A DNA stretch of 64,000 nt from NCBI RefSeq assembly GCF_000245015.1, contig NZ_JH600070.1, positions 2,142,634-2,206,633 of the forward strand. Direction: 5' to 3'. Source of the stretch: Beggiatoa alba B18LD (lineage in GTDB: Bacteria; Pseudomonadota; Gammaproteobacteria; Beggiatoales; Beggiatoaceae). The first letter of the stretch is position 1; every line of letters starts with the position of its first letter. This document shows, in pieces, positions 1-64,000 of this stretch. The notes below the pieces were generated by a model, which saw only the letters and a program-made list of their open reading frames with translations, had not been told where the DNA came from and made no database searches. The translations under genes and the position numbers were made by a program.

Positions 1-424
1 TTAACGCCTTATAACGGGGGTCATTACCCGCATAACGTGCGTCTGTTTTTTCCAATGCAGGTGGGGGAATGTCATAACTCCGTCGCCAAATTTTTACCAT
101 GTCCTCGCCATGTTTTTGCGCGGTTTCCGTCTTGTTTAAACCCTGTAACGCCCCATAATGACGCTCATTTAATCGCCAATTGCGATAAACAGGAATCCAC
201 ATTAAATCCATTTGGTCTAACGTAATCCATAAAGTACGGATGGCTCTTTTTAAAACAGAGGTGTAGGCAATATCAAATGTAAAGCCTTCCTTTTTCAATA
301 ATTGTCCTGCTTGGGTTGCTTCTTCCAGCCCTTTAGGAGACAAATCGACATCTGTCCATCCTGTAAAGCGGTTTTCTTTATTCCAAACACTTTCCCCATG
401 TCGCAGTAATACAATTTTGTACAT
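1..424 (-). CDS. gpmA: 2,3-bisphosphoglycerate-dependent phosphoglycerate mutase (C-terminus off window)
   Basis: Interconverts 3- and 2-phosphoglycerate in glycolysis and gluconeogenesis. Translating the minus strand from the ATG at 424 gives a protein beginning [15 protein letters not shown], with the phosphohistidine RHGE motif near residue 9, followed by [11 protein letters not shown] and [14 protein letters not shown], both diagnostic of the cofactor-dependent enzyme. About 141 of the usual 230-250 residues are present; the rest lies left of position 1. It is divergent from the ArsR/rhodanese pair. In several gammaproteobacteria a phosphoglycerate mutase gene lies beside the rhodanese-secB-gpsA cluster, so the context fits. 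Confidence 0.93.
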
Positions 425-891
425 AATAGGCTCTTTAAACTAGGTTGATAGGTCACAATAATTATAAAAATGAAAAGACTTTTTTTTAGATTTTTTAATA
501 AAAAAAGCGTTTAAAGACTAAAATAAGCTTTTCTCAAGAATAAAGCGTCTTTTTTAAAAAGCGAAACCAGCATTTTATAACAACAACACGATGACTTTAA
601 AACAGCAAATAATCGTGAGTAACTAAATAATTTATATAAACTACATTCATGTCTGTATTAAAAATTTTATTGTAACCTGAAATACACATATCTCCAAACG
701 TTTTACAAGCACATACGAATAAGCCACTATATTAGTGTATTACTATGTAATTATTAAACAGATAAATAATCACCATAAAGCAACGGTTCACAGATATTTG
801 CTATATAATAAATGAGAGAAAAAGCAAAAAAATGTAAATATGCTTTAAAAGAGACGGACTGCGTAGCAGATAACTTGAAAATAGCGAGTAT
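425..891. other. AT-rich intergenic region
   Basis: About 470 bases separate the divergent mutase gene and the ArsR gene. I found no convincing coding frame. The segment is very AT-rich, with T and A runs around 478-500 and 550-560. It probably holds promoters for both neighbours, but I cannot single out a strong sigma-70 site for the mutase gene. Confidence 0.4.
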
Positions 892-922
892 TTGACAATA
901 TCTAAATTGTTGCAAATAGATA
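892..922 (+). promoter_or_regulatory. Possible arsR promoter/operator: TTGACA followed by a TATCTA...TAGATA inverted repeat
   Basis: TTGACA at 892-897 is a consensus -35 box. A perfect 6-bp inverted repeat, TATCTA (899-904) and TAGATA (917-922) with 12 bases between, covers the spacer and the expected -10 area. ArsR-type repressors usually bind such dyads over their own promoter. The -10 itself is weak. If this is the operator, the TTG at 892 is not the start codon and translation starts at 946. Confidence 0.4.
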
Positions 923-945
923 GCTTTGTGTGGAACCAGAAATTT

Positions 946-1269
946 ATGGCAGAAAATATTCAACCGATTGCGCTGATTACCCATGATGAAGATATTGAAC
1001 GAGCAGCGCGTTCGATGAAAGCAATGTCCCATCCTCTACGTCTCAAAATCTTGTGCACGTTAGGAGAACATGAATTGAGTGTGCAAGATATCGTGGAACA
1101 AGTGGGCACTTCACAAAGCAATATTTCACAACATTTGGCAATTTTACGAGATAAAGGGATTTTAACCTCTCGTAAGGATGCAAATCGAGTGTATTATCGC
1201 GTCGGTGATGCTCGAACATTACGCCTAATTAGTATGATGCGTGAGGTTTTTTGCTCATTTTGTAGCTAA
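946..1269 (+). CDS. ArsR/SmtB-family repressor, BigR/SqrR-like (probable persulfide sensor)
   Basis: Winged-helix DNA-binding repressor of 107 residues from ATG 946. The recognition region (about residues 45-72, VGTSQSNISQHLAILRDKG) and the beta-wing (RVYYRVGD) are typical. The metal-binding ELCVCDL motif of ArsR is absent. Instead there is Cys37 in KILCTL and Cys103/Cys106 in the tail FCSFC, the arrangement used by BigR, YgaV and SqrR to form a reactive-sulfur-induced tetrasulfide or disulfide. The next gene is a rhodanese, a common target of such regulators. An in-frame TTG at 892 would add 18 residues but overlaps the apparent -35 box, so I prefer 946. Ligand and target are inferred. Confidence 0.8.
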   Translation: MAENIQPIALITHDEDIERAARSMKAMSHPLRLKILCTLGEHELSVQDIVEQVGTSQSNISQHLAILRDKGILTSRKDANRVYYRVGDARTLRLISMMREVFCSFCS

Positions 1270-1287
1270 TTACTTGCATGAGCCTTG

Positions 1288-1326
1288 AATAATCCCCATT
1301 TCAGATAGTTTGAGATGGGGATTATT
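1288..1326 (+). terminator. Hairpin terminator after arsR
   Basis: AATAATCCCCAT pairs with ATGGGGATTATT around a short loop and is followed by CTTTT. It lies between the ArsR and rhodanese genes, so the rhodanese gene probably has its own promoter. Confidence 0.7.
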
Positions 1327-1424
1327 CTTTTATGGGAACAATTTGCATTAAAATAGATGCGCATTTACAGCATTTAATCAATTCAGCAATCTGACGCATT
1401 TTTAAATACAGGAGACATAAAATT

Positions 1425-1904
1425 ATGGGACAATTTTTTGAGTTTATGGGAAATCATCCCTTTTTATTCATGGCATTATTTGTTGTTGCGACGCTGTTAG
1501 CATGGCAAGTGTTTAATAGTGCAGGACTTGGGAATGCCTTGCAACCACAAGAGGCAACTTTAAAAATCAATCGTGAAGATGCCATCGTTGTCGATGTTCG
1601 TGAAGAAAATGAATATACACAAGGTCATATTATCAATGCCTTACATATTCCGCTGGGCAGTTTAGTCAATAAGTTAAATCGTTTAGAAAAGTACCGCGAC
1701 CGCCCAATTATTGTCAGTTGCATGACAGGACAACGCTCTGCAAGTGCGGTTGGGATTCTCAAGAAAAATGGGTTTGATAATGTGTATAATTTGAGCGGTG
1801 GCATAATGGCGTGGCACAATGCCAATTTACCTGTTGCCAAAGGAAAGGAAACCAAGGAAAAACAGGTTGCTGATGTGGTAGAAAACGTGAGCGAAAACGC
1901 ATAA
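1425..1904 (+). CDS. Membrane-anchored rhodanese-like sulfurtransferase (YibN-type)
   Basis: A 159-residue protein with one N-terminal membrane segment (about residues 11-30) and a single rhodanese domain (about 48-138). The active-site loop begins at Cys99 (CMTGQRS), the length expected of a sulfur-transferring rhodanese, and the VDVREENEY and GHIINALHIP motifs are present. It likely carries persulfide sulfur at the inner membrane. In Escherichia coli the order is yibN-grxC-secB-gpsA; here the rhodanese is followed directly by secB and no glutaredoxin gene lies between. An AGGAGA ribosome site precedes ATG 1425. The C-terminus ends in a charged, probably disordered tail. Confidence 0.88.
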   Translation: MGQFFEFMGNHPFLFMALFVVATLLAWQVFNSAGLGNALQPQEATLKINREDAIVVDVREENEYTQGHIINALHIPLGSLVNKLNRLEKYRDRPIIVSCMTGQRSASAVGILKKNGFDNVYNLSGGIMAWHNANLPVAKGKETKEKQVADVVENVSENA

Positions 1905-1981
1905 GGCTATTCTTTAAATCGCATTTTTTCCCTATTTTTGTGTATTAACACATTCACCATTTTATTTTGAGGACTGTAGCT

Positions 1982-2464
1982 GTGGCAGACGAAAACCAAC
2001 AAGTGCAAGAAACTTTTCAAATCGGTACGATTTATTTAAAAGATATTTCTTTTGAAACCTCCAATTCTCCTGATGTTTGGAATGCACAAGGAAAACTTGC
2101 ACCAGAAACCGAAATTACCAGTAGTATAAGTGCGTTACGTCAGGATGTTTACGAAGTAATTTTAAAAGTCAACGTCACGGTTAAAGTCAATGATAACACT
2201 GCTTTTATTGTTGAAATTCAACAAGCAGGAGTTTTCATGATTCAAAACTTTACCCAAGACCGTTTAAACTACATGTTAAACAGCTACTGCTTAAGCATTC
2301 TATTCCCCTATGCCCGTGCTAACATTGCTGATTTAGTCACACGCGGTGGCTTCCCGCCTTTAACCTTAGGCATCATGAATTTCGACGCGATGTATGCCCA
2401 ACGCATTCAACAACTGCGTGAAGAAGCTGCCAAAGCAGCGACAGCAACTGGCGCAACCGCTTAA
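1982..2464 (+). CDS. secB: Protein-export chaperone SecB
   Basis: Tetrameric cytosolic chaperone that holds secretory preproteins unfolded and hands them to SecA. The sequence shows the SecB core: IYLKDISFETSNSPDVW, EVILKVNVTVK, FMIQNFTQDRLNYMLN, LFPYARANIADLVTRGGFPPLTL. I chose the GTG at 1982, which has GAGG at 1969-1972, giving 160 residues starting VADENQQVQ. An in-frame TTG at 1967 lies in the ribosome-binding region. The next gene, gpsA, follows by 22 bases, as in the classic secB-gpsA pair. Confidence 0.95.
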   Translation: MADENQQVQETFQIGTIYLKDISFETSNSPDVWNAQGKLAPETEITSSISALRQDVYEVILKVNVTVKVNDNTAFIVEIQQAGVFMIQNFTQDRLNYMLNSYCLSILFPYARANIADLVTRGGFPPLTLGIMNFDAMYAQRIQQLREEAAKAATATGATA

Positions 2465-2486
2465 TTCCAACCGAAAAATACCTTGC

Positions 2487-3494
2487 ATGTTATCGCCGTC
2501 CGCCTTATTAGTCTTAGGGGCAGGGTCATGGGGCACTGCACTGGCTCTTGCGCTTGCCCGTCGACAATACCCTATTTACCTTTGGGGTAAAGACCCTGCG
2601 CATGTTCATACTTTACAAATACAACGTTGTAATCAACGATTTTTGCCGAATGCGGTTTTTCCCGATAATTTATACGCCATTACGGACTTCGTAACCCTCA
2701 TGCCGATTGTGGAAGACATTATTATTGTCGTTCCTAGCCATGGCTTCCGCGAAACCTTAAAAAAAATAAAGCCCTACATTACAAAAAATCATCGTTTATG
2801 CTGGGCAACAAAAGGCTTGGAATATCAAACAGGGTTGCTTTTACACGAAGTAGCGCGTGCAGAATTAGGCGATAACATCCCTCTCGCGGTTTTGTCAGGT
2901 CCTTCATTTGCCGGTGAAGTCGCTGCCGCCTTACCGACAGCGGTCACGATTGCCGCACAAGACATCGAAAACGCTCATCATGTCGCCCAATTATTTCATC
3001 AAGCCTCATTCCGTGCTTATACCAGTAATGACATGGTCGGGGTACAAATTGGGGGCGCGGTTAAAAATGTCATTGCCATTGCTGCAGGTATCGCAGATGG
3101 TTTAAAAATGGGAGCAAATACCCGTGCCGCTTTAATTACACGTGGACTGAGCGAAATTGTACGTTTAGGCATTGCCCTCGGTGGACAACGCGAAACCTTT
3201 ATGGGTTTAGCAGGCTTAGGCGATTTAGTCCTAACTTGCACTGATAACCAATCCCGCAATCGACGCTTTGGCTACGCACTCGCGCAAGGCATCAGCCTAG
3301 AAGCTGCACAAGCTCAAGTTGGACAAGTGGTCGAAGGCATACATGCTGCAACCATCACCCACCAACTCGCCCAACAGCACGGTGTAGAAATGCCCATAGT
3401 CAACCATGTCAACCAAGTATTAACAGGACAAAGCACCCCACTAGAAGCCGCTCAAGCCCTGTTAGCCCGTGAACCCAAGCCAGAAATGCTATAA
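2487..3494 (+). CDS. gpsA: NAD(P)-dependent glycerol-3-phosphate dehydrogenase
   Basis: Reduces dihydroxyacetone phosphate to sn-glycerol 3-phosphate for phospholipid synthesis. The Rossmann motif GAGSWGTALALALA is at about residues 11-24; KGLEYQTG, SGPSFAGEVA, the catalytic-lysine segment GGAVKNVIAIAAGIADG and the substrate-binding NTRAALITRGL follow in order. ATG 2487 gives 335 residues, the normal length. An upstream in-frame ATG (2394) lies inside secB and is unlikely. The stop at 3494 is 3 bases before the next start, so the two genes are probably co-transcribed. Confidence 0.95.
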   Translation: MLSPSALLVLGAGSWGTALALALARRQYPIYLWGKDPAHVHTLQIQRCNQRFLPNAVFPDNLYAITDFVTLMPIVEDIIIVVPSHGFRETLKKIKPYITKNHRLCWATKGLEYQTGLLLHEVARAELGDNIPLAVLSGPSFAGEVAAALPTAVTIAAQDIENAHHVAQLFHQASFRAYTSNDMVGVQIGGAVKNVIAIAAGIADGLKMGANTRAALITRGLSEIVRLGIALGGQRETFMGLAGLGDLVLTCTDNQSRNRRFGYALAQGISLEAAQAQVGQVVEGIHAATITHQLAQQHGVEMPIVNHVNQVLTGQSTPLEAAQALLAREPKPEML

Positions 3495-3497
3495 AAA

Positions 3498-4202
3498 ATG
3501 AGCGATAAACTCACTGAAGCCCGTGCATTATTCCTCGACAGTAAATATGGTGTGCTATCCACCCTACTTGCTGACGATACACAATACCCTTTTGGCTCTA
3601 TTGTTCCTTACTGTTTAGACCGACAAGGCAACCCGCTAATACTCATTAGCCGATTAGCGCAACACAGTAAAAACCTCATTGCCCATCCAAAAGTGTCGCT
3701 CACGTTACACCAAGCAACAACAGGTAACGTCTTAACCGCTCCCCGCTTAACCTGTCTTGCCGATGCAATTCCCCTAAGTACTGATGATGAAGATAGCCGT
3801 AATCGTTACTGTCGTTACTACCCCGAAGGCGAATCCTATTACAAACAACTGGATTTTCATTTCTATCGGCTTATCATCAAAAAAGCCCTTTATATTGGCG
3901 GATTTGGACGTATTGAATGGCTTGCAGGTGACGAACTGATTAAACCAAACCCCTTAACTGCTGACGAAGAAACCCAGATTCTTCAGCACATGAATACAGA
4001 ACACCAAGCGGCCCTACGTCACTACTATGAAAACTCGCAACACGTACTGATTGACGTGCGACAAGCCCTCACCATAGTCGGCATAGACAGTGATGGCTTT
4101 GACATACAAACAGGTGAACGCCTACACCGTTTTACATTTCAACAAGCAGTGAACAACGTAACCGACGTTAGACACGCCCTTATAGCCATGGCGCAGGTAT
4201 AA
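3498..4202 (+). CDS. HugZ-like pyridoxamine-phosphate-oxidase-fold protein
   Basis: A 234-residue protein with a split-barrel flavin/haem-binding domain at the N-terminus (residues about 5-150; [20 protein letters not shown] and [12 protein letters not shown] are typical) and a C-terminal DUF2470-type domain (about 155-230; [14 protein letters not shown], then GIDSDGFDI). HugZ and its relatives bind haem and are implicated in haem breakdown or iron release; others of this fold are flavin oxidoreductases. No haem-uptake genes are nearby, so the substrate is open. It sits between gpsA and accA with 3- and 8-base gaps, suggesting one transcript. Confidence 0.78.
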
Positions 4203-4210
4203 AGAAAGCG

Positions 4211-5170
4211 ATGAATCTGAATTTCTTAGAATTTGAACAACCCATTGCCGACTTAGAAGCGAAAATCGACGAATTACGTTATGTTGGCAAAGACAACGAC
4301 ATCAATATCAGCGATGAAATTGAACGTTTAAAAGCCAAGAGCGAAGAACTCACCCGCTCCATTTTTAGCAATCTCAGTGCATGGCAAATATCCCAACTTG
4401 CCCGCCATCCACAACGCCCTTATTTACTTGACTACATCGAGCATATATTTACCGAATTTCAAGAACTACATGGTGATAGAGCATTTGGAGACGATTCCGC
4501 TATCATTGGCGGACTTGCCCGTTTAGCGGGTCGCCCTGTCATGGTTATCGGACACCAAAAAGGACGCAGTACACGGGAAAAAATTCAACGCAATTTCGGA
4601 ATGCCCCGCCCTGAAGGCTACCGCAAAGCCTTACGCCTGATGCGCATGGCAGAACGCTTCCGCTTACCCATACTCACCTTCATAGACACCCCTGGCGCGT
4701 ATCCTGGTGTGGATGCAGAAGAACGAGGACAAAGCGAAGCGATTGCCCGTAATCTCTATGAAATGATAAGTTTAACCGTACCGATTATCTGCACCGTTGT
4801 TGGCGAAGGCGGTTCAGGGGGCGCGTTAGCCATTGGCGTTGGCGACCGCGTGGCGATGATGGAATACAGCACTTATTCCGTTATATCCCCCGAAGGCTGC
4901 GCTTCTATTCTCTGGAAAAGCTCAGACAAAGCTGCTGAAGCCGCTGAAGCGATGAACTTAACCTCTAGCCGTCTTAAAGAGCTAGGATTGATTGATATGA
5001 TTATCCCTGAACCGCTAGGTGGCGCACATCGTGACTTAACGCAAATGATGGAAACCATGAGTACGATGCTACAAAATACCCTAAAAGACTTAGAAACCTT
5101 ATCCATTAATGAATTATTAGAAGCCCGTTATCAACGCTTTATGCGCTTTGGGGTGTTTGAAGAGGCATAG
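4211..5170 (+). CDS. accA: Acetyl-CoA carboxylase carboxyltransferase subunit alpha
   Basis: Alpha half of the carboxyltransferase that moves CO2 from biotin to acetyl-CoA to make malonyl-CoA, the first step of fatty-acid synthesis. The 319-residue length is normal. Signature segments are the N-terminal [19 protein letters not shown], the central [33 protein letters not shown], and the oxyanion-hole loop [15 protein letters not shown] followed by [13 protein letters not shown]. It is the last gene of the apparent gpsA-HugZ-accA run and is followed by a strong hairpin. Confidence 0.97.
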
Positions 5171-5217
5171 AATTCAAACAAACACAGTTGCATCATACGT
5201 AATAAACGATGTAACCG

Positions 5218-5257
5218 TTAAACATAGAGAGACCAAAAATAACCGCTCTATGTTTAA
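5218..5257 (+). terminator. Hairpin after accA
   Basis: A perfect 12-bp stem, TTAAACATAGAG (5218-5229) and CTCTATGTTTAA (5246-5257), lies between accA and the acyltransferase gene. There is no clear T run after it, so it could be a terminator or an mRNA-stabilising element. Confidence 0.55.
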
Positions 5258-5265
5258 CCACACAC

Positions 5266-6246
5266 GTGGAAAACCCCACGATTAATGATTCACAATTAAT
5301 CTATCCCGTACAACGCCAAATGCTTGCCCAATTCCTCCGTCACTCCCCCTTATCTCCCCTCTACTGGCACTGGTGGCTGATTATTGCAATCCTGTGGCTA
5401 GTTACCCGTTTACCACTTTCGTGGCAACTCCTCATCGGACGACAAATTGGCTACTGCCTCTACTTACTCGCATCACGTCGCCGTCATATTGCAACCGTCA
5501 ACATCAACTTATGCTTTCCTGAATTAAGCGAAACTGACCGCAAAAAACTCGTTAAAGAAAGCTTTCTCGTCTTAGGCGAAGGACTACTCGAACTCCTCTC
5601 CGCATGGTGGATGCCAACCGCTCGCTTCAACATAAAATGGCAAGTGACAGGAGAAGAGTATTTACTGGACGCGATACAAAAAGGTAAAGGTATCATACTA
5701 TTAAGCGCACACTTCACCGCTTTAGAAATAGGTGGACGCTACCTCACCATGCGCTTTCCGAAACAAATTCATGCTATTTACCGTCGCCATCAAAACCCCG
5801 TTTTAGAATATGTGACCCGTCACAGTCGCGAAAAACACGCCGAAAAAGCCATTCATCGCGATGCCGTGCGCGAAATGCTTCGCAGTTTAAAAGCAAATAA
5901 AATTCTTTGGTTAGCGACAGACCAAAATTTCGGACACAAAAACAGCGTATTTGCCGATTTCTTCGGCATTCCAACCGCCACCAACACCGTTGTTAGTCGT
6001 TTAGCAGGTTTTAGCAACTCCGCCATTATCCCCTTTTTTACCCAACGCCTTCCCAACCAACAAGGCTACAAAATTATTTACCTCCCCCCCCTAGACAATT
6101 TTCCCAGCGGAGACTATTTAACCGATACCAACCGCCTAAACAAACTGATTGAAAACCAAATCCGCGAAGCCCCTGCCCAATACCTATGGACACATCGCCG
6201 TTTTAAAGACCGTCCCGCAGGGGAAAAATCCTTTTATGAGACATAA
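5266..6246 (+). CDS. Lysophospholipid/lipid A acyltransferase family protein (LpxL/HtrB-like)
   Basis: Probably adds a secondary acyl chain to Kdo-lipid A or a related lipid at the inner membrane. The protein is up to 326 residues with an N-terminal hydrophobic segment (about 36-55), the catalytic HX4E motif at His149/Glu154 (SAHFTALEIGG), the RRHQNP segment and the LWLATDQNFG region typical of LpxL relatives, and the late motif YLWTHRRFK. The start is uncertain: GTG 5266 has no good ribosome site, and an in-frame ATG at 5320 would shorten it by 18 residues. Confidence 0.85.
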   Translation: MENPTINDSQLIYPVQRQMLAQFLRHSPLSPLYWHWWLIIAILWLVTRLPLSWQLLIGRQIGYCLYLLASRRRHIATVNINLCFPELSETDRKKLVKESFLVLGEGLLELLSAWWMPTARFNIKWQVTGEEYLLDAIQKGKGIILLSAHFTALEIGGRYLTMRFPKQIHAIYRRHQNPVLEYVTRHSREKHAEKAIHRDAVREMLRSLKANKILWLATDQNFGHKNSVFADFFGIPTATNTVVSRLAGFSNSAIIPFFTQRLPNQQGYKIIYLPPLDNFPSGDYLTDTNRLNKLIENQIREAPAQYLWTHRRFKDRPAGEKSFYET

Positions 6247-6319
6247 GCAATCTTTGCAGAAAGACACAACCTGCGTATGATTCTCCCTATTCACCTCTAA
6301 CCGTAAAGTAGGCATTGTC

Positions 6320-8296
6320 GTGACTGATTTCGAAGGACAAGTATGGGCTGCGCAAGATGATGATAATGTACAATTTATCTGCATCAGCAAACGTGTTAAA
6401 AACAAAATTCAAGCCGTTAACGAAAAAGGACGCGACACGCGGATTGCCGAAGAAAAACTGCTATGGCAATACCATAGCGACGTGCGCGACCTCAACGAAT
6501 GGCAAAACCTCGCTTTTAACCTCCAAACCGTTATCGATAGCCTACGCAGTCAAATCGACATCGCCTTACTCTGGGAAACCGCGCTCGACATGCAACTGAC
6601 CGATATCAGCGACATGGCAGAGCTATACTTTGGCGGAGATGTCACCGCTGAACACTTCGTTGCTATTTGGCGCGTACTCGCTGATGACCGCCTTTACTTC
6701 AAACGACGCAGTAAAGCATGGGAAGCCCGCACCGCCGAACAAATCGCCGAACTCAAATTACAACGCGAACGCGAACAAGCCCGCGCAAAAGCCCAACTAC
6801 TCGCGAATGAATGGCTAAAAAATGCTGCTTATCAAGACAATGTCACCCTTTCTCCTGAAATTCTTCCCTTTGTCGAACGCCTAGAATGCTGGCTACGTGG
6901 TGATACCGACAAAGATGTCGACGAACTAGTCGGACGCATTGCCGAAACAGTAAAAATAAGCCCGCGAGAACTAGCCTTCGAAGTGCTACAAAAAGCAGGA
7001 CGTTTGCCCGCCGATGCTGACCGTGATGTCATTATTGCAGGCTTAAAACCCGAATTCTCCAGTGCAGTCAACGAAGCCGTCCATGCCATCACCCACTGGC
7101 AACCCACAGCCGAGCAAACCATCACCGAAATTGCCTTTAGCATCGACGACGAAGAAACCCGCGAAGTTGACGATGCGTTAAGCATAGAAACCGACGGCGA
7201 CGGCTGGAAAATTACCATTGCGATTGCAGACCCCTCCGCCGTGATTCAACGCGGTGATGTCTTAGACCGCGAAGCCATGCGACGCGGGACAACCGTCTAT
7301 TTACCGACCCAAACCGTTTTAATGCTACCTGAAAGCGTCTCTTGCGACATCGCCAGCCTAAGCCCGCAACAAGTCCGCTCCGCGATATTACTGCGTGCAT
7401 GGCTAGATAAAGACGCAAACCTCACCAACAGCACCATTAGTCGTGAACCCATTATTGTCCGTCGTCGCCTGCACTACAGCGATGCTGACAAAATGCTAAC
7501 CAGTGCAGAAACTGATAACGACACCGTCGCCTTAAAACAACTCCTCACCATTGCCCAACAACGCCAAAGCCAACGCCTAGCCGAAGGCGCATTTAACTTA
7601 CAACGCCCTGAATTAAAAATTAAAGTCTATAACGGACAAGTCACCGTCGAAATCTTAGATAAAGACTCCCCCAGCCGTTTACTGGTCGCGGAAATGATGA
7701 TTTTAGCCAACCACATCGCCGCCAAATATGCCCAACGTCACCAAGTGCCGATTATTTACCGCACCCAAGAATCCCCATTAGAACCGATAACCCCCGAACT
7801 ACTCGCCGAACCGCTCGGCTTTTACAAAGTTCGTAAACTCCTACGCCCCTCCAGCCTCTCGCTACAACCCGCAGGACACAGCGGACTAGGCTTATCCGCG
7901 TACACCCAACTGACCTCACCGCTACGCCGTTTTGCCGATTTAGTCATGCAACGCCAACTTGTCGCCCACATCGTCGGCGAGCCGTTACCGTATGACCAAG
8001 ATGAATTATTCAAAGTTTTAGAAACCGCCGAACGCACGTCGCGCGAATCAAGAATGATAGAAAACGACGCGAAAAAACGCTTTTTCATGCAATATTTACA
8101 AGACACATGGAGCAATCAACCTTTTCAAGCCATGTTACTGGACACCGTGAAAGGTGGTTATAAAGTCGAGATGCAACCATGGGGCGTGGATGGCTTTTTA
8201 GGCGGAAATGACCGTTTAGAATTGGGTCAAGTGGTTACTGTGATGGTGGATAAAATACGGGTTCGAGATGGGTATGCGCGGTTGAAGGTGGTTTAA
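6320..8296 (+). CDS. RNB-domain exoribonuclease (RNase II/R family)
   Basis: 3'-to-5' exoribonuclease acting on unstructured RNA. The 658-residue length is close to RNase II (about 640) and shorter than typical RNase R (about 800). The RNB catalytic segment, with clustered aspartates, is at about residues 275-295 (SIDDEETREVDDALSIE). The helix containing YTQLTSPLRRFADL lies near 530, and a short S1-like C-terminus ends in RVRDGYARLKVV. The GTG start at 6320 is weakly supported: the open frame extends upstream through FTSNRKVGIVV, which resembles the N-terminal domain, to a stop just before it, with no ATG. The true start or an upstream frameshift should be checked. Confidence 0.88.
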   Translation: MTDFEGQVWAAQDDDNVQFICISKRVKNKIQAVNEKGRDTRIAEEKLLWQYHSDVRDLNEWQNLAFNLQTVIDSLRSQIDIALLWETALDMQLTDISDMAELYFGGDVTAEHFVAIWRVLADDRLYFKRRSKAWEARTAEQIAELKLQREREQARAKAQLLANEWLKNAAYQDNVTLSPEILPFVERLECWLRGDTDKDVDELVGRIAETVKISPRELAFEVLQKAGRLPADADRDVIIAGLKPEFSSAVNEAVHAITHWQPTAEQTITEIAFSIDDEETREVDDALSIETDGDGWKITIAIADPSAVIQRGDVLDREAMRRGTTVYLPTQTVLMLPESVSCDIASLSPQQVRSAILLRAWLDKDANLTNSTISREPIIVRRRLHYSDADKMLTSAETDNDTVALKQLLTIAQQRQSQRLAEGAFNLQRPELKIKVYNGQVTVEILDKDSPSRLLVAEMMILANHIAAKYAQRHQVPIIYRTQESPLEPITPELLAEPLGFYKVRKLLRPSSLSLQPAGHSGLGLSAYTQLTSPLRRFADLVMQRQLVAHIVGEPLPYDQDELFKVLETAERTSRESRMIENDAKKRFFMQYLQDTWSNQPFQAMLLDTVKGGYKVEMQPWGVDGFLGGNDRLELGQVVTVMVDKIRVRDGYARLKVV

Positions 8297-8300
8297 GTCT

Positions 8301-9646
8301 ATGGAAGAACTCCCAGAATTATTTAAAGAGCAAAAGTGGGTTGGCGAGTTTTATGTTAGAAAACTACAGCCCACTTCAGATGAAGATGAATATTTACGTT
8401 TTTTAGGAGAAATTAATTTTTCGCCTGAAAATGGGCTTACTCTTTATTATTCAACAAGTTCAATGCTATGCAAAACTAAAGGTGTTATTTATGGAATTCT
8501 CATGACAGGAGAGAGATGTAGTCTTATTGGTGGAAAACTCCCAGAACTCCAATTTCCTACCCTTAGAAAAGGGCAAATGACTCATCAAGGTCTGATAAGT
8601 TGTTCATGTCTGTTTATTAATGATCATATTGAAGAGGATACAACCTTTCATGAAGTAACCTTTACTGTAACAAATATGCAGGAATTTTTTATTCCACAAG
8701 GCTATAAAAATCATGTGGGATTTACTAAAGAGTCCTTACTAAAAGTAGATATGGATTATGAACATATTTCAGTGGGTAACTATGGTAGTTTTTTGTTTTT
8801 AGGAAAAACGCTATATCACCGCAATAGTGAAGCGTTGATGGAACTAACAAACTGTTTAGAACAAATTCAAAAAAAATACTCATCAGAAGACTTTCTTGTT
8901 AGAAATGACATGGTTTATAAAGTAACACTGCATTTTAAACAGGAAGAAAATATAAAGAATATTTATAAGCGGATTACCGATATAGCTGACTTATTTGCTA
9001 TTTTAATGTACAAACCAGTTTATCCAGAAAGTATAGAAATCTCTATTAGAACGACAGATTCTCCTCATCCTCCTCTTAAAGTTAAAGTCTATCCTGCCAC
9101 GATTATCAGTCCAAGAACACTGGAATTGTGCCTTAAAGAAAGAAAGCACTTCGATTTACCAATTACAGCAAGAAATATTGACTTATCTAAAGTTATGACG
9201 AAATGGCTGGAAATATTAGATAAATATTCTGTTGTAATATCTAATATTCAAAATGATACACCCTATTTTGATAGACACTTTTTATATGGTTCGCTCGTTT
9301 TATATGTTGCTCAGTTAGAAGCAATTACGATAGCTGATAATGCTGATCATTCTATAAGATTCGAGTATCCAATTACTACTTACGGAACACCTAAAATTAA
9401 AGACAAGTTATCCAAATTATTAGCCACTGACAGTGAAAAGAATCTTGGGCAACGTATTAGTGAATTGCGAAATCAGATTGCTCATGTCGGAAAAACAAAG
9501 ATATTATCAATAATCTTTCAATGCCATCTATGGTTGAAATAGCTCAATATATGAGATTAGTAATTTTCAGCTATATACTTCATCAATTAAAAATAGAAGA
9601 AGAAACTACCCATAATTATTTAAGTAGGTTTTCTCCAGCAGAATAA
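8301..9646 (+). pseudogene. ApeA-like HEPN antiphage protein, frameshifted near the C-terminus
   Basis: The uninterrupted frame runs 8301-9542 (413 residues). Its first 300 residues resemble the ApeA N-terminal domain (FLGEINFSPENGLTLYY, VIYGILMTGERCSLIGG). The C-terminal part carries the HEPN ribonuclease motif RNQIAH (Rx4H) at about residue 395. Directly after it, at A-run 9491-9495, homology moves to the -1 frame: adding one A gives a continuation GKNKDIINNLSMPSMVEIAQ and a hydrophobic helix MRLVIFSYILHQL, ending at stop 9644-9646 (about 448 residues). ApeA-type HEPN proteins are abortive-infection RNases that act on host RNA after phage infection. The gene is 4 bases after the RNase gene and more AT-rich than it, consistent with acquisition. 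Family assignment is from motif memory, not a search. Confidence 0.62.
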
Positions 9647-9738
9647 TACTTTTTAAATCAAAAACTTTCTTCGCCTACCTGTATTTTTCTTACTTCTGAA
9701 ATATCTCCCTTGTTTTTAATAATCTCCCGAGCAACCCC

Positions 9739-10573
9739 ATGAACATCAACGCCGCCATCATTGACCAGCGTCTCAATGCTTTAATGAATGAAATACGAGA
9801 AAACGCTGAAAATGAGTTAAATAACCTGAGTTCGGCGAATTTCTTTTAAAAAGACAACAAGTTGTCTGAATCAGGATTAGCAGGATTAAAAAGTGTGATT
9901 TACCTGACTTTTTGGTTTGAGGGTTTTAAATCCTGTTAATCCTGAAAATCCTGATTCAGACAATGTTTTAATCTTGTCTGGAGAATCCCGATGAAAAACA
10001 AGAGAGCAATCTCTGCCAGTCCTTCAAACCTTTTCGCCTGTTCCGACAGACCTGCTAGGTTTTTAAAACCTAGCAGGTCTCTGTTTTATTTTATAAATCT
10101 CGCCAAACTCAGGTTAAATATCAAAGACGATGATAGATTAAAATCACTGGCGTTTATTTATCTCACCGTAAAAACCGTTCTTAATCTATCGGATACAGAA
10201 ACCTTTGATTGTTTAACCGAAGGCGGGGGAGATTTTGGCGTTGATGCGGTTTATATTTCTGACCCCATAGACAATGAATTTACCGTTTGTTTATTTCAGG
10301 GGAAATATCAACGAAAATTAGAGGCAACTGCCAATTTTCCCGAAAATGGGATTAAAGCCCTTATTTTTGCAGTACAACGGTTATTTGACCCTTCCTTTAA
10401 AATCAGCCATATCAACCCGCGATTAGCCAGCAAATTAGCGGATATCCTTTCCTTTATTCATGATGGTTATATTCCGCAAGTACGTCTTATTGCTTGCAAT
10501 AATGGACTTTGTTGGAACGAATCCACACAGCAAGAAATTAACCGAATACAAGCAAACTTAGGTAATCAAACCC
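9739..10573 (+). pseudogene. AIPR-like (abortive phage infection) gene, N-terminal part, split by a palindromic element and truncated
   Basis: ATG 9739 opens 28 codons (MNINAAIIDQRLNALM...ENELN) ending exactly at 9822. Coding resumes at 10120 with IKDDDRLKSLAFIYLTVK, then CLTEGGGDFGVDAVYIS and VCLFQGKY, and ends at about 10570 (NRIQANLGNQ), where a second element begins. The TEGGGDFGVDA segment and FQGKY strand resemble the restriction-like N-terminal domain of AIPR proteins. Removing 9823-10115 plus one AAAT joins the halves in frame. About two thirds of the expected protein is missing. An ATG at 9991 inside the element, with GGAGA at 9980-9984, reads in frame into the second part and could express a 200-residue chimera. 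Confidence 0.6.
9823..10115. mobile_element. Palindromic MITE-like element, copy 1 (complete)
   Basis: A 293-base element starting AACCTGAGTTCGGCGA and ending TCGCCAAACTCAGGTT, so the ends are inverted repeats. It contains two inner hairpins: one from GTCTGAATCAGG to CCTGATTCAGAC, and one around the dyad CTAGGTTTTTAAAACCTAG. AAAT flanks both sides (9819-9822 and 10116-10119), consistent with a target-site duplication. No transposase is encoded. Confidence 0.85.
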
Positions 10574-10738
10574 GAGTACGGCGAGTTTTATAAAATAAAA
10601 CAGACATCTACTAGGTTTTCAAAACCTAGTAAGTCTGTCGGTAACAGGATTTAAAACCCTCAAACCAAAAAGTCAGGTGAATCACGCTTTTTAATTCTGC
10701 TCATTCTGAAAATTCTGTGAATTCTGATTCAGACAAAA
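10569..10738. mobile_element. Palindromic MITE-like element, copy 2 (lacks one end)
   Basis: Begins AACCCGAGTACGGCGAG, runs through the CTAGGTTTTCAAAACCTAG dyad and the CTGATTCAGAC end of the long hairpin, then stops at about 10738 without the terminal AACAGAAACTC...CAGGTT piece. Orientation is opposite to copy 1. It terminates the AIPR-like reading frame. Confidence 0.75.
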
Positions 10739-10745
10739 GAAAGAC

Positions 10746-11303
10746 CTAAACCATAACACAAGCAACCCGTTCATCTAATGCCAACACTGCCCGCTTAATT
10801 ACCGTGACTGCAACTTGCAAACGCTCATCATGACATAAACCCAAAACAACACTATTTAAATGCTCAATATAAGCTTTATTTAAAGCCGCTTTCCCCTCTT
10901 CATAAATCAAAGGAATTGCAGGCTGTAACACAACCAGTTGCGAAAAAAATTGATTCGTAATTGTAAAACACTGATTTAAATAAGCCTCTAAATCAGGAAA
11001 ATCAACATCTGTCATTCCTTGAATATCACCCAAGGTATAAGCCATAAAATCAATAGGCGTGCGATCCGTGATAAAATCGGTTGGCGCATCATGCCAGCTC
11101 ATTGTGGCACTGTTTAAAACCCGCTGTTGTATCCATAATCGAGTTTTAAAATCCATCGGTTTAGCAGGGTCTAAACCATACTCTTGAAAAACAGCACTGG
11201 TACTTGTCGCTAAAAAAGGCATCCCTGTTTTTTCTGCAATAGCACGCGCCAACGTGGTTTTACCCGTGCGGTGACCGCCACATAAACCAATTCTCATAAT
11301 CAT
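10746..11303 (-). CDS. P-loop NTPase, NadR-like/AAA_28 type
   Basis: A cytosolic nucleotide-binding protein of about 185 residues with a Walker A motif GGHRTGKTTLA at the N-terminus and a TDRTPIDFMAYTLGD segment in mid-protein, resembling the NadR-like kinase/NTPase group (AAA_28). The substrate is unknown. ATG 11303 (MIMRIGLCGG) or the second ATG at 11297 is more likely than an upstream start at 11348, which would overlap divergent holB. It lies between a truncated mobile element and holB. Confidence 0.7.
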   Translation of the reverse strand: MIMRIGLCGGHRTGKTTLARAIAEKTGMPFLATSTSAVFQEYGLDPAKPMDFKTRLWIQQRVLNSATMSWHDAPTDFITDRTPIDFMAYTLGDIQGMTDVDFPDLEAYLNQCFTITNQFFSQLVVLQPAIPLIYEEGKAALNKAYIEHLNSVVLGLCHDERLQVAVTVIKRAVLALDERVACVMV

Positions 11304-11324
11304 TCCATTCTGTAACAATAAACG

Positions 11325-12317
11325 ATGATAACCGCTTTTCCTTGGCATGAGCCATTATGGCATACAATTCACACGGCTTATCAAAAAGATAGACTGCCTC
11401 ACGCGCTCCTATTTTGTGGTGTGCAAGGGATGGGAAAAACAGCACTTGCGCAACGTTTAGCCGCATTATTACTCTGTGAAACACCTTTAGCAGACGGAAA
11501 CCCCTGCCAACAATGCAAAGCCTGTCAACTGCGACAAGCCAATAATCACCCTGATTTTTTAGAAATTGCCCCCGCCGAAGCAGGTAAACAAATTTTAATC
11601 GATCAAATTCGACAACTCATTCAATTTTGCGCACTCACGTCCCATCATGGACGCTACCAAGTTGCTTTAATTCACCCTGCTGAAGCAATGAATCACAACG
11701 CCGCTAATAGCTTACTGAAAATATTAGAAGAGCCACCCGCTAAAACCGTTCTGCTCCTTGTCAGTCATCAACCCAGTGCCCTAATGGCGACAATACGCAG
11801 TCGTTGCCAGCGTGTTGACTTTTCTAAAGTTAATCCCGCAGTGACACAACAATGGCTTAGTCAACAATTGCCAAATCATCCCGCTATTCCCTTACTGCTC
11901 AATCTCTCCGCACAAGCCCCGCTCACCGCTTTAGCCTTAGCCCAAGGTGACGCATTGAACCAACGCCAGCAACTGTTAGATAGCCTTATCAAACTCCCAA
12001 CAGGGCAAGAAGAACCGATTAAAGTGGCTGAATTATGGGGACAAATGGAAGCCATCCAAGTCATACATTGGATGTTAAGCTGGACAATGGACTTAATCCG
12101 CCTACAATTAGCAGGGCAACAAAGTCCTGTGACAAATATTGATAAAAGAAACGCGCTACAAGGACTTGCGCCCACCGTACCACTTCCCCGCCTTTTTGAA
12201 TTGCTAGAAATGGAAAAAGAAGCCTATCAATTAATTAAAGGAACAAGCAATGTAAAGCCTCAAGGCTTATTTGAAAGTTTAGCCATCACATGGGGACGGG
12301 TACGGCGTAAAGAATAA
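11325..12317 (+). CDS. holB: DNA polymerase III subunit delta prime
   Basis: Clamp-loader subunit that helps open and load the beta sliding clamp. The 330-residue protein has a Walker A motif GVQGMGKTALAQR at about 33-45, the zinc-binding cysteine cluster CQQCKACQLR near 63-72, the HPAEAMNHNAANSLLKILEEPP segment of clamp loaders, and an SRC motif (IRSRCQRVDF). The usual neighbours tmk and pilZ are not adjacent, so this gene has been moved or its context broken. No clear promoter was identified in the 21-base divergent gap. Confidence 0.93.
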   Translation: MITAFPWHEPLWHTIHTAYQKDRLPHALLFCGVQGMGKTALAQRLAALLLCETPLADGNPCQQCKACQLRQANNHPDFLEIAPAEAGKQILIDQIRQLIQFCALTSHHGRYQVALIHPAEAMNHNAANSLLKILEEPPAKTVLLLVSHQPSALMATIRSRCQRVDFSKVNPAVTQQWLSQQLPNHPAIPLLLNLSAQAPLTALALAQGDALNQRQQLLDSLIKLPTGQEEPIKVAELWGQMEAIQVIHWMLSWTMDLIRLQLAGQQSPVTNIDKRNALQGLAPTVPLPRLFELLEMEKEAYQLIKGTSNVKPQGLFESLAITWGRVRRKE

Positions 12318-12364
12318 TAAACTAAATACTGCCAATTCTGAAAATCTTGATTCAGACAAAAGCG

Positions 12365-13537
12365 TTAAATCTTAACTTGTGCCTTTTCCCAACGACTTAA
12401 GGCTTGATGAATCAATAAATTTTGCCCTTGAATCCATTCCGCTATAAACATTTCTTCTAAGGCTAAACGGGCAGGATGTTGAGAAATAGGGGTTTTCCCT
12501 TCGGCTAATAATTCCGCTTCTAAAATTGTATATAACTGCATCCATACCGCACAATCATGGCTACGATTACGCCAATCTCCCGCAAAGGCAGTACCAGGAC
12601 ATTGTCCTTTACACATTAAGAAAAAGCGACAATCTTGACAGCCTTGATAATGTTGCGGGGTATGATACAAGGCTAAATACCGTTCAAAGCCTTCTATATT
12701 TGCTTTAACAAAATCAATGCCTTCTTTATTTGTCCGCCCACAATTACGCCGTTGTCCGTGTCCTTCCACACTACGTACAGCGCGAGTGGTGTAGGCATCG
12801 CAAGCCTTCCAGACACAAGTCACGGGCGCGTCATCGCCTAATAATAAACAGCGCATATCGTGAAAAATATCAAATCGTAACTGGCTCAAGGTTTTTTCTA
12901 ATTCAAGAAAACTTTGTAACGCGGCTAAATTTTCCGTATCACTGAGGGCATATTGTTGCGCAATAATTGGGTTATCAATTTCTAAAATATGTAACCGTAC
13001 TGAACGAATCCCAAGCTGTTCCATGTCTCGTAACCAAGTATGTAACAAAGGTAATTTGTCAGCCCGTGCATTGCCTTGATGTAACGTAATGATTAAACCC
13101 GCTGGAATACCCAACGCGCATAATTTTTCGATAGCCTGCTCTGTTTTCGCCGTTGCCTCGCGGGTTTTACGATAAGTGCCTGCCCAACGGACATCATTTA
13201 ATTCTCCCCCGCCATCAATAGAAATGCCAACATGCACATTATATTTTTGAAATAACTGAATATGTGCATCCGTGATTAACGTCCCATTGGTTTGCAAATT
13301 ATTCTGCCCATAACGGGCAAATCCCCACGCCCACAAGGTTTCTAAATCAGCTAACGGAATTAATAAAGCCTCTCCTCCAAATAAACTAAAGGGTTCATTT
13401 TCCTGTGCCAAACTTGCCAGCATTTTAGGAATATCATAATGATGCGTGACATTATCCGCATCGCGTTGTGGGTTTTGATAGCAATATTGACATTGAATAT
13501 TGCATTTAACCCCTAAAGGACGAAGTTCGACAGACAT
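12365..13537 (-). CDS. Radical SAM protein with SPASM-like C-terminus
   Basis: A 390-residue enzyme with the radical SAM cluster motif CxxxCxxC at Cys12/16/19 (CNIQCQYC), a GGE-like motif (LFGGEALL), and TNGTLI and SIDGGGELND strands of the TIM barrel. The C-terminal part has a cysteine-rich segment (CQDCRFFLMCKGQCPG, then a late Cys) as in SPASM/auxiliary-cluster enzymes that modify peptides or act as sulfatase-maturating enzymes. I saw no precursor peptide in the flanks and no sulfatase. It is divergent from the propeller genes, with 153 bases between. Substrate unknown. Confidence 0.82.
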   Translation of the reverse strand: MSVELRPLGVKCNIQCQYCYQNPQRDADNVTHHYDIPKMLASLAQENEPFSLFGGEALLIPLADLETLWAWGFARYGQNNLQTNGTLITDAHIQLFQKYNVHVGISIDGGGELNDVRWAGTYRKTREATAKTEQAIEKLCALGIPAGLIITLHQGNARADKLPLLHTWLRDMEQLGIRSVRLHILEIDNPIIAQQYALSDTENLAALQSFLELEKTLSQLRFDIFHDMRCLLLGDDAPVTCVWKACDAYTTRAVRSVEGHGQRRNCGRTNKEGIDFVKANIEGFERYLALYHTPQHYQGCQDCRFFLMCKGQCPGTAFAGDWRNRSHDCAVWMQLYTILEAELLAEGKTPISQHPARLALEEMFIAEWIQGQNLLIHQALSRWEKAQVKI

Positions 13538-13628
13538 GATAAAAACAACTTTATTGCTTTTCCTGATTGGGTGATGAATTAGACGTAAAAAAGTTTCTAG
13601 TCAAGTAATTTTTATAATTATTTTTTTA

Positions 13629-13656
13629 TTGCATAAAATTCATAACGATATATACT
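13629..13656 (+). promoter_or_regulatory. Sigma-70-type promoter of the first propeller gene
   Basis: TTGCAT (13629-13634) and TATACT (13651-13656) with a 16-base spacer. AGGA at 13681-13684 is the ribosome site for ATG 13691. The same arrangement is repeated at 16504-16531 before the second gene. Confidence 0.6.
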
Positions 13657-13690
13657 CAGTTGTAATCAACTGGTTTTAAAAGGATATTTT

Positions 13691-16330
13691 ATGCATTTTT
13701 ACCTAAGAGTTTTATCGCTACTAAGCTTATTCTGCCTCATTGTTCCATTGAGTTGGGCTGGGGAAGATGAGTGGACTATGTTTGATTTACCTGATGCTGG
13801 AACAGGGTTTTTAGATACTAGCGCAGTACCATCTGGATTAATTTTATCGAATACCTACCAAAGTATGGATAAAGGAGAAAGTTGGACGGCTATACAACAA
13901 ATTGATTATTCCCTTAATAACCGCTCAATACGCTATCGAAAAGACCCAACTGCTGATATTTGGTATGGCGTAGATAATGACTTCTCAGGTATTAGTGCGT
14001 TTTACAAACGCATCGGCTTATATGGTAAATGGGCTGAAGTTGTGGCTGATAATGGTTTTGCGTTACCACCTATACAAATAGTGCATTCATGGGTTGCAGA
14101 GGGGGCAGATATTTTAGCAATTGCGCCAACTCAACCTGCAACAATTTATGCTTGTGTTACGCCCATAACTAATGGTTACAGTTATTTAGATGAAAATATT
14201 TACCGTTCACAAGATGGCGGAAAACGATGGTATCCAATTTATTCTCTTGAGAAACCTGTCAATAGATTTTTAGCCAGAACCTTAGTCGTTGACCCCAACT
14301 CACCCAATACATTGTATATTTTAGGGCAAGAGACTATGGAGGCTGATGCTAATGGTAAGTATAAATATAAACTTTACACAAGTCATAATGCTGGGAATGA
14401 CTGGACAGAAACAGCACATAATACCATTGAAACTAATTATATTGCTTTATTAAGTACACGCAATACACTGTCAGCCGTCGCAACAACGCCAACAACACTT
14501 TATTTGAATACAAATAATCCCACATCATCCGAATTATTCCAAACAACGGTAACAGGGAATATTTGGGAAAAGCTTTCCCTTCCTTCTGCCTTAGATAGAG
14601 TTGGTTTAGTGCAGGATGATTTATCTATAGAGTTAATTCCTAGTAAAACAGCACTATATGCTATCATCTCACCATATTATCAATATGAAGAACAGGATAG
14701 ACTTTATAAGCTTACTCATAACAGTGTTAATTGGACAGAATTAACGAGCGATTTATTCCCCTCAACCTATTACCAACTGGTTATAGACTCTGAGGACGAA
14801 AACACCCTTTATCTCACAACAAAAGAGAATATTTTAAAAAGTAGTGATGAAGGAGAAAGTTGGCAATTAAGCAAAAAAGGCTTAAAGAATAGGAATATAG
14901 AAAAACTATTTAGTACGCCAACGACACTGTATGCACTGACAAATGGGGAGTTGTTTCAAGTAACAGATAAAGGCAAAACATGGACTAATTCAAATCTGCT
15001 TTTTCCCGCTATTCGTTTTCAAACCATAAACACCACGCTAGAAGCCACGAAAGTTTACGGATATACAAAAGATTGCAAATCGTTATATGTTAAACAACAG
15101 GGGCAAGAAGCTGTTTTTCATCCACTCCCAACGACTTTCCATCTATGTAGTGTAGATAGGACACAAGTGATATTACACACCGTTCCTTATGATGCTAAAA
15201 CCCTATATGCAGTCGCTCCTGCGGGAAACAGTCCGTACTCAAGTGTAGATACGGAACAAACAGATAAACTCACAACCCCACAAATTTTAAAAAGCACTGA
15301 TGATGGCGCAACATGGACAACACTTTACACATTGCTAAATCAACGTCAGTTTACATTAGTTCCAGACCCTATCACGCCGAAAACACTTTACGCATCCGTT
15401 GAAGCATTGGGCATTATGCGCAGTATTGACGATGGCGCGACATGGGAATTGCTGACTGATAAATTTGCAGGGATAAAGTTGTATGATTTTAAAGTATTAC
15501 CTACAACACCACGTACTTTCCTTGTTGTGCAACGACTGGGCGAACAACTCACACTTCTTAAAAGTACAGATGAAGGTCGTAATTGGGTTACCAGTATTCA
15601 AAGACTAGACGATTTTTATCCGTTTGTATTACAAGCGCATAAAACCTCAGAAAATAACTACCTGCTATACAATTTGGTGGAAGATATCCTATATAAAAGT
15701 AGTGATACGGGAGACAGTTGGTGTCCCATTATTCCTTTCCCATTACCGCAACTCAATATACCAACTTTTGCAATAGATTCGACAGACGATAATACAGTCT
15801 ATGCTTATACGTATACGTATGACGGCGACTTAGTAAAATACATGGTAGCAACATACACACCAACAACAAAGGAGTTTGTCAATCAGTTAAATGCTTATAA
15901 TCTAACAACAAACTCACTTAATGACGCTATCATAACGGGGAAAATACAGCGTGATAGTTGTGAGACAGGTGGAAGATATGCATCTGTGCCTTTATCAGCA
16001 ACAGTAGATATACAAGGGAGTATTGAGCCATTACCTGAACACATTGGACAAACAGCGGATATTGTTGTTTATGCACTATATGCTTTTGGTAGTGGGTCTA
16101 TGTATTTTATGCTGGGGGATAATACGATTCAGGTTTGGGAGCATGCAATGGAAAACACATCAGAGTTAATTCCGTTTAAACAAGGAATTACATTGCAAGC
16201 TAAAAATGATATCCCTTTATATAAAGGACAGTTTCTTGCAGCAGGTCGTCTCTATATTTCTTTTGGTTATCGTTTAGCAGACGGAACAGTTATTGTTAAT
16301 AAAAAAGAACTCACTGTTGATATTTTTTAA
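13691..16330 (+). CDS. Secreted Asp-box (BNR) beta-propeller protein, copy 1
   Basis: An 879-residue exported protein with a clear signal peptide (first about 23 residues, cleavage after LSWA). I count nine Asp-box motifs of the form S/TxDxGxxW: MDKGESW, QDGGKRW, NAGNDW, DEGESW, DKGKTW, DDGATW (twice), DEGRNW, DTGDSW. These mark sortilin-, YCF48- or sialidase-like propeller blades. The last 130 residues (from about ITGKIQRDSCETGG) form a separate beta-rich domain repeated in copy 2. No sialidase catalytic set was recognised; binding or assembly is as likely as enzymatic activity. It is the first unit of a tandem duplication of about 2.8 kb that includes promoter and terminator. Confidence 0.82.
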   Translation: MHFYLRVLSLLSLFCLIVPLSWAGEDEWTMFDLPDAGTGFLDTSAVPSGLILSNTYQSMDKGESWTAIQQIDYSLNNRSIRYRKDPTADIWYGVDNDFSGISAFYKRIGLYGKWAEVVADNGFALPPIQIVHSWVAEGADILAIAPTQPATIYACVTPITNGYSYLDENIYRSQDGGKRWYPIYSLEKPVNRFLARTLVVDPNSPNTLYILGQETMEADANGKYKYKLYTSHNAGNDWTETAHNTIETNYIALLSTRNTLSAVATTPTTLYLNTNNPTSSELFQTTVTGNIWEKLSLPSALDRVGLVQDDLSIELIPSKTALYAIISPYYQYEEQDRLYKLTHNSVNWTELTSDLFPSTYYQLVIDSEDENTLYLTTKENILKSSDEGESWQLSKKGLKNRNIEKLFSTPTTLYALTNGELFQVTDKGKTWTNSNLLFPAIRFQTINTTLEATKVYGYTKDCKSLYVKQQGQEAVFHPLPTTFHLCSVDRTQVILHTVPYDAKTLYAVAPAGNSPYSSVDTEQTDKLTTPQILKSTDDGATWTTLYTLLNQRQFTLVPDPITPKTLYASVEALGIMRSIDDGATWELLTDKFAGIKLYDFKVLPTTPRTFLVVQRLGEQLTLLKSTDEGRNWVTSIQRLDDFYPFVLQAHKTSENNYLLYNLVEDILYKSSDTGDSWCPIIPFPLPQLNIPTFAIDSTDDNTVYAYTYTYDGDLVKYMVATYTPTTKEFVNQLNAYNLTTNSLNDAIITGKIQRDSCETGGRYASVPLSATVDIQGSIEPLPEHIGQTADIVVYALYAFGSGSMYFMLGDNTIQVWEHAMENTSELIPFKQGITLQAKNDIPLYKGQFLAAGRLYISFGYRLADGTVIVNKKELTVDIF

Positions 16331-16341
16331 ATTTTAATCCT

Positions 16342-16383
16342 AAAAGACGTTTAACAAATCTGTTTTGTTAAACGTCTTTTTTT
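16342..16383 (+). terminator. Intrinsic terminator of propeller gene 1
   Basis: AAAAGACGTTTAACAAA (16342-16358) pairs with TTTGTTAAACGTCTTTT (16364-16380) and is followed by further T. It starts 12 bases after the stop codon and is duplicated after the second gene. Confidence 0.9.
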
Positions 16384-16503
16384 ATTCGAGCTACTTAACA
16401 GTTTTTCCCTTCTGCACGGAATGAAGAAAAAAAGAAGCAATAGCAATGAGTAAATCAGAGATAAAAAAGTTTCTAGTCAAATAATTTTTATAATTATTTT
16501 TTA

Positions 16504-16531
16504 TTGCATAAAATTCATGATGATATATACT
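16504..16531 (+). promoter_or_regulatory. Sigma-70-type promoter of the second propeller gene
   Basis: TTGCAT (16504-16509) and TATACT (16526-16531), spacer 16 bases, a near copy of the promoter at 13629-13656. AAGGAT at 16555-16560 precedes ATG 16566. Confidence 0.6.
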
Positions 16532-16565
16532 TAGTTGTAATTAACTGGTTTTACAAGGATATTTT

Positions 16566-19229
16566 ATGCATTTTTACCTAAGAGTTTTATCGCTACTAAG
16601 CTTATTCTGCCTCATTGTTCCATTGAGTTGGGCAGGGGAAGATGAATGGACAATAATTGATTTACCTGATGGTGGGTCAGGGGTTTTAAATACTCGGTCA
16701 CTTGATACTAGTACAGTACCATCGCGATTAATTTTATCAAATAGCTACCAAAGTATTGATAAAGGAGAAAGTTGGACAGCCATACAACCTGTCGGTTTTG
16801 ATAATATCACAATACGCTATCGAAAAGACCCAACTGCTGATATTTGGTATGGTGTAGAGAACTACTCAGGTCTTAGGGCATTTTACAAACGCATCGGCTT
16901 ATATGGTGAATGGGTTGAAGTTGTGGCTGATGATGGTTTTACTTTACCACGACGACAAATAAACTCTGGTAATGGGTCAGATATTTTAGCGATTGCGCCG
17001 ACTCAACCTGCAACAATTTATGCTTGTGTTACGCCTATCACTAATGATTACAATCAGTTAAATGAAAATATCTACCGTTCACAAGATGGTGGAAAACGAT
17101 GGTATGCGATTTATTCTCTTGAGAAACCTGTCAATAGATTTTTAGCCAGAACTTTAGTCGTTGACCCTCACTCACCCAATACATTGTATATTTTAGGGCA
17201 AGAGACTACAGAGGCTGATGCTAATGGTCAGTATAAATACAAACTCTACACAAGTCATAATGCTGGGGATGACTGGACAGAAACAGCACATAATATCCTT
17301 GAAGCTGGGTATATTACTTCGCTAAGTCTGCTCAATACACTGTCAGTTGTCGCAACAACGCCAACAACACTTTATCTGAATACAAATAACTCCACATCAC
17401 CCGAATTATTTCGAACCACCATAACAGGGAATGCTTGGGAAAAACTTCCCCTTCCTTCTGCCTTAGATAGAGTTGATTTAGTGCAGGATGATTTATCTAT
17501 AGAGTTAATTCCTAGTAAAACCGCACTCTATGCTATTGCCTCATATCGATATATAAAGGACAACATAAGCCCATTTAATCCGACTAGAGAGGATAAACTT
17601 TATAAACTCAATCATGACAATGTTAATTGGACAGAATTAACCAGCGACTTATTCCCCACACCCCATTATTACTCTTCATTCCATTACCGTTACCAACTGG
17701 TTATAGACCCTGAGGACAACAATACCCTTTATCTCACGACTGAAGATAATATTCTAAAAAGTAGTGATGAAGGAGAAAGTTGGCAATTAAGCAAAAAAGG
17801 CTTAAAGAATCGGAGCGTAGAAAATCTATTTAGTACGCCAACGACACCGTATGTTCTGACAAATGGGGAGTTGTTTCAAGTAACGGATAAAGGCAAAACA
17901 TGGACTAATTCAAATCTGCTTTTTCCCGCTATTCGTTTTCAAACCATAAACACCACGCTAGAAGCCACGAAAGTTTACGGATACACAAAAGATTGCAAAT
18001 CGTTATATGTTAAACAACAAGGGCAAGAAGCTGTTTTTCATCCACTCCCAACGACTTTCCATCTATGTAGTGCAGATAAGACACAGGTGATATTACACAC
18101 AGTTCCTTATGATGCTAAAACCCTATATGCAGTTGTTCCTGCGGGAAACAGTAAGTATTCAAGTGTAGATACTGAACAAGCAGATAAACTCACAACCCCA
18201 CAAATTTTAAAAAGCACTGATGATGGCGCAACATGGACAACACTTTACACATTGCTAAATCAACGTCAGTTTACATTAGTTCCAGACCCTATCACGCCGA
18301 AAACACTTTACGCATCCGTTGAAGCATTAGGCATAATGCGTAGTATTGATGATGGCACGACATGGGAATTGTTAACCTATAAATTTGTAGGAGTAGAGTT
18401 GCTTGATTTCAAAGTATTACCTACAACACCACGTACTTTCCTTGTTGTGCAACGACTGGGCGCACAATTCACACTTATTAGTACAGACGAAGGTCGTAAT
18501 TGGGTTACCAGTATTCAAAGACGAGACAATTATTATCCGTTTGTATTACAAGCGCATAAAGCCTCAGAAAATAACTACCTGCTATACAGTTTAATGGAAA
18601 ATATCCTATATAAAAGTAGTGATATGGGAGATAGTTGGTGTCCTATTGCACCTTCCCTATCATTGCAAAACAACATACATAATTTTGCAATAGATTCAAC
18701 AGAAAATACGTTCTATGCACGTCTGTATGACAGCGACTTAGAAAAATACATGGTAGTAGCATACACACCAACAACCAAGGAGTTTATCAATCAGTTAGGT
18801 GCTTACAACCTAACAATGGACTCAACCAACAACGCCATTATAACGGGGAAAATACAGCGTGATAGTTGTGAGACAGGTGGAAGATATGCATCTGTCCCCT
18901 TATCAGCAACAGTAGAGATACAAGGAAGTATTGAGCCATTACCTGAACACGTTGGACAAACAGCAGATATTATTGTTTATGGAGCATATTATGCTTTTGA
19001 TAGTGGGTATATGTATTTTATGCTAGGGGAAAATACCATTCAGGTTAGAGAGCTAGGAACTGAGTTAATTCCGTTTAAACAAGGGATTACATTGCAAGCT
19101 AAAAACGATATCTCTTTATATAAAGGACAGTTTCTTGCAGCAGGTCGTCTCTCTATTTTTTTTGGCTACCGTTTAGCAGACGGGACGGTTATCGTTAATG
19201 AGAAAGAACTCACTGTTGATATTTTTTAA
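16566..19229 (+). CDS. Secreted Asp-box (BNR) beta-propeller protein, copy 2
   Basis: An 887-residue paralogue of the preceding gene with an identical signal peptide, the same set of Asp-box repeats and the same C-terminal domain. Relative to copy 1 it has short insertions (near residue 30 and in the stretch around 325-375) and lacks one residue before the DEGRNW box. Similarity is uneven: the stretch around 17865-18350 is almost identical to 14945-15430 at DNA level, whereas the flanking thirds differ frequently. That pattern suggests gene conversion or selection on a shared core. Likely periplasmic or extracellular. Function unknown. Confidence 0.82.
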   Translation: MHFYLRVLSLLSLFCLIVPLSWAGEDEWTIIDLPDGGSGVLNTRSLDTSTVPSRLILSNSYQSIDKGESWTAIQPVGFDNITIRYRKDPTADIWYGVENYSGLRAFYKRIGLYGEWVEVVADDGFTLPRRQINSGNGSDILAIAPTQPATIYACVTPITNDYNQLNENIYRSQDGGKRWYAIYSLEKPVNRFLARTLVVDPHSPNTLYILGQETTEADANGQYKYKLYTSHNAGDDWTETAHNILEAGYITSLSLLNTLSVVATTPTTLYLNTNNSTSPELFRTTITGNAWEKLPLPSALDRVDLVQDDLSIELIPSKTALYAIASYRYIKDNISPFNPTREDKLYKLNHDNVNWTELTSDLFPTPHYYSSFHYRYQLVIDPEDNNTLYLTTEDNILKSSDEGESWQLSKKGLKNRSVENLFSTPTTPYVLTNGELFQVTDKGKTWTNSNLLFPAIRFQTINTTLEATKVYGYTKDCKSLYVKQQGQEAVFHPLPTTFHLCSADKTQVILHTVPYDAKTLYAVVPAGNSKYSSVDTEQADKLTTPQILKSTDDGATWTTLYTLLNQRQFTLVPDPITPKTLYASVEALGIMRSIDDGTTWELLTYKFVGVELLDFKVLPTTPRTFLVVQRLGAQFTLISTDEGRNWVTSIQRRDNYYPFVLQAHKASENNYLLYSLMENILYKSSDMGDSWCPIAPSLSLQNNIHNFAIDSTENTFYARLYDSDLEKYMVVAYTPTTKEFINQLGAYNLTMDSTNNAIITGKIQRDSCETGGRYASVPLSATVEIQGSIEPLPEHVGQTADIIVYGAYYAFDSGYMYFMLGENTIQVRELGTELIPFKQGITLQAKNDISLYKGQFLAAGRLSIFFGYRLADGTVIVNEKELTVDIF

Positions 19230-19240
19230 ATTTTAATCCT

Positions 19241-19281
19241 AAAAGACGTTTAACAAATCTGTTTTGTTAAACGTCTTTTTT
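19241..19281 (+). terminator. Intrinsic terminator of propeller gene 2
   Basis: Same AAAAGACGTTTAACAAA stem and T tail as at 16342-16383, 12 bases after the stop codon. Confidence 0.9.
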
Positions 19282-19312
19282 ATTCGAGAAAAATCTCTCT
19301 TTAACCTGAGTT

Positions 19313-19542
19313 CGGCGAGTTTCTTTTAAAAAGACAACAGTTTGTCTGAATCAGGATTCACAGGATTTTCAGGATTAGCAGGATTAAAAAGCGTCTTTCA
19401 CCTTAATTTTTTGGTTTAAGGGTTTTAAATCCTGCTAATCCTGATTCAGACAATGTTTTAATCTTGTCGCACGTTCTGACAGACCTACTAGGTTTTGAAA
19501 ACCTAGCAGATATCTGTTTTATAAAACTCGCCGAACTCAGGT
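19313..19542. mobile_element. Palindromic MITE-like element, copy 3
   Basis: Starts AACCTGAGTTCGGCGAG and ends CTCGCCGAACTCAGGT, with the long GTCTGAATCAGG/CCTGATTCAGAC hairpin and the CTAGGTTTTGAAAACCTAG dyad inside. Its orientation matches copy 1 and is opposite to copy 2. I see no obvious target duplication. Confidence 0.8.
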
Positions 19543-19634
19543 AAATTAGCAATTTCACGCACAGCGACACGCTCAATAAAAACACGACTAAAGTTAAAAT
19601 CCTCAATAATTGCCTTACCAGAAAATTGTAAACT
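19543..19634 (-). pseudogene. Internal fragment of an AIPR-like gene
   Basis: The minus strand encodes about 30 residues, beginning SLQFSGKAIIEDFNF and ending VAVREIANL, with no stop until the adjacent element. The pattern of a GKAI-EDFNF strand followed by a RVF-I--V-V-EIA segment resembles the part of AIPR proteins just after the N-terminal domain. It has no start, is bounded on both sides by mobile-element sequence, and is on the opposite strand to the N-terminal fragment at 9739-10573. Recognition is from memory of the family and should be checked by profile search. Confidence 0.45.
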
Positions 19635-19676
19635 AACTTGAGTTCGGTGAGTTTCTGTTAAAAAGATAACAGCTTT
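19635..19676. mobile_element. Palindromic MITE-like element, terminal fragment only (copy 4)
   Basis: AACTTGAGTTCGGTGAG through TAACAGC matches only the first 40 or so bases of the element. This is the piece missing from copy 2 at 10738. It ends at the stop codon of the FixH gene. Confidence 0.6.
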
Positions 19677-20246
19677 TTAATTCGTTGTTGCTGAAAATGG
19701 TTGCAGTGACAATGCTGTTTCGGCTACAGGCATACGAACGGATGTTAACAACCGCCAGTTATGTACTGATGCTTGCTCGTTGTGACTATCGCCTTCTTTT
19801 TCCTTACCATTATCAGGTGTTAATTGTACATACCAATTTCCTTCAATCAGTTGGGGTAATGTACCAATATATGTATCATCACCTGCACGCTTTAAAATTT
19901 GCGTTTGGTCATGACCTGCACGGGTATGATGCAGGAATGATAACGTTAACATGTCAGGATGGGGATAATTTGAAGATGACTTCAAGGTCAATAAAAGCAT
20001 ATTCTGTGTTTTATCTAGTTGAATATGTGCTTCTAAGCCATAGTTGACAGCGACTTTGTCACGGGCTAAGGTCATATTAATCGCAAGACCTTGTTTATAA
20101 TAGTCATCAACGACCATGCCATCATCTGATTCTATCGCAAGGTTCAGGGTAATAAATCCTGCAACAATTGCCAAAACGGGAAAGAAAATAACAAACCATA
20201 CATAGGGTTCTTGATACCAGCGAGTCATAATTTTATCAGTAGGCAT
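19677..20246 (-). CDS. fixH: FixH/CcoH-family cytochrome cbb3 oxidase assembly protein
   Basis: A 189-residue membrane protein with one N-terminal transmembrane segment (about residues 14-34, WFVIFFPVLAIVAGFITL) followed by the FixH signature SDDGMVVDDYYKQGLAIN and a periplasmic beta-rich domain (SSNYPHPDMLTLSFLHHTRAG, GNWYVQL). CcoH/FixH is needed for stable assembly of cbb3-type oxidase, possibly with copper delivery. It follows ccoG by 2 bases. The ccoNOPQ structural genes are not in this window. The stop codon lies at the edge of a mobile-element fragment, so the last residues may not be ancestral. Confidence 0.88.
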   Translation of the reverse strand: MPTDKIMTRWYQEPYVWFVIFFPVLAIVAGFITLNLAIESDDGMVVDDYYKQGLAINMTLARDKVAVNYGLEAHIQLDKTQNMLLLTLKSSSNYPHPDMLTLSFLHHTRAGHDQTQILKRAGDDTYIGTLPQLIEGNWYVQLTPDNGKEKEGDSHNEQASVHNWRLLTSVRMPVAETALSLQPFSATTN

Positions 20247-20248
20247 AA

Positions 20249-21691
20249 TTATCTCTGTAATTGAGTAGGACCTATAAAGCGTGCATCTTCAGTCACTGTC
20301 CAGTCAGTTTGACCATGAGTTGCTAAGGTAAATTCAATCGTGTTGCTTTGTTCTGGAATGTCTTCACGTGCAACATTGACGCGAACAGGTAAATCTAAAA
20401 CGCTTCCACCTTCCACTTCTACTACTGCTGTGTCCGTCTCCAATTGCGCATTTTTTAACCCGCTAACCGTTAATGTGTATTGATGTGGATGTACGTCTTT
20501 ATTCATCACTTTCAGCATGTAAACATTTTGAATAAGTCCGTCGTTATTTTCTCGATACAACATATTACGGTCGCGCATAACATCCAGTTGTACAGGAACA
20601 CGGTTAGAAATGGAGTAAATCAGTAAGCCAAGAAGTATCAGTAATAAACTTGCATAAATAGCAACACGGGGGCGCAGAATATGGGTTTTATTGCCATGAA
20701 TTGCGTGGTCTGTCGTATAACGAATTAATCCTGTTGGGTAATTCATTTTTTTCATAATATCGTCACAGACATCGATACAAGCAGAACAGCCGATGCATTG
20801 GTATTGCAAGCCATCACGAATATCGATACCCATTGGACAGACTTGTACGCACATGGTGCAGTTAATACATTCGCCTAAGTTTTTGCCTTGATAGTCATCG
20901 CCTTTTTTGCGAGAGCCACGCGGCTCACCACGGTTATCATCGTAAGCAATGATTAAGGTGTCTTTATCAAACATGGCACTTTGAAAACGTGCATAGGGGC
21001 ACATGTATAAACAGATTTGTTCCCGCAAGAATCCCGCATTGCCATAAGTTGCAAAACTGTAGAAGAATAACCAGAAGGTTTCCCACCCTGATAAATTTAT
21101 CTGCATTAAGTTAATGGCTAAATCACGAATCGGCGTGAAATAGCCAACAAAAGTAAATCCTGTGATTAAGGAAAAGAGCAGCCATAAACTATGCTTTGTT
21201 GCTTTTAAACGGAATTTACGTGCTGACATCGGTTCTTTATCGAGTTTCATCTGTCGATTGCGATCACCTTCTACCCACCGCTCCATCCAGATAAACGTTT
21301 CTGTCCAAACTGATTGCGGACAGGCGTAACCACACCATAAACGCCCTGCAAGCGTGGTGAAAAAAAACAGGCTAAATCCTGCAATAATGAGAAGAAACGC
21401 GAGATAGATAAAATCTTGTGGCCAAAATACCCAGCCAAAAATATAAAACTGACGGGCAGGTAAATCGAATAAGACTGCTTGCCGTCCATCCCATTGTAAC
21501 CAAGGGAATATATAGTAAATACCTAAAAGGGTTAAAACACTGGCAATCCGTAAACGGGTAAATAAACCATCCGTTTGGCGGGGATAGATTTTTTTCCGCT
21601 TGGCGTACAAGCCTTGTTCTGTATTGTCCGTTGTTGCTTGTGTTTGCCCCTTGAGCACAACAGATGGCGTTGAATTATCGGCAGATGTCAT
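20249..21691 (-). CDS. ccoG: Cytochrome c oxidase accessory protein CcoG (FixG/RdxA)
   Basis: Membrane ferredoxin-like protein involved in copper handling during cbb3 oxidase assembly. The 480-residue protein has several membrane segments (about 47-65, 83-112, 158-178, 198-218, 345-362), the NosR/NapH-like motif RLWCGYACPQSVWTE, and two 4Fe-4S motifs, CINCTMCVQVCP and CIGCSACIDVCD, around residues 277-312. The C-terminal 120 residues form an Ig-like periplasmic domain. It begins a two-gene operon with fixH. Length and motif order are normal. Confidence 0.95.
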   Translation of the reverse strand: MTSADNSTPSVVLKGQTQATTDNTEQGLYAKRKKIYPRQTDGLFTRLRIASVLTLLGIYYIFPWLQWDGRQAVLFDLPARQFYIFGWVFWPQDFIYLAFLLIIAGFSLFFFTTLAGRLWCGYACPQSVWTETFIWMERWVEGDRNRQMKLDKEPMSARKFRLKATKHSLWLLFSLITGFTFVGYFTPIRDLAINLMQINLSGWETFWLFFYSFATYGNAGFLREQICLYMCPYARFQSAMFDKDTLIIAYDDNRGEPRGSRKKGDDYQGKNLGECINCTMCVQVCPMGIDIRDGLQYQCIGCSACIDVCDDIMKKMNYPTGLIRYTTDHAIHGNKTHILRPRVAIYASLLLILLGLLIYSISNRVPVQLDVMRDRNMLYRENNDGLIQNVYMLKVMNKDVHPHQYTLTVSGLKNAQLETDTAVVEVEGGSVLDLPVRVNVAREDIPEQSNTIEFTLATHGQTDWTVTEDARFIGPTQLQR

Positions 21692-21787
21692 AAGAAACTC
21701 ATTAAACGAAAGTGTAAAAAGGATTTACAGGGATTCAGGGGGAATTAGTATAAAAAATTTCACCTGTTGGGGCGAATGAATTTGAAT

Positions 21788-22528
21788 TTATCCAAACAGT
21801 CGTTTAATAGTCATTCCTAACCATAACACGCCCATTAATAGCGGTTGATGTAATAAATAAATCCATAAACTCCGCTTACCTAACCAGATTAATAAAGGAT
21901 GCCCTGTTTGTTGCATCGTTTGTGTGAATCTTTTGAGCGTTTTTGTTAAACGTTGTAATTGTTCACCGCAGGCAATTCCTATTAAAAACACACCGAACCA
22001 AGGTAATAAGGGAACATAGTCCTCTGTTCTTGGTTTATGCGTCATCAATCCAAACCACTGCAAACTAGGCTGGTTAAATAAAGGATGTTGTACCCATCCC
22101 CCCACAAATAAGCAAAGCACACCCACGCTTAAACTCAACCAAAAGCGACGCACAAATAATAAGCCTAGTATGCTAGCAACCGCGATAAAATGGAGAATTC
22201 CAAAGAAAATATAACGGTGTTGAAACATGAGATAGCTCACGATGCTAATAAGTAACGCGCAAGCAATCAGCAGACTTAAACGGCGTAAATAGGCAGTCGT
22301 GATTAAAGTGTGACGACAGGCTAAAGCAAGGCTAATCCCCGCAATGCTGATGAATAGCGTCACAATGAGTGAGCGGAAATGAATCCAGTAGGGTGAGTTG
22401 TATAAATCCCAATCAACGAAGTGAAAATAATCGAGGTCGTAGGAAAAGTGATAAATCACCATGAGTAAAATGGCTACGCCTCGACTCGCATCTAAGAAGG
22501 CAAAACGGCTGAGAGGGTTTGTTCCCAT
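21788..22528 (-). CDS. DUF1624 / heparan-alpha-glucosaminide N-acetyltransferase-like membrane protein
   Basis: A polytopic protein of about 246 residues with roughly seven membrane segments. The N-terminal motif FAFLDASRGVAILLMVIYHFSYDLDYF is characteristic of DUF1624 and related acyltransferase-3-like proteins, and the C-terminus has LWIYLLHQPLLMGVLWLG. Bacterial members are of uncertain function, probably acylating a membrane-linked sugar. I chose the ATG at 22528 (MGTNPLSRFAF), which overlaps the end of gmk by a stop-start junction only. The in-frame ATG at 22561 would overlap gmk by about 30 bases. Confidence 0.8.
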   Translation of the reverse strand: MGTNPLSRFAFLDASRGVAILLMVIYHFSYDLDYFHFVDWDLYNSPYWIHFRSLIVTLFISIAGISLALACRHTLITTAYLRRLSLLIACALLISIVSYLMFQHRYIFFGILHFIAVASILGLLFVRRFWLSLSVGVLCLFVGGWVQHPLFNQPSLQWFGLMTHKPRTEDYVPLLPWFGVFLIGIACGEQLQRLTKTLKRFTQTMQQTGHPLLIWLGKRSLWIYLLHQPLLMGVLWLGMTIKRLFG

Positions 22529-22529
22529 T

Positions 22530-23174
22530 TTATGCAAGCAACTTGGCGAACAGTTGCCCATGTTTTGCCTGTTGACGGGGACGAGTTAAACGTTGGCTAT
22601 GAATAATTGCTTGTAAATCTTGCAATGCCTGCTCAAAGTTGTCATTAATCACCACATAATCAAATTCTGGATAATGACTCATTTCTTCAATAGCGGCTTG
22701 CATCCGTCGTTGAATAATGGCTTCTGTATCTTGACCCCGTCCGCGTAAACGTTGTTCTAAAATGTCACGAGACGGCGGCAAAATAAAAATACTGACCGCT
22801 TCAGGCATTAATGCACGTACCGTTTGCGCCCCTTGCCAATCAATTTCTAAAATAACATCAATGCCTTGCTGTAATTGTTCAAAGACAGTTTGTTTTGATG
22901 TACCATAAAAATTATCGAAAACTTGTGCGTATTCAAAAAAAGTCTTGTTCATCAACATTGTTTGAAACGTGTCAACACTCACAAAATGATAATTCACGCC
23001 ATTCACTTCTGCGGGGCGGGGCGGGCGCGTTGTATGTGATATGGAAACAGTTAGTTGCGGAATAGTTTGCACTAATTGACTGACTAAACTAGTTTTACCA
23101 GCCCCAGAAGGGGCTGCGATAATATATAACGTGCCTTGTAATGAAACAGGCATTGCAGGATGATTTAAACGCAT
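22530..23174 (-). CDS. gmk: Guanylate kinase
   Basis: Phosphorylates GMP to GDP with ATP. The 214-residue protein has the P-loop APSGAGKTSLVSQL, the GMP-binding segments SHTTRPPRPAEVNGVNYHF and FFEYAQVFDNFYGTSKQ, the DWQGAQTVR motif and the lid RGRGQDTEAIIQRR. MRLNHPAM and MPVSLQG are both possible starts (23174 or 23153). It follows yicC by 9 bases, as in many gammaproteobacteria. Confidence 0.96.
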   Translation of the reverse strand: MRLNHPAMPVSLQGTLYIIAAPSGAGKTSLVSQLVQTIPQLTVSISHTTRPPRPAEVNGVNYHFVSVDTFQTMLMNKTFFEYAQVFDNFYGTSKQTVFEQLQQGIDVILEIDWQGAQTVRALMPEAVSIFILPPSRDILEQRLRGRGQDTEAIIQRRMQAAIEEMSHYPEFDYVVINDNFEQALQDLQAIIHSQRLTRPRQQAKHGQLFAKLLA

Positions 23175-23183
23175 AAACTCTAA

Positions 23184-24047
23184 TTATTCAATGTTTTGTG
23201 TTTGCTCGCGGATTTGTTCAATTAATACTTTTAACTCAATTGAACAGTGCGTTGTACTGATATGATTCGCTTTAGAGCCGAGTGTATTTGCTTCACGATG
23301 TAACTCTTGCACTAAAAAATCCAAACGTCTGCCGACAGGCTCATCTTGATTAAAGATTTCTTTCACTTCTAATAAATGCGTTTCTAAGCGGTCTAATTCT
23401 TCGGCAACGTCCATTTTTTGCGCCAGAATCACCATTTCTTGCTCAACGCGGTCATTATCCAATTCTTTCAACTCAGACAAACGATTTAATAACCGCTCCC
23501 GCTGTCCTTGTAAAATTTGCGGTAATTCTGCCCGAATACCCTGCACTTCGGTTGCAATGGCTTCACAACGTTGGCGAATTAATAAGGCTAATTGCGCACC
23601 CTCACGTTCACGATGAGCAATGAGTTGTTTTAACGCCGTATTTAGATGTTTCAATAAAACATCGCTAACCGCTTCAATATCTATCGTTGGTACATCTAAC
23701 ACACCGGGAAATCTAAGAATTTCTAATGCATTAAATGGATGAGATTGCCCTGTGATTTCATTGATTTTACAACCAGCTTTATACAGTTGTTTCACCAAAT
23801 CCATATTAAGATTTAAAGCACTTTGCGCACTTGTACTTGCTTGAAAATATAATGTACCGTTGACTTTGCCCCGCTTAATTTTTTGCTGTAAGCACTCTGT
23901 AAAAATAGGCTCTAAACTGCGAAATTCTTCAGGCAACCGAAGTGAAATATCTAAATGACGATGATTAACGGAGCGAAGTTCCCAACAAACTTTCCCCCAT
24001 GCCTCCTGCTGTTCTTCACGCGCAAAGGCGGTCATACTGCGAATCAT
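23184..24047 (-). CDS. yicC: YicC-family endoribonuclease
   Basis: A 287-residue protein with the N-terminal IRSMTAFAREE and WELRSVNHRHLDISLRLPEEF motifs and the C-terminal GRRLDFLVQELHREANTLGSKA segment that define the YicC/YloC family. E. coli YicC is an endoribonuclease that affects small RNA turnover. The order yicC-gmk is widely conserved. It is the first gene of the probable yicC-gmk-DUF1624 transcript; upstream (24048-24674) lies non-coding debris. Confidence 0.93.
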   Translation of the reverse strand: MIRSMTAFAREEQQEAWGKVCWELRSVNHRHLDISLRLPEEFRSLEPIFTECLQQKIKRGKVNGTLYFQASTSAQSALNLNMDLVKQLYKAGCKINEITGQSHPFNALEILRFPGVLDVPTIDIEAVSDVLLKHLNTALKQLIAHREREGAQLALLIRQRCEAIATEVQGIRAELPQILQGQRERLLNRLSELKELDNDRVEQEMVILAQKMDVAEELDRLETHLLEVKEIFNQDEPVGRRLDFLVQELHREANTLGSKANHISTTHCSIELKVLIEQIREQTQNIE

Positions 24048-24126
24048 GGTTATTATCCTGTGTGCAACTGATTAAGGCACGCAATATATCATATTCATCG
24101 GACAGATTAAGACTACACAAATTAAC

Positions 24127-24339
24127 CCTTTTGTCTGAATCAGGATTCGCAGGATTAATAAGGAAAGGATTGGTCATCCTAAAATATTCTAACCTGAGTT
24201 CTGCAATATTTTATGGATTAAACAGTGAGTTAAGGCGTAAAATTGCTTTAGCGATTTTACAAAGATGGAGGATTTTCTTCCTTTTGTCTGAATCAGGATT
24301 CGCAGAATTAATAAGGAAAGGATTAGTAATTCTAAAATA
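24127..24339. repeat. Two 60-base direct repeats related to the MITE family, with a MITE end between
   Basis: 24127-24186 and 24280-24339 are near copies of one another, each starting CCTTTTGTCTGAATCAGG and ending in a TCCTAAAATA-like tail. AACCTGAGTTCTGCAA at 24191 resembles an outer MITE end. The spacer reads SELRRKIALAILQRW in one forward frame, perhaps a coding remnant. Only two units with one spacer exist, so this is not a CRISPR array. Confidence 0.6.
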
Positions 24340-24362
24340 ACGCGAGTACAGCGAAAAATGAC

Positions 24363-24557
24363 TTAAATAAAAATAGGTTGAGAAGAATTCAACAAATTAA
24401 AGCTCTCATCAAGTTTAGGATTAATACGAGACATCAAAGAAGGCTTATGGAGCTTCCAAGTGTAAGCAATAAGCCCCGCAATGACATTGACTATAAACCC
24501 CAAGACACGTGGATTAGGCAATTTAGCGTGGGCAGAAGTTGGATCGATTATGTGTAA
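24363..24557 (-). pseudogene. C-terminal fragment of an unknown protein, possibly a transposase
   Basis: The minus strand reads LHIIDPTSAHAKLPNPRV, then LGFIVNVIAGLIAYTWKLHK, ending at a stop at 24363-24365; an in-frame stop lies 25-30 bases upstream of the shown start. The sequence looks protein-like and resembles the C-terminal tail of some DDE transposases, but I cannot assign a family with confidence. It has no start codon and sits in repeat-rich debris. Confidence 0.35.
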
Positions 24558-24660
24558 TACATTAAAAAATCTTGATATTCATGTTTGCATTTACTTACCT
24601 ACAGAAAAAAAAGTAGCCACTGAGTTATTAACCGCTGACTATTTACTTCAAAAAACTTAA
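24549..24660 (+). pseudogene. Short open frame, probable gene remnant
   Basis: ATG 24549 opens 36 codons (MCNTLKNLDIHVCIYLPTEK, ending YLLQKT). It ends 14 bases before the next gene and overlaps the opposite-strand fragment by a few bases. It may be the tail of a lost gene or a chance frame; I recognise no family. Confidence 0.2.
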
Positions 24661-24674
24661 CATAACATATTGAT

Positions 24675-25361
24675 ATGTATAAAAACTATTCTTTCATCGC
24701 CATTATTCCCGCCCGTGGTGGTTCTAAAGGGGTGAAACGGAAAAATATCCGTTTGCTTGCAGGCAAGCCTTTAATTACTTGGACAATTCAAGCAGCTCAA
24801 CAATCAAAGTATTTAGACCGTACAATTTTAAGCAGTGAGGATGCGGAAATTATCGCAACGGCGCGACAGTGCGGTTGTGAAGTGCCGTTTATTCGTCCTG
24901 CGGAGTTGGCACTGGATGAAACTTCAGGGATAGAACCGATTATTCATGCGATTCAAACATTGTCAGAACAGTATGATTATGTGGTGATTTTACAGCCGAC
25001 TTCACCTTTAAGAATTGCATCGGATATAGACCAAGCAATTCAACGGTGTATCGACCAACAAGCAGATTTTTGTGTGAGTGTCACAGAGGCAGAAACGCAT
25101 CCCTATTGGTGTTTTCAGCAGGATGAGCAGGGATTTTTACAGCCGTTATTTAAGGATATTCCCGCACGTCGTCAGGATTTACCCGCTATGTTGACCTTAA
25201 ATGGGGCTGTTTATGTGGCAAAAGTCAGTGCTTTTTTAGAAACCCGCCGTTTATTAACTCCGCAAACAATCGCGTATGTAATGCCAAAAGTGCGTTCATT
25301 AGACATTGATACAGAAGCCGATTTTTTGTTAGCGGAATATTTATTGCGACAGACAATATAA
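24675..25361 (+). CDS. CMP-acylneuraminate (nonulosonate) cytidylyltransferase family protein
   Basis: Transfers CMP from CTP to a nonulosonic or related acidic sugar. The 228-residue protein has the nucleotide-binding motif IIPARGGSKGVKRKNIRLLAGKPLI at residues about 10-34, ILQPTSPLR near 110 and the SLDIDTEADFLLAEYLL tail of the NeuA/PseF/LegF group. No other sialic, pseudaminic or legionaminic acid genes are in the window, so the sugar is unknown. Upstream is gene debris, suggesting this may be the survivor of a surface-polysaccharide locus. Confidence 0.87.
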   Translation: MYKNYSFIAIIPARGGSKGVKRKNIRLLAGKPLITWTIQAAQQSKYLDRTILSSEDAEIIATARQCGCEVPFIRPAELALDETSGIEPIIHAIQTLSEQYDYVVILQPTSPLRIASDIDQAIQRCIDQQADFCVSVTEAETHPYWCFQQDEQGFLQPLFKDIPARRQDLPAMLTLNGAVYVAKVSAFLETRRLLTPQTIAYVMPKVRSLDIDTEADFLLAEYLLRQTI

Positions 25362-25369
25362 TCTCCTTG

Positions 25370-25792
25370 TTAAGAAAAGAGATTTTGCCACCAACGAAAT
25401 TGTTTTTGTTTCGGTGTGTTGAGCTTATCTAAAGAATGGGGTGGAATTTTGCTGAGTAACCAACGCGGGATAATTGGTTCTTGGCTGATTTGACAACCTG
25501 AGCCGAGTTGTTGGGGGGTAAATACTTTTATCATGGCAGGATTTTCTACATTATCCGCATAAATCAGCCCGCAAAAATCACCCTTCGATTTATAGCGTAG
25601 CAATTCGTCTAATTCTTCAATAAATTGGCTTAAATAGTCAGTCGCAACAGGATGTTGTGGTACGGTATCGCCCACACAGTACACATACCAGCCATCAGGT
25701 TGTGCTTGTACTTTTTCCCATAATGCTTCTAGTTGAGCCCAGCGTAAAATCCCTGAAAAACGACTTTTATAATGTTGTTCAAATGCAAACAT
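25370..25792 (-). CDS. Hypothetical protein, 140 residues
   Basis: A soluble, tryptophan-rich protein (LRWAQLEALWEKVQAQPDGWYVYCVGD, then FRWWQNLFS at the end) with no signal peptide or membrane segment. I do not recognise a family. Composition and codon use look like the neighbours, so it is probably a real gene. It converges on the cytidylyltransferase gene with 8 bases between stops. Confidence 0.6.
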   Translation of the reverse strand: MFAFEQHYKSRFSGILRWAQLEALWEKVQAQPDGWYVYCVGDTVPQHPVATDYLSQFIEELDELLRYKSKGDFCGLIYADNVENPAMIKVFTPQQLGSGCQISQEPIIPRWLLSKIPPHSLDKLNTPKQKQFRWWQNLFS

Positions 25793-27158
<1,366 letters not shown>

Positions 27159-27161
27159 ATA

Positions 27162-28022
27162 ATGTTTATTCAACGTCTTGCAATTCTCGGGGTTGGGCTG
27201 ATTGGTGGCTCTTTAGCACGTGCGTTAAAACGGGCGCAAGTGTGTGCTGAAGTCATAGGCTGTGGACGACAACTTGATAATTTACAAGAAGCGTTGCGCT
27301 TGGGGGTTATTGACCATTACACGACAGATATAGCAGAGGCGGTACGCGATGCCGATGTCGTCGTTGTTGCAGTCCCGTTGGGACAAATGGCTTCTGTTTT
27401 TTCTAGCATTCGTCCTGCCCTTGCACCTCATGCAATTATTACAGACGTTGGTAGCGCGAAAGCCAGCGTTGTTGAAGAAGCCTATCAGCATTTAGGCGAG
27501 CATTTAGGGCGTTTTGTGCCCGCTCATCCGATTGCAGGGACTGAAAAAAGTGGCGTAGCGGCTTCGTTCGCCAGTCTTTTTGAAAATCGGCGTGTGATTT
27601 TAACCCCATTAGCGGAAACAGACCCTCAAGCGACTGCATTAGTGACGCAGTTGTGGCAACACACAGGTGCAGAAGTGGTAAACATGAGCGTTGAGCATCA
27701 TGATGAGGTGCTGGCGGCAACCAGTCATTTGCCCCATGTATTGGCTTATAGCTTGGTGGATACATTGGCTCAAATGGAAGACCGCCGTGAAATTTTCCGT
27801 TTTGCAGCGGGTGGCTTTCGGGATTTTACCCGTATTGCATCTAGTGACCCTAAAATGTGGCATGACATCTGTTTAGCCAATCGCAGTGCGATTTTGCATG
27901 TATTAGCGCAATTTAACGCGGATTTAGCTGAGTTAGCTGATGCAATTGAACATGGTGATAGTGCGCATATTCTCTCGATTTTTAGTCGTGCCAAAATGGC
28001 CCGCGACAAATTTTCTGGTTAG
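27162..28022 (+). CDS. tyrA: Prephenate/arogenate dehydrogenase (TyrA family)
   Basis: Oxidatively decarboxylates prephenate or arogenate in tyrosine synthesis. The 286-residue monofunctional form (no chorismate mutase domain) has the Rossmann motif ILGVGLIGGSLARALKR, VVAVPLGQM, ITDVGSAKASV, the substrate motif PAHPIAGTEKSGVAAS and the later HDEVLAATSHLPHVLAYSL. It is linked to pheS by a 3-base gap. In many gammaproteobacteria tyrA precedes aroA-cmk-rpsA; here a TerC gene lies between. Confidence 0.92.
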   Translation: MFIQRLAILGVGLIGGSLARALKRAQVCAEVIGCGRQLDNLQEALRLGVIDHYTTDIAEAVRDADVVVVAVPLGQMASVFSSIRPALAPHAIITDVGSAKASVVEEAYQHLGEHLGRFVPAHPIAGTEKSGVAASFASLFENRRVILTPLAETDPQATALVTQLWQHTGAEVVNMSVEHHDEVLAATSHLPHVLAYSLVDTLAQMEDRREIFRFAAGGFRDFTRIASSDPKMWHDICLANRSAILHVLAQFNADLAELADAIEHGDSAHILSIFSRAKMARDKFSG

Positions 28023-28100
28023 TTCTTTACTTCACTAACACCTTATTTGGACATAATATGTACATTTAAGCCTAGCAAAATAACGTCAAGGGATACATTT

Positions 28101-29069
28101 ATGGAATTTCTATTTAGCGAGTTTTTGGGCACTGCCGTTTGGTTGTGGCTCATGTTCATGGGAATTGTCTTTTTCCTACTGGTTTTTGATTTAGGCGTAC
28201 TCAATCGTAAAGACCACGAAATCGGCATGACAGAAAGTCTTTGGCTTAGTAGTTTTTATATCGCTATCGCCATTTTATTTGGCGTTTGGGTTTGGTGGTA
28301 TATGGGCGCGAAAGCGGGGATGGATTTCTTTACGGGCTTTCTTGTAGAAAAAACCCTTGCGCTGGATAATATTTTTGTAATTTCCTTGATTTTTAGCTAT
28401 TTTGCTATTCCGCGAATTTATCAACATCGCGTGTTATTTTGGGGAATTTTAGGCGTTATTATCTTACGCGGTATTATGATTGCGCTTGGCGCGGCGTTGG
28501 TGACAAACTTTAGTTGGATATTGTATATATTCGGAATTTTCTTAATTGGAACAGGGATTAAAATGCTCATCATGATGGATGACACCCCTGATATTGCCAG
28601 TAATCCATTATTAAAATTCGCTCGTGGTCATTTCCGTATTACTCCTACGTTGCATGAAAATGCGTTTTTTGTAAAACAGCATTCAGCATCAACAAATCGC
28701 TTAGAATGGTTTATGACACCGTTATTTTTAGCATTAATGTTGATTGAAATCGCTGATTTAATCTTTGCAGTTGATTCTATTCCTGCCATTTTTGCAATAA
28801 CGCAAGATACTTATATCGTCTATACTTCAAATATCTTTGCTATCTTAGGGTTACGCGCTTTATATTTCGCTTTATCTGCAATGATGCATCGTTTCCATTA
28901 TTTAAAATATGCGTTGGCAATTTTATTAATCGTTATTGGTGGCAAAATTTTATTGGCACACGTCATCAAAATTCCCGCTTATGTTTCGCTCACTGTGACA
29001 GTCGCAATTTTAAGTGCGGGGATTATTTACTCACTGATGAAAACACGCACTGAGCATTCAAGCCATTAA
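28101..29069 (+). CDS. TerC-family integral membrane protein (Alx-like)
   Basis: A protein of 322 residues with about nine membrane segments. The intramembrane acidic motifs FDLGVLNRKDHEIG, KTLALDNIFVISLIFSYF and EIADLIFAVDSIPAIFAIT are typical of TerC/Alx, a group linked to tellurite resistance, manganese export and metalation of exported enzymes. ATG 28101 has AAGGGA at 28088; the upstream in-frame ATG at 28047 lacks such a site. The leader is too short for a yybP-ykoY riboswitch. A strong terminator follows. Confidence 0.92.
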   Translation: MEFLFSEFLGTAVWLWLMFMGIVFFLLVFDLGVLNRKDHEIGMTESLWLSSFYIAIAILFGVWVWWYMGAKAGMDFFTGFLVEKTLALDNIFVISLIFSYFAIPRIYQHRVLFWGILGVIILRGIMIALGAALVTNFSWILYIFGIFLIGTGIKMLIMMDDTPDIASNPLLKFARGHFRITPTLHENAFFVKQHSASTNRLEWFMTPLFLALMLIEIADLIFAVDSIPAIFAITQDTYIVYTSNIFAILGLRALYFALSAMMHRFHYLKYALAILLIVIGGKILLAHVIKIPAYVSLTVTVAILSAGIIYSLMKTRTEHSSH

Positions 29070-29114
29070 GCACATCATTTTTTACGCCTAGGAGATAACA
29101 ATCCTATCTATTCT

Positions 29115-29140
29115 CCCCTTCCATTTTTGGAAGGGGTTTT
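29115..29140 (+). terminator. Intrinsic terminator after the TerC gene
   Basis: CCCCTTCC (29115-29122), loop ATTTTT, GGAAGGGG (29129-29136), then TTTT. Confidence 0.85.
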
Positions 29141-29247
29141 ATAAGTTCTGTCAATGAAATAGCTTGTCCTAAATATGCAATTTTTCTTTTTTTTCCTTTC
29201 GTTGCATAAGTTAGATTATACTAAATGTTTGCATTTTACTTGATACC

Positions 29248-30570
29248 ATGACAATGACCCATTCTAAACGTTTTATTGTGCAAGCTGGGGGACAATTACG
29301 CGGTGAGCATCGTGTACCCGGTGATAAATCTATTTCCCATCGTTCTATTATGCTTGGCGCATTGGCAGAGGGGACAACCCATGTCAGCGGTTTTTTAGAG
29401 GGTGAGGATACCCTTGCAACCTTAGCCGCCTTTCAAGCAATGGGGGTTAAGATTACCCGCCCTAGTTTAGAAGCCGTGACGATTGAAGGGGTTGGCTTGC
29501 ATGGCTTAAAAGCACCTGCACAAGCATTGTATTTGGGCAATTCAGGTACGTCGATGCGATTGATGTCGGGTATTTTAGCAGGGCAATCTTTTTCAGTGGA
29601 AATGACGGGCGACCCGTCTTTATCTCGCCGTCCAATGAAGCGAGTCACTGTACCATTAGCCCAAATGGGCGCAAAAATTGATACCGCTGAGAATGGAACG
29701 CCACCTTTAAAAATTCATGCAGGACAAGGGTTACAAGGTATCGATTACACAATGCCGATTGCTAGCGCACAAGTTAAATCTTGCTTATTACTCGCTGGCT
29801 TATATGCTAAAGGAATGACTTGTATTACAGAACCTGCGCCAACCCGTGACCATACCGAACGTATGTTGCGCGGTTTTGGTTATCCAATTCAACAAGCGGG
29901 TGATAAGGTCTGCTTGCAAGGAGGCGGGCGTTTACAAGCAACTGATATCGAAGTCCCTGCGGATATCTCTTCTGCTGCGTTTTTCATGGTAGGTGCAAGT
30001 ATTGCGGCGGGTTCGGACATTATTTTAAAACACGTGGGTATTAATCCAACTCGAATCGGGGTTTTAAATATCCTGCGCTTAATGGGTGCAAAAATTACGT
30101 TATTGAATGAGCGTGAAATTGGGGGCGAACCTGTTGCGGATATTCGTGTGCAAGCAAGTCCTTTAAAAGGTATCCGTATTCCTGTCGACCAAGTTCCGTT
30201 GGCGATTGATGAATTTCCTGCGATTTTTATCGCGGCAGCCTGTGCTGAAGGGGAAACCATTTTAACCGACGCGGAAGAATTACGGGTTAAAGAAAGCGAT
30301 AGAATTCAAGTTATGGCAGACGGTTTGCTTAAATTAGGCATATCAGCCCAACCAACCCCAGATGGAATTGTTATTAAAGGGGGACAGTTACAGGGTGGGA
30401 TTATCGATAGCCATGGCGACCATCGTATTGCGATGTCTTTTACAATTGCTGGGTTACGCGCAAATGGCACGATAGAAATTGAAGACTGCGCCAATGTTGC
30501 CACCTCTTTCCCAACATTTATTCAACTCGCACAAACAGCGGGTATTCAAGTTCAAGAACAAGAGGCATAA
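29248..30570 (+). CDS. aroA: 3-phosphoshikimate 1-carboxyvinyltransferase (EPSP synthase)
   Basis: Condenses shikimate 3-phosphate with phosphoenolpyruvate, step six of chorismate synthesis. The 440-residue length is normal. Motifs include GDKSISHRSIMLGALAEG near residue 25, LGNSGTSMRLMSGILAGQ near 95, GDPSLSRRPMKRV, and the C-terminal EELRVKESDRIQVMADGL and SHGDHRIAMSF. The start may be the ATG at 29248 or the one at 29254. It begins the conserved aroA-cmk-rpsA-ihfB order; cmk starts 1-4 bases after its stop. Confidence 0.96.
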   Translation: MTMTHSKRFIVQAGGQLRGEHRVPGDKSISHRSIMLGALAEGTTHVSGFLEGEDTLATLAAFQAMGVKITRPSLEAVTIEGVGLHGLKAPAQALYLGNSGTSMRLMSGILAGQSFSVEMTGDPSLSRRPMKRVTVPLAQMGAKIDTAENGTPPLKIHAGQGLQGIDYTMPIASAQVKSCLLLAGLYAKGMTCITEPAPTRDHTERMLRGFGYPIQQAGDKVCLQGGGRLQATDIEVPADISSAAFFMVGASIAAGSDIILKHVGINPTRIGVLNILRLMGAKITLLNEREIGGEPVADIRVQASPLKGIRIPVDQVPLAIDEFPAIFIAAACAEGETILTDAEELRVKESDRIQVMADGLLKLGISAQPTPDGIVIKGGQLQGGIIDSHGDHRIAMSFTIAGLRANGTIEIEDCANVATSFPTFIQLAQTAGIQVQEQEA

Positions 30571-30573
30571 GTG

Positions 30574-31275
30574 ATGACATATCAGTCCACCCCTGTGATT
30601 ACTATTGATGGTCCTGGGGGTTCAGGTAAAGGAACGATAATGTTACGGGTTGCTCGCTATTTAGGCTGGCACACATTAGATAGTGGGGCAATGTATCGTG
30701 TATTAGCCCTAGCCGCGCAAAAGCATCAAGTGGCTTTAGATGATGAAATTGGTTTAGTTCGTGTTGCTAATCAATTAGATGTACAATTCACTGCACAACC
30801 TGATTTAAGTGATACACGGGCAATCTTAGAGGGGGAAGATGTCAGTGTTGCCTTACGCACAGAGGCAACAGGCTCTGCTGCTTCAAAAATTGCCGCCCTT
30901 GTAGGTGTCCGTCAAGCACTATTAAATCGCCAACGGGCTTTCCGTTGCGCACCAGGTCTCGTTGCCGATGGTCGTGATATGGGAACAGTTGTCTTTCCTG
31001 ATGCAGGCGTAAAAATATTTTTAACGGCAAGTGTTGAAGAACGCGCAGAGCGTCGTTATAAACAGTTGAAAGGCAAAGGAATGAATGCTAAACTTGCTGA
31101 CCTTATTATAGAAATTGCGGATCGGGATGAGCGGGATCGCAATCGTGCTACTGCCCCATTAATCCCAGCACAGGATGCGCAAATTATTGATACAACAGGT
31201 GTATCAATTGAAAAAGTAGTAGCACAAATTTTACAACTGGTGTCTGTTAACACTGAAAAACTCATGATTGCTTAA
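30574..31275 (+). CDS. cmk: Cytidylate kinase
   Basis: Phosphorylates CMP and dCMP. The P-loop is [15 protein letters not shown] near residue 10; the [25 protein letters not shown] and [14 protein letters not shown] motifs are characteristic. ATG 30574 gives 233 residues; GTG 30571 would add one. It is tightly coupled to aroA and precedes rpsA, as in most Proteobacteria. Confidence 0.95.
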
Positions 31276-31308
31276 TCTGTTGGCGAATCATGGTCTCTTT
31301 TAATTAAC

Positions 31309-31373
31309 CCACATACCACAACTATGTGGCAGTAACTATTAATACCCTCGATAAACTTATCTAGGGTCAGGGG
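31309..31373 (+). promoter_or_regulatory. rpsA leader with two hairpins next to the ribosome site
   Basis: CCACATA (31309-31315) pairs with TATGTGG (31323-31329). ACCCTCGATAA pairs, with one mismatch, with TTATCTAGGGT (31344-31367). CAGGGG at 31368-31373 is the likely ribosome site 7 bases before the rpsA ATG. In E. coli the rpsA leader folds into hairpins through which free S1 represses its own translation; a similar role is plausible here but not shown. Confidence 0.45.
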
Positions 31374-31379
31374 TTTGTA

Positions 31380-33050
31380 ATGAGCGAAAGCTTTGCTGAA
31401 TTATTTGCGGAAAGTCAAGTAAAACAAAATATGTTACCCGGCAGTATCGTTACGGGAACAGTGGTCGAAATCCGTGCGGATGTTGTGATCGTCAATGCTG
31501 GTCTGAAATCCGAAGGCGTGATTCCCATCAAAGAGTTTTACAACAGTAATAATGAATTAGAAGTTGCCGTCGGCGATGTTGTGGATGTCGCCCTTGATGC
31601 GGTGGAAGATGGATTTGGTGAAACACGTTTATCTCGTGAAAAAGCCAAACGTGCGGCTTCTTGGAAAGATTTGGAAAATGCCTTTGAAAACACTGCGACC
31701 ATCACCGGTATTATCACTGATAAAGTTAAAGGTGGCTTTACAGTTAATATCAATGATATTCGTGCATTCTTACCGGGGTCTTTGGTGGACGTGCGTCCTG
31801 TGCGCGATACCAGCTACTTGGAAGGCAAACCATTAGAATTTAAGGTTATCAAACTTGACCGCCGTCGTAACAACGTTGTTGTTTCACGTCGTGCCGTGGT
31901 TGAAAAGGAAAACAGTCAAGAACGCGAAGCCTTATTAGAAACCATGCAAGAAGGCATGAGTTTACGCGGTGTGGTGAAAAACCTCACTGATTACGGCGCA
32001 TTTGTGGACTTAGGTGGCGTTGACGGTTTACTACATATCACCGATATGTCATGGAAACGTGTTAAACATCCTAATGAAGTGGTCAATGTCGGTGACGAAG
32101 TAGAAGTAAAAGTCCTGAAATTTGACCGCGAACGTGTCCGTGTTTCTCTGGGCTTAAAACAATTAGGCGAAGACCCATGGGTCGATATTGCCCGCCGTTA
32201 CCCCGAAGGAACTCGCTTATTTGGCAAAGTCACCAACTTAACGGATTACGGTTGCTTTGTTGAAATTGAATCTGGTGTTGAAGGATTAGTCCACGTTTCC
32301 GAAATGGATTGGACCAATAAAAACGTACATCCTTCCAAAATTGTCCAAGTCGGTGATGAAGTTGAAGTCATGGTCTTAGACATTGATGAAGAACGCCGTC
32401 GGATTTCTTTAGGTATCAAACAATGCCAAGTCAATCCTTGGGATGGCTTTGCAGCAACCCATAATAAGAATGACCGAGTTGTCGGTACTATCAAATCTAT
32501 CACCGACTTTGGTATTTTCGTCGGCTTAGATGGCGGTATTGATGGCTTAGTCCACCTTTCTGATATTTCTTGGAACGAGACGGGTGAAGAAGCTGTACGC
32601 CGTTACAAGAAAGGGGATGAAATTGAAGCGGTTGTATTGGCTGTTGACCCCGAGCGCGAGCGTATCTCTCTTGGTATCAAACAGTTAGAAAAAGACCCCT
32701 TCTCTCATTTCGTTGCAGAATATCCTAAGGGAAGTTTAGTGAAAGGTGTGGTCAAGGAAGTTGACCCGAAAGGCGCGATGATTCAGTTACAAGATGGCGT
32801 TGAAGGCTATCTGCGTGCATCTGAATTAACCCGTGATCGGGTTGAAGACGCTCGTACACTCTTGAAAGAAGGCGAAGACATCGAAGCGAAGTTTATCGGT
32901 GTTGATCGGAAGAAGCGTGTCATTTCTTTATCTATCAAAGCGAAAGAAACAGATGAAGAATCTGCCGCTATCCAAGATTACAGCCGTTCCCAACCTTCAT
33001 TAGGCGCGACATTAGGCGACCTTTTGAAAGAACAAATGGATAAAGAGTAA
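31380..33050 (+). CDS. rpsA: Small ribosomal subunit protein S1
   Basis: Binds mRNA on the 30S subunit and helps initiate translation. The 556-residue protein has six S1 (OB-fold) repeats, visible in segments such as [40 protein letters not shown] and [20 protein letters not shown]. The C-terminal LGDLLKEQM is typical. Context cmk-rpsA-ihfB is conserved. Confidence 0.97.
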
Positions 33051-33087
33051 ATTTAGGCTTTCTGTTAGTCGTTTAGAAAGGCAAGTG

Positions 33088-33122
33088 TTTAAAGACCTTA
33101 CATAACTGTAAGGTTTTAAACA
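33088..33122 (+). terminator. Hairpin terminator after rpsA
   Basis: A long dyad, GTTTAAAGACCTTAC against GTAAGGTTTTAAAC with loop ATAACT and T residues within the 3' arm. It separates rpsA from ihfB. Confidence 0.65.
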
Positions 33123-33178
33123 CTTTAAATAATAAAAAAACACTCAATATCAACTACTTTTATTCAGGGTACATATAA

Positions 33179-33460
33179 ATGACAAAGTCTGAACTGATCG
33201 AAGCGATTGCGCAAAAACAAACGCAATTAGCCCACAAAGACATTGATTTAGCAGTGAAAACACTGTTAGAGCATATGGCACAAGCCTTAGCGAATGGGGA
33301 ACGCATTGAGATTCGCGGCTTTGGTAGCTTCTCTTTACATTTCCGTCCACCCCGTGTTGGTCGCAACCCCAAAACAGGAGATGCAGTCTCCTTACCCGCG
33401 AAACATGTCCCACACTTCAAGCCAGGTAAAGAATTGCGGGATCGGGTTAACGTTCTGTAA
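33179..33460 (+). CDS. ihfB: Integration host factor subunit beta
   Basis: A 93-residue DNA-bending protein that pairs with IhfA. It has [13 protein letters not shown] at the N-terminus, [20 protein letters not shown] and the DNA-intercalating arm [22 protein letters not shown]. Its partner ihfA is at 39278-39580, so both subunits lie within 6.5 kb of each other here. It follows rpsA, the standard position. Confidence 0.96.
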
Positions 33461-33557
33461 TTTCTGTAAGGGTAGGTACAGCGTAAAATTGAATTTACTT
33501 GCCGTGGAATGGTTGACCGAATTCCACGTTCTGTAATACGAATCTTGAGATTGACCC

Positions 33558-33601
33558 GCCTGTCTATACAATACAACTTATGTATTTATAGACGGGCTTT
33601 T
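33558..33601 (+). terminator. Intrinsic terminator after ihfB
   Basis: GCCTGTCTATA (33558-33568) pairs with TATAGACGGGC (33587-33597) with one GU pair, followed by TTTT. Another dyad, CGTGGAAT (33503-33510) with ATTCCACG (33521-33528), lies upstream. Confidence 0.75.
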
Positions 33602-33915
33602 AAGTCCTTTCTTTATCGGAAAATAGGTTCTCTGTTTATCCGTTCACATTTAAAATGATTAATACGCAATGTGTGCTAGTCTATTACGACCCTACCTTTC
33701 TCAATTATTGATGTTTTGGAGTTTGAAACAAATCCCATGCGGAATGGAAATCTGCGCGACAACCGACAATCAGCGGTTTTGCTTAAGCTGGTCTCATGGT
33801 TTGGGTCTGCCTTAACAAACATTGTTTATAAGCAAGTGAGCACAGCGTATGGTTTAACGCTTTTTCTGTTCTACAAACGACGGTATAACAAAAACCGTTT
33901 GGGTGCGTACTTGTC
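33602..33915. other. Intergenic stretch where lapA would be expected
   Basis: About 310 bases between the ihfB terminator and lapB. In most gammaproteobacteria the small two-helix membrane protein gene lapA is here. The only frame of note (33716-33922, 68 codons) has no transmembrane segments, is arginine-rich and overlaps lapB, so I do not accept it as lapA. The sequence may hold the lapB promoter or an unrecognised RNA. Confidence 0.3.
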
Positions 33916-35088
33916 ATGTTAGAACTGTTATGGTTGTTATTGCCCGTTGCCGCTGCTTCGGGATGGTTAGCCGCTAAAAAACAGCATCGTCAAGTGCAGA
34001 ACGATGGACTCAATTTATTACGTTTTTCTTCGGATTATTTTCGCGGCTTAAATTATCTCCTCAATGAGCAACCTGATAAAGCAATTGATGTTTTTATCAA
34101 ATTAATAGATGTTGATAGCGATACCGTAGAAACGCATTTAGCGTTAGGGGCTTTGTTTCGCCGTCGGGGTGAAGTCAATCGCGCAATACGAATACATGAA
34201 AATTTAATTACACGCCCATCTTTAGACACCGCACAACGTCATCTTGCTGTGTTGGAACTGGCTTATGATTATCGGCGAGCAGGTTTACTAGACCGTGCGG
34301 AAGCATTATTTGAAAAATTAGTTGAATCAGAAGAGCATAGAGATTATGCATATCATCAACTATTAGATATTTATCAACAAGAACATGAATGGGATAAGGC
34401 TATCGCGACAGCTAATGCGCTAGCGAAAGTCTCTGATGAACGACTGAACACGTTAATTGCACATTATCATTGTGAACAAGTAGAAACACTCCGCCAACAA
34501 GCGTTATATAGCCAAGCACAAGCACGGTTACAATTAGCCTTAAAAAGCGATCCTGATTGTGTACGCGCCAGCTTACTAGAGGGAGAATTAGCCCTCGCAC
34601 AGGCACAATGGCAAACGGCAATCACTGCTTTTCAACGAGTTGGAGAGCAAGATAAAGATTATTTATCTGAAATTATAGAGCCTTTACAAATTTGTTATCA
34701 GCAGTTAGGGCAAGCAGATGCATTTATTCATTATTTACAATCATTATTAAACACCGATGCAGGGATGACCCCGATTCTTGAACTTGCCAAGATTTTACAA
34801 GCACGACAAGGCGAACAAGAAGCGGCAGATTTTGTTGTTAAACAGTTACATAAACGCCCCTCATTGCGTGGCTTAGATTTTTTACTCGATTTAGCATTGT
34901 CCAACTCTAGCAGTATTACCCACGAACATTTGTTATTACTCAAGGATATGACCACACAGTTATTAAGAAACCGTGCTATTTATCAATGTAATCATTGCGG
35001 TTTCCGTGGAAAAACGCTGCATTGGCAATGTCCAAGTTGTAAACAGTGGAATACAATTAAACCGATACAAGGAATTGATGGTGAATAA
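33916..35088 (+). CDS. lapB: Lipopolysaccharide assembly protein LapB (YciM)
   Basis: Inner-membrane TPR protein that, with FtsH, limits LpxC and so balances lipopolysaccharide synthesis. The 390-residue protein has an N-terminal anchor (residues 2-18), a run of TPR helices (about 45-330; for example [20 protein letters not shown] and [16 protein letters not shown]), and a C-terminal rubredoxin-type metal knuckle with two CxxC pairs (CNHC and CPSC near residues 355-375). The ATG of pyrF overlaps its end. Confidence 0.95.
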
Positions 35089-35779
35089 TACCGCCGCTTT
35101 AATTGTCGCTTTAGATTATCCAGAGGCTAAACCCGCGTTAGCATTAGCAGAGCAGTTAAAATCCACAGGATGTCGTTTAAAAGTAGGCATGGAATTATTT
35201 ACCCATGCAGGCCCTGCGCTGGTTGAAAAGCTGGTAAGCCAAGGTTTTGATGTTTTTCTAGATTTAAAATTTCATGACATCCCCAATACCGTTGCAGGCG
35301 CAGTTAAAGCAGCCGCTGAATTAGGGGTTTGGATGGTCAATGTACATGCATTAGGCGGGCGAGACATGCTCATTGCCGCACGTGAAGCCCTCGCGCCCTA
35401 TTCACAACGCCCTTTATTAATTGCTGTTAGCATTTTAACCAGCCTAGACAATACCGATTTATATGCGATGGGTTTGCATGGCTCATTAACCGATAATGTG
35501 TTACGTCTTGCCCGTTTAACAGAAACCAATGGTTTAGATGGGCTTGTTTGCTCACCACATGAAATTAGTTTAATTCGTCAATCAGTTAGCACCCAGTTAC
35601 AATTAGTCACACCGGGCATTCGTCCCCAACAAAGTCAACAGGATGACCAAAAACGCATTATGACACCACAGGAAGCCCTACAATTAGGCGCAAATTATCT
35701 TGTCATTGGTCGCCCAATTACACGTGCTCCCGACCCCTTGCAAGCACTACAGACGATAGCCCAATCACTGACAGCTTAA
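35078..35779 (+). CDS. pyrF: Orotidine 5'-phosphate decarboxylase
   Basis: Last step of UMP synthesis. The 233-residue protein starts at ATG 35078, overlapping lapB by 11 bases. The catalytic Lys-Asp array is in [14 protein letters not shown] near residue 61. [18 protein letters not shown] and TPGIRP complete the family signature. An in-frame ATG at 34973 lies deep in lapB and is rejected. The lapB-pyrF order is typical. Confidence 0.96.
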
Positions 35780-35797
35780 TGCAGGAGTTGCTTTTCT

Positions 35798-36844
35798 ATG
35801 CGTTCCCGTTTCTCATTGAATTTATTACTTAGCGTTTTGACCTTTTCCTGCGCCTCTTTTTCGGCAATTGCGGCAGATACTTACGTTGATTATTACGCAC
35901 GTGGGCAAGAATACGTACAAAAATCAGACTTTGAAAATGCCCGTAAAGCCTTTACTGAAGCCATTCATCGCGGTGAAAATGCCGCCTTAATCGACTTAGC
36001 ACAACTATATGAAACAGGAAAAGGCACAACCGTTGACCTAAAAAAAGCAGCCGCACTCTATGAAGAAGCCGCTCAACGAGGGTTAAAAGAGGCCCAATAT
36101 AAAATAGGCATCCTATATGCGGACGGTATCGGTGTCAGCCAAAATCCAACCCATGCGTTATATTGGCTTAACAAAGCGGAAGCAAATGGACATCCCGACG
36201 CGGCTAATATACGCGGAAAAGTTGAACGCTACTTACGCAATAACTACACAGAAGATTTTCGCAAAACCCAAGAAATGGCAGAAAGCGGACGCGCTGATGC
36301 ACAATATAAACTTGGGATGATGTATCGTGATGGTATTGGAACCGTTAAAAATTTAGTTCGTGCTACTGAATGGTTAAAAAAATCTGCGGAACAAGGCTTA
36401 TTTGACGCACAAGCCAAATTAGGCGTTATGTATTACGAAGGCTTAGGCATTGCACCTGACCCAGTGGAAGCCTTTCACTGGACAAAACTAGCTGCTGAAC
36501 AAGGTTACGCCCCATCACAAGCCTTATTAGCCACTATGTATCGTGATGGAAGAGGGACAGAAAAAAACCTCGCCACAGCATACCACTGGTTTTTAATTGC
36601 GTTGATGTATGGAAACAAAAGCGCAGAAGCCTCTGCCGATGCACTACTAAAAACGCTAACCCCTGAACAAATTGCGACAGGAGAACAGCTAACCAAAGAA
36701 TGGGTAAAAAATCATTTAACACCAAAAGCACCACAAAATGCGGACGAACAACCCATCGTTCCCATGCCTGAGATTGCAACGCCCATCACCACACTGCCCG
36801 ATGATGAAAGCCGTATAAATGCAGCTCCCGAAAAAACACAATAA
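35798..36844 (+). CDS. Secreted Sel1-repeat (TPR-like) protein
   Basis: A 348-residue protein with a signal peptide (first 26 residues, cleavage near AIAA-DTYV) and at least five Sel1-like repeats, for example AALIDLAQLYETGKG, AQYKIGILYADGIGV, AQYKLGMMYRDGIGT, AQAKLGVMYYEGLGI and SQALLATMYRDGRGT. The C-terminal 50 residues are proline-rich and acidic. Such periplasmic repeats usually mediate protein-protein contacts. It sits between pyrF and pheT with small gaps; a strong ribosome site (GCAGGAG) precedes ATG 35798. Confidence 0.85.
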   Translation: MRSRFSLNLLLSVLTFSCASFSAIAADTYVDYYARGQEYVQKSDFENARKAFTEAIHRGENAALIDLAQLYETGKGTTVDLKKAAALYEEAAQRGLKEAQYKIGILYADGIGVSQNPTHALYWLNKAEANGHPDAANIRGKVERYLRNNYTEDFRKTQEMAESGRADAQYKLGMMYRDGIGTVKNLVRATEWLKKSAEQGLFDAQAKLGVMYYEGLGIAPDPVEAFHWTKLAAEQGYAPSQALLATMYRDGRGTEKNLATAYHWFLIALMYGNKSAEASADALLKTLTPEQIATGEQLTKEWVKNHLTPKAPQNADEQPIVPMPEIATPITTLPDDESRINAAPEKTQ

Positions 36845-36882
36845 ATTACGACAAACAAAATAGTAACAATTAAGGTTTACCT

Positions 36883-39273
36883 ATGAAATTCAGCGAACAA
36901 TGGTTAAGAACTTGGGTCAATCCCCAAATGACAACAACGGAACTTGTCGACTGCTTAACAATGGCAGGCTTAGAAGTTGATGATGTGGAAACCGTCGCCC
37001 CTGCATTTGATAATGTTGTCGTTGGTGAAGTGCTAACCATTGAACGCCATCCCGATGCAGAAAAACTCAAAGTTTGCCAAGTCAATACAGGTACAGAATC
37101 CCCATTAACCATCGTCTGTGGGGCAAGCAACGTACAAGCTGGAATGAAAGTCCCCGTTGCCCTAATAGGTGCTGTTTTACCGAATGATATTCGCATTAAA
37201 AAAAGCAAACTACGCGGTGTAGAATCACATGGAATGCTTTGCTCCGCCAAAGAACTAGGACTTGCTGAAACCTCCAACGGTTTAATGCCACTACCTGCCG
37301 ATGCCCCTATCGGTATTTCTATTCGCCAATACTTAAACCTAGACGATAGCAGTATCATCATTGAACTAACGCCGAATCGTGGCGACTGCTTAAGCATTCA
37401 AGGGATTGCCCACGAAGTAAAAGCCCTCACAGGCGTGACATTAACCGCGCCAGAAATACCTGCTATTCCTGCACGCATTACAGATACATTTCACGTTCAT
37501 ATTGAAAATAGCCAAGGCTGTCCCCGCTATCTTGGTCGGGTCGTGCGTGGTATCAACCCCAAAGCCACAACCCCACTCTGGATGCAAGAACGCCTCCGCC
37601 GTGGCGATATTCGCAACATTAACCCCATTGTTGACATCACCAATTACATCCTATTAGAGCTGGGGCAACCCATGCACGCCTTTGATTTTAATAAATTACA
37701 AGGCGGGATTATTGTCCGTTTGGCAAAACAAGGCGAAAAACTCACCCTCTTAAATGAACAGAGCATAGCACTCGACCCACAAACACTCGTCATTGCCGAC
37801 GAACACCACCCCCTAGCCATTGCAGGCGTTATGGGCGGTGCAGGCTCAGGCGTGACCGATGACACCGTCGACATCTTCTTTGAAAGTGCCTTTTTTGCCC
37901 CCCAACAATTAGCAGGCTGTGCCAGACGTTACGGCTTACATACCGACTCATCCCACCGATTCGAACGCGGTGTCGACCCACAATTACAACGCATCGCCCT
38001 AGAACGAGCGACCGCGTTACTACTCGACATCGCAGGCGGACAAGCAGGCGCAATTATCGAAGTTGCCGATGATGCCCAACTCCCCAAACCTGCCACCGTC
38101 ACTGTACGCCAGCAACGCATTCAAACCCTGCTTGGCTATTCCTTTACAGCCGAACAAATCACCGATATTCTGCACCGCCTCAACATGCACGTCGAACAAC
38201 AAGGCGATACATGGCAAGTCACCCCCCCAAGCTACCGCTTTGACATCGCCATAGAAGTCGACATTATCGAAGAAATTGCCCGCGTTTACGGCTATCACAA
38301 CATTCCAGCCCGTCCGCCCCGTGGGAATTTTGTCATGCAAGCCATTCCCAGCGTCAACCTGCAACAACTGCGAGAAGTGCTCATACAACAAGGCTATTAC
38401 GAAGCGATTACTTACAGCTTCGTCGACGTTGACTTACAAAAACAACTCACCCCCCATCATGCAGGACTTGCCCTAGCAAATCCCATTGCCAAACGCCAAG
38501 ACAACCCAACCGCTATCGACATGTCCGTGATGCGTACCACGCTCTGGACAGGACTTTTACAAACGGCCCAATACAACCTCACCCGCCAACAAAGCCGTGT
38601 CCGTTTATTTGAAACAGGTCTGCGCTTTATCCCTACGGCAGAAGGACTAAAACAAGAGCGCGTTATCTCTGGCATTGTCACGGGTAGCCGTTACCCCGAA
38701 CAATGGGGTTTATCCCAACTCAATACCGACTTTTACGATATAAAAGCAGATGTTGAAAACCTACTAGCCGTTAGCCGTAAAACCTACCGCTTTACAGCAA
38801 GTACACACCCCGCATTACATCCAGGACAAACCGCAGAAATCTATCAAGATGATGTACTTGTTGGCATTATTGGTGCATTACATCCACAGTTGCAACAACA
38901 ATTAGACTTTACCCAACCTGTCTATCTGTTCGAATTGCAACTCGCCACCCTGAGCCACGCAGAAACCCCCGTGTACAACGACGTTTCTAAATACCCCTCA
39001 GTGCGGCGTGATTTAGCAGTTGTCATCCAACATACGGTAACTGCTGATAAAGTTTTAGCTTGCGTACGCCAAGCCGCACCTGATTTCCTCACAGAGGTTA
39101 ATCTTTTCGATGTTTATCAGGGGAAAGGCATCGAAGATGGCAAAAAAAGTTTGGCAATAGGCTTGATTTTTCAAGAAATTTCCCGCAATCTAACAGAGTC
39201 GGAAATCGACAAAACCCTAGAACAAATACTGAGTTCCCTAGAACATCAGTTAGACGCACAATTAAGGAAGTAA
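36883..39273 (+). CDS. pheT: Phenylalanine-tRNA ligase beta subunit
   Basis: Beta subunit of PheRS, carrying tRNA-binding and editing domains. The 796 residues show the EMAP/OB tRNA-binding domain (about 40-150, [12 protein letters not shown] and [11 protein letters not shown]), the B3/B4 editing module (about 210-400, [22 protein letters not shown]), the B5 domain, the catalytic-like domain and the C-terminal anticodon-binding fold ([12 protein letters not shown]). Length is normal. ihfA follows by a few bases as in E. coli, but pheS is 9.7 kb upstream. Confidence 0.97.
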
Positions 39274-39277
39274 TGTG

Positions 39278-39580
39278 ATGGCATTAACAAAAGCAGCAAT
39301 GGCAGAAAGATTGTTTGACGAAATGGGTCTAAACAAACGCGAAGCCAAAGAAATGGTTGACTTATTTTTCGAAGAAATTCGCACCGCTTTAGAAAAAGGT
39401 GAACAAGTCAAACTGTCTGGATTTGGTAATTTTGACTTACGTAACAAAAACCAACGTCCTGGACGTAACCCCAAAACAGGGGAAGAGATTCCAATTAGCG
39501 CACGTCGTGTGGTAACCTTTAGACCAGGGCAAAAACTTCGCGCACGAGTAGAAGAGTATGCTGGAACCATCGAACAATAA
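39278..39580 (+). CDS. ihfA: Integration host factor subunit alpha
   Basis: Partner of IhfB in the sequence-specific DNA-bending heterodimer. ATG 39278 gives 100 residues starting [46 protein letters not shown] and the arm [25 protein letters not shown] are diagnostic. The downstream MerR gene starts inside its last 23 bases, so the two are translationally linked. Confidence 0.96.
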
Positions 39581-39914
39581 TGAACTTCCTGTTATTCCCG
39601 GTAAACGATATTTCACCATTGGTGAAGTTAGCGATTTATGTGCAGTAAAACCGCATGTACTGCGTTACTGGGAGCAGGAATTCCCCCAATTAAAACCGAT
39701 TAAGCGTCGTGGTAACCGACGCTATTATCAGCGGCAAGATGTGGTTTTAATTCGTCAAATTCGCACCTTGCTGTATGAAGAAGGTTTTACCATTGGTGGC
39801 GCGAAACAGCGATTATTGGGCGATAGTCCAGAAAATAACTTGCAACAAGGACAGCACATTATCCAACAACTTCGTGCTGAACTTGAAGAAGTTTTATACC
39901 TTCTACAATGCTAG
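39558..39914 (+). CDS. MerR-family transcriptional regulator (downstream of ihfA)
   Basis: A 118-residue protein with an N-terminal MerR helix-turn-helix ([26 protein letters not shown], then [20 protein letters not shown]) and a dimerisation helix at the C-terminus. No metal- or ligand-binding cysteines are present apart from the last residue. This small MerR protein is found next to ihfA across many gammaproteobacteria; its role is not well defined. Confidence 0.9.
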
Positions 39915-39921
39915 TTAGCTA

Positions 39922-39956
39922 ATTGTCGTCCTATGCACAATTCATAGGACGACAAT
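39922..39956 (+). terminator. Strong hairpin after the merR gene
   Basis: A perfect 14-bp stem, ATTGTCGTCCTATG (39922-39935) and CATAGGACGACAAT (39943-39956), loop CACAATT. No T run follows, but the stability and position suggest a terminator for the pheT-ihfA-merR transcript. Confidence 0.65.
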
Positions 39957-40018
39957 GTCAAACGCTGTCCCTTATCTATTTTTACATTCTCCCCTCCCCC
40001 AATATTCATCTACAGACC

Positions 40019-40657
40019 ATGTCTAGCTTACGAATCGGTATCGGCGGCCCTGTCGGGTCAGGTAAAACAGCCCTAGTGGATACACTCTGTAAAAATCTAC
40101 GAGACCGCTACGAAATCGCGGTTGTCACTAACGATATTTACACCAAAGAGGACGCACAATTTTTAATGCGTAGCCAAGCCCTAGCCGTCGAGCGAATTAT
40201 TGGCGTAGAAACGGGTGGCTGTCCGCATACTGCAATTCGAGAAGATGCCTCCATGAATTTGGTCGCAGTTGACCAACTCAATCGAACCTTTCCTAACCTA
40301 CAAATTATCTTTATAGAAAGCGGTGGCGACAATCTAAGCGCGACTTTTAGCCCCGAATTATCTGACTTAACCCTTTATGTAATTGATGTTGCCGCAGGTG
40401 ATAAAATCCCGCGTAAAGGTGGACCAGGAATTACCAAATCTGATTTATTAGTTATTAATAAAATCGACCTCGCCCCTTATGTTGGTGCATCCTTAGAAGT
40501 GATGGAGCGCGACGCACGCAAAATGCGCGGTACAAAACCGTTTATCTTTTCCAATTTAAAAACAGGGGAAGGATTAGCCGCAATTATTGAATTTATTGAA
40601 ACGGCAGGCGGGATAAAAAGCCAAAACGAACCACCTGTTCATAATGATAAGCATTAA
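40019..40657 (+). CDS. ureG: Urease accessory GTPase UreG (orphan)
   Basis: SIMIBI-class GTPase that delivers nickel during urease maturation. The 212-residue protein has the P-loop [13 protein letters not shown], the CPH metal motif ([15 protein letters not shown]), the [17 protein letters not shown] switch region and [11 protein letters not shown]. All look intact. ATG 40019 gives the standard start [10 protein letters not shown]; an upstream in-frame start would read through the preceding hairpin. No ureABCDEF genes are in the window, so it may serve a remote urease operon or have another metal-delivery role. Confidence 0.9.
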
Positions 40658-40751
40658 GATACCAACTCAACATCCTGTTTTAAAGCCTTCATATCAATTT
40701 TAGAAGGGTTGTTACGTGTGCATTTGGTTTATCTGACTACGCTTACTATTT

Positions 40752-40981
40752 AACCCAAGTTCGGCGATATTTATAAAATAAAACAGAGACCTGCTAGGTT
40801 TTGAAAAGCTAGCAGGTCTTTTTTTGTCTGAATCAGGATTCACAGAATTTTCAGAATTAGCAGGATTAAAAAGCGTGATTTGCCTTAATTTCTTGGTTTA
40901 AGGGGTTTAAATCCTGTTAATTCTGAAAATCCTGATTCAGACAAACGCTTGTCTTTTTGAAAAATTTCGCAGAAATCAGGT
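40752..40981. mobile_element. Palindromic MITE-like element, copy 5
   Basis: Starts AACCCAAGTTCGGCGA, contains the CTAGGTTTTGAAAAGCTAG dyad and the GTCTGAATCAGG/CCTGATTCAGAC hairpin, and ends TTTCGCAGAAATCAGGT. The gap 40658-41015 holds nothing else recognisable. Confidence 0.8.
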
Positions 40982-41015
40982 GAGTAAGAACGAAAAAAAT
41001 TTTAATACAGCTTGA

Positions 41016-42299
41016 TTATTTCAAAACTTGTAAAGGACTAGCAGTGCTAGCTAATCTGGCGATAATGAAATACCAAAAAGATTTTTTTATAAAATTACCA
41101 AATAAAATGAAGAAAACGAGTAAAAAGATACTATTAATAAATAGCTGATAACTTATCCAAAATAAATCATTATTTTCTAGGTGGTTAGTCACTTTTGAAA
41201 GTTGCAAAGAACTGTCTATTAAGGTTTGTTCAAGCTGGTTTTGCTCTATTGCTAATTGCTGACGTTGTGCCCGTAAAATATCTAACTCTATAATCAGTGC
41301 ATTTTGTTCTTTCAAATCACCACGCAATTTTTTAATTTTTTCTGTTAACGTTGCAATTTGCATTTCAATCAGCGGAAATACCTTGCTACGTTTTTCATTT
41401 TCATCTGTAATCATTGCACTAGCTTGTTCTAGCTGTATTTTAGCACTAATGAGTTGTCCATAATGTTGTTTTACCGCATCTAGCTCCCCTATCATTTGAT
41501 TAAGTTCATTTTTCCAACGGCGATGCTCAAAAAACTCAAGTGTTGAATGTGGTTCTTTGCCTTGAACTCTGATGATTCCATCATTAAGCCCATTAATTTT
41601 TCTGGATAAATCCGCTATTTGTATTTCCCACATTTTTAACGTTTGTTTATGTTTTTCATTTTCTTGAGATGTATCAGCAATAATTTTTTCGTGCTTCCCA
41701 CGTTCTTCTGCTAATTGCTGACGTTGTGTGCGTAAATCATCGAGTTCTTTCATCATCTGCGTATTTGCATGACCTGATAGCTTAATGGTTGCACGTATCC
41801 CTTTAATTTTATTGGTAAACTCTGTTGTTTGCGTTTGAATCTCCTGAATTTTCTGTTGATTAATCTTTCTTTGTCTTGATAGAACCTTATTACACTCATC
41901 AGTTTGTTCATTAAAACTTGAAATAAGTGCGTTTTGTTGCGTTATAAAAATGGACTCTCCTTTTTTCCAAAAAAAATAATCAATAGGATTTAAAAAAGGA
42001 TTGGGGGGTTCTAAGCGATTTAAAAATTGTTTCGTCGATTGGTCTAAGCGGTTGGCAATGCCTGACACTGTGGTACAAGCCACTTCAAGAGAGGATATAA
42101 CTGTATTGTTTAAGGTTATCGCAATGGGTTTATTGAGTTGTTGCTCAATTTGCATTGTCAGGGTTGGTAAACTTTCTTGAGTGATGGTATTACTTGCCCA
42201 TTGGAAAGAGAGTACCATTAGAAAAAATACAATAGAAATTAACGCTATAACAATACATTTGTAAATTAACCACGCAATAACATCAAAAATTAATTTCAT
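41016..42299 (-). CDS. Membrane protein with a long coiled coil, unknown function
   Basis: A 427-residue protein with a transmembrane segment at each end (about residues 9-31 and 385-408) and, between them, some 250 residues of predicted coiled coil (heptad-like repeats with many Q, E, K and L; the phrase LRTQRQQLAEE near 195 recurs as LRAQRQQLAIEQ near 348). The segment between anchors is probably periplasmic or cytoplasmic as a hairpin. I recognise no family. It is bounded by mobile-element copies on both sides and may be accessory. Confidence 0.65.
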   Translation of the reverse strand: MKLIFDVIAWLIYKCIVIALISIVFFLMVLSFQWASNTITQESLPTLTMQIEQQLNKPIAITLNNTVISSLEVACTTVSGIANRLDQSTKQFLNRLEPPNPFLNPIDYFFWKKGESIFITQQNALISSFNEQTDECNKVLSRQRKINQQKIQEIQTQTTEFTNKIKGIRATIKLSGHANTQMMKELDDLRTQRQQLAEERGKHEKIIADTSQENEKHKQTLKMWEIQIADLSRKINGLNDGIIRVQGKEPHSTLEFFEHRRWKNELNQMIGELDAVKQHYGQLISAKIQLEQASAMITDENEKRSKVFPLIEMQIATLTEKIKKLRGDLKEQNALIIELDILRAQRQQLAIEQNQLEQTLIDSSLQLSKVTNHLENNDLFWISYQLFINSIFLLVFFILFGNFIKKSFWYFIIARLASTASPLQVLK

Positions 42300-42431
42300 T
42301 ATTTAGTACTCTTAATTAATAAAACAAACCAGTAATGAATAAAGAAAATGCTATTTTTTAGCTATAGCAAATGCACCATAAAGTGATTTAAAGTTAAGAC
42401 GGTTCTCTGCATCGTTTTATTAAGATTAAAA

Positions 42432-42575
42432 AACTGTCTGAATCAGGGTTTTCAGGATTTAAACCCACAAAATAAAAAAACTAACGTGAATTAATCTTTT
42501 AAATCCTGCTAATTCAGAAAATTCTAATTCAGACAAAGGCTTGTCTTTTTAACAGAAACTCGCAAAACTCAGGTT
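42432..42575. mobile_element. Palindromic MITE-like element, partial copy 6
   Basis: Contains CTGTCTGAATCAGGG, the matching AATTCAGAC arm and the outer end AACAGAAACTCGC...CTCAGGTT. The CTAGG dyad and the other end are missing. It ends 10 bases before the next ATG. The rest of 42300-42431 shows no gene. Confidence 0.7.
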
Positions 42576-42585
42576 AAATAATATA

Positions 42586-43116
42586 ATGCAACGTCAACTC
42601 GTTTTATACATTGCAAGCAGTTTAGATGGTTATATTGCTAAACCTAATGATGATTTAAGTTTTCTTTCATTGGTTGAACAAGCAGGAGAAGATTATGGAT
42701 ATCAAACCTTTATTGATAGCGTTGATACGATCATTTTAGGGCGGAAAACGTATGATTGGGTGATGAAGCAAGTAACCATTTTTCCGCATCACGATAAGAC
42801 GACATATGTTATTACTCATCAGGTACGCTCAAGTGAAGGTAATCTGCATTTTTATACAGGTAACTTACGCACGTTAATTCAACAGTTAAAAGCTGAACAG
42901 GGAAAAAATATTTTTTGTGATGGTGGGGCTGAAATCGTTAATTTGTTATTGCAGGAACAATTATTTGATAGGCTCATCATATCAATTATTCCTGTCTTGG
43001 TTGGAGAAGGGATTAAGTTATTTAAAACGGGAATTCCTGAAAAACGGTTAAAATTACTAGCAGCAAAATCTTTCACAACAGGGCTGGTACAACTGCATTA
43101 TCATGTTGAGCCATAA
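42586..43116 (+). CDS. Dihydrofolate reductase family protein (RibD C-terminal domain)
   Basis: A 176-residue NADPH-binding-fold protein. The start RQLVLYIASSLDGYIAKP, the IILGRKTYDWVMKQ strand-helix and the C-terminal LIISIIPVLVGEGIKLF segment define the stand-alone RibD_C/YyaP/YwjB-like reductase group. The physiological substrate is not known. No good ribosome site precedes it except AGG within the end of the adjacent mobile element. A bidirectional terminator follows. Confidence 0.87.
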   Translation: MQRQLVLYIASSLDGYIAKPNDDLSFLSLVEQAGEDYGYQTFIDSVDTIILGRKTYDWVMKQVTIFPHHDKTTYVITHQVRSSEGNLHFYTGNLRTLIQQLKAEQGKNIFCDGGAEIVNLLLQEQLFDRLIISIIPVLVGEGIKLFKTGIPEKRLKLLAAKSFTTGLVQLHYHVEP

Positions 43117-43152
43117 AAAAAACCAGACCGCATACATAAGTCTGGTTTTTTT
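43117..43152. terminator. Bidirectional terminator
   Basis: AACCAGAC and GTCTGGTT form the stem, with A run on the left and T run on the right, between convergent genes (the reductase and cytochrome c4). Confidence 0.88.
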
Positions 43153-43227
43153 AAAAATGAAAGCGCGAAATAACGTCTTTGATAAGAAAGCGTAATGTCG
43201 TCCTTTAGTTTACTTGCCTATTTTAAC

Positions 43228-43875
43228 TTAGTGTAAACCTGCAATATATTCTGCAAGGGCGGCTATTTCTTCTGTTGACATTTTTTGTGCAATTTGGCGC
43301 ATCATCAATTTTGTTGATTGATCAGATTTGCTACCACGTGCACCGCTTTTATAGTCTTCCAATTGTTTTTGTACATATTTAGTGTGTTGTCCACTGAGGG
43401 CAGGATATTTTGCTGCACCATTCCCGCTGCCTTTAGGTCCATGACAGCCTATACATGCGGGTAAACCTGTACTTTGATTGCCACCACGATAAATTTTTTC
43501 ACCTTTTAATGCGAGCTCTTCATTGGCTGCAGCATTCGGTTTTTTAGTTTGACTGGCAAAGTAAGCAGATAAATCAGCAATTTCTTGCTCGCTTAAAGCC
43601 ATTGCTTGTGGTGTCATTAATGCGTTATCCCGAACGCCTGCTTTAAAATCATGCAGTTGCTGAGTCGTATAGTTAGCATGTTGACTCGCTAAACTAGGCC
43701 ATTCTGGATTGGCGCTATTACCGTCTGCGCCATGACAGGCAACACAGACTGTGGTTGCTTTGGCTTTACCTGCCTCGGCATTGCCAACAATCGCGCCGTT
43801 ATTTGCTGCTTGTTCTGTCGCATAGACGAAAGGACTACCAAGCAAAATGTAGAGTGCTAAAGTCAGTTTCTTCAT
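43228..43875 (-). CDS. Dihaem cytochrome c4-type protein
   Basis: A periplasmic electron carrier of 215 residues with a signal peptide (cleavage after VYA at residue 19), two haem c motifs (CVACH at Cys44-His48 and CIGCH in the second half) and downstream methionine ligands in each domain (LMTPQAMALS and KLMMRQIAQKM). The two homologous halves are as in cytochrome c4, which donates electrons to terminal oxidases including cbb3 types; this fits the CcoG/FixH genes elsewhere in the window. Confidence 0.92.
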   Translation of the reverse strand: MKKLTLALYILLGSPFVYATEQAANNGAIVGNAEAGKAKATTVCVACHGADGNSANPEWPSLASQHANYTTQQLHDFKAGVRDNALMTPQAMALSEQEIADLSAYFASQTKKPNAAANEELALKGEKIYRGGNQSTGLPACIGCHGPKGSGNGAAKYPALSGQHTKYVQKQLEDYKSGARGSKSDQSTKLMMRQIAQKMSTEEIAALAEYIAGLH

Positions 43876-43989
43876 TAACTTAATTCCATAGATACGTCAA
43901 CCAAAGGAAACGCTATATTATCATTGAATGAAGGGAATTGAAAAAGGCTCATAGGGATTTTTTCAGACGTTCACTGTTTTTCGCGTTAT

Positions 43990-46900
43990 TTATTTCACTT
44001 TTTCTACCGATGTTTTCAAATACTGTTGAATCAGATTTAGCAATTGTTTGAGGCTAAACGGTTTACTGATGTAGTCATTCATCCCGACTGTTAAGCATTG
44101 TTCACGATCACCGGGCATTGTGAGTGCAGTCATCGCTATAATGGGTAAATCCGTATATTGGGGATTTAAGCGAATTTGTCGTGTTGCTTCGAGTCCATCC
44201 ATCCCTGGCATTTGTACATCCATTAAAATTAAATCAGGACGTTCTTCTTGTAAGCGTTCTAGTGCTTCTGTTCCTGTTCGTGCAACTTTAACTCGATAAT
44301 GATGCGCAACTAAGTAGTCAATCACGACCATGATGTTATTCAAATGGTCTTCTGCAACTAGAATTAACGGATTAGTGTCTGCAATAGAAACTGTTTTTTC
44401 TCCCCCTTTAGGCAAGGCAGTTTCTTGAGCATGTTGTACATGGGCGCACCATTTTTCTACAGGGGCAGGCAGGGAAATGGTAAAACGGCTACCATTGCCT
44501 TTTGCACTTTCAACTGTGATGCTACCGCCATGTAGTTCTGTTAAACGGTGTACTAGCACTAAGCCTAATCCTGTGCCTTCATATTGCCGAGACAGACGGC
44601 TATCAATTTGTGTAAAGGGCTTAAAGAGTAATGGCATATCTTTTTGATCGATGCCTATCCCTCTATCCCAAACAATGAAGTGAATGGCTTGTTTTTCTGT
44701 GTCGCGTTTTACTTCTAGCCCAATTTCCCCGCCATCGGTTGTGAATTTAACTGCGTTACTGAGGAGATTTAACAAAATTTGTTTTAATCGCCGTTGATCC
44801 GCATAAATTGTGCTTGCATCGGGGTCGGCTTGGAAGTGAACTTTTAACCCTTTTTGTTCAGCTTGTTGCTTAATAAAGGTTAAACAACTCTGACATAATT
44901 CATCGATATTGGTTGTATCTAAAAGCAGTTGGACTTTACCCGCTTCAATTTTTGAAAGGTCGAGAATGTCATTAATTAATGCCAGTAAATGTTGACCACT
45001 TTCATTAATATGGCGTAGGAATTTGTGTTGTTTTTCGTTTAAATCGCCATAAACGCCTTCATTTAAAGATTCTGACATTCCTAAAATGGCATTCAGTGGG
45101 GTACGGAGTTCATGGCTCATGTTGGCAAGAAATTCATCTTTTAGACGATTTGCTTTTGCTAATTCCAGATTGGCATCGCTTAATGCTGCGGTGCGTTTTT
45201 CTACTTGTTGCGCGAGTAATAAACGTTCGGCTTTTAAAGCACTTTCTGTGCGTTTTTGTTCGGTAATATCTTGAATAACCATTAAATAATGCGCGCTGTA
45301 ACTACCATAATCTAATTGGTGAATGGTGAGTTCTAAGAATAACGCATCAAAGATAAAACTTTGTTTATAAAAGCGTGCTGTACTCGCATGTTCAATGAGA
45401 TGTGCGACTAATTTTTCATCTAAATAGCTGGTTTCTTCCGTAATTAAAAACGGCAGATAGTAATTTGCTTGTTGATTAACAAATAAAATTTTGGCAGTTT
45501 TATCAAATAAGATAACACCAACAGGTAAATACATGACAATGTTTTGTAAATCTTGTTGTTCCCGAATAAACATTTCTTGAATACGTTTAAACGCATTGGC
45601 TAAATGGTTGATCAGGATGTAGCAAAGACGTAGTTGGCTATGGGTAAAAGCATTGGACATCACTGAGCCTATCCAAAGAATGCTTTTATTTTCTATTAAG
45701 TGATGCATGCCTATTGCATTTTCTAAAGGAATATTTAGCCGATTTGCCAAGCTGTTAACGGGCACTTGTGGACTTTGCAAACTGTGCTGTTTTAACCATG
45801 TAAAGCTGATATCTCTTGCAGTTAGCGTGTGATTAGGGCTGATAGAATTAAAGCTGGAAAGAATTTCTTCTTGTATTTCTTGTAACAGGCTAGGGCTTAA
45901 CTTTTCGCGGCTAATGAGAGAGACTTTATAATTGTTTAAATTATTACTAATTAAACAGCTACAAGTCACAGCAGGTATAAGACGATATAAATGTTCATAA
46001 AAAATATTCACAACATCGTCAATATTTAAGCGGTAATTCAATTGTTGTGTAAATTCGTATAATTCACGTATTTCAAAATTACGTTGTTGTAATTCTATTT
46101 TACTTTGAGTAACTGCCATTTCAGCATATTTATAATCACTCACATCTTCAGCAATGCCGACAATTCGATAGATTTCGCCATTAGGACGATAAATAGAGTA
46201 ACTTCGGTCACGAATCCAACGAATTTGTTGGTCAGCCTTAACAATTCGATATTCTTGCGTTAACTCTGTTTGTGGATGCTGTTTAAACTGCTTGAATGTG
46301 GTCTCAACCCGCTCTTTATCTTCTGGGTGAATAATCGCTGTCCATAAATTCGGATTATTCAGAATTGCTTCATGTGTTTGTCCCCACATTTTTTGATGGC
46401 TGGGGCTGATATAAACCATCTGATTGGTGTTTACATCTAAAATATAAAACACTTCATCAATATGTTCGGCTAATTGGCGGAACTTTTCCTCACTGTCTTG
46501 TAAGGTCTGGCGTAACTGCTCGCGTTGGGTGACATTAAGGGCAAAACTTAACAGGGAAACGATCTGCCCTTGCGGGTTTAAACGAACTGAGATATACCAC
46601 TCACAAAATAAAACGCTTTTGTTTTTAGTAATATGACGGACGATGCAAGTATCTTTCTGCTTCTTCTCATGAATAATCTCATGCACCAGCCGTTTAACAA
46701 TGGGAATATCTTCTTGAAATATCCAAATTTTCGTAAACTTAAATAAATGCTGACTTAATACTTCACTGGCATACCAACCAAATAAATTTTCTGCTGTTGT
46801 TGACCAATAATTAATTTGCCCATGCGCATCCCATTCAATCACTGCAAACAGCGAATTATCCACATGAAATTGCAATGCCTCATAACTATGTGTTAGCTCA

Positions 46901-48150
46901 ACATTTTGCTGTGCCAATAACGTACTTTGTTCCCGTAAGAGAATCTCCGTATTTTTATAATAAGTGACATCTTCGGCAATGCCGATAAGTCGATAGACTG
47001 CCCCTTGTTCATTCAACGCGGGATAACAACGATCACGTATCCAACAAATACTGCCGTCTGGTTTTAATAAACGATATTCAGTCTGATAAAGTTCTTTACT
47101 CCGCTGCTGTAAAAAAGTTTCATAAAAAGAATTTGTTACCCGCTCTCTATCATCTGGATGTATCGACATCAAACACGCACGAGGCTGTGAACACAATATA
47201 TTTTCTGACAATCCCCAAACATGAGTAAATGCCTTATTTACATAAATTAATTGCTGAGTTGCAACATCAATCACATAACAGGCTTCGCTTAAGTTTTCAG
47301 TAATTTGGCGAAATTTCAACTCACTATAGCGCAAGGCTCGATGATTCACTTCCCGTTCAGTAACATCTTGAGCAAAGGACAAAACAGATAAACGACAATT
47401 TTCCGTTGCAGGCTGTACTGAATTGTGCCACTCGCAATAAATCACCCGACCATCTTTTGTATTATTCCGATTCAAATTAACATTACTTAACTCTGTTCGT
47501 GTAATTAACCTATCTCGTACTACCAACGTCTGTTCAATATCATCTTTATAAATGAAATTTAAAGCAAAAATATTCTTGCCTAAGACTTCCTCTTCGCTAT
47601 ATCCAAAAATTTTTTCAGCAGACAATGACCAACGCAACACAATGCCCTGTTCATCCCACTCAAGCACAGCTAATGGAGAGGTTTGAATCAACGCATTTAA
47701 ACGGGATAAAGTCTCTTCTGCCCGTAACTCCGCTAGTGTACGCGCTGTAATATTAAGTTTTTGAGCTTCTATGACACGATGACGGATTAAATGTGCTGTT
47801 AAGGGAAATAAATAAATTAATCCAATTGCACAAAATAAATAGCCTAAAAAACTAAAAAGATGTGAGTGAAAAACAGCCTTCGTCCATGATGGTATATCTG
47901 CCATAAGCGGATATAGATACTGAATCAGTAAAAACACACATCCTAAAACAACTAAACTAATCCCTTCTCTACGCAAATCCTTATCTTGCTGTGCGAGTAA
48001 GTAAACACTCAACAAAATAATTGCCAACATACTGATTTTTAACAGTTCAACTATAAGATACAACATAATTTTTGTTGGCTCTTTAACAATGAAAATGATG
48101 GCGGAATAAAAACGATTGAAATTATTTTGCTGACGAGGTGAGACTAGCAC
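43990..48150 (-). CDS. Hybrid histidine kinase with multiple PAS domains and a receiver
   Basis: A large membrane-bound sensor (1386 residues from 48150, or 1358 from the in-frame ATG 48066). Three N-terminal membrane segments (about 28-130) are followed by PAS domains near 150, 275, 420 and 555, several with PAC tails (IRDRCYPALNEQG and IRDRSYSIYRPNGEIYRI), a GAF-like region near 685-860, a fifth PAS near 870, a HisKA domain with phospho-acceptor His1013 (MSHELRTPLN), an HATPase domain (LLSNAVKFT, GTGLGLVLV) and a receiver with Asp1311 (LILMDVQMPG). Signal unknown. No separate response regulator is adjacent. Confidence 0.9.
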   Translation of the reverse strand: MLVSPRQQNNFNRFYSAIIFIVKEPTKIMLYLIVELLKISMLAIILLSVYLLAQQDKDLRREGISLVVLGCVFLLIQYLYPLMADIPSWTKAVFHSHLFSFLGYLFCAIGLIYLFPLTAHLIRHRVIEAQKLNITARTLAELRAEETLSRLNALIQTSPLAVLEWDEQGIVLRWSLSAEKIFGYSEEEVLGKNIFALNFIYKDDIEQTLVVRDRLITRTELSNVNLNRNNTKDGRVIYCEWHNSVQPATENCRLSVLSFAQDVTEREVNHRALRYSELKFRQITENLSEACYVIDVATQQLIYVNKAFTHVWGLSENILCSQPRACLMSIHPDDRERVTNSFYETFLQQRSKELYQTEYRLLKPDGSICWIRDRCYPALNEQGAVYRLIGIAEDVTYYKNTEILLREQSTLLAQQNVELTHSYEALQFHVDNSLFAVIEWDAHGQINYWSTTAENLFGWYASEVLSQHLFKFTKIWIFQEDIPIVKRLVHEIIHEKKQKDTCIVRHITKNKSVLFCEWYISVRLNPQGQIVSLLSFALNVTQREQLRQTLQDSEEKFRQLAEHIDEVFYILDVNTNQMVYISPSHQKMWGQTHEAILNNPNLWTAIIHPEDKERVETTFKQFKQHPQTELTQEYRIVKADQQIRWIRDRSYSIYRPNGEIYRIVGIAEDVSDYKYAEMAVTQSKIELQQRNFEIRELYEFTQQLNYRLNIDDVVNIFYEHLYRLIPAVTCSCLISNNLNNYKVSLISREKLSPSLLQEIQEEILSSFNSISPNHTLTARDISFTWLKQHSLQSPQVPVNSLANRLNIPLENAIGMHHLIENKSILWIGSVMSNAFTHSQLRLCYILINHLANAFKRIQEMFIREQQDLQNIVMYLPVGVILFDKTAKILFVNQQANYYLPFLITEETSYLDEKLVAHLIEHASTARFYKQSFIFDALFLELTIHQLDYGSYSAHYLMVIQDITEQKRTESALKAERLLLAQQVEKRTAALSDANLELAKANRLKDEFLANMSHELRTPLNAILGMSESLNEGVYGDLNEKQHKFLRHINESGQHLLALINDILDLSKIEAGKVQLLLDTTNIDELCQSCLTFIKQQAEQKGLKVHFQADPDASTIYADQRRLKQILLNLLSNAVKFTTDGGEIGLEVKRDTEKQAIHFIVWDRGIGIDQKDMPLLFKPFTQIDSRLSRQYEGTGLGLVLVHRLTELHGGSITVESAKGNGSRFTISLPAPVEKWCAHVQHAQETALPKGGEKTVSIADTNPLILVAEDHLNNIMVVIDYLVAHHYRVKVARTGTEALERLQEERPDLILMDVQMPGMDGLEATRQIRLNPQYTDLPIIAMTALTMPGDREQCLTVGMNDYISKPFSLKQLLNLIQQYLKTSVEKVK

Positions 48151-48222
48151 TTAAGGGCAAGCTTAGTGAACCATCTATAGATAAACTAAGCATTTATTGC
48201 CCTGTGTTACGGCAGAACAAAC

Positions 48223-49326
48223 TTAGGGTAGATGAGGACGTTGTAAATACTCATGTGACTGCATTTCTAATAAACGGCTAATCGTGCGCTGAAACTGAAA
48301 AGCCTGTTTTTTCCCTATATATAACTTTTCGGGCGGTGTCGCGGCAGACACAATTAATTTTACATTTCGATCATAAAACTCATCGACCAAGTTAATTAAG
48401 CGCAACGCATGGTCTTCTTTAAACTCATCTAACAAAGGAATATTGCTTAAAAACACGGTATTAAAACATTGAGCAATCTCAATATAATCACTAACTGCAC
48501 GCGGGATATTACACAACACCTCAAAATCAAACCAAATCACCCCATCAGCACAGCGTATTGTTTGAATCATGCGCCCATTAATTTCTAAGGGCAAACAATG
48601 TTCCCCTGCTTCTGGCGCAATTGCAGAAAAACTGTTTTCCAAATTAATATCTGCCTGCGCATCTAAAGGATAATGATAAATTTCAGCCTTTTCTAAGGCT
48701 CTGAGACGATAATCGACACCACCATCCACATTTAAAACTTGCGTATATTGTTTTAACAACGCGATTGCTGGCAAAAACCGCTCCCGTTGTAGCCCGCCTT
48801 TATATAAATTATCAGGCGCAACATTAGAAGTAGAGACTAAAGTAACACCTTGGTCAAAAAGTGCTTTTAATAAACCAGCTAACAACATTGCATCGGTAAT
48901 ATCTGCAACATGAAATTCATCTAAGCATAAAATACGGATTTGCTCGGCTAACTGCCTTGCAACATGCGTTAACGGATTCTGCATAGATTTAAATTGCTGC
49001 AAATCTTCATGAACTTGTCGCATAAAGCGGTGGAAGTGAATGCGCTTTTTTTCTTGAAAAGGCAGACATTCATAAAAGTTATCAATTAAATAAGTTTTAC
49101 CGCGTCCAACCCCCCCCCAAAAATATAAGCCTCTAATCGGCTCTTTCTTTCGCTGACGCAGTTTAGCGCGTAAAGTCCCTAATAAACTGTCAACAGGCGG
49201 AGTTTGCGCATGAATTAAGGCTTCATACAGTTGTTGAGTGCAATGCACAGCCTGTTTTTGCGCTTCATCAGAAACAAAATCAGGACGTTTTAAATCACGT
49301 TGATAACGGGCGAGTGGTGTAGGCAT
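48223..49326 (-). CDS. zapE: Cell division protein ZapE (AFG1-family ATPase)
   Basis: An AAA-type ATPase reported in E. coli to associate with the Z ring under low oxygen or heat. The 367-residue protein has Walker A GGVGRGKTYLID, HFHRFMRQVHEDL, Walker B ILCLDEFHVADITDAM, and FDFEVLCNIPRAVSDY followed by the C-terminal LINLVDEFYDRNVKLIVSA. Length is normal. It lies between two hybrid kinase genes, without an obvious functional tie. Confidence 0.94.
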   Translation of the reverse strand: MPTPLARYQRDLKRPDFVSDEAQKQAVHCTQQLYEALIHAQTPPVDSLLGTLRAKLRQRKKEPIRGLYFWGGVGRGKTYLIDNFYECLPFQEKKRIHFHRFMRQVHEDLQQFKSMQNPLTHVARQLAEQIRILCLDEFHVADITDAMLLAGLLKALFDQGVTLVSTSNVAPDNLYKGGLQRERFLPAIALLKQYTQVLNVDGGVDYRLRALEKAEIYHYPLDAQADINLENSFSAIAPEAGEHCLPLEINGRMIQTIRCADGVIWFDFEVLCNIPRAVSDYIEIAQCFNTVFLSNIPLLDEFKEDHALRLINLVDEFYDRNVKLIVSAATPPEKLYIGKKQAFQFQRTISRLLEMQSHEYLQRPHLP

Positions 49327-49632
49327 GATAACTAAACGACAAAATGCTTCCCTAGCAAAAAAGAAAATAAACGTCTAATTATAACAAATTTTAACAATTT
49401 GCAGTGAGGCTTCAATAGGAGGCTGCTTTATATCAATTAGATTAACTATATAAACAACGTAAATTTGATTAAATTTTTTAATCAAACTTAGCATAAATAA
49501 CATAATTAACCTATTGTTTAATTGAAAAAAAAGTGAGTATAATCTTTAAATTTTTTAATTATGTTTTAGATAATATTCTTTTTTCATTGAATAATACTAT
49601 TTTTACAAATAGATACAATTTATTAAATTTGA
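49327..49632. other. AT-rich intergenic region with a perfect palindrome
   Basis: About 300 bases between divergent zapE and a kinase gene. TTTGATTAAA (49464-49473) and TTTAATCAAA (49477-49486) form a perfect 10-bp dyad with a 3-base centre, a possible regulator site. Otherwise very AT-rich, with no coding frame. Confidence 0.4.
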
Positions 49633-52600
49633 ATGGGTTTCAAAAAAGTAATTTTTAGTTACGAGTATATATCTATGAATACAACAGACAATAAAAATAC
49701 TAAGATTAAATACTTATCTTTACGCTGGCGGTTTTCTATTCCATTAATAACAATAGGGTTATTTGGGATAATTTGTTTTACATGGCTATTTAGCTTATTT
49801 TTCCTCAATAAGTTTGAAGCTCAAATATTAAAGCAAGCAAAGCAAACCATACAATTGATTAGTTATGCAACGGAAAAAAGCTTTACTAATTTAGAGCAAA
49901 TACAAGATTTTATTTCTATCTTAAAAGGTACTGAGAATGTAGAAGAAATCATTATTCTGAGCGGTGAACCGCTCAAGATTATAGCGACCACTAACCAACA
50001 AATGATTAATAAACCGTTAAGCAGCGTATTTTCTGATAGCACACTTTATCAAAATTTATTATTCGCAGTAAAAAACAACAAATCTTATTATACACAGGTT
50101 AATCATCAAGAATTGCGTTTAATAATGCCTTTATCCTTAAATGAAAAACTAACGAATAATAAAGATATTACATCGCAAAGTGCCATTTTATTAACGGTGA
50201 ATATTAATGATCTTTATACCGTACAAAATGAAACGCTATGGCATATTTTCTCTTTTAGTTTAGGGTTTATTGTTCTTATCAGTACGGCTGTTTATTTATT
50301 ATTTAACCGCCTTGTCTTGCATCCCGCAGAAATTATGCGCGATGTCATTGCTAAACAAACAGATAATGAAGTCATTTTAGTGCCCGCGTTAGTCATGGAT
50401 GAACTTGGCATCCTCGCGCAGACATTAAACACAATGTTATTACAACAAAAGCATAATCAAGATGAAATTCGCAAATTAGCCTTAGTCGTTGAAAAAACAA
50501 ATAATGCTGTCATTATCACCGATGCACATCAAAAAATTGAATGGGTTAATCAGGGATTTACACGATTAACAGGGTATAAATTGCATGAGGTGATTGGTCG
50601 TGTACCTGGGCATTTTTTACAAGGGATAGAGACTAATCCTGAAACAGTTAAATATATTCATCAAAAGTTAGTAGAAGGTGATGGATTTCAAGTAGAAATT
50701 GTCAATTATAGTAAAACAGGGCGGCGTTATGAGGTTTCGATAGAAACCCAACCAATTTATGATAAACGAGGTCAAATTGCGCAATATGTCGCGATTGAGT
50801 CAGACATCACACAACGCAAGCTCGCTGAATCGGAAATGTTACAAACAAAGGATTTTTTAAATACCATTGTGAGTCATTTACCTGTCGCTTTATTCGCAAA
50901 AGACCCTGAAAATTTAAGATTTATTTTATGGAATAAACACTGTGAAGAGTTATTCGGACTCACAGAAAATGAAGTATTAGGCAAAACAGATTACGATTTT
51001 TTCCCCGCTAAAGAAGCGAGTTTTTATCAGTCTTATGATCGTCATGTTTTGACGAATAAAACCTTAGTCGATTTACCTGAGGAAGTTATCCATACCAAAG
51101 ACCGAGGTGAGCGGATTGCACATACTCGTAAGGTTGCAGTGATTGGGCAGGATAAAAAAGTTTCTATGCTCTTGGTGATTTTGGAAGACATCACCGAGCA
51201 AAAAAATGCTGAACAGGCTTTATTAGCGAGTGAAAACCGTTTCCGTTCTTTAATTGAAGCCAGTAGTGATTGGGTTTGGGAAACGGATATGCAATTTAGA
51301 AATCAGTATTCTAGCCCTAAAGTCAAAGAGTTATTAGGTTATACCCCTGAGGAAATTCAGGGACATTCTTTATATGAATTTATTGTGACAAAGGAACGAG
51401 AACAAGCCATTCAAACCGTTAGCCAATGTTTACATACAGAAAAAGTCTTTCGATATCTTCAACATCAGTGGGTGCATAAAGATGGGCACTTAGTGATTTT
51501 AGAAATCAATGGTGTGCCTGTTTTTAATGCAAAGGGCAAATCTGTGGGGTATCGTGGCACTGCACGCGATGTAACGACTCGTTATGAAATGGAAATGGCA
51601 GTTAGACAACAAGCGCAGGAATTAGGCTTATTAAATCAAGAGTTACTCCGTGCATCACGCTTAAAAGATGAATTCTTAGCCAATATGAGCCATGAACTAC
51701 GCACTCCATTAAATTCTATTTTAGCGTTAATTGAAATTTTACAAGAACAGGTGTACGGCAATGTTAATGCACAACAGCAGAAGTATTTAAAAAATATAGA
51801 AAACAGCGGACGACATTTATTAGCACTCATTAACGATATTTTGGATTTATCAAAAATTGCTGCGGGTAAAATGGAGCTAGAAATACAACGCGTTGTCCTA
51901 GAAGATATTTGCCAGACCAGTATGAATTTTATCCGTGAACAAGCACTGCGTAAAAAAATTCGTGTAACCACTCATTATGATCATCATGTCAATAAAATTG
52001 ATGCTGATGAGCGACGGTTAAAACAAATTTTAATCAATCTTTTGACTAATGCGGTCAAGTTTACCCCTGAAAAAGGGGAAATTGGTTTGGAATATAAAGG
52101 CATTGCCGATAAAAGATTATTAGAAATTCATATTTGGGATACAGGCATCGGTATTGATAAAAATGCATTGCCAAATTTATTTAAGCCATTTATTCAACTG
52201 AGCACAACACAGGAAGAGGGAACAGGATTAGGACTTGCTCTAGTGCGCCGCTTAACGGCTTTACATGGGGGGGATATTCAAGTTAGTAGCGAAGTGGGTA
52301 AAGGGAGTCGATTTATTATTAGCTTACCTTGGCAACCCAATGACATTGATCAAACACCAACCCCGTCAAGACCTATGCCAGAGACAACTATCGAAGTGCA
52401 AAAGCCCAGCGATAATCCGCTGATACTAATCGTTGATGATAACGATGCGAATATTCTTTCTATCTCTGACTATCTCAGTTTAAAAGGCTACCGTATTGCC
52501 GTTGCACACAATGGGATAGAAGCGATAGAAACCGCGAATAAATTACGTCCTGATGTTATTTTAATGGATATTCAAATGCCTGTGATGAATGGTTTAGATG

Positions 52601-52800
52601 CTATTACCCATTTACGCGCTGACCCGAGTTTTAAAAGTACGCCCATTATTGCGGTAACAGCACTGGCAATGACCGGCGATAAAGAACGCTGTTTAAGCGT
52701 CGGCGCAAATGAATATTTGGCTAAACCCATCGGTTTACGACATTTAGTCACCGTGATAGAACGCTTACGACAACAAATTGATGATGAAATTATTGGTTAA
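49633..52800 (+). CDS. Hybrid histidine kinase with three PAS domains and a receiver
   Basis: A 1055-residue inner-membrane sensor (or 1041 from ATG 49675). Two membrane segments (about 37-58 and 196-220) flank a periplasmic domain of about 135 residues. A HAMP-like linker follows, then PAS domains at about 285-395, 405-520 and 535-655, HisKA with His687 (MSHELRTPLN), HATPase (LLTNAVKFTPEKGE, EGTGLGLALV) and a receiver with Asp979 (ILMDIQMPVMN). Its catalytic core and receiver are close to those of the kinase at 43990-48150. The signal is unknown. Confidence 0.9.
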   Translation: MGFKKVIFSYEYISMNTTDNKNTKIKYLSLRWRFSIPLITIGLFGIICFTWLFSLFFLNKFEAQILKQAKQTIQLISYATEKSFTNLEQIQDFISILKGTENVEEIIILSGEPLKIIATTNQQMINKPLSSVFSDSTLYQNLLFAVKNNKSYYTQVNHQELRLIMPLSLNEKLTNNKDITSQSAILLTVNINDLYTVQNETLWHIFSFSLGFIVLISTAVYLLFNRLVLHPAEIMRDVIAKQTDNEVILVPALVMDELGILAQTLNTMLLQQKHNQDEIRKLALVVEKTNNAVIITDAHQKIEWVNQGFTRLTGYKLHEVIGRVPGHFLQGIETNPETVKYIHQKLVEGDGFQVEIVNYSKTGRRYEVSIETQPIYDKRGQIAQYVAIESDITQRKLAESEMLQTKDFLNTIVSHLPVALFAKDPENLRFILWNKHCEELFGLTENEVLGKTDYDFFPAKEASFYQSYDRHVLTNKTLVDLPEEVIHTKDRGERIAHTRKVAVIGQDKKVSMLLVILEDITEQKNAEQALLASENRFRSLIEASSDWVWETDMQFRNQYSSPKVKELLGYTPEEIQGHSLYEFIVTKEREQAIQTVSQCLHTEKVFRYLQHQWVHKDGHLVILEINGVPVFNAKGKSVGYRGTARDVTTRYEMEMAVRQQAQELGLLNQELLRASRLKDEFLANMSHELRTPLNSILALIEILQEQVYGNVNAQQQKYLKNIENSGRHLLALINDILDLSKIAAGKMELEIQRVVLEDICQTSMNFIREQALRKKIRVTTHYDHHVNKIDADERRLKQILINLLTNAVKFTPEKGEIGLEYKGIADKRLLEIHIWDTGIGIDKNALPNLFKPFIQLSTTQEEGTGLGLALVRRLTALHGGDIQVSSEVGKGSRFIISLPWQPNDIDQTPTPSRPMPETTIEVQKPSDNPLILIVDDNDANILSISDYLSLKGYRIAVAHNGIEAIETANKLRPDVILMDIQMPVMNGLDAITHLRADPSFKSTPIIAVTALAMTGDKERCLSVGANEYLAKPIGLRHLVTVIERLRQQIDDEIIG

Positions 52801-52822
52801 TTATCAGTGTGGATTTAACCTT

Positions 52823-53968
52823 TTAAGGACAACTCAAAGGATTTGCACGGACTTCAAAATAAGTGAGTAAGGTACTTTGCAACATTCGATAATTATCGTC
52901 ACTTATCATGAAGAAAAACGCCCCTTGATGATGGGCTAAACCCTCAAAATTATCGATAGACCATCCTTTGCTACTATCAAAAACAGCGATTTGTTGCACT
53001 TGTGTACTATTTTTTCCTGTTTTCGGGTTGCATAAATAGACTTGGCGTAAGCTAATAATCAGCGGTGAAAAAATCGACGTAAATGCACGCTCTAACAGCA
53101 ATAATGAACCGTCCGCCATCACCGCCAAATCCGTCACGGCACTATTTGGCGCACTGTACGCGGGCAATGTCCATGATTGCCCTTTTAGGTTAAAAATTTG
53201 AATAATCTGCGCTGTTTCTTGTTTTAAAGGCAATTCAGGCACCGTTAAAATACCCAGTGTCGGATGTGAGGCGACCGATTCTAACGCTTCATTAAACGAC
53301 GCATAACTATCAACTTTTCGCAACGATATTGGCAAAACATACGCGCCTAACCATTCCCCTGTTGGACGATATCGCTCGATACGGGGATTTCTTTCAAACG
53401 CAATGATTAATTCACTATCACCTTGAATGCCATTATTGCCTTTAAGTAGGCTTAAGCCTTCTGCATCGCGTTGACGACGAATGGTATTTAAACTAATACC
53501 CTGTTGATTTTTTAATAAATAACTGGCAATTGGTATCACCGACTGTAATTGATGCGAGACGTTAAACGTTACCCGAAAATGAAACAAGCGACCCGTATCT
53601 GACACGGCATATAACCGCCGCTCATCCTCATCCCATGCAATGCCTGATAGCCCCCCCAGCGTTAAACCCTCAATATCCTGTGTTGGGATTAAAACCGTTC
53701 CTTGTAACCGAATTTGCATATAATCATCGTTTACGCCATAACGATGTGACAAGGAATAAGGCTGACTTGGATTCGCACTACAAGCAAGTGGCGCAATGAG
53801 TAATAACCCCCAACCCAGATAAAAACCCGATTTAAAAATTAATTTTTTATACAGCGCGATAGATAAAAAATGATGATAACTGTAACCACTCACAACAATA
53901 ACATCCTGTTTTAAAATGGCATGTTTGCCAATATGGGACAATATAAGACTGTAAAACAACCTACACAA
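52823..53968 (-). CDS. Exported phytase-like / esterase-like domain protein
   Basis: Up to 381 residues. The first 37 or so look unlike a signal peptide; a hydrophobic export signal (FYLGWGLLLIAPLACSA) lies at about residues 48-65, so the true start is probably later than the ATG at 53968, perhaps at a non-ATG codon. The mature part has motifs of the phytase-like beta-propeller family: GLTLGGLSGIAWDEDERRLYAVSDTG, DAEGLSLL, FERNPRIERY and NFEGLAHHQG. Members are secreted or periplasmic with poorly known substrates. It is divergent from the asparagine-synthetase-like gene with 14 bases between starts as given, which also suggests a later start. Confidence 0.75.
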   Translation of the reverse strand: MCRLFYSLILSHIGKHAILKQDVIVVSGYSYHHFLSIALYKKLIFKSGFYLGWGLLLIAPLACSANPSQPYSLSHRYGVNDDYMQIRLQGTVLIPTQDIEGLTLGGLSGIAWDEDERRLYAVSDTGRLFHFRVTFNVSHQLQSVIPIASYLLKNQQGISLNTIRRQRDAEGLSLLKGNNGIQGDSELIIAFERNPRIERYRPTGEWLGAYVLPISLRKVDSYASFNEALESVASHPTLGILTVPELPLKQETAQIIQIFNLKGQSWTLPAYSAPNSAVTDLAVMADGSLLLLERAFTSIFSPLIISLRQVYLCNPKTGKNSTQVQQIAVFDSSKGWSIDNFEGLAHHQGAFFFMISDDNYRMLQSTLLTYFEVRANPLSCP

Positions 53969-53982
53969 TAACAGGAGAATTC

Positions 53983-55764
53983 ATGGGCTGTTTATTTGGC
54001 TATGTCGGTCAAGCAAATGACAACTTATTAACAAAGATGGCAACCCGCTTGAGCCATCGCTGTCATCAAGGCTGGGAAAAAGACAGTTTAACCCTCATTG
54101 ATGGCACGGTGTTAGCTGTTGGGCGTGGCATATCTCGTTGGGGGAAACAAACCCAAATTGCCCAACATCAACAACAACTTATGGCATATGATGGTGTTTT
54201 CTTTGAACAAACGACAACAACTAATTTATGTCAAGCCAATCAAACCAGCCGATTAACCCCTGAATTCTTTCAACCCTTTAAAATCAATCCAGAAACTGCC
54301 ATAAGCACACTCACAGGGGCATATGTTTTTGCCTATAGCGATGGCAGAACCTGCTATTTATGCCGTGACCATGCAGGCATTAAAACCCTCTACTGGACTG
54401 TTTACCAAGGCTATTTACTTTTCGCCAGCGAAATAAAAGCCTTGTTTGCCTACGCCCCACTACCGCGACGGATGCGTTACAGTGCCTTGCCTGAATATTT
54501 TACCTTCAGTTTTATTCCCACTGAACGCACAATGTTCGAGAATATCTATGAGTTACAAGCGGGTACATACCTACGTTTTCAAGCAGGTGAAGTACATTTA
54601 CAACGCTATTTCACGGTAGAAACAGGAGAGTGGACAGCCGACGCGCCACCGATGGACTACGTGGAGCTGGTGCGCTCGCGCCTGATTGCCTCAACCCGCG
54701 ATTGCTTACAAGTCAGCCGTCATACACCTGCGGTCTTTCTCTCAGGCGGTATCGACTCCAGTTCCGTATTAGCAACCGCTTGCCAACTGTTGCCCGAGCA
54801 ACAAATCCCCACTTTTTCTGTACATTTCGGCACGGAATACCCCAATGAAAACGAATTCGTGCGCTTAATGGTAGAACGTTATAAAACCGACCATCATTGG
54901 CTACACATCCGTCCACGAGATTTTTTAGAAGATTTTCGGGAAATTATCTGGCGACTAGATGACCCTATCGGCGACCCTGTCACCGTGCCTAATTATTTAC
55001 TGGCGCGGGAAGCCGCAAAAATAACCGATGTGGTTTTAAATGGTGAAGGGGGCGACCCATGTTTTGGAGGCCCTAAAAATATTCCGATGTTACTGGCGCG
55101 TTTATACGGTGCGTTACCTAATGAATCTCATGGTGATTGGTTAGAAAGGAACTACTTACACACGTTTCAACGGGCATTTACCGATTTATCGCAATTATTT
55201 ACCCCCGATATTTTACGCGGTTTAGACATAGAAAGTCATTTAACCCAACTGCTAACCCCATTTTTTCAAGCAGAAAAACCCGTCGATTTTTTGAATAAGT
55301 TAATGTGTATGAATATGCGCTTAAAAGGCGCGAATTTGATTCTGGTAAAAGTCGATAAAATGAGTTCTGCCAATCAATTATTGGCATTACCCCCTTTATT
55401 TTCTAAGCAAATCATGGAAGCCAGTTTGCAGTGTCCACCCGCGTTGAAGCTAGAAGGCTCAATTGAAAAAAGTGTGTTAAAAAAAGCTATGATGGATTTT
55501 GTTCCCTTGCCCATTATCCAACGCCCCAAATCGGGCATGATGGTTCCTGTCCGTTTTTGGTTTCAAGGGGAAATGCAACGTTATGGTAAACGATTATTAA
55601 GTAAATCTTTTTTAAAGCGGACAGGTTTATTTAATCCTGAATATGTTCAGAAATTAATCAGTTATGACATGGAAACTCTACACACAGGACGACACGGCTT
55701 AAAATTATGGATGCTCATCACCTTTTTACTATGGTATGAGCAAATGATTGAAGCAAAAAACTAA
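53983..55764 (+). CDS. Asparagine-synthetase-like amidotransferase with altered N-terminus
   Basis: A 593-residue protein with an N-terminal glutaminase-like domain (about 1-190; CRDHAGIKTLYW, FASEIKALF) and a C-terminal ATP-pyrophosphatase domain (SGGIDSSSVLA near residue 254; LNGEGGDPCFGGP near 355). AsnB enzymes begin MCG, and the Cys exposed by methionine removal is the glutaminase nucleophile. Here ATG-GGC-TGT gives MGC, so Cys is at position 3 and cannot be N-terminal without another processing step. It may use free ammonia or make another amide, as some AsnB homologues in natural-product pathways do. A GGAG ribosome site precedes 53983. Confidence 0.85.
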   Translation: MGCLFGYVGQANDNLLTKMATRLSHRCHQGWEKDSLTLIDGTVLAVGRGISRWGKQTQIAQHQQQLMAYDGVFFEQTTTTNLCQANQTSRLTPEFFQPFKINPETAISTLTGAYVFAYSDGRTCYLCRDHAGIKTLYWTVYQGYLLFASEIKALFAYAPLPRRMRYSALPEYFTFSFIPTERTMFENIYELQAGTYLRFQAGEVHLQRYFTVETGEWTADAPPMDYVELVRSRLIASTRDCLQVSRHTPAVFLSGGIDSSSVLATACQLLPEQQIPTFSVHFGTEYPNENEFVRLMVERYKTDHHWLHIRPRDFLEDFREIIWRLDDPIGDPVTVPNYLLAREAAKITDVVLNGEGGDPCFGGPKNIPMLLARLYGALPNESHGDWLERNYLHTFQRAFTDLSQLFTPDILRGLDIESHLTQLLTPFFQAEKPVDFLNKLMCMNMRLKGANLILVKVDKMSSANQLLALPPLFSKQIMEASLQCPPALKLEGSIEKSVLKKAMMDFVPLPIIQRPKSGMMVPVRFWFQGEMQRYGKRLLSKSFLKRTGLFNPEYVQKLISYDMETLHTGRHGLKLWMLITFLLWYEQMIEAKN

Positions 55765-55777
55765 ACGGCTTAAATTT

Positions 55778-55885
55778 GGCGATTTTTTAGACCTGTTAGG
55801 TTTTAAAAACTCAGCAGATATTTTTTTGTCTGAATCAGAATTCACAGGATTTTCAGAATTAGCAGGATTAAAAAGCGTGATTCGT
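55778..55885. mobile_element. Palindromic MITE-like element, partial copy 7
   Basis: Contains a CTGTTAGGTTTTAAAAACTCAGCAG dyad-like segment and the GTCTGAATCAGAATTC half of the long hairpin, ending near AGCGTGATTC. The other arm is missing. Confidence 0.65.
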
Positions 55886-55890
55886 ATTAT

Positions 55891-56121
55891 AACCTGAGTT
55901 CGGCGAGATTTATAAAATAAAACAGATACCTGCTAGGTTTTGAAAACCTAGCAGGTCTTTTTTTGTCTGAATCAGAATTCACAGAATTTTCAGAATTAAA
56001 AACATAATTTTTTATTCTTTTAATTTTCTTGTCTTTTTAATTCTGTTAATTCTGTTAATTCTGCAAATCCTGATTCAGACAAGCTGTTGTCTTTTTAAAA
56101 GAAACTCGCCGAACTCAGGTT
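55891..56121. mobile_element. Palindromic MITE-like element, copy 8 (complete)
   Basis: AACCTGAGTTCGGCGAG to CTCGCCGAACTCAGGTT, 231 bases, with both inner hairpins. ATTAT lies directly on both sides, consistent with a target-site duplication. Between it and the next copy (56122-56217) is a separate small dyad, GGACTAGCAGTCCT, repeated as GGACTGCCAGTCCT. Confidence 0.82.
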
Positions 56122-56217
56122 ATTATAGTAACCGTACCATAAAATGATTTAAATCTAGGACTAGCAGTCCTGTGAGGACTGCCAGTCCTTCATGTCGTTT
56201 TATAATACGTTTGCTAT

Positions 56218-56447
56218 AACCTGAGTTTGGCGAATTTTATAAAATAAAACAGAAACCTGTTAGGTTTTCAAAACCTAGCAGATATTTTTTTGTCTGAATC
56301 AGAATTCACAGGATTTTCAGAATTAGCAGAATTAAAAAACGTGATTCACCTTAAATTTTTGGTTTTAGGGTTTAAATCCTGCTAATCCTGAAAATCCTGA
56401 TTCAGACAACTGCTTGTCTTTTTTTAAAATCTCGCCAAACTCAGGTT
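56218..56447. mobile_element. Palindromic MITE-like element, copy 9 (complete)
   Basis: AACCTGAGTTTGGCGA to TCGCCAAACTCAGGTT with the CTAG dyad and the long hairpin inside, same orientation as copy 8. It ends 4 bases before the stop codon of the zinc-ribbon gene on the other strand. Confidence 0.82.
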
Positions 56448-56451
56448 AAGA

Positions 56452-57009
56452 TTACGTTCCCGAATATGGGTCTTTAATTTGTAGATAATTTAACAGCGCG
56501 TCGCGTTTTGGATGCTGACTGAGCCATGCTTTTATCCGTTGAATTTCTTCATAGTCAGCTTGACCAAACTGTTGTAAATAAAAAGTTTGGAATGTTTGAC
56601 GGCTGGCTTCTAAACGGACATTTTTTTGCCAAATATCCGTGATGATTTTATCGACCTCGTCATGTAAGTTTCTATCTTTTAACGCTAACCATTCATTTTT
56701 ATCAAACCAAACACCGCCACAATGACTGCAATGGTCTAGGGTGAAATCTGTCCCTTTTCCAACTTGATACTTCAGCAGTAAATGTCCGCAATCAGGGCAA
56801 ATTTTAATTTGCTTGGTGTTTAATGGCTCTGGCACAGTTTCAGACGGGGCTTTCTCAGGCAGGATACTTCCTTTATGCGTCAACCACGCTTGATAATCTT
56901 TCTGTCGTATCCATTGCCCGCCACATTGTAAACAGTGATAGGCTATTAAATTGTCTTCTAATGGGTTTGTTAATAAATGAATTTCTTTACAGACAGGGCA
57001 GTTCGGCAT
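56452..57009 (-). CDS. Zinc-ribbon (zf-TFIIB-like) protein
   Basis: A 185-residue cytosolic protein with two zinc-ribbon modules: CPVC...CLQCGGQWI (residues 4-32) and CPDCGHLLL...CSHCGGVWFD (about 70-105), each with a GG-x-W pattern typical of zf-TFIIB domain proteins. The C-terminal 75 residues are helical and charged. Function unknown; possibly RNA or protein binding. It follows the Yej-type transporter gene on the same strand by about 32 bases. Confidence 0.82.
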   Translation of the reverse strand: MPNCPVCKEIHLLTNPLEDNLIAYHCLQCGGQWIRQKDYQAWLTHKGSILPEKAPSETVPEPLNTKQIKICPDCGHLLLKYQVGKGTDFTLDHCSHCGGVWFDKNEWLALKDRNLHDEVDKIITDIWQKNVRLEASRQTFQTFYLQQFGQADYEEIQRIKAWLSQHPKRDALLNYLQIKDPYSGT

Positions 57010-57041
57010 GATGTTAGCTCCTGATAGCGATAAACTCAGCG

Positions 57042-59735
57042 TTAAATTGCTTCTAAATTAAATGCTGCCGCAATTAAAGTTTTAGTATAAGCCTGTTGTG
57101 GTTGGGTAAAAATAAGAGAGGTTGCCCCTTGTTCTACTACTTTGCCCTGCTTCATCACGATAATTTCATCGCTTAATGCTCGAATCACGGCTAAATCATG
57201 GCTGATAAAGATGTAAGTGAGTTGGTAACGGGCTTGTAAGTCTCTGAGTAAATCAATAAGTTGTGCTTGTACCGAGCGGTCTAATGCGGAAGTTGGTTCG
57301 TCTAAAATCAGCAGTTTTGGTTTTAACACCATCGCCCGCGCAATAGCAATCCGTTGTCGTTGTCCCCCAGAAAATTCGTGGGGATAGCGGTGACGGGTGT
57401 CAGGGTCTAAGCCAACTTCTTGTAAGGCTTGAATAATCAATTGTTCGCGTTCTTTCGCATCTTTGCCAATTTTATGAATTTCTAAGCCTTCGCCAACAAT
57501 TTGCCCAATCGATAAGCGGGGGCTTAGGCTGCTAAATGGGTCTTGAAAAACAATTTGCATGGTACGACGTAAAGCACGCAAAGTTGTAGAAAAAGGCATG
57601 TATTGAAGGGCTTGCCCTTGAAAGTAGATACCGCCTTGACAGTGTTCTAAACGTAGTAAAGCCAGCCCAAGCGTGGTTTTACCTGAACCACTTTCGCCAA
57701 CTATCCCTAAAGTTTGCCCAACTTTAATACTGAAACTTACATCATCGACGGCTTTCACATAGTCTGTTACCCGTTGTAATAAGCCTTGTTTGAGTGGAAA
57801 CCAGACTTTGATATTTTCCGCACGCAGGATTTCGGGCGCGTCAGGTGCAACATGGATGGCTTTACCGCTGGGTTTGGCGTTGAGCAGGCGTTGTGAGTAG
57901 GGATGTTGCGGTTGCTGAAAAAAGGTTGCAGTTTCTGCGGTTTCGACCAGTTCGCCGTTTTGCATGACACAAACACGGTCGGCAAATTTTTGTACAATGC
58001 TTAAATCATGGGTAATGAAGAGCATTGCCATTTGTAGGCGTTGTTGTAATTGCTTTAAAAGTTGCAGAATTTGCGCTTGAATCGTGACATCAAGCGCGGT
58101 TGTTGGTTCGTCAGCGATAAGAATATCGGGTTCATTTGCTAACGCCATGGCAATCATTACCCGTTGTCGTTGTCCACCTGAGAGTTGATGCGGATAGGCA
58201 TTTAAGCGTTTTTCCACATCGGGTAAGCCAACGAGGGTTAGTAATTCAATAATGCGTGCATTGGCTTGAGCAACGCTCATATTTTTGTGTAAAAACAGCA
58301 CTTCTCCAATTTGTTGGCGAATCGTATGTAGGGGATTTAAGGAAGTCATCGGTTCTTGAAAGATGATGCTGATACGGTTGCCACGAATATCCCGCAAGAC
58401 GGCGGGTGACGCGCCAAGTAGCTCTTGTTGGCGAAATTGAATGCTACCTGTCGGATGGGAGGCAAGTGGATAAGGCAGTAATTGCAGGATAGATAATGCG
58501 GTGACTGATTTGCCTGAGCCACTTTCGCCAACAATTGCTAAGGTTTCCCCTTTGTTTAATTGGAAACTCACGCCTTTAACGGCTAAATGTGGTTCTTGTC
58601 CTTGATGAAAGGCAACGGATAAGTGATTTACTGCCAATAAATCTGTGGTAGGTGTTGACTGGGTTTGTACAGTTGTTTTGCTGGGTTTGCGACGTGGTAT
58701 AGGGTTTGTGTTTTTTCGCGGGTCAAAAGCATCACGCACCGCTTCGCCGATAAATACTAAGAGGCTTAACATTACGGCGAGTACCATAAAGACGGTAATG
58801 CCTAACCATGGGGCTTGTAAATTGTCGCGTCCTTGTAGGAGTAATTCTCCTAAAGAGGGTGAACCGACGGGCAATCCCAGTCCGAGAAAATCTAATGCGG
58901 TTAAGGTGGTGACAGAACCGCTCATGATGAATGGTAACATCGTTAAGGTAGCAACCATCGCATTGGGTAGCGTGTGGCGTAGCATAATGGTTAAGTTACT
59001 AACGCCTAAGGCTTTTGCTGCACGGATATAGTCAAAATTCCGCGCTCGTAAAAACTCTGCCCGTACTACACCAACAAGGGACATCCAGCTAAATAGTAAC
59101 ATCATCAGTAATAACCACCAGAAACTGGGTGTTATCACGTTAGCAAGAATGATAAGGACGTATAGGGTTGGCATACTCGACCAGATTTCGATAAATCGTT
59201 GACTGAGTAAGTCTATCCAACCACCAAAAAAGCCTTGTATTGCGCCTGCTGCAATGCCTATTAATGAGCTTAGGACTGTTAAAATTAAGCCAAATAGTAC
59301 TGAAATTCGAAATCCATAAATTAAACGGGCTAATACATCGCGTCCTTGGTCATCTGTCCCTAACCAATTTTCTGCGCTGGGTGGTGAAGGTGAAGGCGTG
59401 GGCAGGTTATAATTAATAGTGCTGTAACTATAGGGAATAATAGGATTAATTATCCAGCCATGTCGATTGATGAGGGCTTGTACTTCTGGGTCACGATAGT
59501 TTGCGGGAATGAGTAAATCGCCCCCGAAATCTTGTTCGGTATAGTTATGAATCAGTGGAAAATAAAATTCATGCTGATAGTAAATCAGTAGCGGCTTATC
59601 GTTAGCGATGATTTCGGCAAACAGGGTGACAAAAAAAAGGAATAGGAAAAGCCATAATGACCAGACCCCGCGACGATTGGCTAAAAAAAGGCGTAAACGA
59701 CGTTGATTAAGCGGAGACAGTTTAATGAGTGTCAT
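57042..59735 (-). CDS. Fused Yej-type peptide ABC transporter: permease plus two ATPase domains
   Basis: A single 897-residue reading frame. Residues about 1-365 are an OppC/YejE-type permease: RRGVWSLWLFLFLFFVTLFAE at the start, NWLGTDDQGRDVLARLIYG, and a core of five membrane segments. After a Pro/Thr-rich linker come two ABC ATPases like YejF: Walker A GESGSGKSVTALS near 403 with LSGGQRQRVMIA and DEPTTALD, then GESGSGKTTLGLA near 680 with FSGGQRQRIAIA and DEPTSALD. E. coli has yejE and yejF as separate genes. ATG 59735 (MTLIKLSPLN) is preferred over 59786. YejA and YejB homologues are not in the window. It likely imports oligopeptides, in Yej systems including microcin C-like compounds. 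Confidence 0.88.
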   Translation of the reverse strand: MTLIKLSPLNQRRLRLFLANRRGVWSLWLFLFLFFVTLFAEIIANDKPLLIYYQHEFYFPLIHNYTEQDFGGDLLIPANYRDPEVQALINRHGWIINPIIPYSYSTINYNLPTPSPSPPSAENWLGTDDQGRDVLARLIYGFRISVLFGLILTVLSSLIGIAAGAIQGFFGGWIDLLSQRFIEIWSSMPTLYVLIILANVITPSFWWLLLMMLLFSWMSLVGVVRAEFLRARNFDYIRAAKALGVSNLTIMLRHTLPNAMVATLTMLPFIMSGSVTTLTALDFLGLGLPVGSPSLGELLLQGRDNLQAPWLGITVFMVLAVMLSLLVFIGEAVRDAFDPRKNTNPIPRRKPSKTTVQTQSTPTTDLLAVNHLSVAFHQGQEPHLAVKGVSFQLNKGETLAIVGESGSGKSVTALSILQLLPYPLASHPTGSIQFRQQELLGASPAVLRDIRGNRISIIFQEPMTSLNPLHTIRQQIGEVLFLHKNMSVAQANARIIELLTLVGLPDVEKRLNAYPHQLSGGQRQRVMIAMALANEPDILIADEPTTALDVTIQAQILQLLKQLQQRLQMAMLFITHDLSIVQKFADRVCVMQNGELVETAETATFFQQPQHPYSQRLLNAKPSGKAIHVAPDAPEILRAENIKVWFPLKQGLLQRVTDYVKAVDDVSFSIKVGQTLGIVGESGSGKTTLGLALLRLEHCQGGIYFQGQALQYMPFSTTLRALRRTMQIVFQDPFSSLSPRLSIGQIVGEGLEIHKIGKDAKEREQLIIQALQEVGLDPDTRHRYPHEFSGGQRQRIAIARAMVLKPKLLILDEPTSALDRSVQAQLIDLLRDLQARYQLTYIFISHDLAVIRALSDEIIVMKQGKVVEQGATSLIFTQPQQAYTKTLIAAAFNLEAI

Positions 59736-59908
59736 TGTGAGGAGTGACCTTGTTTGACAGGGAAACAACGCTAAACAATGGGGCAATGGCTACACCCAAT
59801 TATCCCCCGTTTTAGCGCGTGGGTTTGTGAAATAATGCAAAGGCAGTGCCGTTGTTAGGCTAACTATTTGTATTTGTCAATAATTGAATGGTGATTCTGT
59901 TGCTGAAT

Positions 59909-60127
59909 TTATACTGAAAATGTTTTGTGTCGTTGGTAATGGCGTTGCCAAAAAGCCCGCACTTTAATGGATAGACGTGCGCCATTAATCAGGCAAAAAA
60001 GACAACTGAAAATAATCAATGGGTTAAATATTGCTTGTGTCAACATAACGGCTAATAGGATTGCACCGAGAAAACTGGCAGTGATGGCAAGAATATGAGC
60101 AAATGCAACGGTTAGCTGTAAGAACAT
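59909..60127 (-). CDS. Small membrane protein, 72 residues, unknown
   Basis: Two hydrophobic segments (about residues 5-28 and 33-50) and a basic C-terminus (KVRAFWQRHYQRHK). It lies alone between the transporter gene and ffh, same strand as both. I do not recognise a family; a real gene is likely from its membrane pattern but not certain. Confidence 0.45.
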   Translation of the reverse strand: MFLQLTVAFAHILAITASFLGAILLAVMLTQAIFNPLIIFSCLFCLINGARLSIKVRAFWQRHYQRHKTFSV

Positions 60128-60228
60128 AGTGAAACACCTAAAAAATATTAAATAAATAACTATCCATTGCCTGCGCTAAAAAGTATTGTTTTATGTCTCT
60201 GCTTTTTTATTCCGACTCTCTTTCGTCA

Positions 60229-60257
60229 TGCCCTTACTGTCTTAAACAGCAAGGGCA
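60229..60257 (-). terminator. Hairpin downstream of ffh
   Basis: TGCCCTTACTG pairs with CAGCAAGGGCA (one mismatch) just beyond the ffh stop codon on the minus strand. No T run follows on that strand, so it may be a weak terminator or an mRNA-protecting hairpin. Confidence 0.5.
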
Positions 60258-60270
60258 GGGTAGGCTTGCG

Positions 60271-61632
60271 TTAAAATTGCATTCCTGGGGGTAGTTTGCC
60301 TTTTAGCCCTTTTAACATACCCATCATGCCACCTTTTTTCGCCAAGGTTTTCATCATTTTCTGCATTTGGGTGAATTGTTTTAAGAGACGGTTGACATCT
60401 TGGATTTGTGTTCCTGAGCCTTTAGCAATGCGGTCTTTACGTGAGCCTTTGACCAGTAATGGGAAACGCCGTTCTTGTGGGGTCATGGAGTTAATAATCG
60501 CCTCCATTCTAATAAATTCTTTGTCATTTACCTGACTTTTAACATTAACAGGAATTTGTCCCATTCCAGGTAATTTATCCATCATACTGGCGATTCCGCC
60601 CATATTGCGCATTTGTACTAATTGGTCGCGGAAATCTTCTAAATCAAAGCCTTTTCCGCCTTTTTTTAACTTACTAACCAGTTTTTCCGCCTGATCTTTA
60701 TCAACTTTGCGTTCGACTTCTTCAATCAGACTTAAGACATCGCCTTGCCCGATGATACGAGAGGCGATACGGTCAGGATAAAATGGTTCTAAAGCGGCTG
60801 TTTTTTCGCCTGCCCCAATAAATTTAATCGGTTTACCCGTGATATAGCGCACAGATAATGCCGCGCCACCCCGTGCATCACCGTCAGTTTTAGTCAGCAC
60901 GACTCCTGTTAAGGGTAAGGCATCGTTAAAAGCTTTTGCCGTATTTGCTGCATCTTGCCCTGTCATGCTGTCAACCACAAATAAGGTTTCTGTTGGTTTG
61001 ACTGCTGCATGTAAGGCTTTAATTTCTCCCATCATTTGCTCATCGACATGTAACCGTCCTGCGGTGTCAATGAGTAAAACTTCTGCGCCTTGTTTACGGG
61101 CTTGGGCAATGGCGGCTTGGGCGATGTCGACGGGCTTTTGTGAAACATCGCTGGGAAAAAACAGCGCGTCCACGTCATTGGCTAAACGCTCTAATTGTTG
61201 AATAGCGGCAGGGCGATATATGTCGCAACTGACAACCATCACTTTTTTCTTTTGCCGTTCATTAAGCCAACGGGCTAATTTTGCAACGGTCGTTGTTTTT
61301 CCTGCCCCTTGTAATCCTGCCATGAGGATAACAACGGGTGGTACAGCTCTTAAATTTAATTCTTCACTTTCCCCCATTAAAGCAATTAATTCATCGCGCA
61401 CGACCCGAATTAAGGCTTGTCCGGGGGTTAAGCTACCAATAACTTCTTGTCCAATTGCCCGCTCTTGTACGCGCTCAATAAATGCTTTAGCAACGGGTAA
61501 GGCAACATCTGCCTCTAAAAAAGCCATCCGTACATCACGTAATGATTCTTTTATATTTTTTTCTGTTAAACGTCCTTGCCCTTGTAAGTTCTTAAGGGTT
61601 TTGCCTAAACGTTCGGTTAAATTGTCAAACAT
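60271..61632 (-). CDS. ffh: Signal recognition particle protein Ffh
   Basis: GTPase of the bacterial SRP that targets membrane proteins with 4.5S RNA and FtsY. The 453-residue protein has the N domain, G domain motifs (GLQGAGKTTTVAKLA, DTAGRLHVDEQMM, TKTDGDARGGAAL, GAGEKTAALEPF) and a methionine-rich M domain ending MLKGLKGKLPPGMQF. Length and motifs are normal. Confidence 0.98.
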   Translation of the reverse strand: MFDNLTERLGKTLKNLQGQGRLTEKNIKESLRDVRMAFLEADVALPVAKAFIERVQERAIGQEVIGSLTPGQALIRVVRDELIALMGESEELNLRAVPPVVILMAGLQGAGKTTTVAKLARWLNERQKKKVMVVSCDIYRPAAIQQLERLANDVDALFFPSDVSQKPVDIAQAAIAQARKQGAEVLLIDTAGRLHVDEQMMGEIKALHAAVKPTETLFVVDSMTGQDAANTAKAFNDALPLTGVVLTKTDGDARGGAALSVRYITGKPIKFIGAGEKTAALEPFYPDRIASRIIGQGDVLSLIEEVERKVDKDQAEKLVSKLKKGGKGFDLEDFRDQLVQMRNMGGIASMMDKLPGMGQIPVNVKSQVNDKEFIRMEAIINSMTPQERRFPLLVKGSRKDRIAKGSGTQIQDVNRLLKQFTQMQKMMKTLAKKGGMMGMLKGLKGKLPPGMQF

Positions 61633-61720
61633 ATTTTTATGACCTTATGGGGTGAAAACGCATTTAGGTGTTAATTATGTGCTTTTATCAAGTTTTTTCA
61701 AAGTGACAGACCGCTTCTGT

Positions 61721-62416
61721 CTATAAGGTTGATTCCCATGTTTGTAATAAGCGTTCTAATTCACCTAAATTGGTAATAATGGCATGTGGTTGATATTTTC
61801 CTGAGGGGGTTTTATAAATGCGATTTAGCCAGACAGCTTTCATCCCCACAGCAAGCGCGCCTGCAACGTCGCAATCTTCATCATCACCAACATGGACAAC
61901 CTCTTCAGGTCGTGCGCTGGCTCGCTGACAAGCCGCTTCAAATAATGCTGGATGGGGTTTTGCTGCGTTTACATCGCTTGCCATCAGGGAAAAGCTCATA
62001 ATATCGCCTAAACCAACACGGTTAATATCTGCGCTACCGTTGGTTAATGTGCCTAGAATATAGCGTTTTTGTAAGCGTTTTAGGACGGGGAGCACATCGG
62101 GATAAAAAGTGACTTGATGGCGGGCCTGTTGAAAAATTTCAAAGGCTGGTTCGGCTATTTCAGCTTTATAGCCAGCTTCGACGGCAGCTTGTGCTAACCC
62201 CATTTTTCGTAATAACCCTAAATTATTTAATAATTCGGGTTGTTCTTCTAATAATCGTTGTCGACGCTTTGCTAATTCGTTCACACTAAATTGCTTAGGA
62301 ATTTTTGGATAATGTTGTCGTAACCAATCGAACAAGGCTTTTTCTGCTTGTTTAATCACAGGGTCTATTGACCATAAAGTATTGTCTAAATCAAAACAAA
62401 TCGCACGGATAGGCAT
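61721..62416 (-). CDS. HAD-superfamily phosphatase (YigB/YjjG-like)
   Basis: A 231-residue cytosolic hydrolase with the nucleophile motif FDLDNTLW at residues 8-15, the threonine motif TLTNGSAD near 119-126, KPHPALF (motif III Lys) and the late acidic motif HVGDDEDCDVAGALAVGM. It resembles YigB, which dephosphorylates a riboflavin intermediate and other phosphomonoesters; the exact substrate here is inferred only at subfamily level. Confidence 0.87.
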   Translation of the reverse strand: MPIRAICFDLDNTLWSIDPVIKQAEKALFDWLRQHYPKIPKQFSVNELAKRRQRLLEEQPELLNNLGLLRKMGLAQAAVEAGYKAEIAEPAFEIFQQARHQVTFYPDVLPVLKRLQKRYILGTLTNGSADINRVGLGDIMSFSLMASDVNAAKPHPALFEAACQRASARPEEVVHVGDDEDCDVAGALAVGMKAVWLNRIYKTPSGKYQPHAIITNLGELERLLQTWESTL

Positions 62417-62614
62417 AAGTCATTTAATATATTATCAATCAGTTAAAAAATGATGCGTATCAAGATTGCGGAATACCAGTTTTTTAACAAAAATACAAAA
62501 TTTCGCAACTTGATAAAACAATCGTCTATTAATATTGTAGCGAAGGAATCTGTTTTGAGCGTGCTACCCTATATTTTACCTAACCGCTGTTAAATTTATC
62601 TAAGACATACCAGA

Positions 62615-63532
62615 ATGTTAAGAGAAGCTATTCAATTAGACGCTTATCGTTATCCTATTCGGACAGTTGCCAGTTTAACGGGCGTTAATCCGATTACCTT
62701 GCGTGCATGGGAACGACGGTATGGATTAATTACCCCTTATCGAACGGATAAAGGTCATCGGCTGTATTCGCAACAAGATATTGACTTGATTTGTCGCATT
62801 GTTGATTTATTAGACTCAGGTATTCCTATCAGTCAAATGAAACAAGCATTACAGCAACGCTTGCAACAGGGTACAGAAGTGAGGGTCGAATCTGTTTGGG
62901 GGCATTATTTGCAACATATGCTTGTCGCAATCAGTCGCTTAGATGAATCCTGTTTAGATGCTACCTATAACGAAGTATTAGCTTTATACCCCATTGATAT
63001 TGTGACGCGAGATTTAATCCTTCCGTTAATGCAATTATTAGGAAATCGGTGGGATACAGCAGAAGGGTGTATTGCGGAAGAACATTTCTTCTCGGTTTAT
63101 ATTCGTAACAAGTTAGGTGCACGTTTTCACCATCGTTTAGGCATGACAAATGGAACTCGCTTACTCTGTGCCTGTGCTGAAGGGGAATGTCATGAAATCG
63201 GTTTACTGCTTTTCGCCCTTACTGCACATACAGAGGGATTTGAAACGGTTATTCTTGGTGCAAATCTGCCTTTAAGTGAACTTCCCATTGCGGTTAAACG
63301 CTCACGCAGTCACGCCATTGTATTATCTAGCCATGCAAATACATTACGACCGCTGTTAAAACATAACTTACCCCTGCTCATTCAAAAAGTACAAATTCCT
63401 GTCTGGATTGGGGGAGAAGCCTCTAGTATCTATCATGATGAAATTCGCCAAATAGGTGCAATGCCATTAGGTGAAGATTTCGCCCAAGGGGTTAAATACA
63501 TTCAACAGCATTTTCAATTACATCTTTCTTAA
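62615..63532 (+). CDS. MerR-family regulator with cobalamin-binding domain (CarH-like)
   Basis: A 305-residue regulator: MerR helix-turn-helix at 14-85 (RTVASLTGVNPITLRAWERRYGLI, HRLYSQQDIDLI), a helical B12-binding cap (about 90-175) and a Rossmann B12 domain (about 180-300). The CarH-type signature W-x9-EH is present (Trp146, Glu156, His157), as is the lower-ligand motif ECHEIG with His193. In Thermus CarH the residue after Trp is the upper-ligand His; here it is Asp147, so the light-driven bis-His state may not form. It may sense adenosylcobalamin, light or both. No carotenoid or photolyase genes are adjacent; eno is next. Confidence 0.85.
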   Translation: MLREAIQLDAYRYPIRTVASLTGVNPITLRAWERRYGLITPYRTDKGHRLYSQQDIDLICRIVDLLDSGIPISQMKQALQQRLQQGTEVRVESVWGHYLQHMLVAISRLDESCLDATYNEVLALYPIDIVTRDLILPLMQLLGNRWDTAEGCIAEEHFFSVYIRNKLGARFHHRLGMTNGTRLLCACAEGECHEIGLLLFALTAHTEGFETVILGANLPLSELPIAVKRSRSHAIVLSSHANTLRPLLKHNLPLLIQKVQIPVWIGGEASSIYHDEIRQIGAMPLGEDFAQGVKYIQQHFQLHLS

Positions 63533-63756
63533 TACACGGCTACGTTACTATCCAATTTCTCCTCTCATGATAAAACTGCCTAATCGCCTCATATTGGTAC
63601 AAATCTTGTTTATATTAGGCGTTACTCCGACAAGGGCTGTCGATTACTCATTGATAAACAAACTTATTAAATAATAATTACTCTTTTTATGTGGTTTAAA
63701 CTGGAGGGTTTACGTTTAAGCGCATAAAATATTTTGTTTCGTGTTAAAGCTTTTAG

Positions 63757-64000
<244 letters not shown>

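Follow-up and report, generated by a model that had tools for sequence, protein, structure and literature searches.

How pieces of a single small gene could come to lie on opposite strands about 9 kb apart is the question raised by one locus of the sulfur bacterium Beggiatoa alba B18LD, examined here within a window of 64,000 nucleotides (the whole stretch of DNA analysed). A search of the whole genome with an intact 564-aa AIPR homologue (G091) returned three pieces and, at E values up to 10, no others. Piece 1 (9739-9825, plus strand) covers homologue residues 1-29 with 59% identity and an E value of 0.06 when taken alone; piece 2 (10102-10572, plus strand) covers residues 23-176 with 52% identity (E 1.6e-44), with true AIPR sequence from ~10117, though the reading frame opens at 10102; and piece 3 (19536-19634, minus strand) covers residues 199-231 with 58% identity (E 5.9e-5). 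All three are collinear with the homologue, piece 3 being inverted and ~9 kb from piece 2. The initial annotation had tentatively assigned a minus-strand fragment of ~30 residues to the same AIPR protein as the frame at 10102-10572 and had suggested aligning both to the family; in that alignment the two fall in order on one homologue, and the assignment holds. These sequence matches support the derivation of the three pieces from one AIPR-type (AbiU-like) predicted defence gene.

No function is to be expected from what remains, which is a pseudogene. Piece 1 is cut off from the rest of the AIPR sequence by an inserted element, alignment with homologues shows an identical 23-residue gap between pieces 2 and 3 in 13 of 13 cases, and nothing matching homologue residues 232-564 (the last 333) was found in the whole genome. 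A short missing coding stretch, and hence an extra deletion, had been anticipated; the 23 residues agree with this, and the loss extends further, to the C-terminal 333. A Pfam search of the pieces themselves gave no AIPR match, because PF10592, the Pfam AIPR domain, occupies residues 238-466 of G091 and starts beyond the surviving part. No AIPR pieces were found in the congener (G001) or in G003 at E values up to 10.

Repeat elements or their ends stand at each break in the AIPR sequence. Element copy 1 (9822-10116) is inserted in the AIPR gene and retains both terminal inverted repeats and a 6-bp target duplication (TAAATA). Copy 2 (10568-10748) follows piece 2 and is truncated at the stop codon of an NTPase gene. 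Beyond it lie a fragment of an element's inner module (12310-12361, between holB and a radical SAM gene), another copy without a target duplication (19302-19544) and a lone element end, or R end (19634-19676), whose tip points toward piece 3. Both copy 1 and the copy at 19302-19544 are of the type we call link type. At the locus an L end is turned toward piece 2 and an R end toward piece 3. The lone end lies in the orientation opposite to copy 2, as the initial annotation had noticed (there placed at 19635-19676), and is the sole one of 43 R ends in a 447-kb sample of the genome that has neither an inner module nor a partner end (39 of the 43 carried a module by script count, and 4 without one were chosen by inspection of the 36 that the script listed).

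To the left of the pieces is an ApeA-like predicted defence gene (N-terminal domain; 8301-9542, plus strand; PF18862, E 5.7e-35), with its frame broken near 9485-9495 and its reading continuing in another frame to ~9646. The block between pieces 2 and 3 holds a P-loop NTPase/kinase-like gene (10746-11348, minus strand; PF13521, E 1.6e-7), holB, encoding DNA polymerase III delta' (11325-12317, plus strand; PF13177, E 2.8e-49), the radical SAM gene (12365-13537, minus strand; PF04055, E 2.7e-11) and two tandem propeller (Sortilin-Vps10/BNR) paralogues, the first at 13691-16330 (plus strand; PF15902, E 1.3e-22) and the second, 84% identical to it, at 16566-19229 (plus strand). At the right border stands fixH (19677-20246, minus strand; PF05751, E 3.9e-35).

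The repeats belong to a family with 456 element end matches in this genome versus 3 in the congener. In the 447-kb sample we found 30 paired elements of 181-466 bp (28 of them 181-320 bp), all short, free of a transposase and bounded by terminal inverted repeats. A target duplication of 5-9 bp (e.g., TATTATA) accompanies 11 of the 30 and is missing from the other 19, so that its absence says little about recombination, and we dropped it as a sign of such events. The elements contain a nested inverted module of AATCCTG-like repeats with a unit of ~7-10 bp, and fall into two main types: among 32 inner modules with a readable direction, 14 were beta-link/alpha-R and 11 beta-R/alpha-palindrome. 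An IS-like unit (L175:6904-7818), which we take to belong to the IS982 family, encodes a PF13612 transposase and has ends similar, but not identical, to those of the elements (TAACGCGAGTACGGCGA versus TAACCTGAGTTCGGCGAG). The repeats are MITE-like and probably IS982-related. Among the literature matches listed, no title or abstract opening described this repeat family in this species.

The structure of copy 2 bears directly on how the locus was rearranged. It had been described as ending at 10738 without its terminal ~40 bases, with the piece at 19635 as exactly the missing end. However, bases 10737-10748 read as the start of a palindrome module, so copy 2 has 11-12 further element bases that lead into a different module and runs to ~10748; the supposedly missing 40 bases therefore do not join directly. 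The 22-mer spanning this joint (AGGTCTTTCTTTTGTCTGAATC, minus strand) has one further exact genomic occurrence, next to a complete palindrome, and is matched at 13 further places with 1-2 mismatches, while at least 13 listed matches run across the alpha-palindrome joint (query 83-186, 79-98% identity). The link and the module's beta end are both missing from copy 2, whose left half can be placed in the link type solely through the bases beside the palindrome (GTCTGTCGG). Copy 2 is thus best read, from its sequence, as a hybrid of two common element types, with a link-type left half and a palindrome-type right half, and not as an element severed at the point where the piece at 19635 starts. A hybrid of this kind speaks for recombination between two copies in inverted orientation.

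Inversion of the DNA between the pieces is the simplest explanation of their arrangement. We propose that an AIPR-type defence gene died by repeated insertion of MITE-like elements and was then split by an inversion through two inverted element copies, a reading to which we give a probability of roughly 0.45. The ancestral locus would have carried a link-type element in the AIPR gene, with the L end on the side of residue 176 and the R end on that of residue 199, and, between the NTPase and fixH genes, a palindrome-type element in the inverted orientation. Crossing over within the inner module that both share would flip ~8.9 kb, comprising AIPR piece 3, the propeller genes, the radical SAM gene, holB and the NTPase gene. 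One product would be the hybrid copy 2 at the NTPase gene. As the second an R-module-R element is expected, which would since have shrunk to the lone R end beside fixH, and the 23 codons and the C-terminal 333 residues would have been lost in separate element-associated deletions. The 9-kb inversion of the initial annotation is thus supported as regards a single AIPR gene, its opposite-strand pieces across the block, the repeats at both block borders and a small internal deletion, but is not supported as the separation of two halves of one element.

Several observations support an inversion: there are three pieces and no others, the 23-residue gap is the same against every aligned homologue, the L and R ends are oriented as expected, the 22-mer across the copy 2 joint has a second, exact occurrence, and an R-R module, the expected reciprocal class, is present in the 447-kb sample (L167:2483-2594). 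A script had reported 2 R-R modules and 4 link-palindrome modules (the latter of 41), 3 of these six being misclassified when checked by eye: the second R-R module (L176:14669-14797) has one side that does not end in R, and 2 of the link-palindrome modules are true, one of them in the opposite direction. The beta-link/alpha-palindrome combination inferred for copy 2 is absent from the 32 direction-readable modules. Since link-palindrome modules also occur elsewhere, a hybrid need not mean inversion, and gene conversion could also make one. Against an inversion also stand the low score of piece 1 by itself, the assignment of the left half of copy 2 to the link type from the GTCTGTCGG bases only, and the right junction. 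The left junction is read as a hybrid repeat, but the right has a lone R end in place of a full R-module-R element, so that an extra deletion is needed. This R end may itself run on into module sequence over 12-13 bases, and in the reverse of the expected orientation (a frequency of 0.0007-0.005 for random starts, in a post-hoc test).

No relative compared has the pre-inversion gene order, and NTPase and fixH are not neighbours in the congener, which likewise count against an inversion. The comparison covered the congener and, by tblastn of the window genes, one ccoG stretch each of G003, G004, G006, G008, G011, G019 and G022 and two holB stretches of G003; a fixH scan of genome contigs gave 80 loci with identities of at most 46%. 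In the congener, smtB-rnb and yicC-fixH are kept as separate blocks and NTPase-holB as a pair, which is the sole block joint seen to be shared. The proposed synteny check of holB, the propeller genes and fixH decides neither way, and synteny neither proves nor refutes the flip, because the block genes occupy separate sites in the congener. The lack of normal neighbours around holB had also been offered as evidence, which we dropped: the congener has the same NTPase-holB pair, and a tmk-like motif occurs within ~1.5 kb of holB at 0 of 25 loci in the family versus 3 of 5 in other families (a simple motif search with flanks of at most 1.5 kb, some loci being shortened by contig ends, and one of the three matches, L057, being doubtful given a long minus-strand frame).

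The same dispersal gives substance to a less probable but serious alternative, a patchwork of several element-associated translocations and deletions in which a single inversion of exactly this block never happened. The genes concerned lie at five separate congener sites (rnb 1.99, NTPase-holB 0.85, radical SAM 1.36, propellers 2.66 and fixH 3.75 Mb), at least three block joints carry element pieces, and a target duplication of at least 5 bp is kept in only 11 of the 30 paired elements. Such a history, however, needs more events to set two pieces of one small gene at both block borders in opposite orientation. Transposition of piece 3 as a composite with its two elements was rejected, as the element end at 19634 points its tip at the piece, which leaves that side without an outer tip.

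The mechanism of the initial annotation, in which one element was cut at a small hairpin and 10739-19676 was flipped by illegitimate rejoining, appears unlikely. In its favour, the inner module of copy 2 ends at CAGACAA and the lone R end begins at AGCTGTT, which adjoins it with an overlap of 2 bases; no other R end in the sample lacks both module and partner; the AIPR orientation fits; and, when only the 30 paired elements of the sample are considered, the match after base 10736 extends for just 6 letters. But a module with the same CAGACAA boundary and without R also occurs at L173 14454, and the joint, with its exact and near matches elsewhere, would have to match by chance. The 12-letter match of 10737-10748 depends on the wider element set (L002-L030), and a match of at least 12 bases anywhere in that library, a loose test, has a chance of 0.005; the match of copy 2 also lies at the right place. 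We therefore rejected an exact split at the hairpin as the main reading, since copy 2 continues into the palindrome module. An origin of pieces 2 and 3 from two separate AIPR genes that decayed side by side is very improbable: the pieces do not overlap, so a single reading frame is not directly shown, but they cover adjoining residues and resemble one homologue, G463, to a similar degree (identities 90/155 and 23/33), and the genome search found no further AIPR piece.

With inversion through two inverted copies as the preferred reading, the locus shows the stepwise dismantling of a predicted defence gene by a lineage-specific burst of MITE-like repeats. As an AIPR locus it shows ordinary decay, and more interest attaches to the repeat family. 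A wider and rather doubtful extension is that the AATCCTG-type inner module, common to hundreds of elements, is a recombination hotspot that has reshuffled this chromosome since the split from the congener, recorded in hybrids (link-palindrome, R-R) at block borders. If so, this locus would be one worked example, and the two main element types may mark recombinant copies, and hence possible rearrangement borders, from sequence alone.

Among known systems, the pieces compare most closely with the AIPR family (PF10592) and AbiU-like abortive infection proteins. They align end to end with the first 231 residues of intact homologues, and the one homologue tested, the 564-aa G091, carries PF10592 and matches the PADLOC AbiU model (E 1.5e-41). 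Unlike these proteins, the locus has no PF10592 domain, and its remainder lies in three pieces, which do show collinear similarity to intact family members.

The repeats resemble MITECca01 of Cardinium, described as an IS982-derived MITE of ~240 bp in 169 copies (PMC9769881), in being short non-coding elements with IS982-type-like ends spread in one lineage, but differ in their nested inverted AATCCTG-like module and two main types, and the putative parent IS has similar but not identical ends. The BrickBuilt MITE of Porphyromonas gingivalis, reported to hold an internal tandem minisatellite with a 23-bp unit and to occur in 19 copies, always intergenic (PMC4596501), likewise has small inverted ends, its minisatellite lying between a leader and a tail; the unit here is ~7-10 bp, end matches number in the hundreds and at least one copy is inside a gene. 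Within the Beggiatoaceae, and compared by description, Candidatus Thiomargarita nelsonii also has abundant gene-interrupting MITEs, the one in hupL having a 10-bp direct repeat, a 19-bp inverted repeat and, according to its authors, no likely parent IS in ISfinder (PMC4853749). In Beggiatoa leptomitoformis, transposon types 1 (853 bp) and 2 (782 bp) are, by their description, likewise repeated and terminate in inverted and direct repeats, but are longer than the elements here and some have transposase genes; the same account reports 'no large rearrangements' between the two sequenced strains of that species (PMC7356093).

The open frame near 10 kb (9991-10590), used as a query class-wide, matched 3 of 369 genomes including its own, among them an intact homologue in another genome (G091; 52% identity over residues 38-194). 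This 564-aa protein contains the AIPR domain PF10592 (residues 238-466, E 2e-50), and the PADLOC AbiU model also recognises it (E 1.5e-41). Searched against the Beggiatoa alba genome (4.27 Mb, three contigs) at E up to 10, it found three places, all within the window: residues 1-29 at 9739-9825 (+; E 0.06), residues 23-176 at 10102-10572 (+; E 1.6e-44) and residues 199-231 at 19536-19634 (-; E 5.9e-5). The initial annotation had proposed one AIPR-like gene in two fragments on opposite strands, and the homologue bears this out by finding both collinearly. In the suggested profile comparison, Pfam returned no AIPR match for the frame at 9991-10590 or for the minus-strand fragment, but the intact homologue that carries PF10592 matches both.

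A phylum-wide search for AIPR homologues yielded matches in 46 of 398 genomes, including this one; neither the congener (G001; one contig, 4,265,317 bases) nor G003 matched the G091 protein. We aligned 13 proteins, drawn from 13 fetched homologue loci and G091 (L269, which lacked a clean frame, was left out). Between the end of the second piece and the start of the third, every one of the 13 has 23 residues, which confirms the coding stretch earlier claimed to be missing there. Given this constant gap, we read the three pieces as one gene that has lost those 23 codons and everything beyond residue 231, the part in which PF10592 falls.

Upstream, directly after rnb, lies an ApeA-like (PF18862) gene at 8301-9646. 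Its frame breaks near 9485-9495, just past an RNQIAH motif that we take to be HEPN-like, and a second frame continues to about 9646; either another defunct defence gene or a misassembled run of A could explain this. In the congener, the equivalent site behind rnb (L100:12277-13851) is occupied by a reverse transcriptase of the DRT4 defence type (PADLOC E 5e-194). The two species may therefore share a hotspot for defence genes at the 3' flank of rnb.

Synteny was compared in the congener, where smtB-rnb (1.99 Mb) and yicC-fixH (3.75 Mb) are collinear with the two sides of the window. There NTPase-holB lies at 0.85 Mb, flanked by gshA and an NYN-like gene (both named by reading the proteins). 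The radical SAM gene is at 1.36 Mb, and the closest propeller gene of full length (59% identity) at 2.66 Mb. The gene order of the window without an AIPR gene was not seen. The genes that adjoin the block genes in the congener are in turn scattered in B. alba (gshA 0.84, NYN 1.30, hom 3.37 and rho 3.90 Mb). Compared with this one congener, the block is therefore a patchwork, and neither orientation is callable as ancestral. The neighbourhood of holB, earlier taken as a sign of inversion, is uninformative, because a tmk-like motif stands near holB at 0 of 25 loci of the family (3 of 5 loci of other families, one doubtful). The two propeller genes of the window (13691-19229) are in tandem, 880 aa each and 84% identical, with near-identical 3' flanks that include a terminator-like hairpin. 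Part of the congener's fixH (L099:15260-16207) is duplicated in tandem, giving 315 aa vs 189 here.

This scatter is what several events making a patchwork would leave, the likelier alternative to recombination between repeats. At the block borders, the second and third AIPR pieces stand at opposite borders, inverted to each other, with an element L end at the former and an R end at the latter.

Element ends of this family read TAACCTGAGTTCGGCGAG. A pattern for them (up to 3 mismatches) matched 456 times in B. alba but 3 times in the congener, indicating a burst specific to this lineage, and once in G003; the backward pattern gave 1, 0 and 0, respectively. Our sample covered 447,004 bases, made up of the window plus 20 further stretches of the genome, of which 5 had been chosen to surround particular genes. 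It contained 30 elements with both ends, and 11 of these showed a target duplication (5-9 bp). Similar ends also bound an IS-like unit (L175:6904-7818) that carries a PF13612 transposase and presumably belongs to the IS982 family. In a full copy of the element, the L end carries a palindrome, and between it and the R end there is usually an inner module of AATCCTG-like repeats with TTGTCTGAATC at either boundary. Among 32 modules with script-readable direction, 14 had beta on the link and alpha on R, and 11 had R on the beta side and the palindrome on the alpha side; the script called 2 R-R, and 5 fell in other classes. A coarser count of 41 modules gave R-link 16, R-palindrome 15, link-palindrome 4, R-R 2 and others 4; on one-by-one inspection, one R-R module (L167:2483-2594) and two link-palindrome modules (L167:3905-4016, L176:10233-10334) stood. 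Three modules in tandem at about 150-bp spacing (contig C2:1855606-1856009, L002-L004) suggest that the module seems able to multiply independently of the ends, and two 181-bp elements without any module (L170:18636-18816, L183:13365-13545) look like a simpler form to which it was added.

At the left border, the element copy beginning at 10568 resembles the link type on its left side (palindrome, then GTCTGTCGG; link and beta end missing); on the right, the alpha side of a module meets AAAAGAAAGACCTA. Elsewhere in the genome, the 22-base sequence spanning this joint recurs without mismatch at a single place (C2:1855606, adjoining a whole palindrome) and at 13 further places with one or two mismatches. 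Among the matches listed for this copy, 13 span query bases 83-186, beyond window base 10737, at 79-98% identity. Against this, the bases after 10736 match only 6 letters within the 30 two-ended elements, since the joint normally seen in those is one T shorter and lacks the C; the 12-letter match depends on a wider element set that was itself found with this copy. We read the copy, from its bases, as a probable hybrid of both element types that reaches the stop codon of the NTPase gene, near 10748.

At the right border, the end at 19634-19676 is the sole one of 43 sampled R ends (39 sorted by script, 4 by eye) that lacks both an inner module and a partner; the lone element end noticed beside the AIPR fragment is thus real and unusual. 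It may extend by another 12-13 bases of module-like sequence (GCTTTTTAATTC): random starts match as well with a frequency of 0.0007 to 0.005, by length and library, in a post hoc test, and the direction of continuation is at odds with the simple model. Inversion by break and rejoining, with one element cut at 10738 and its missing 40 bases at 19635, would account for this solitary end and is a less likely alternative: on our reading of the left copy, which runs past the supposed cut, such a split does not hold at the base level.

The decayed defence gene is real and inverted across about 9 kb, and we consider recombination between inverted MITE-like copies the likeliest cause, at a probability slightly under one half (about 0.45). 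Such recombination might have started from a link-type element inside the AIPR gene and an inverted palindrome-type element between the NTPase gene and fixH. A crossover between the two would leave a hybrid at the left border and a reciprocal R-module-R product, a class certain once in our sample, most of which must then have been lost from the right border.

The single locus is ordinary; the repeat family, with its readable element types, merits a whole-genome look. The two B. leptomitoformis strains differ mainly in transposons, with large rearrangements absent (PMC7356093), and Thiomargarita, of the same family, has genes interrupted by MITEs (PMC4853749). Elsewhere, BrickBuilt is a MITE containing an inner minisatellite (PMC4596501), and MITECca01 of Cardinium is a MITE derived from IS982, roughly 240 bp long, with 169 copies restricted to one strain (PMC9769881).
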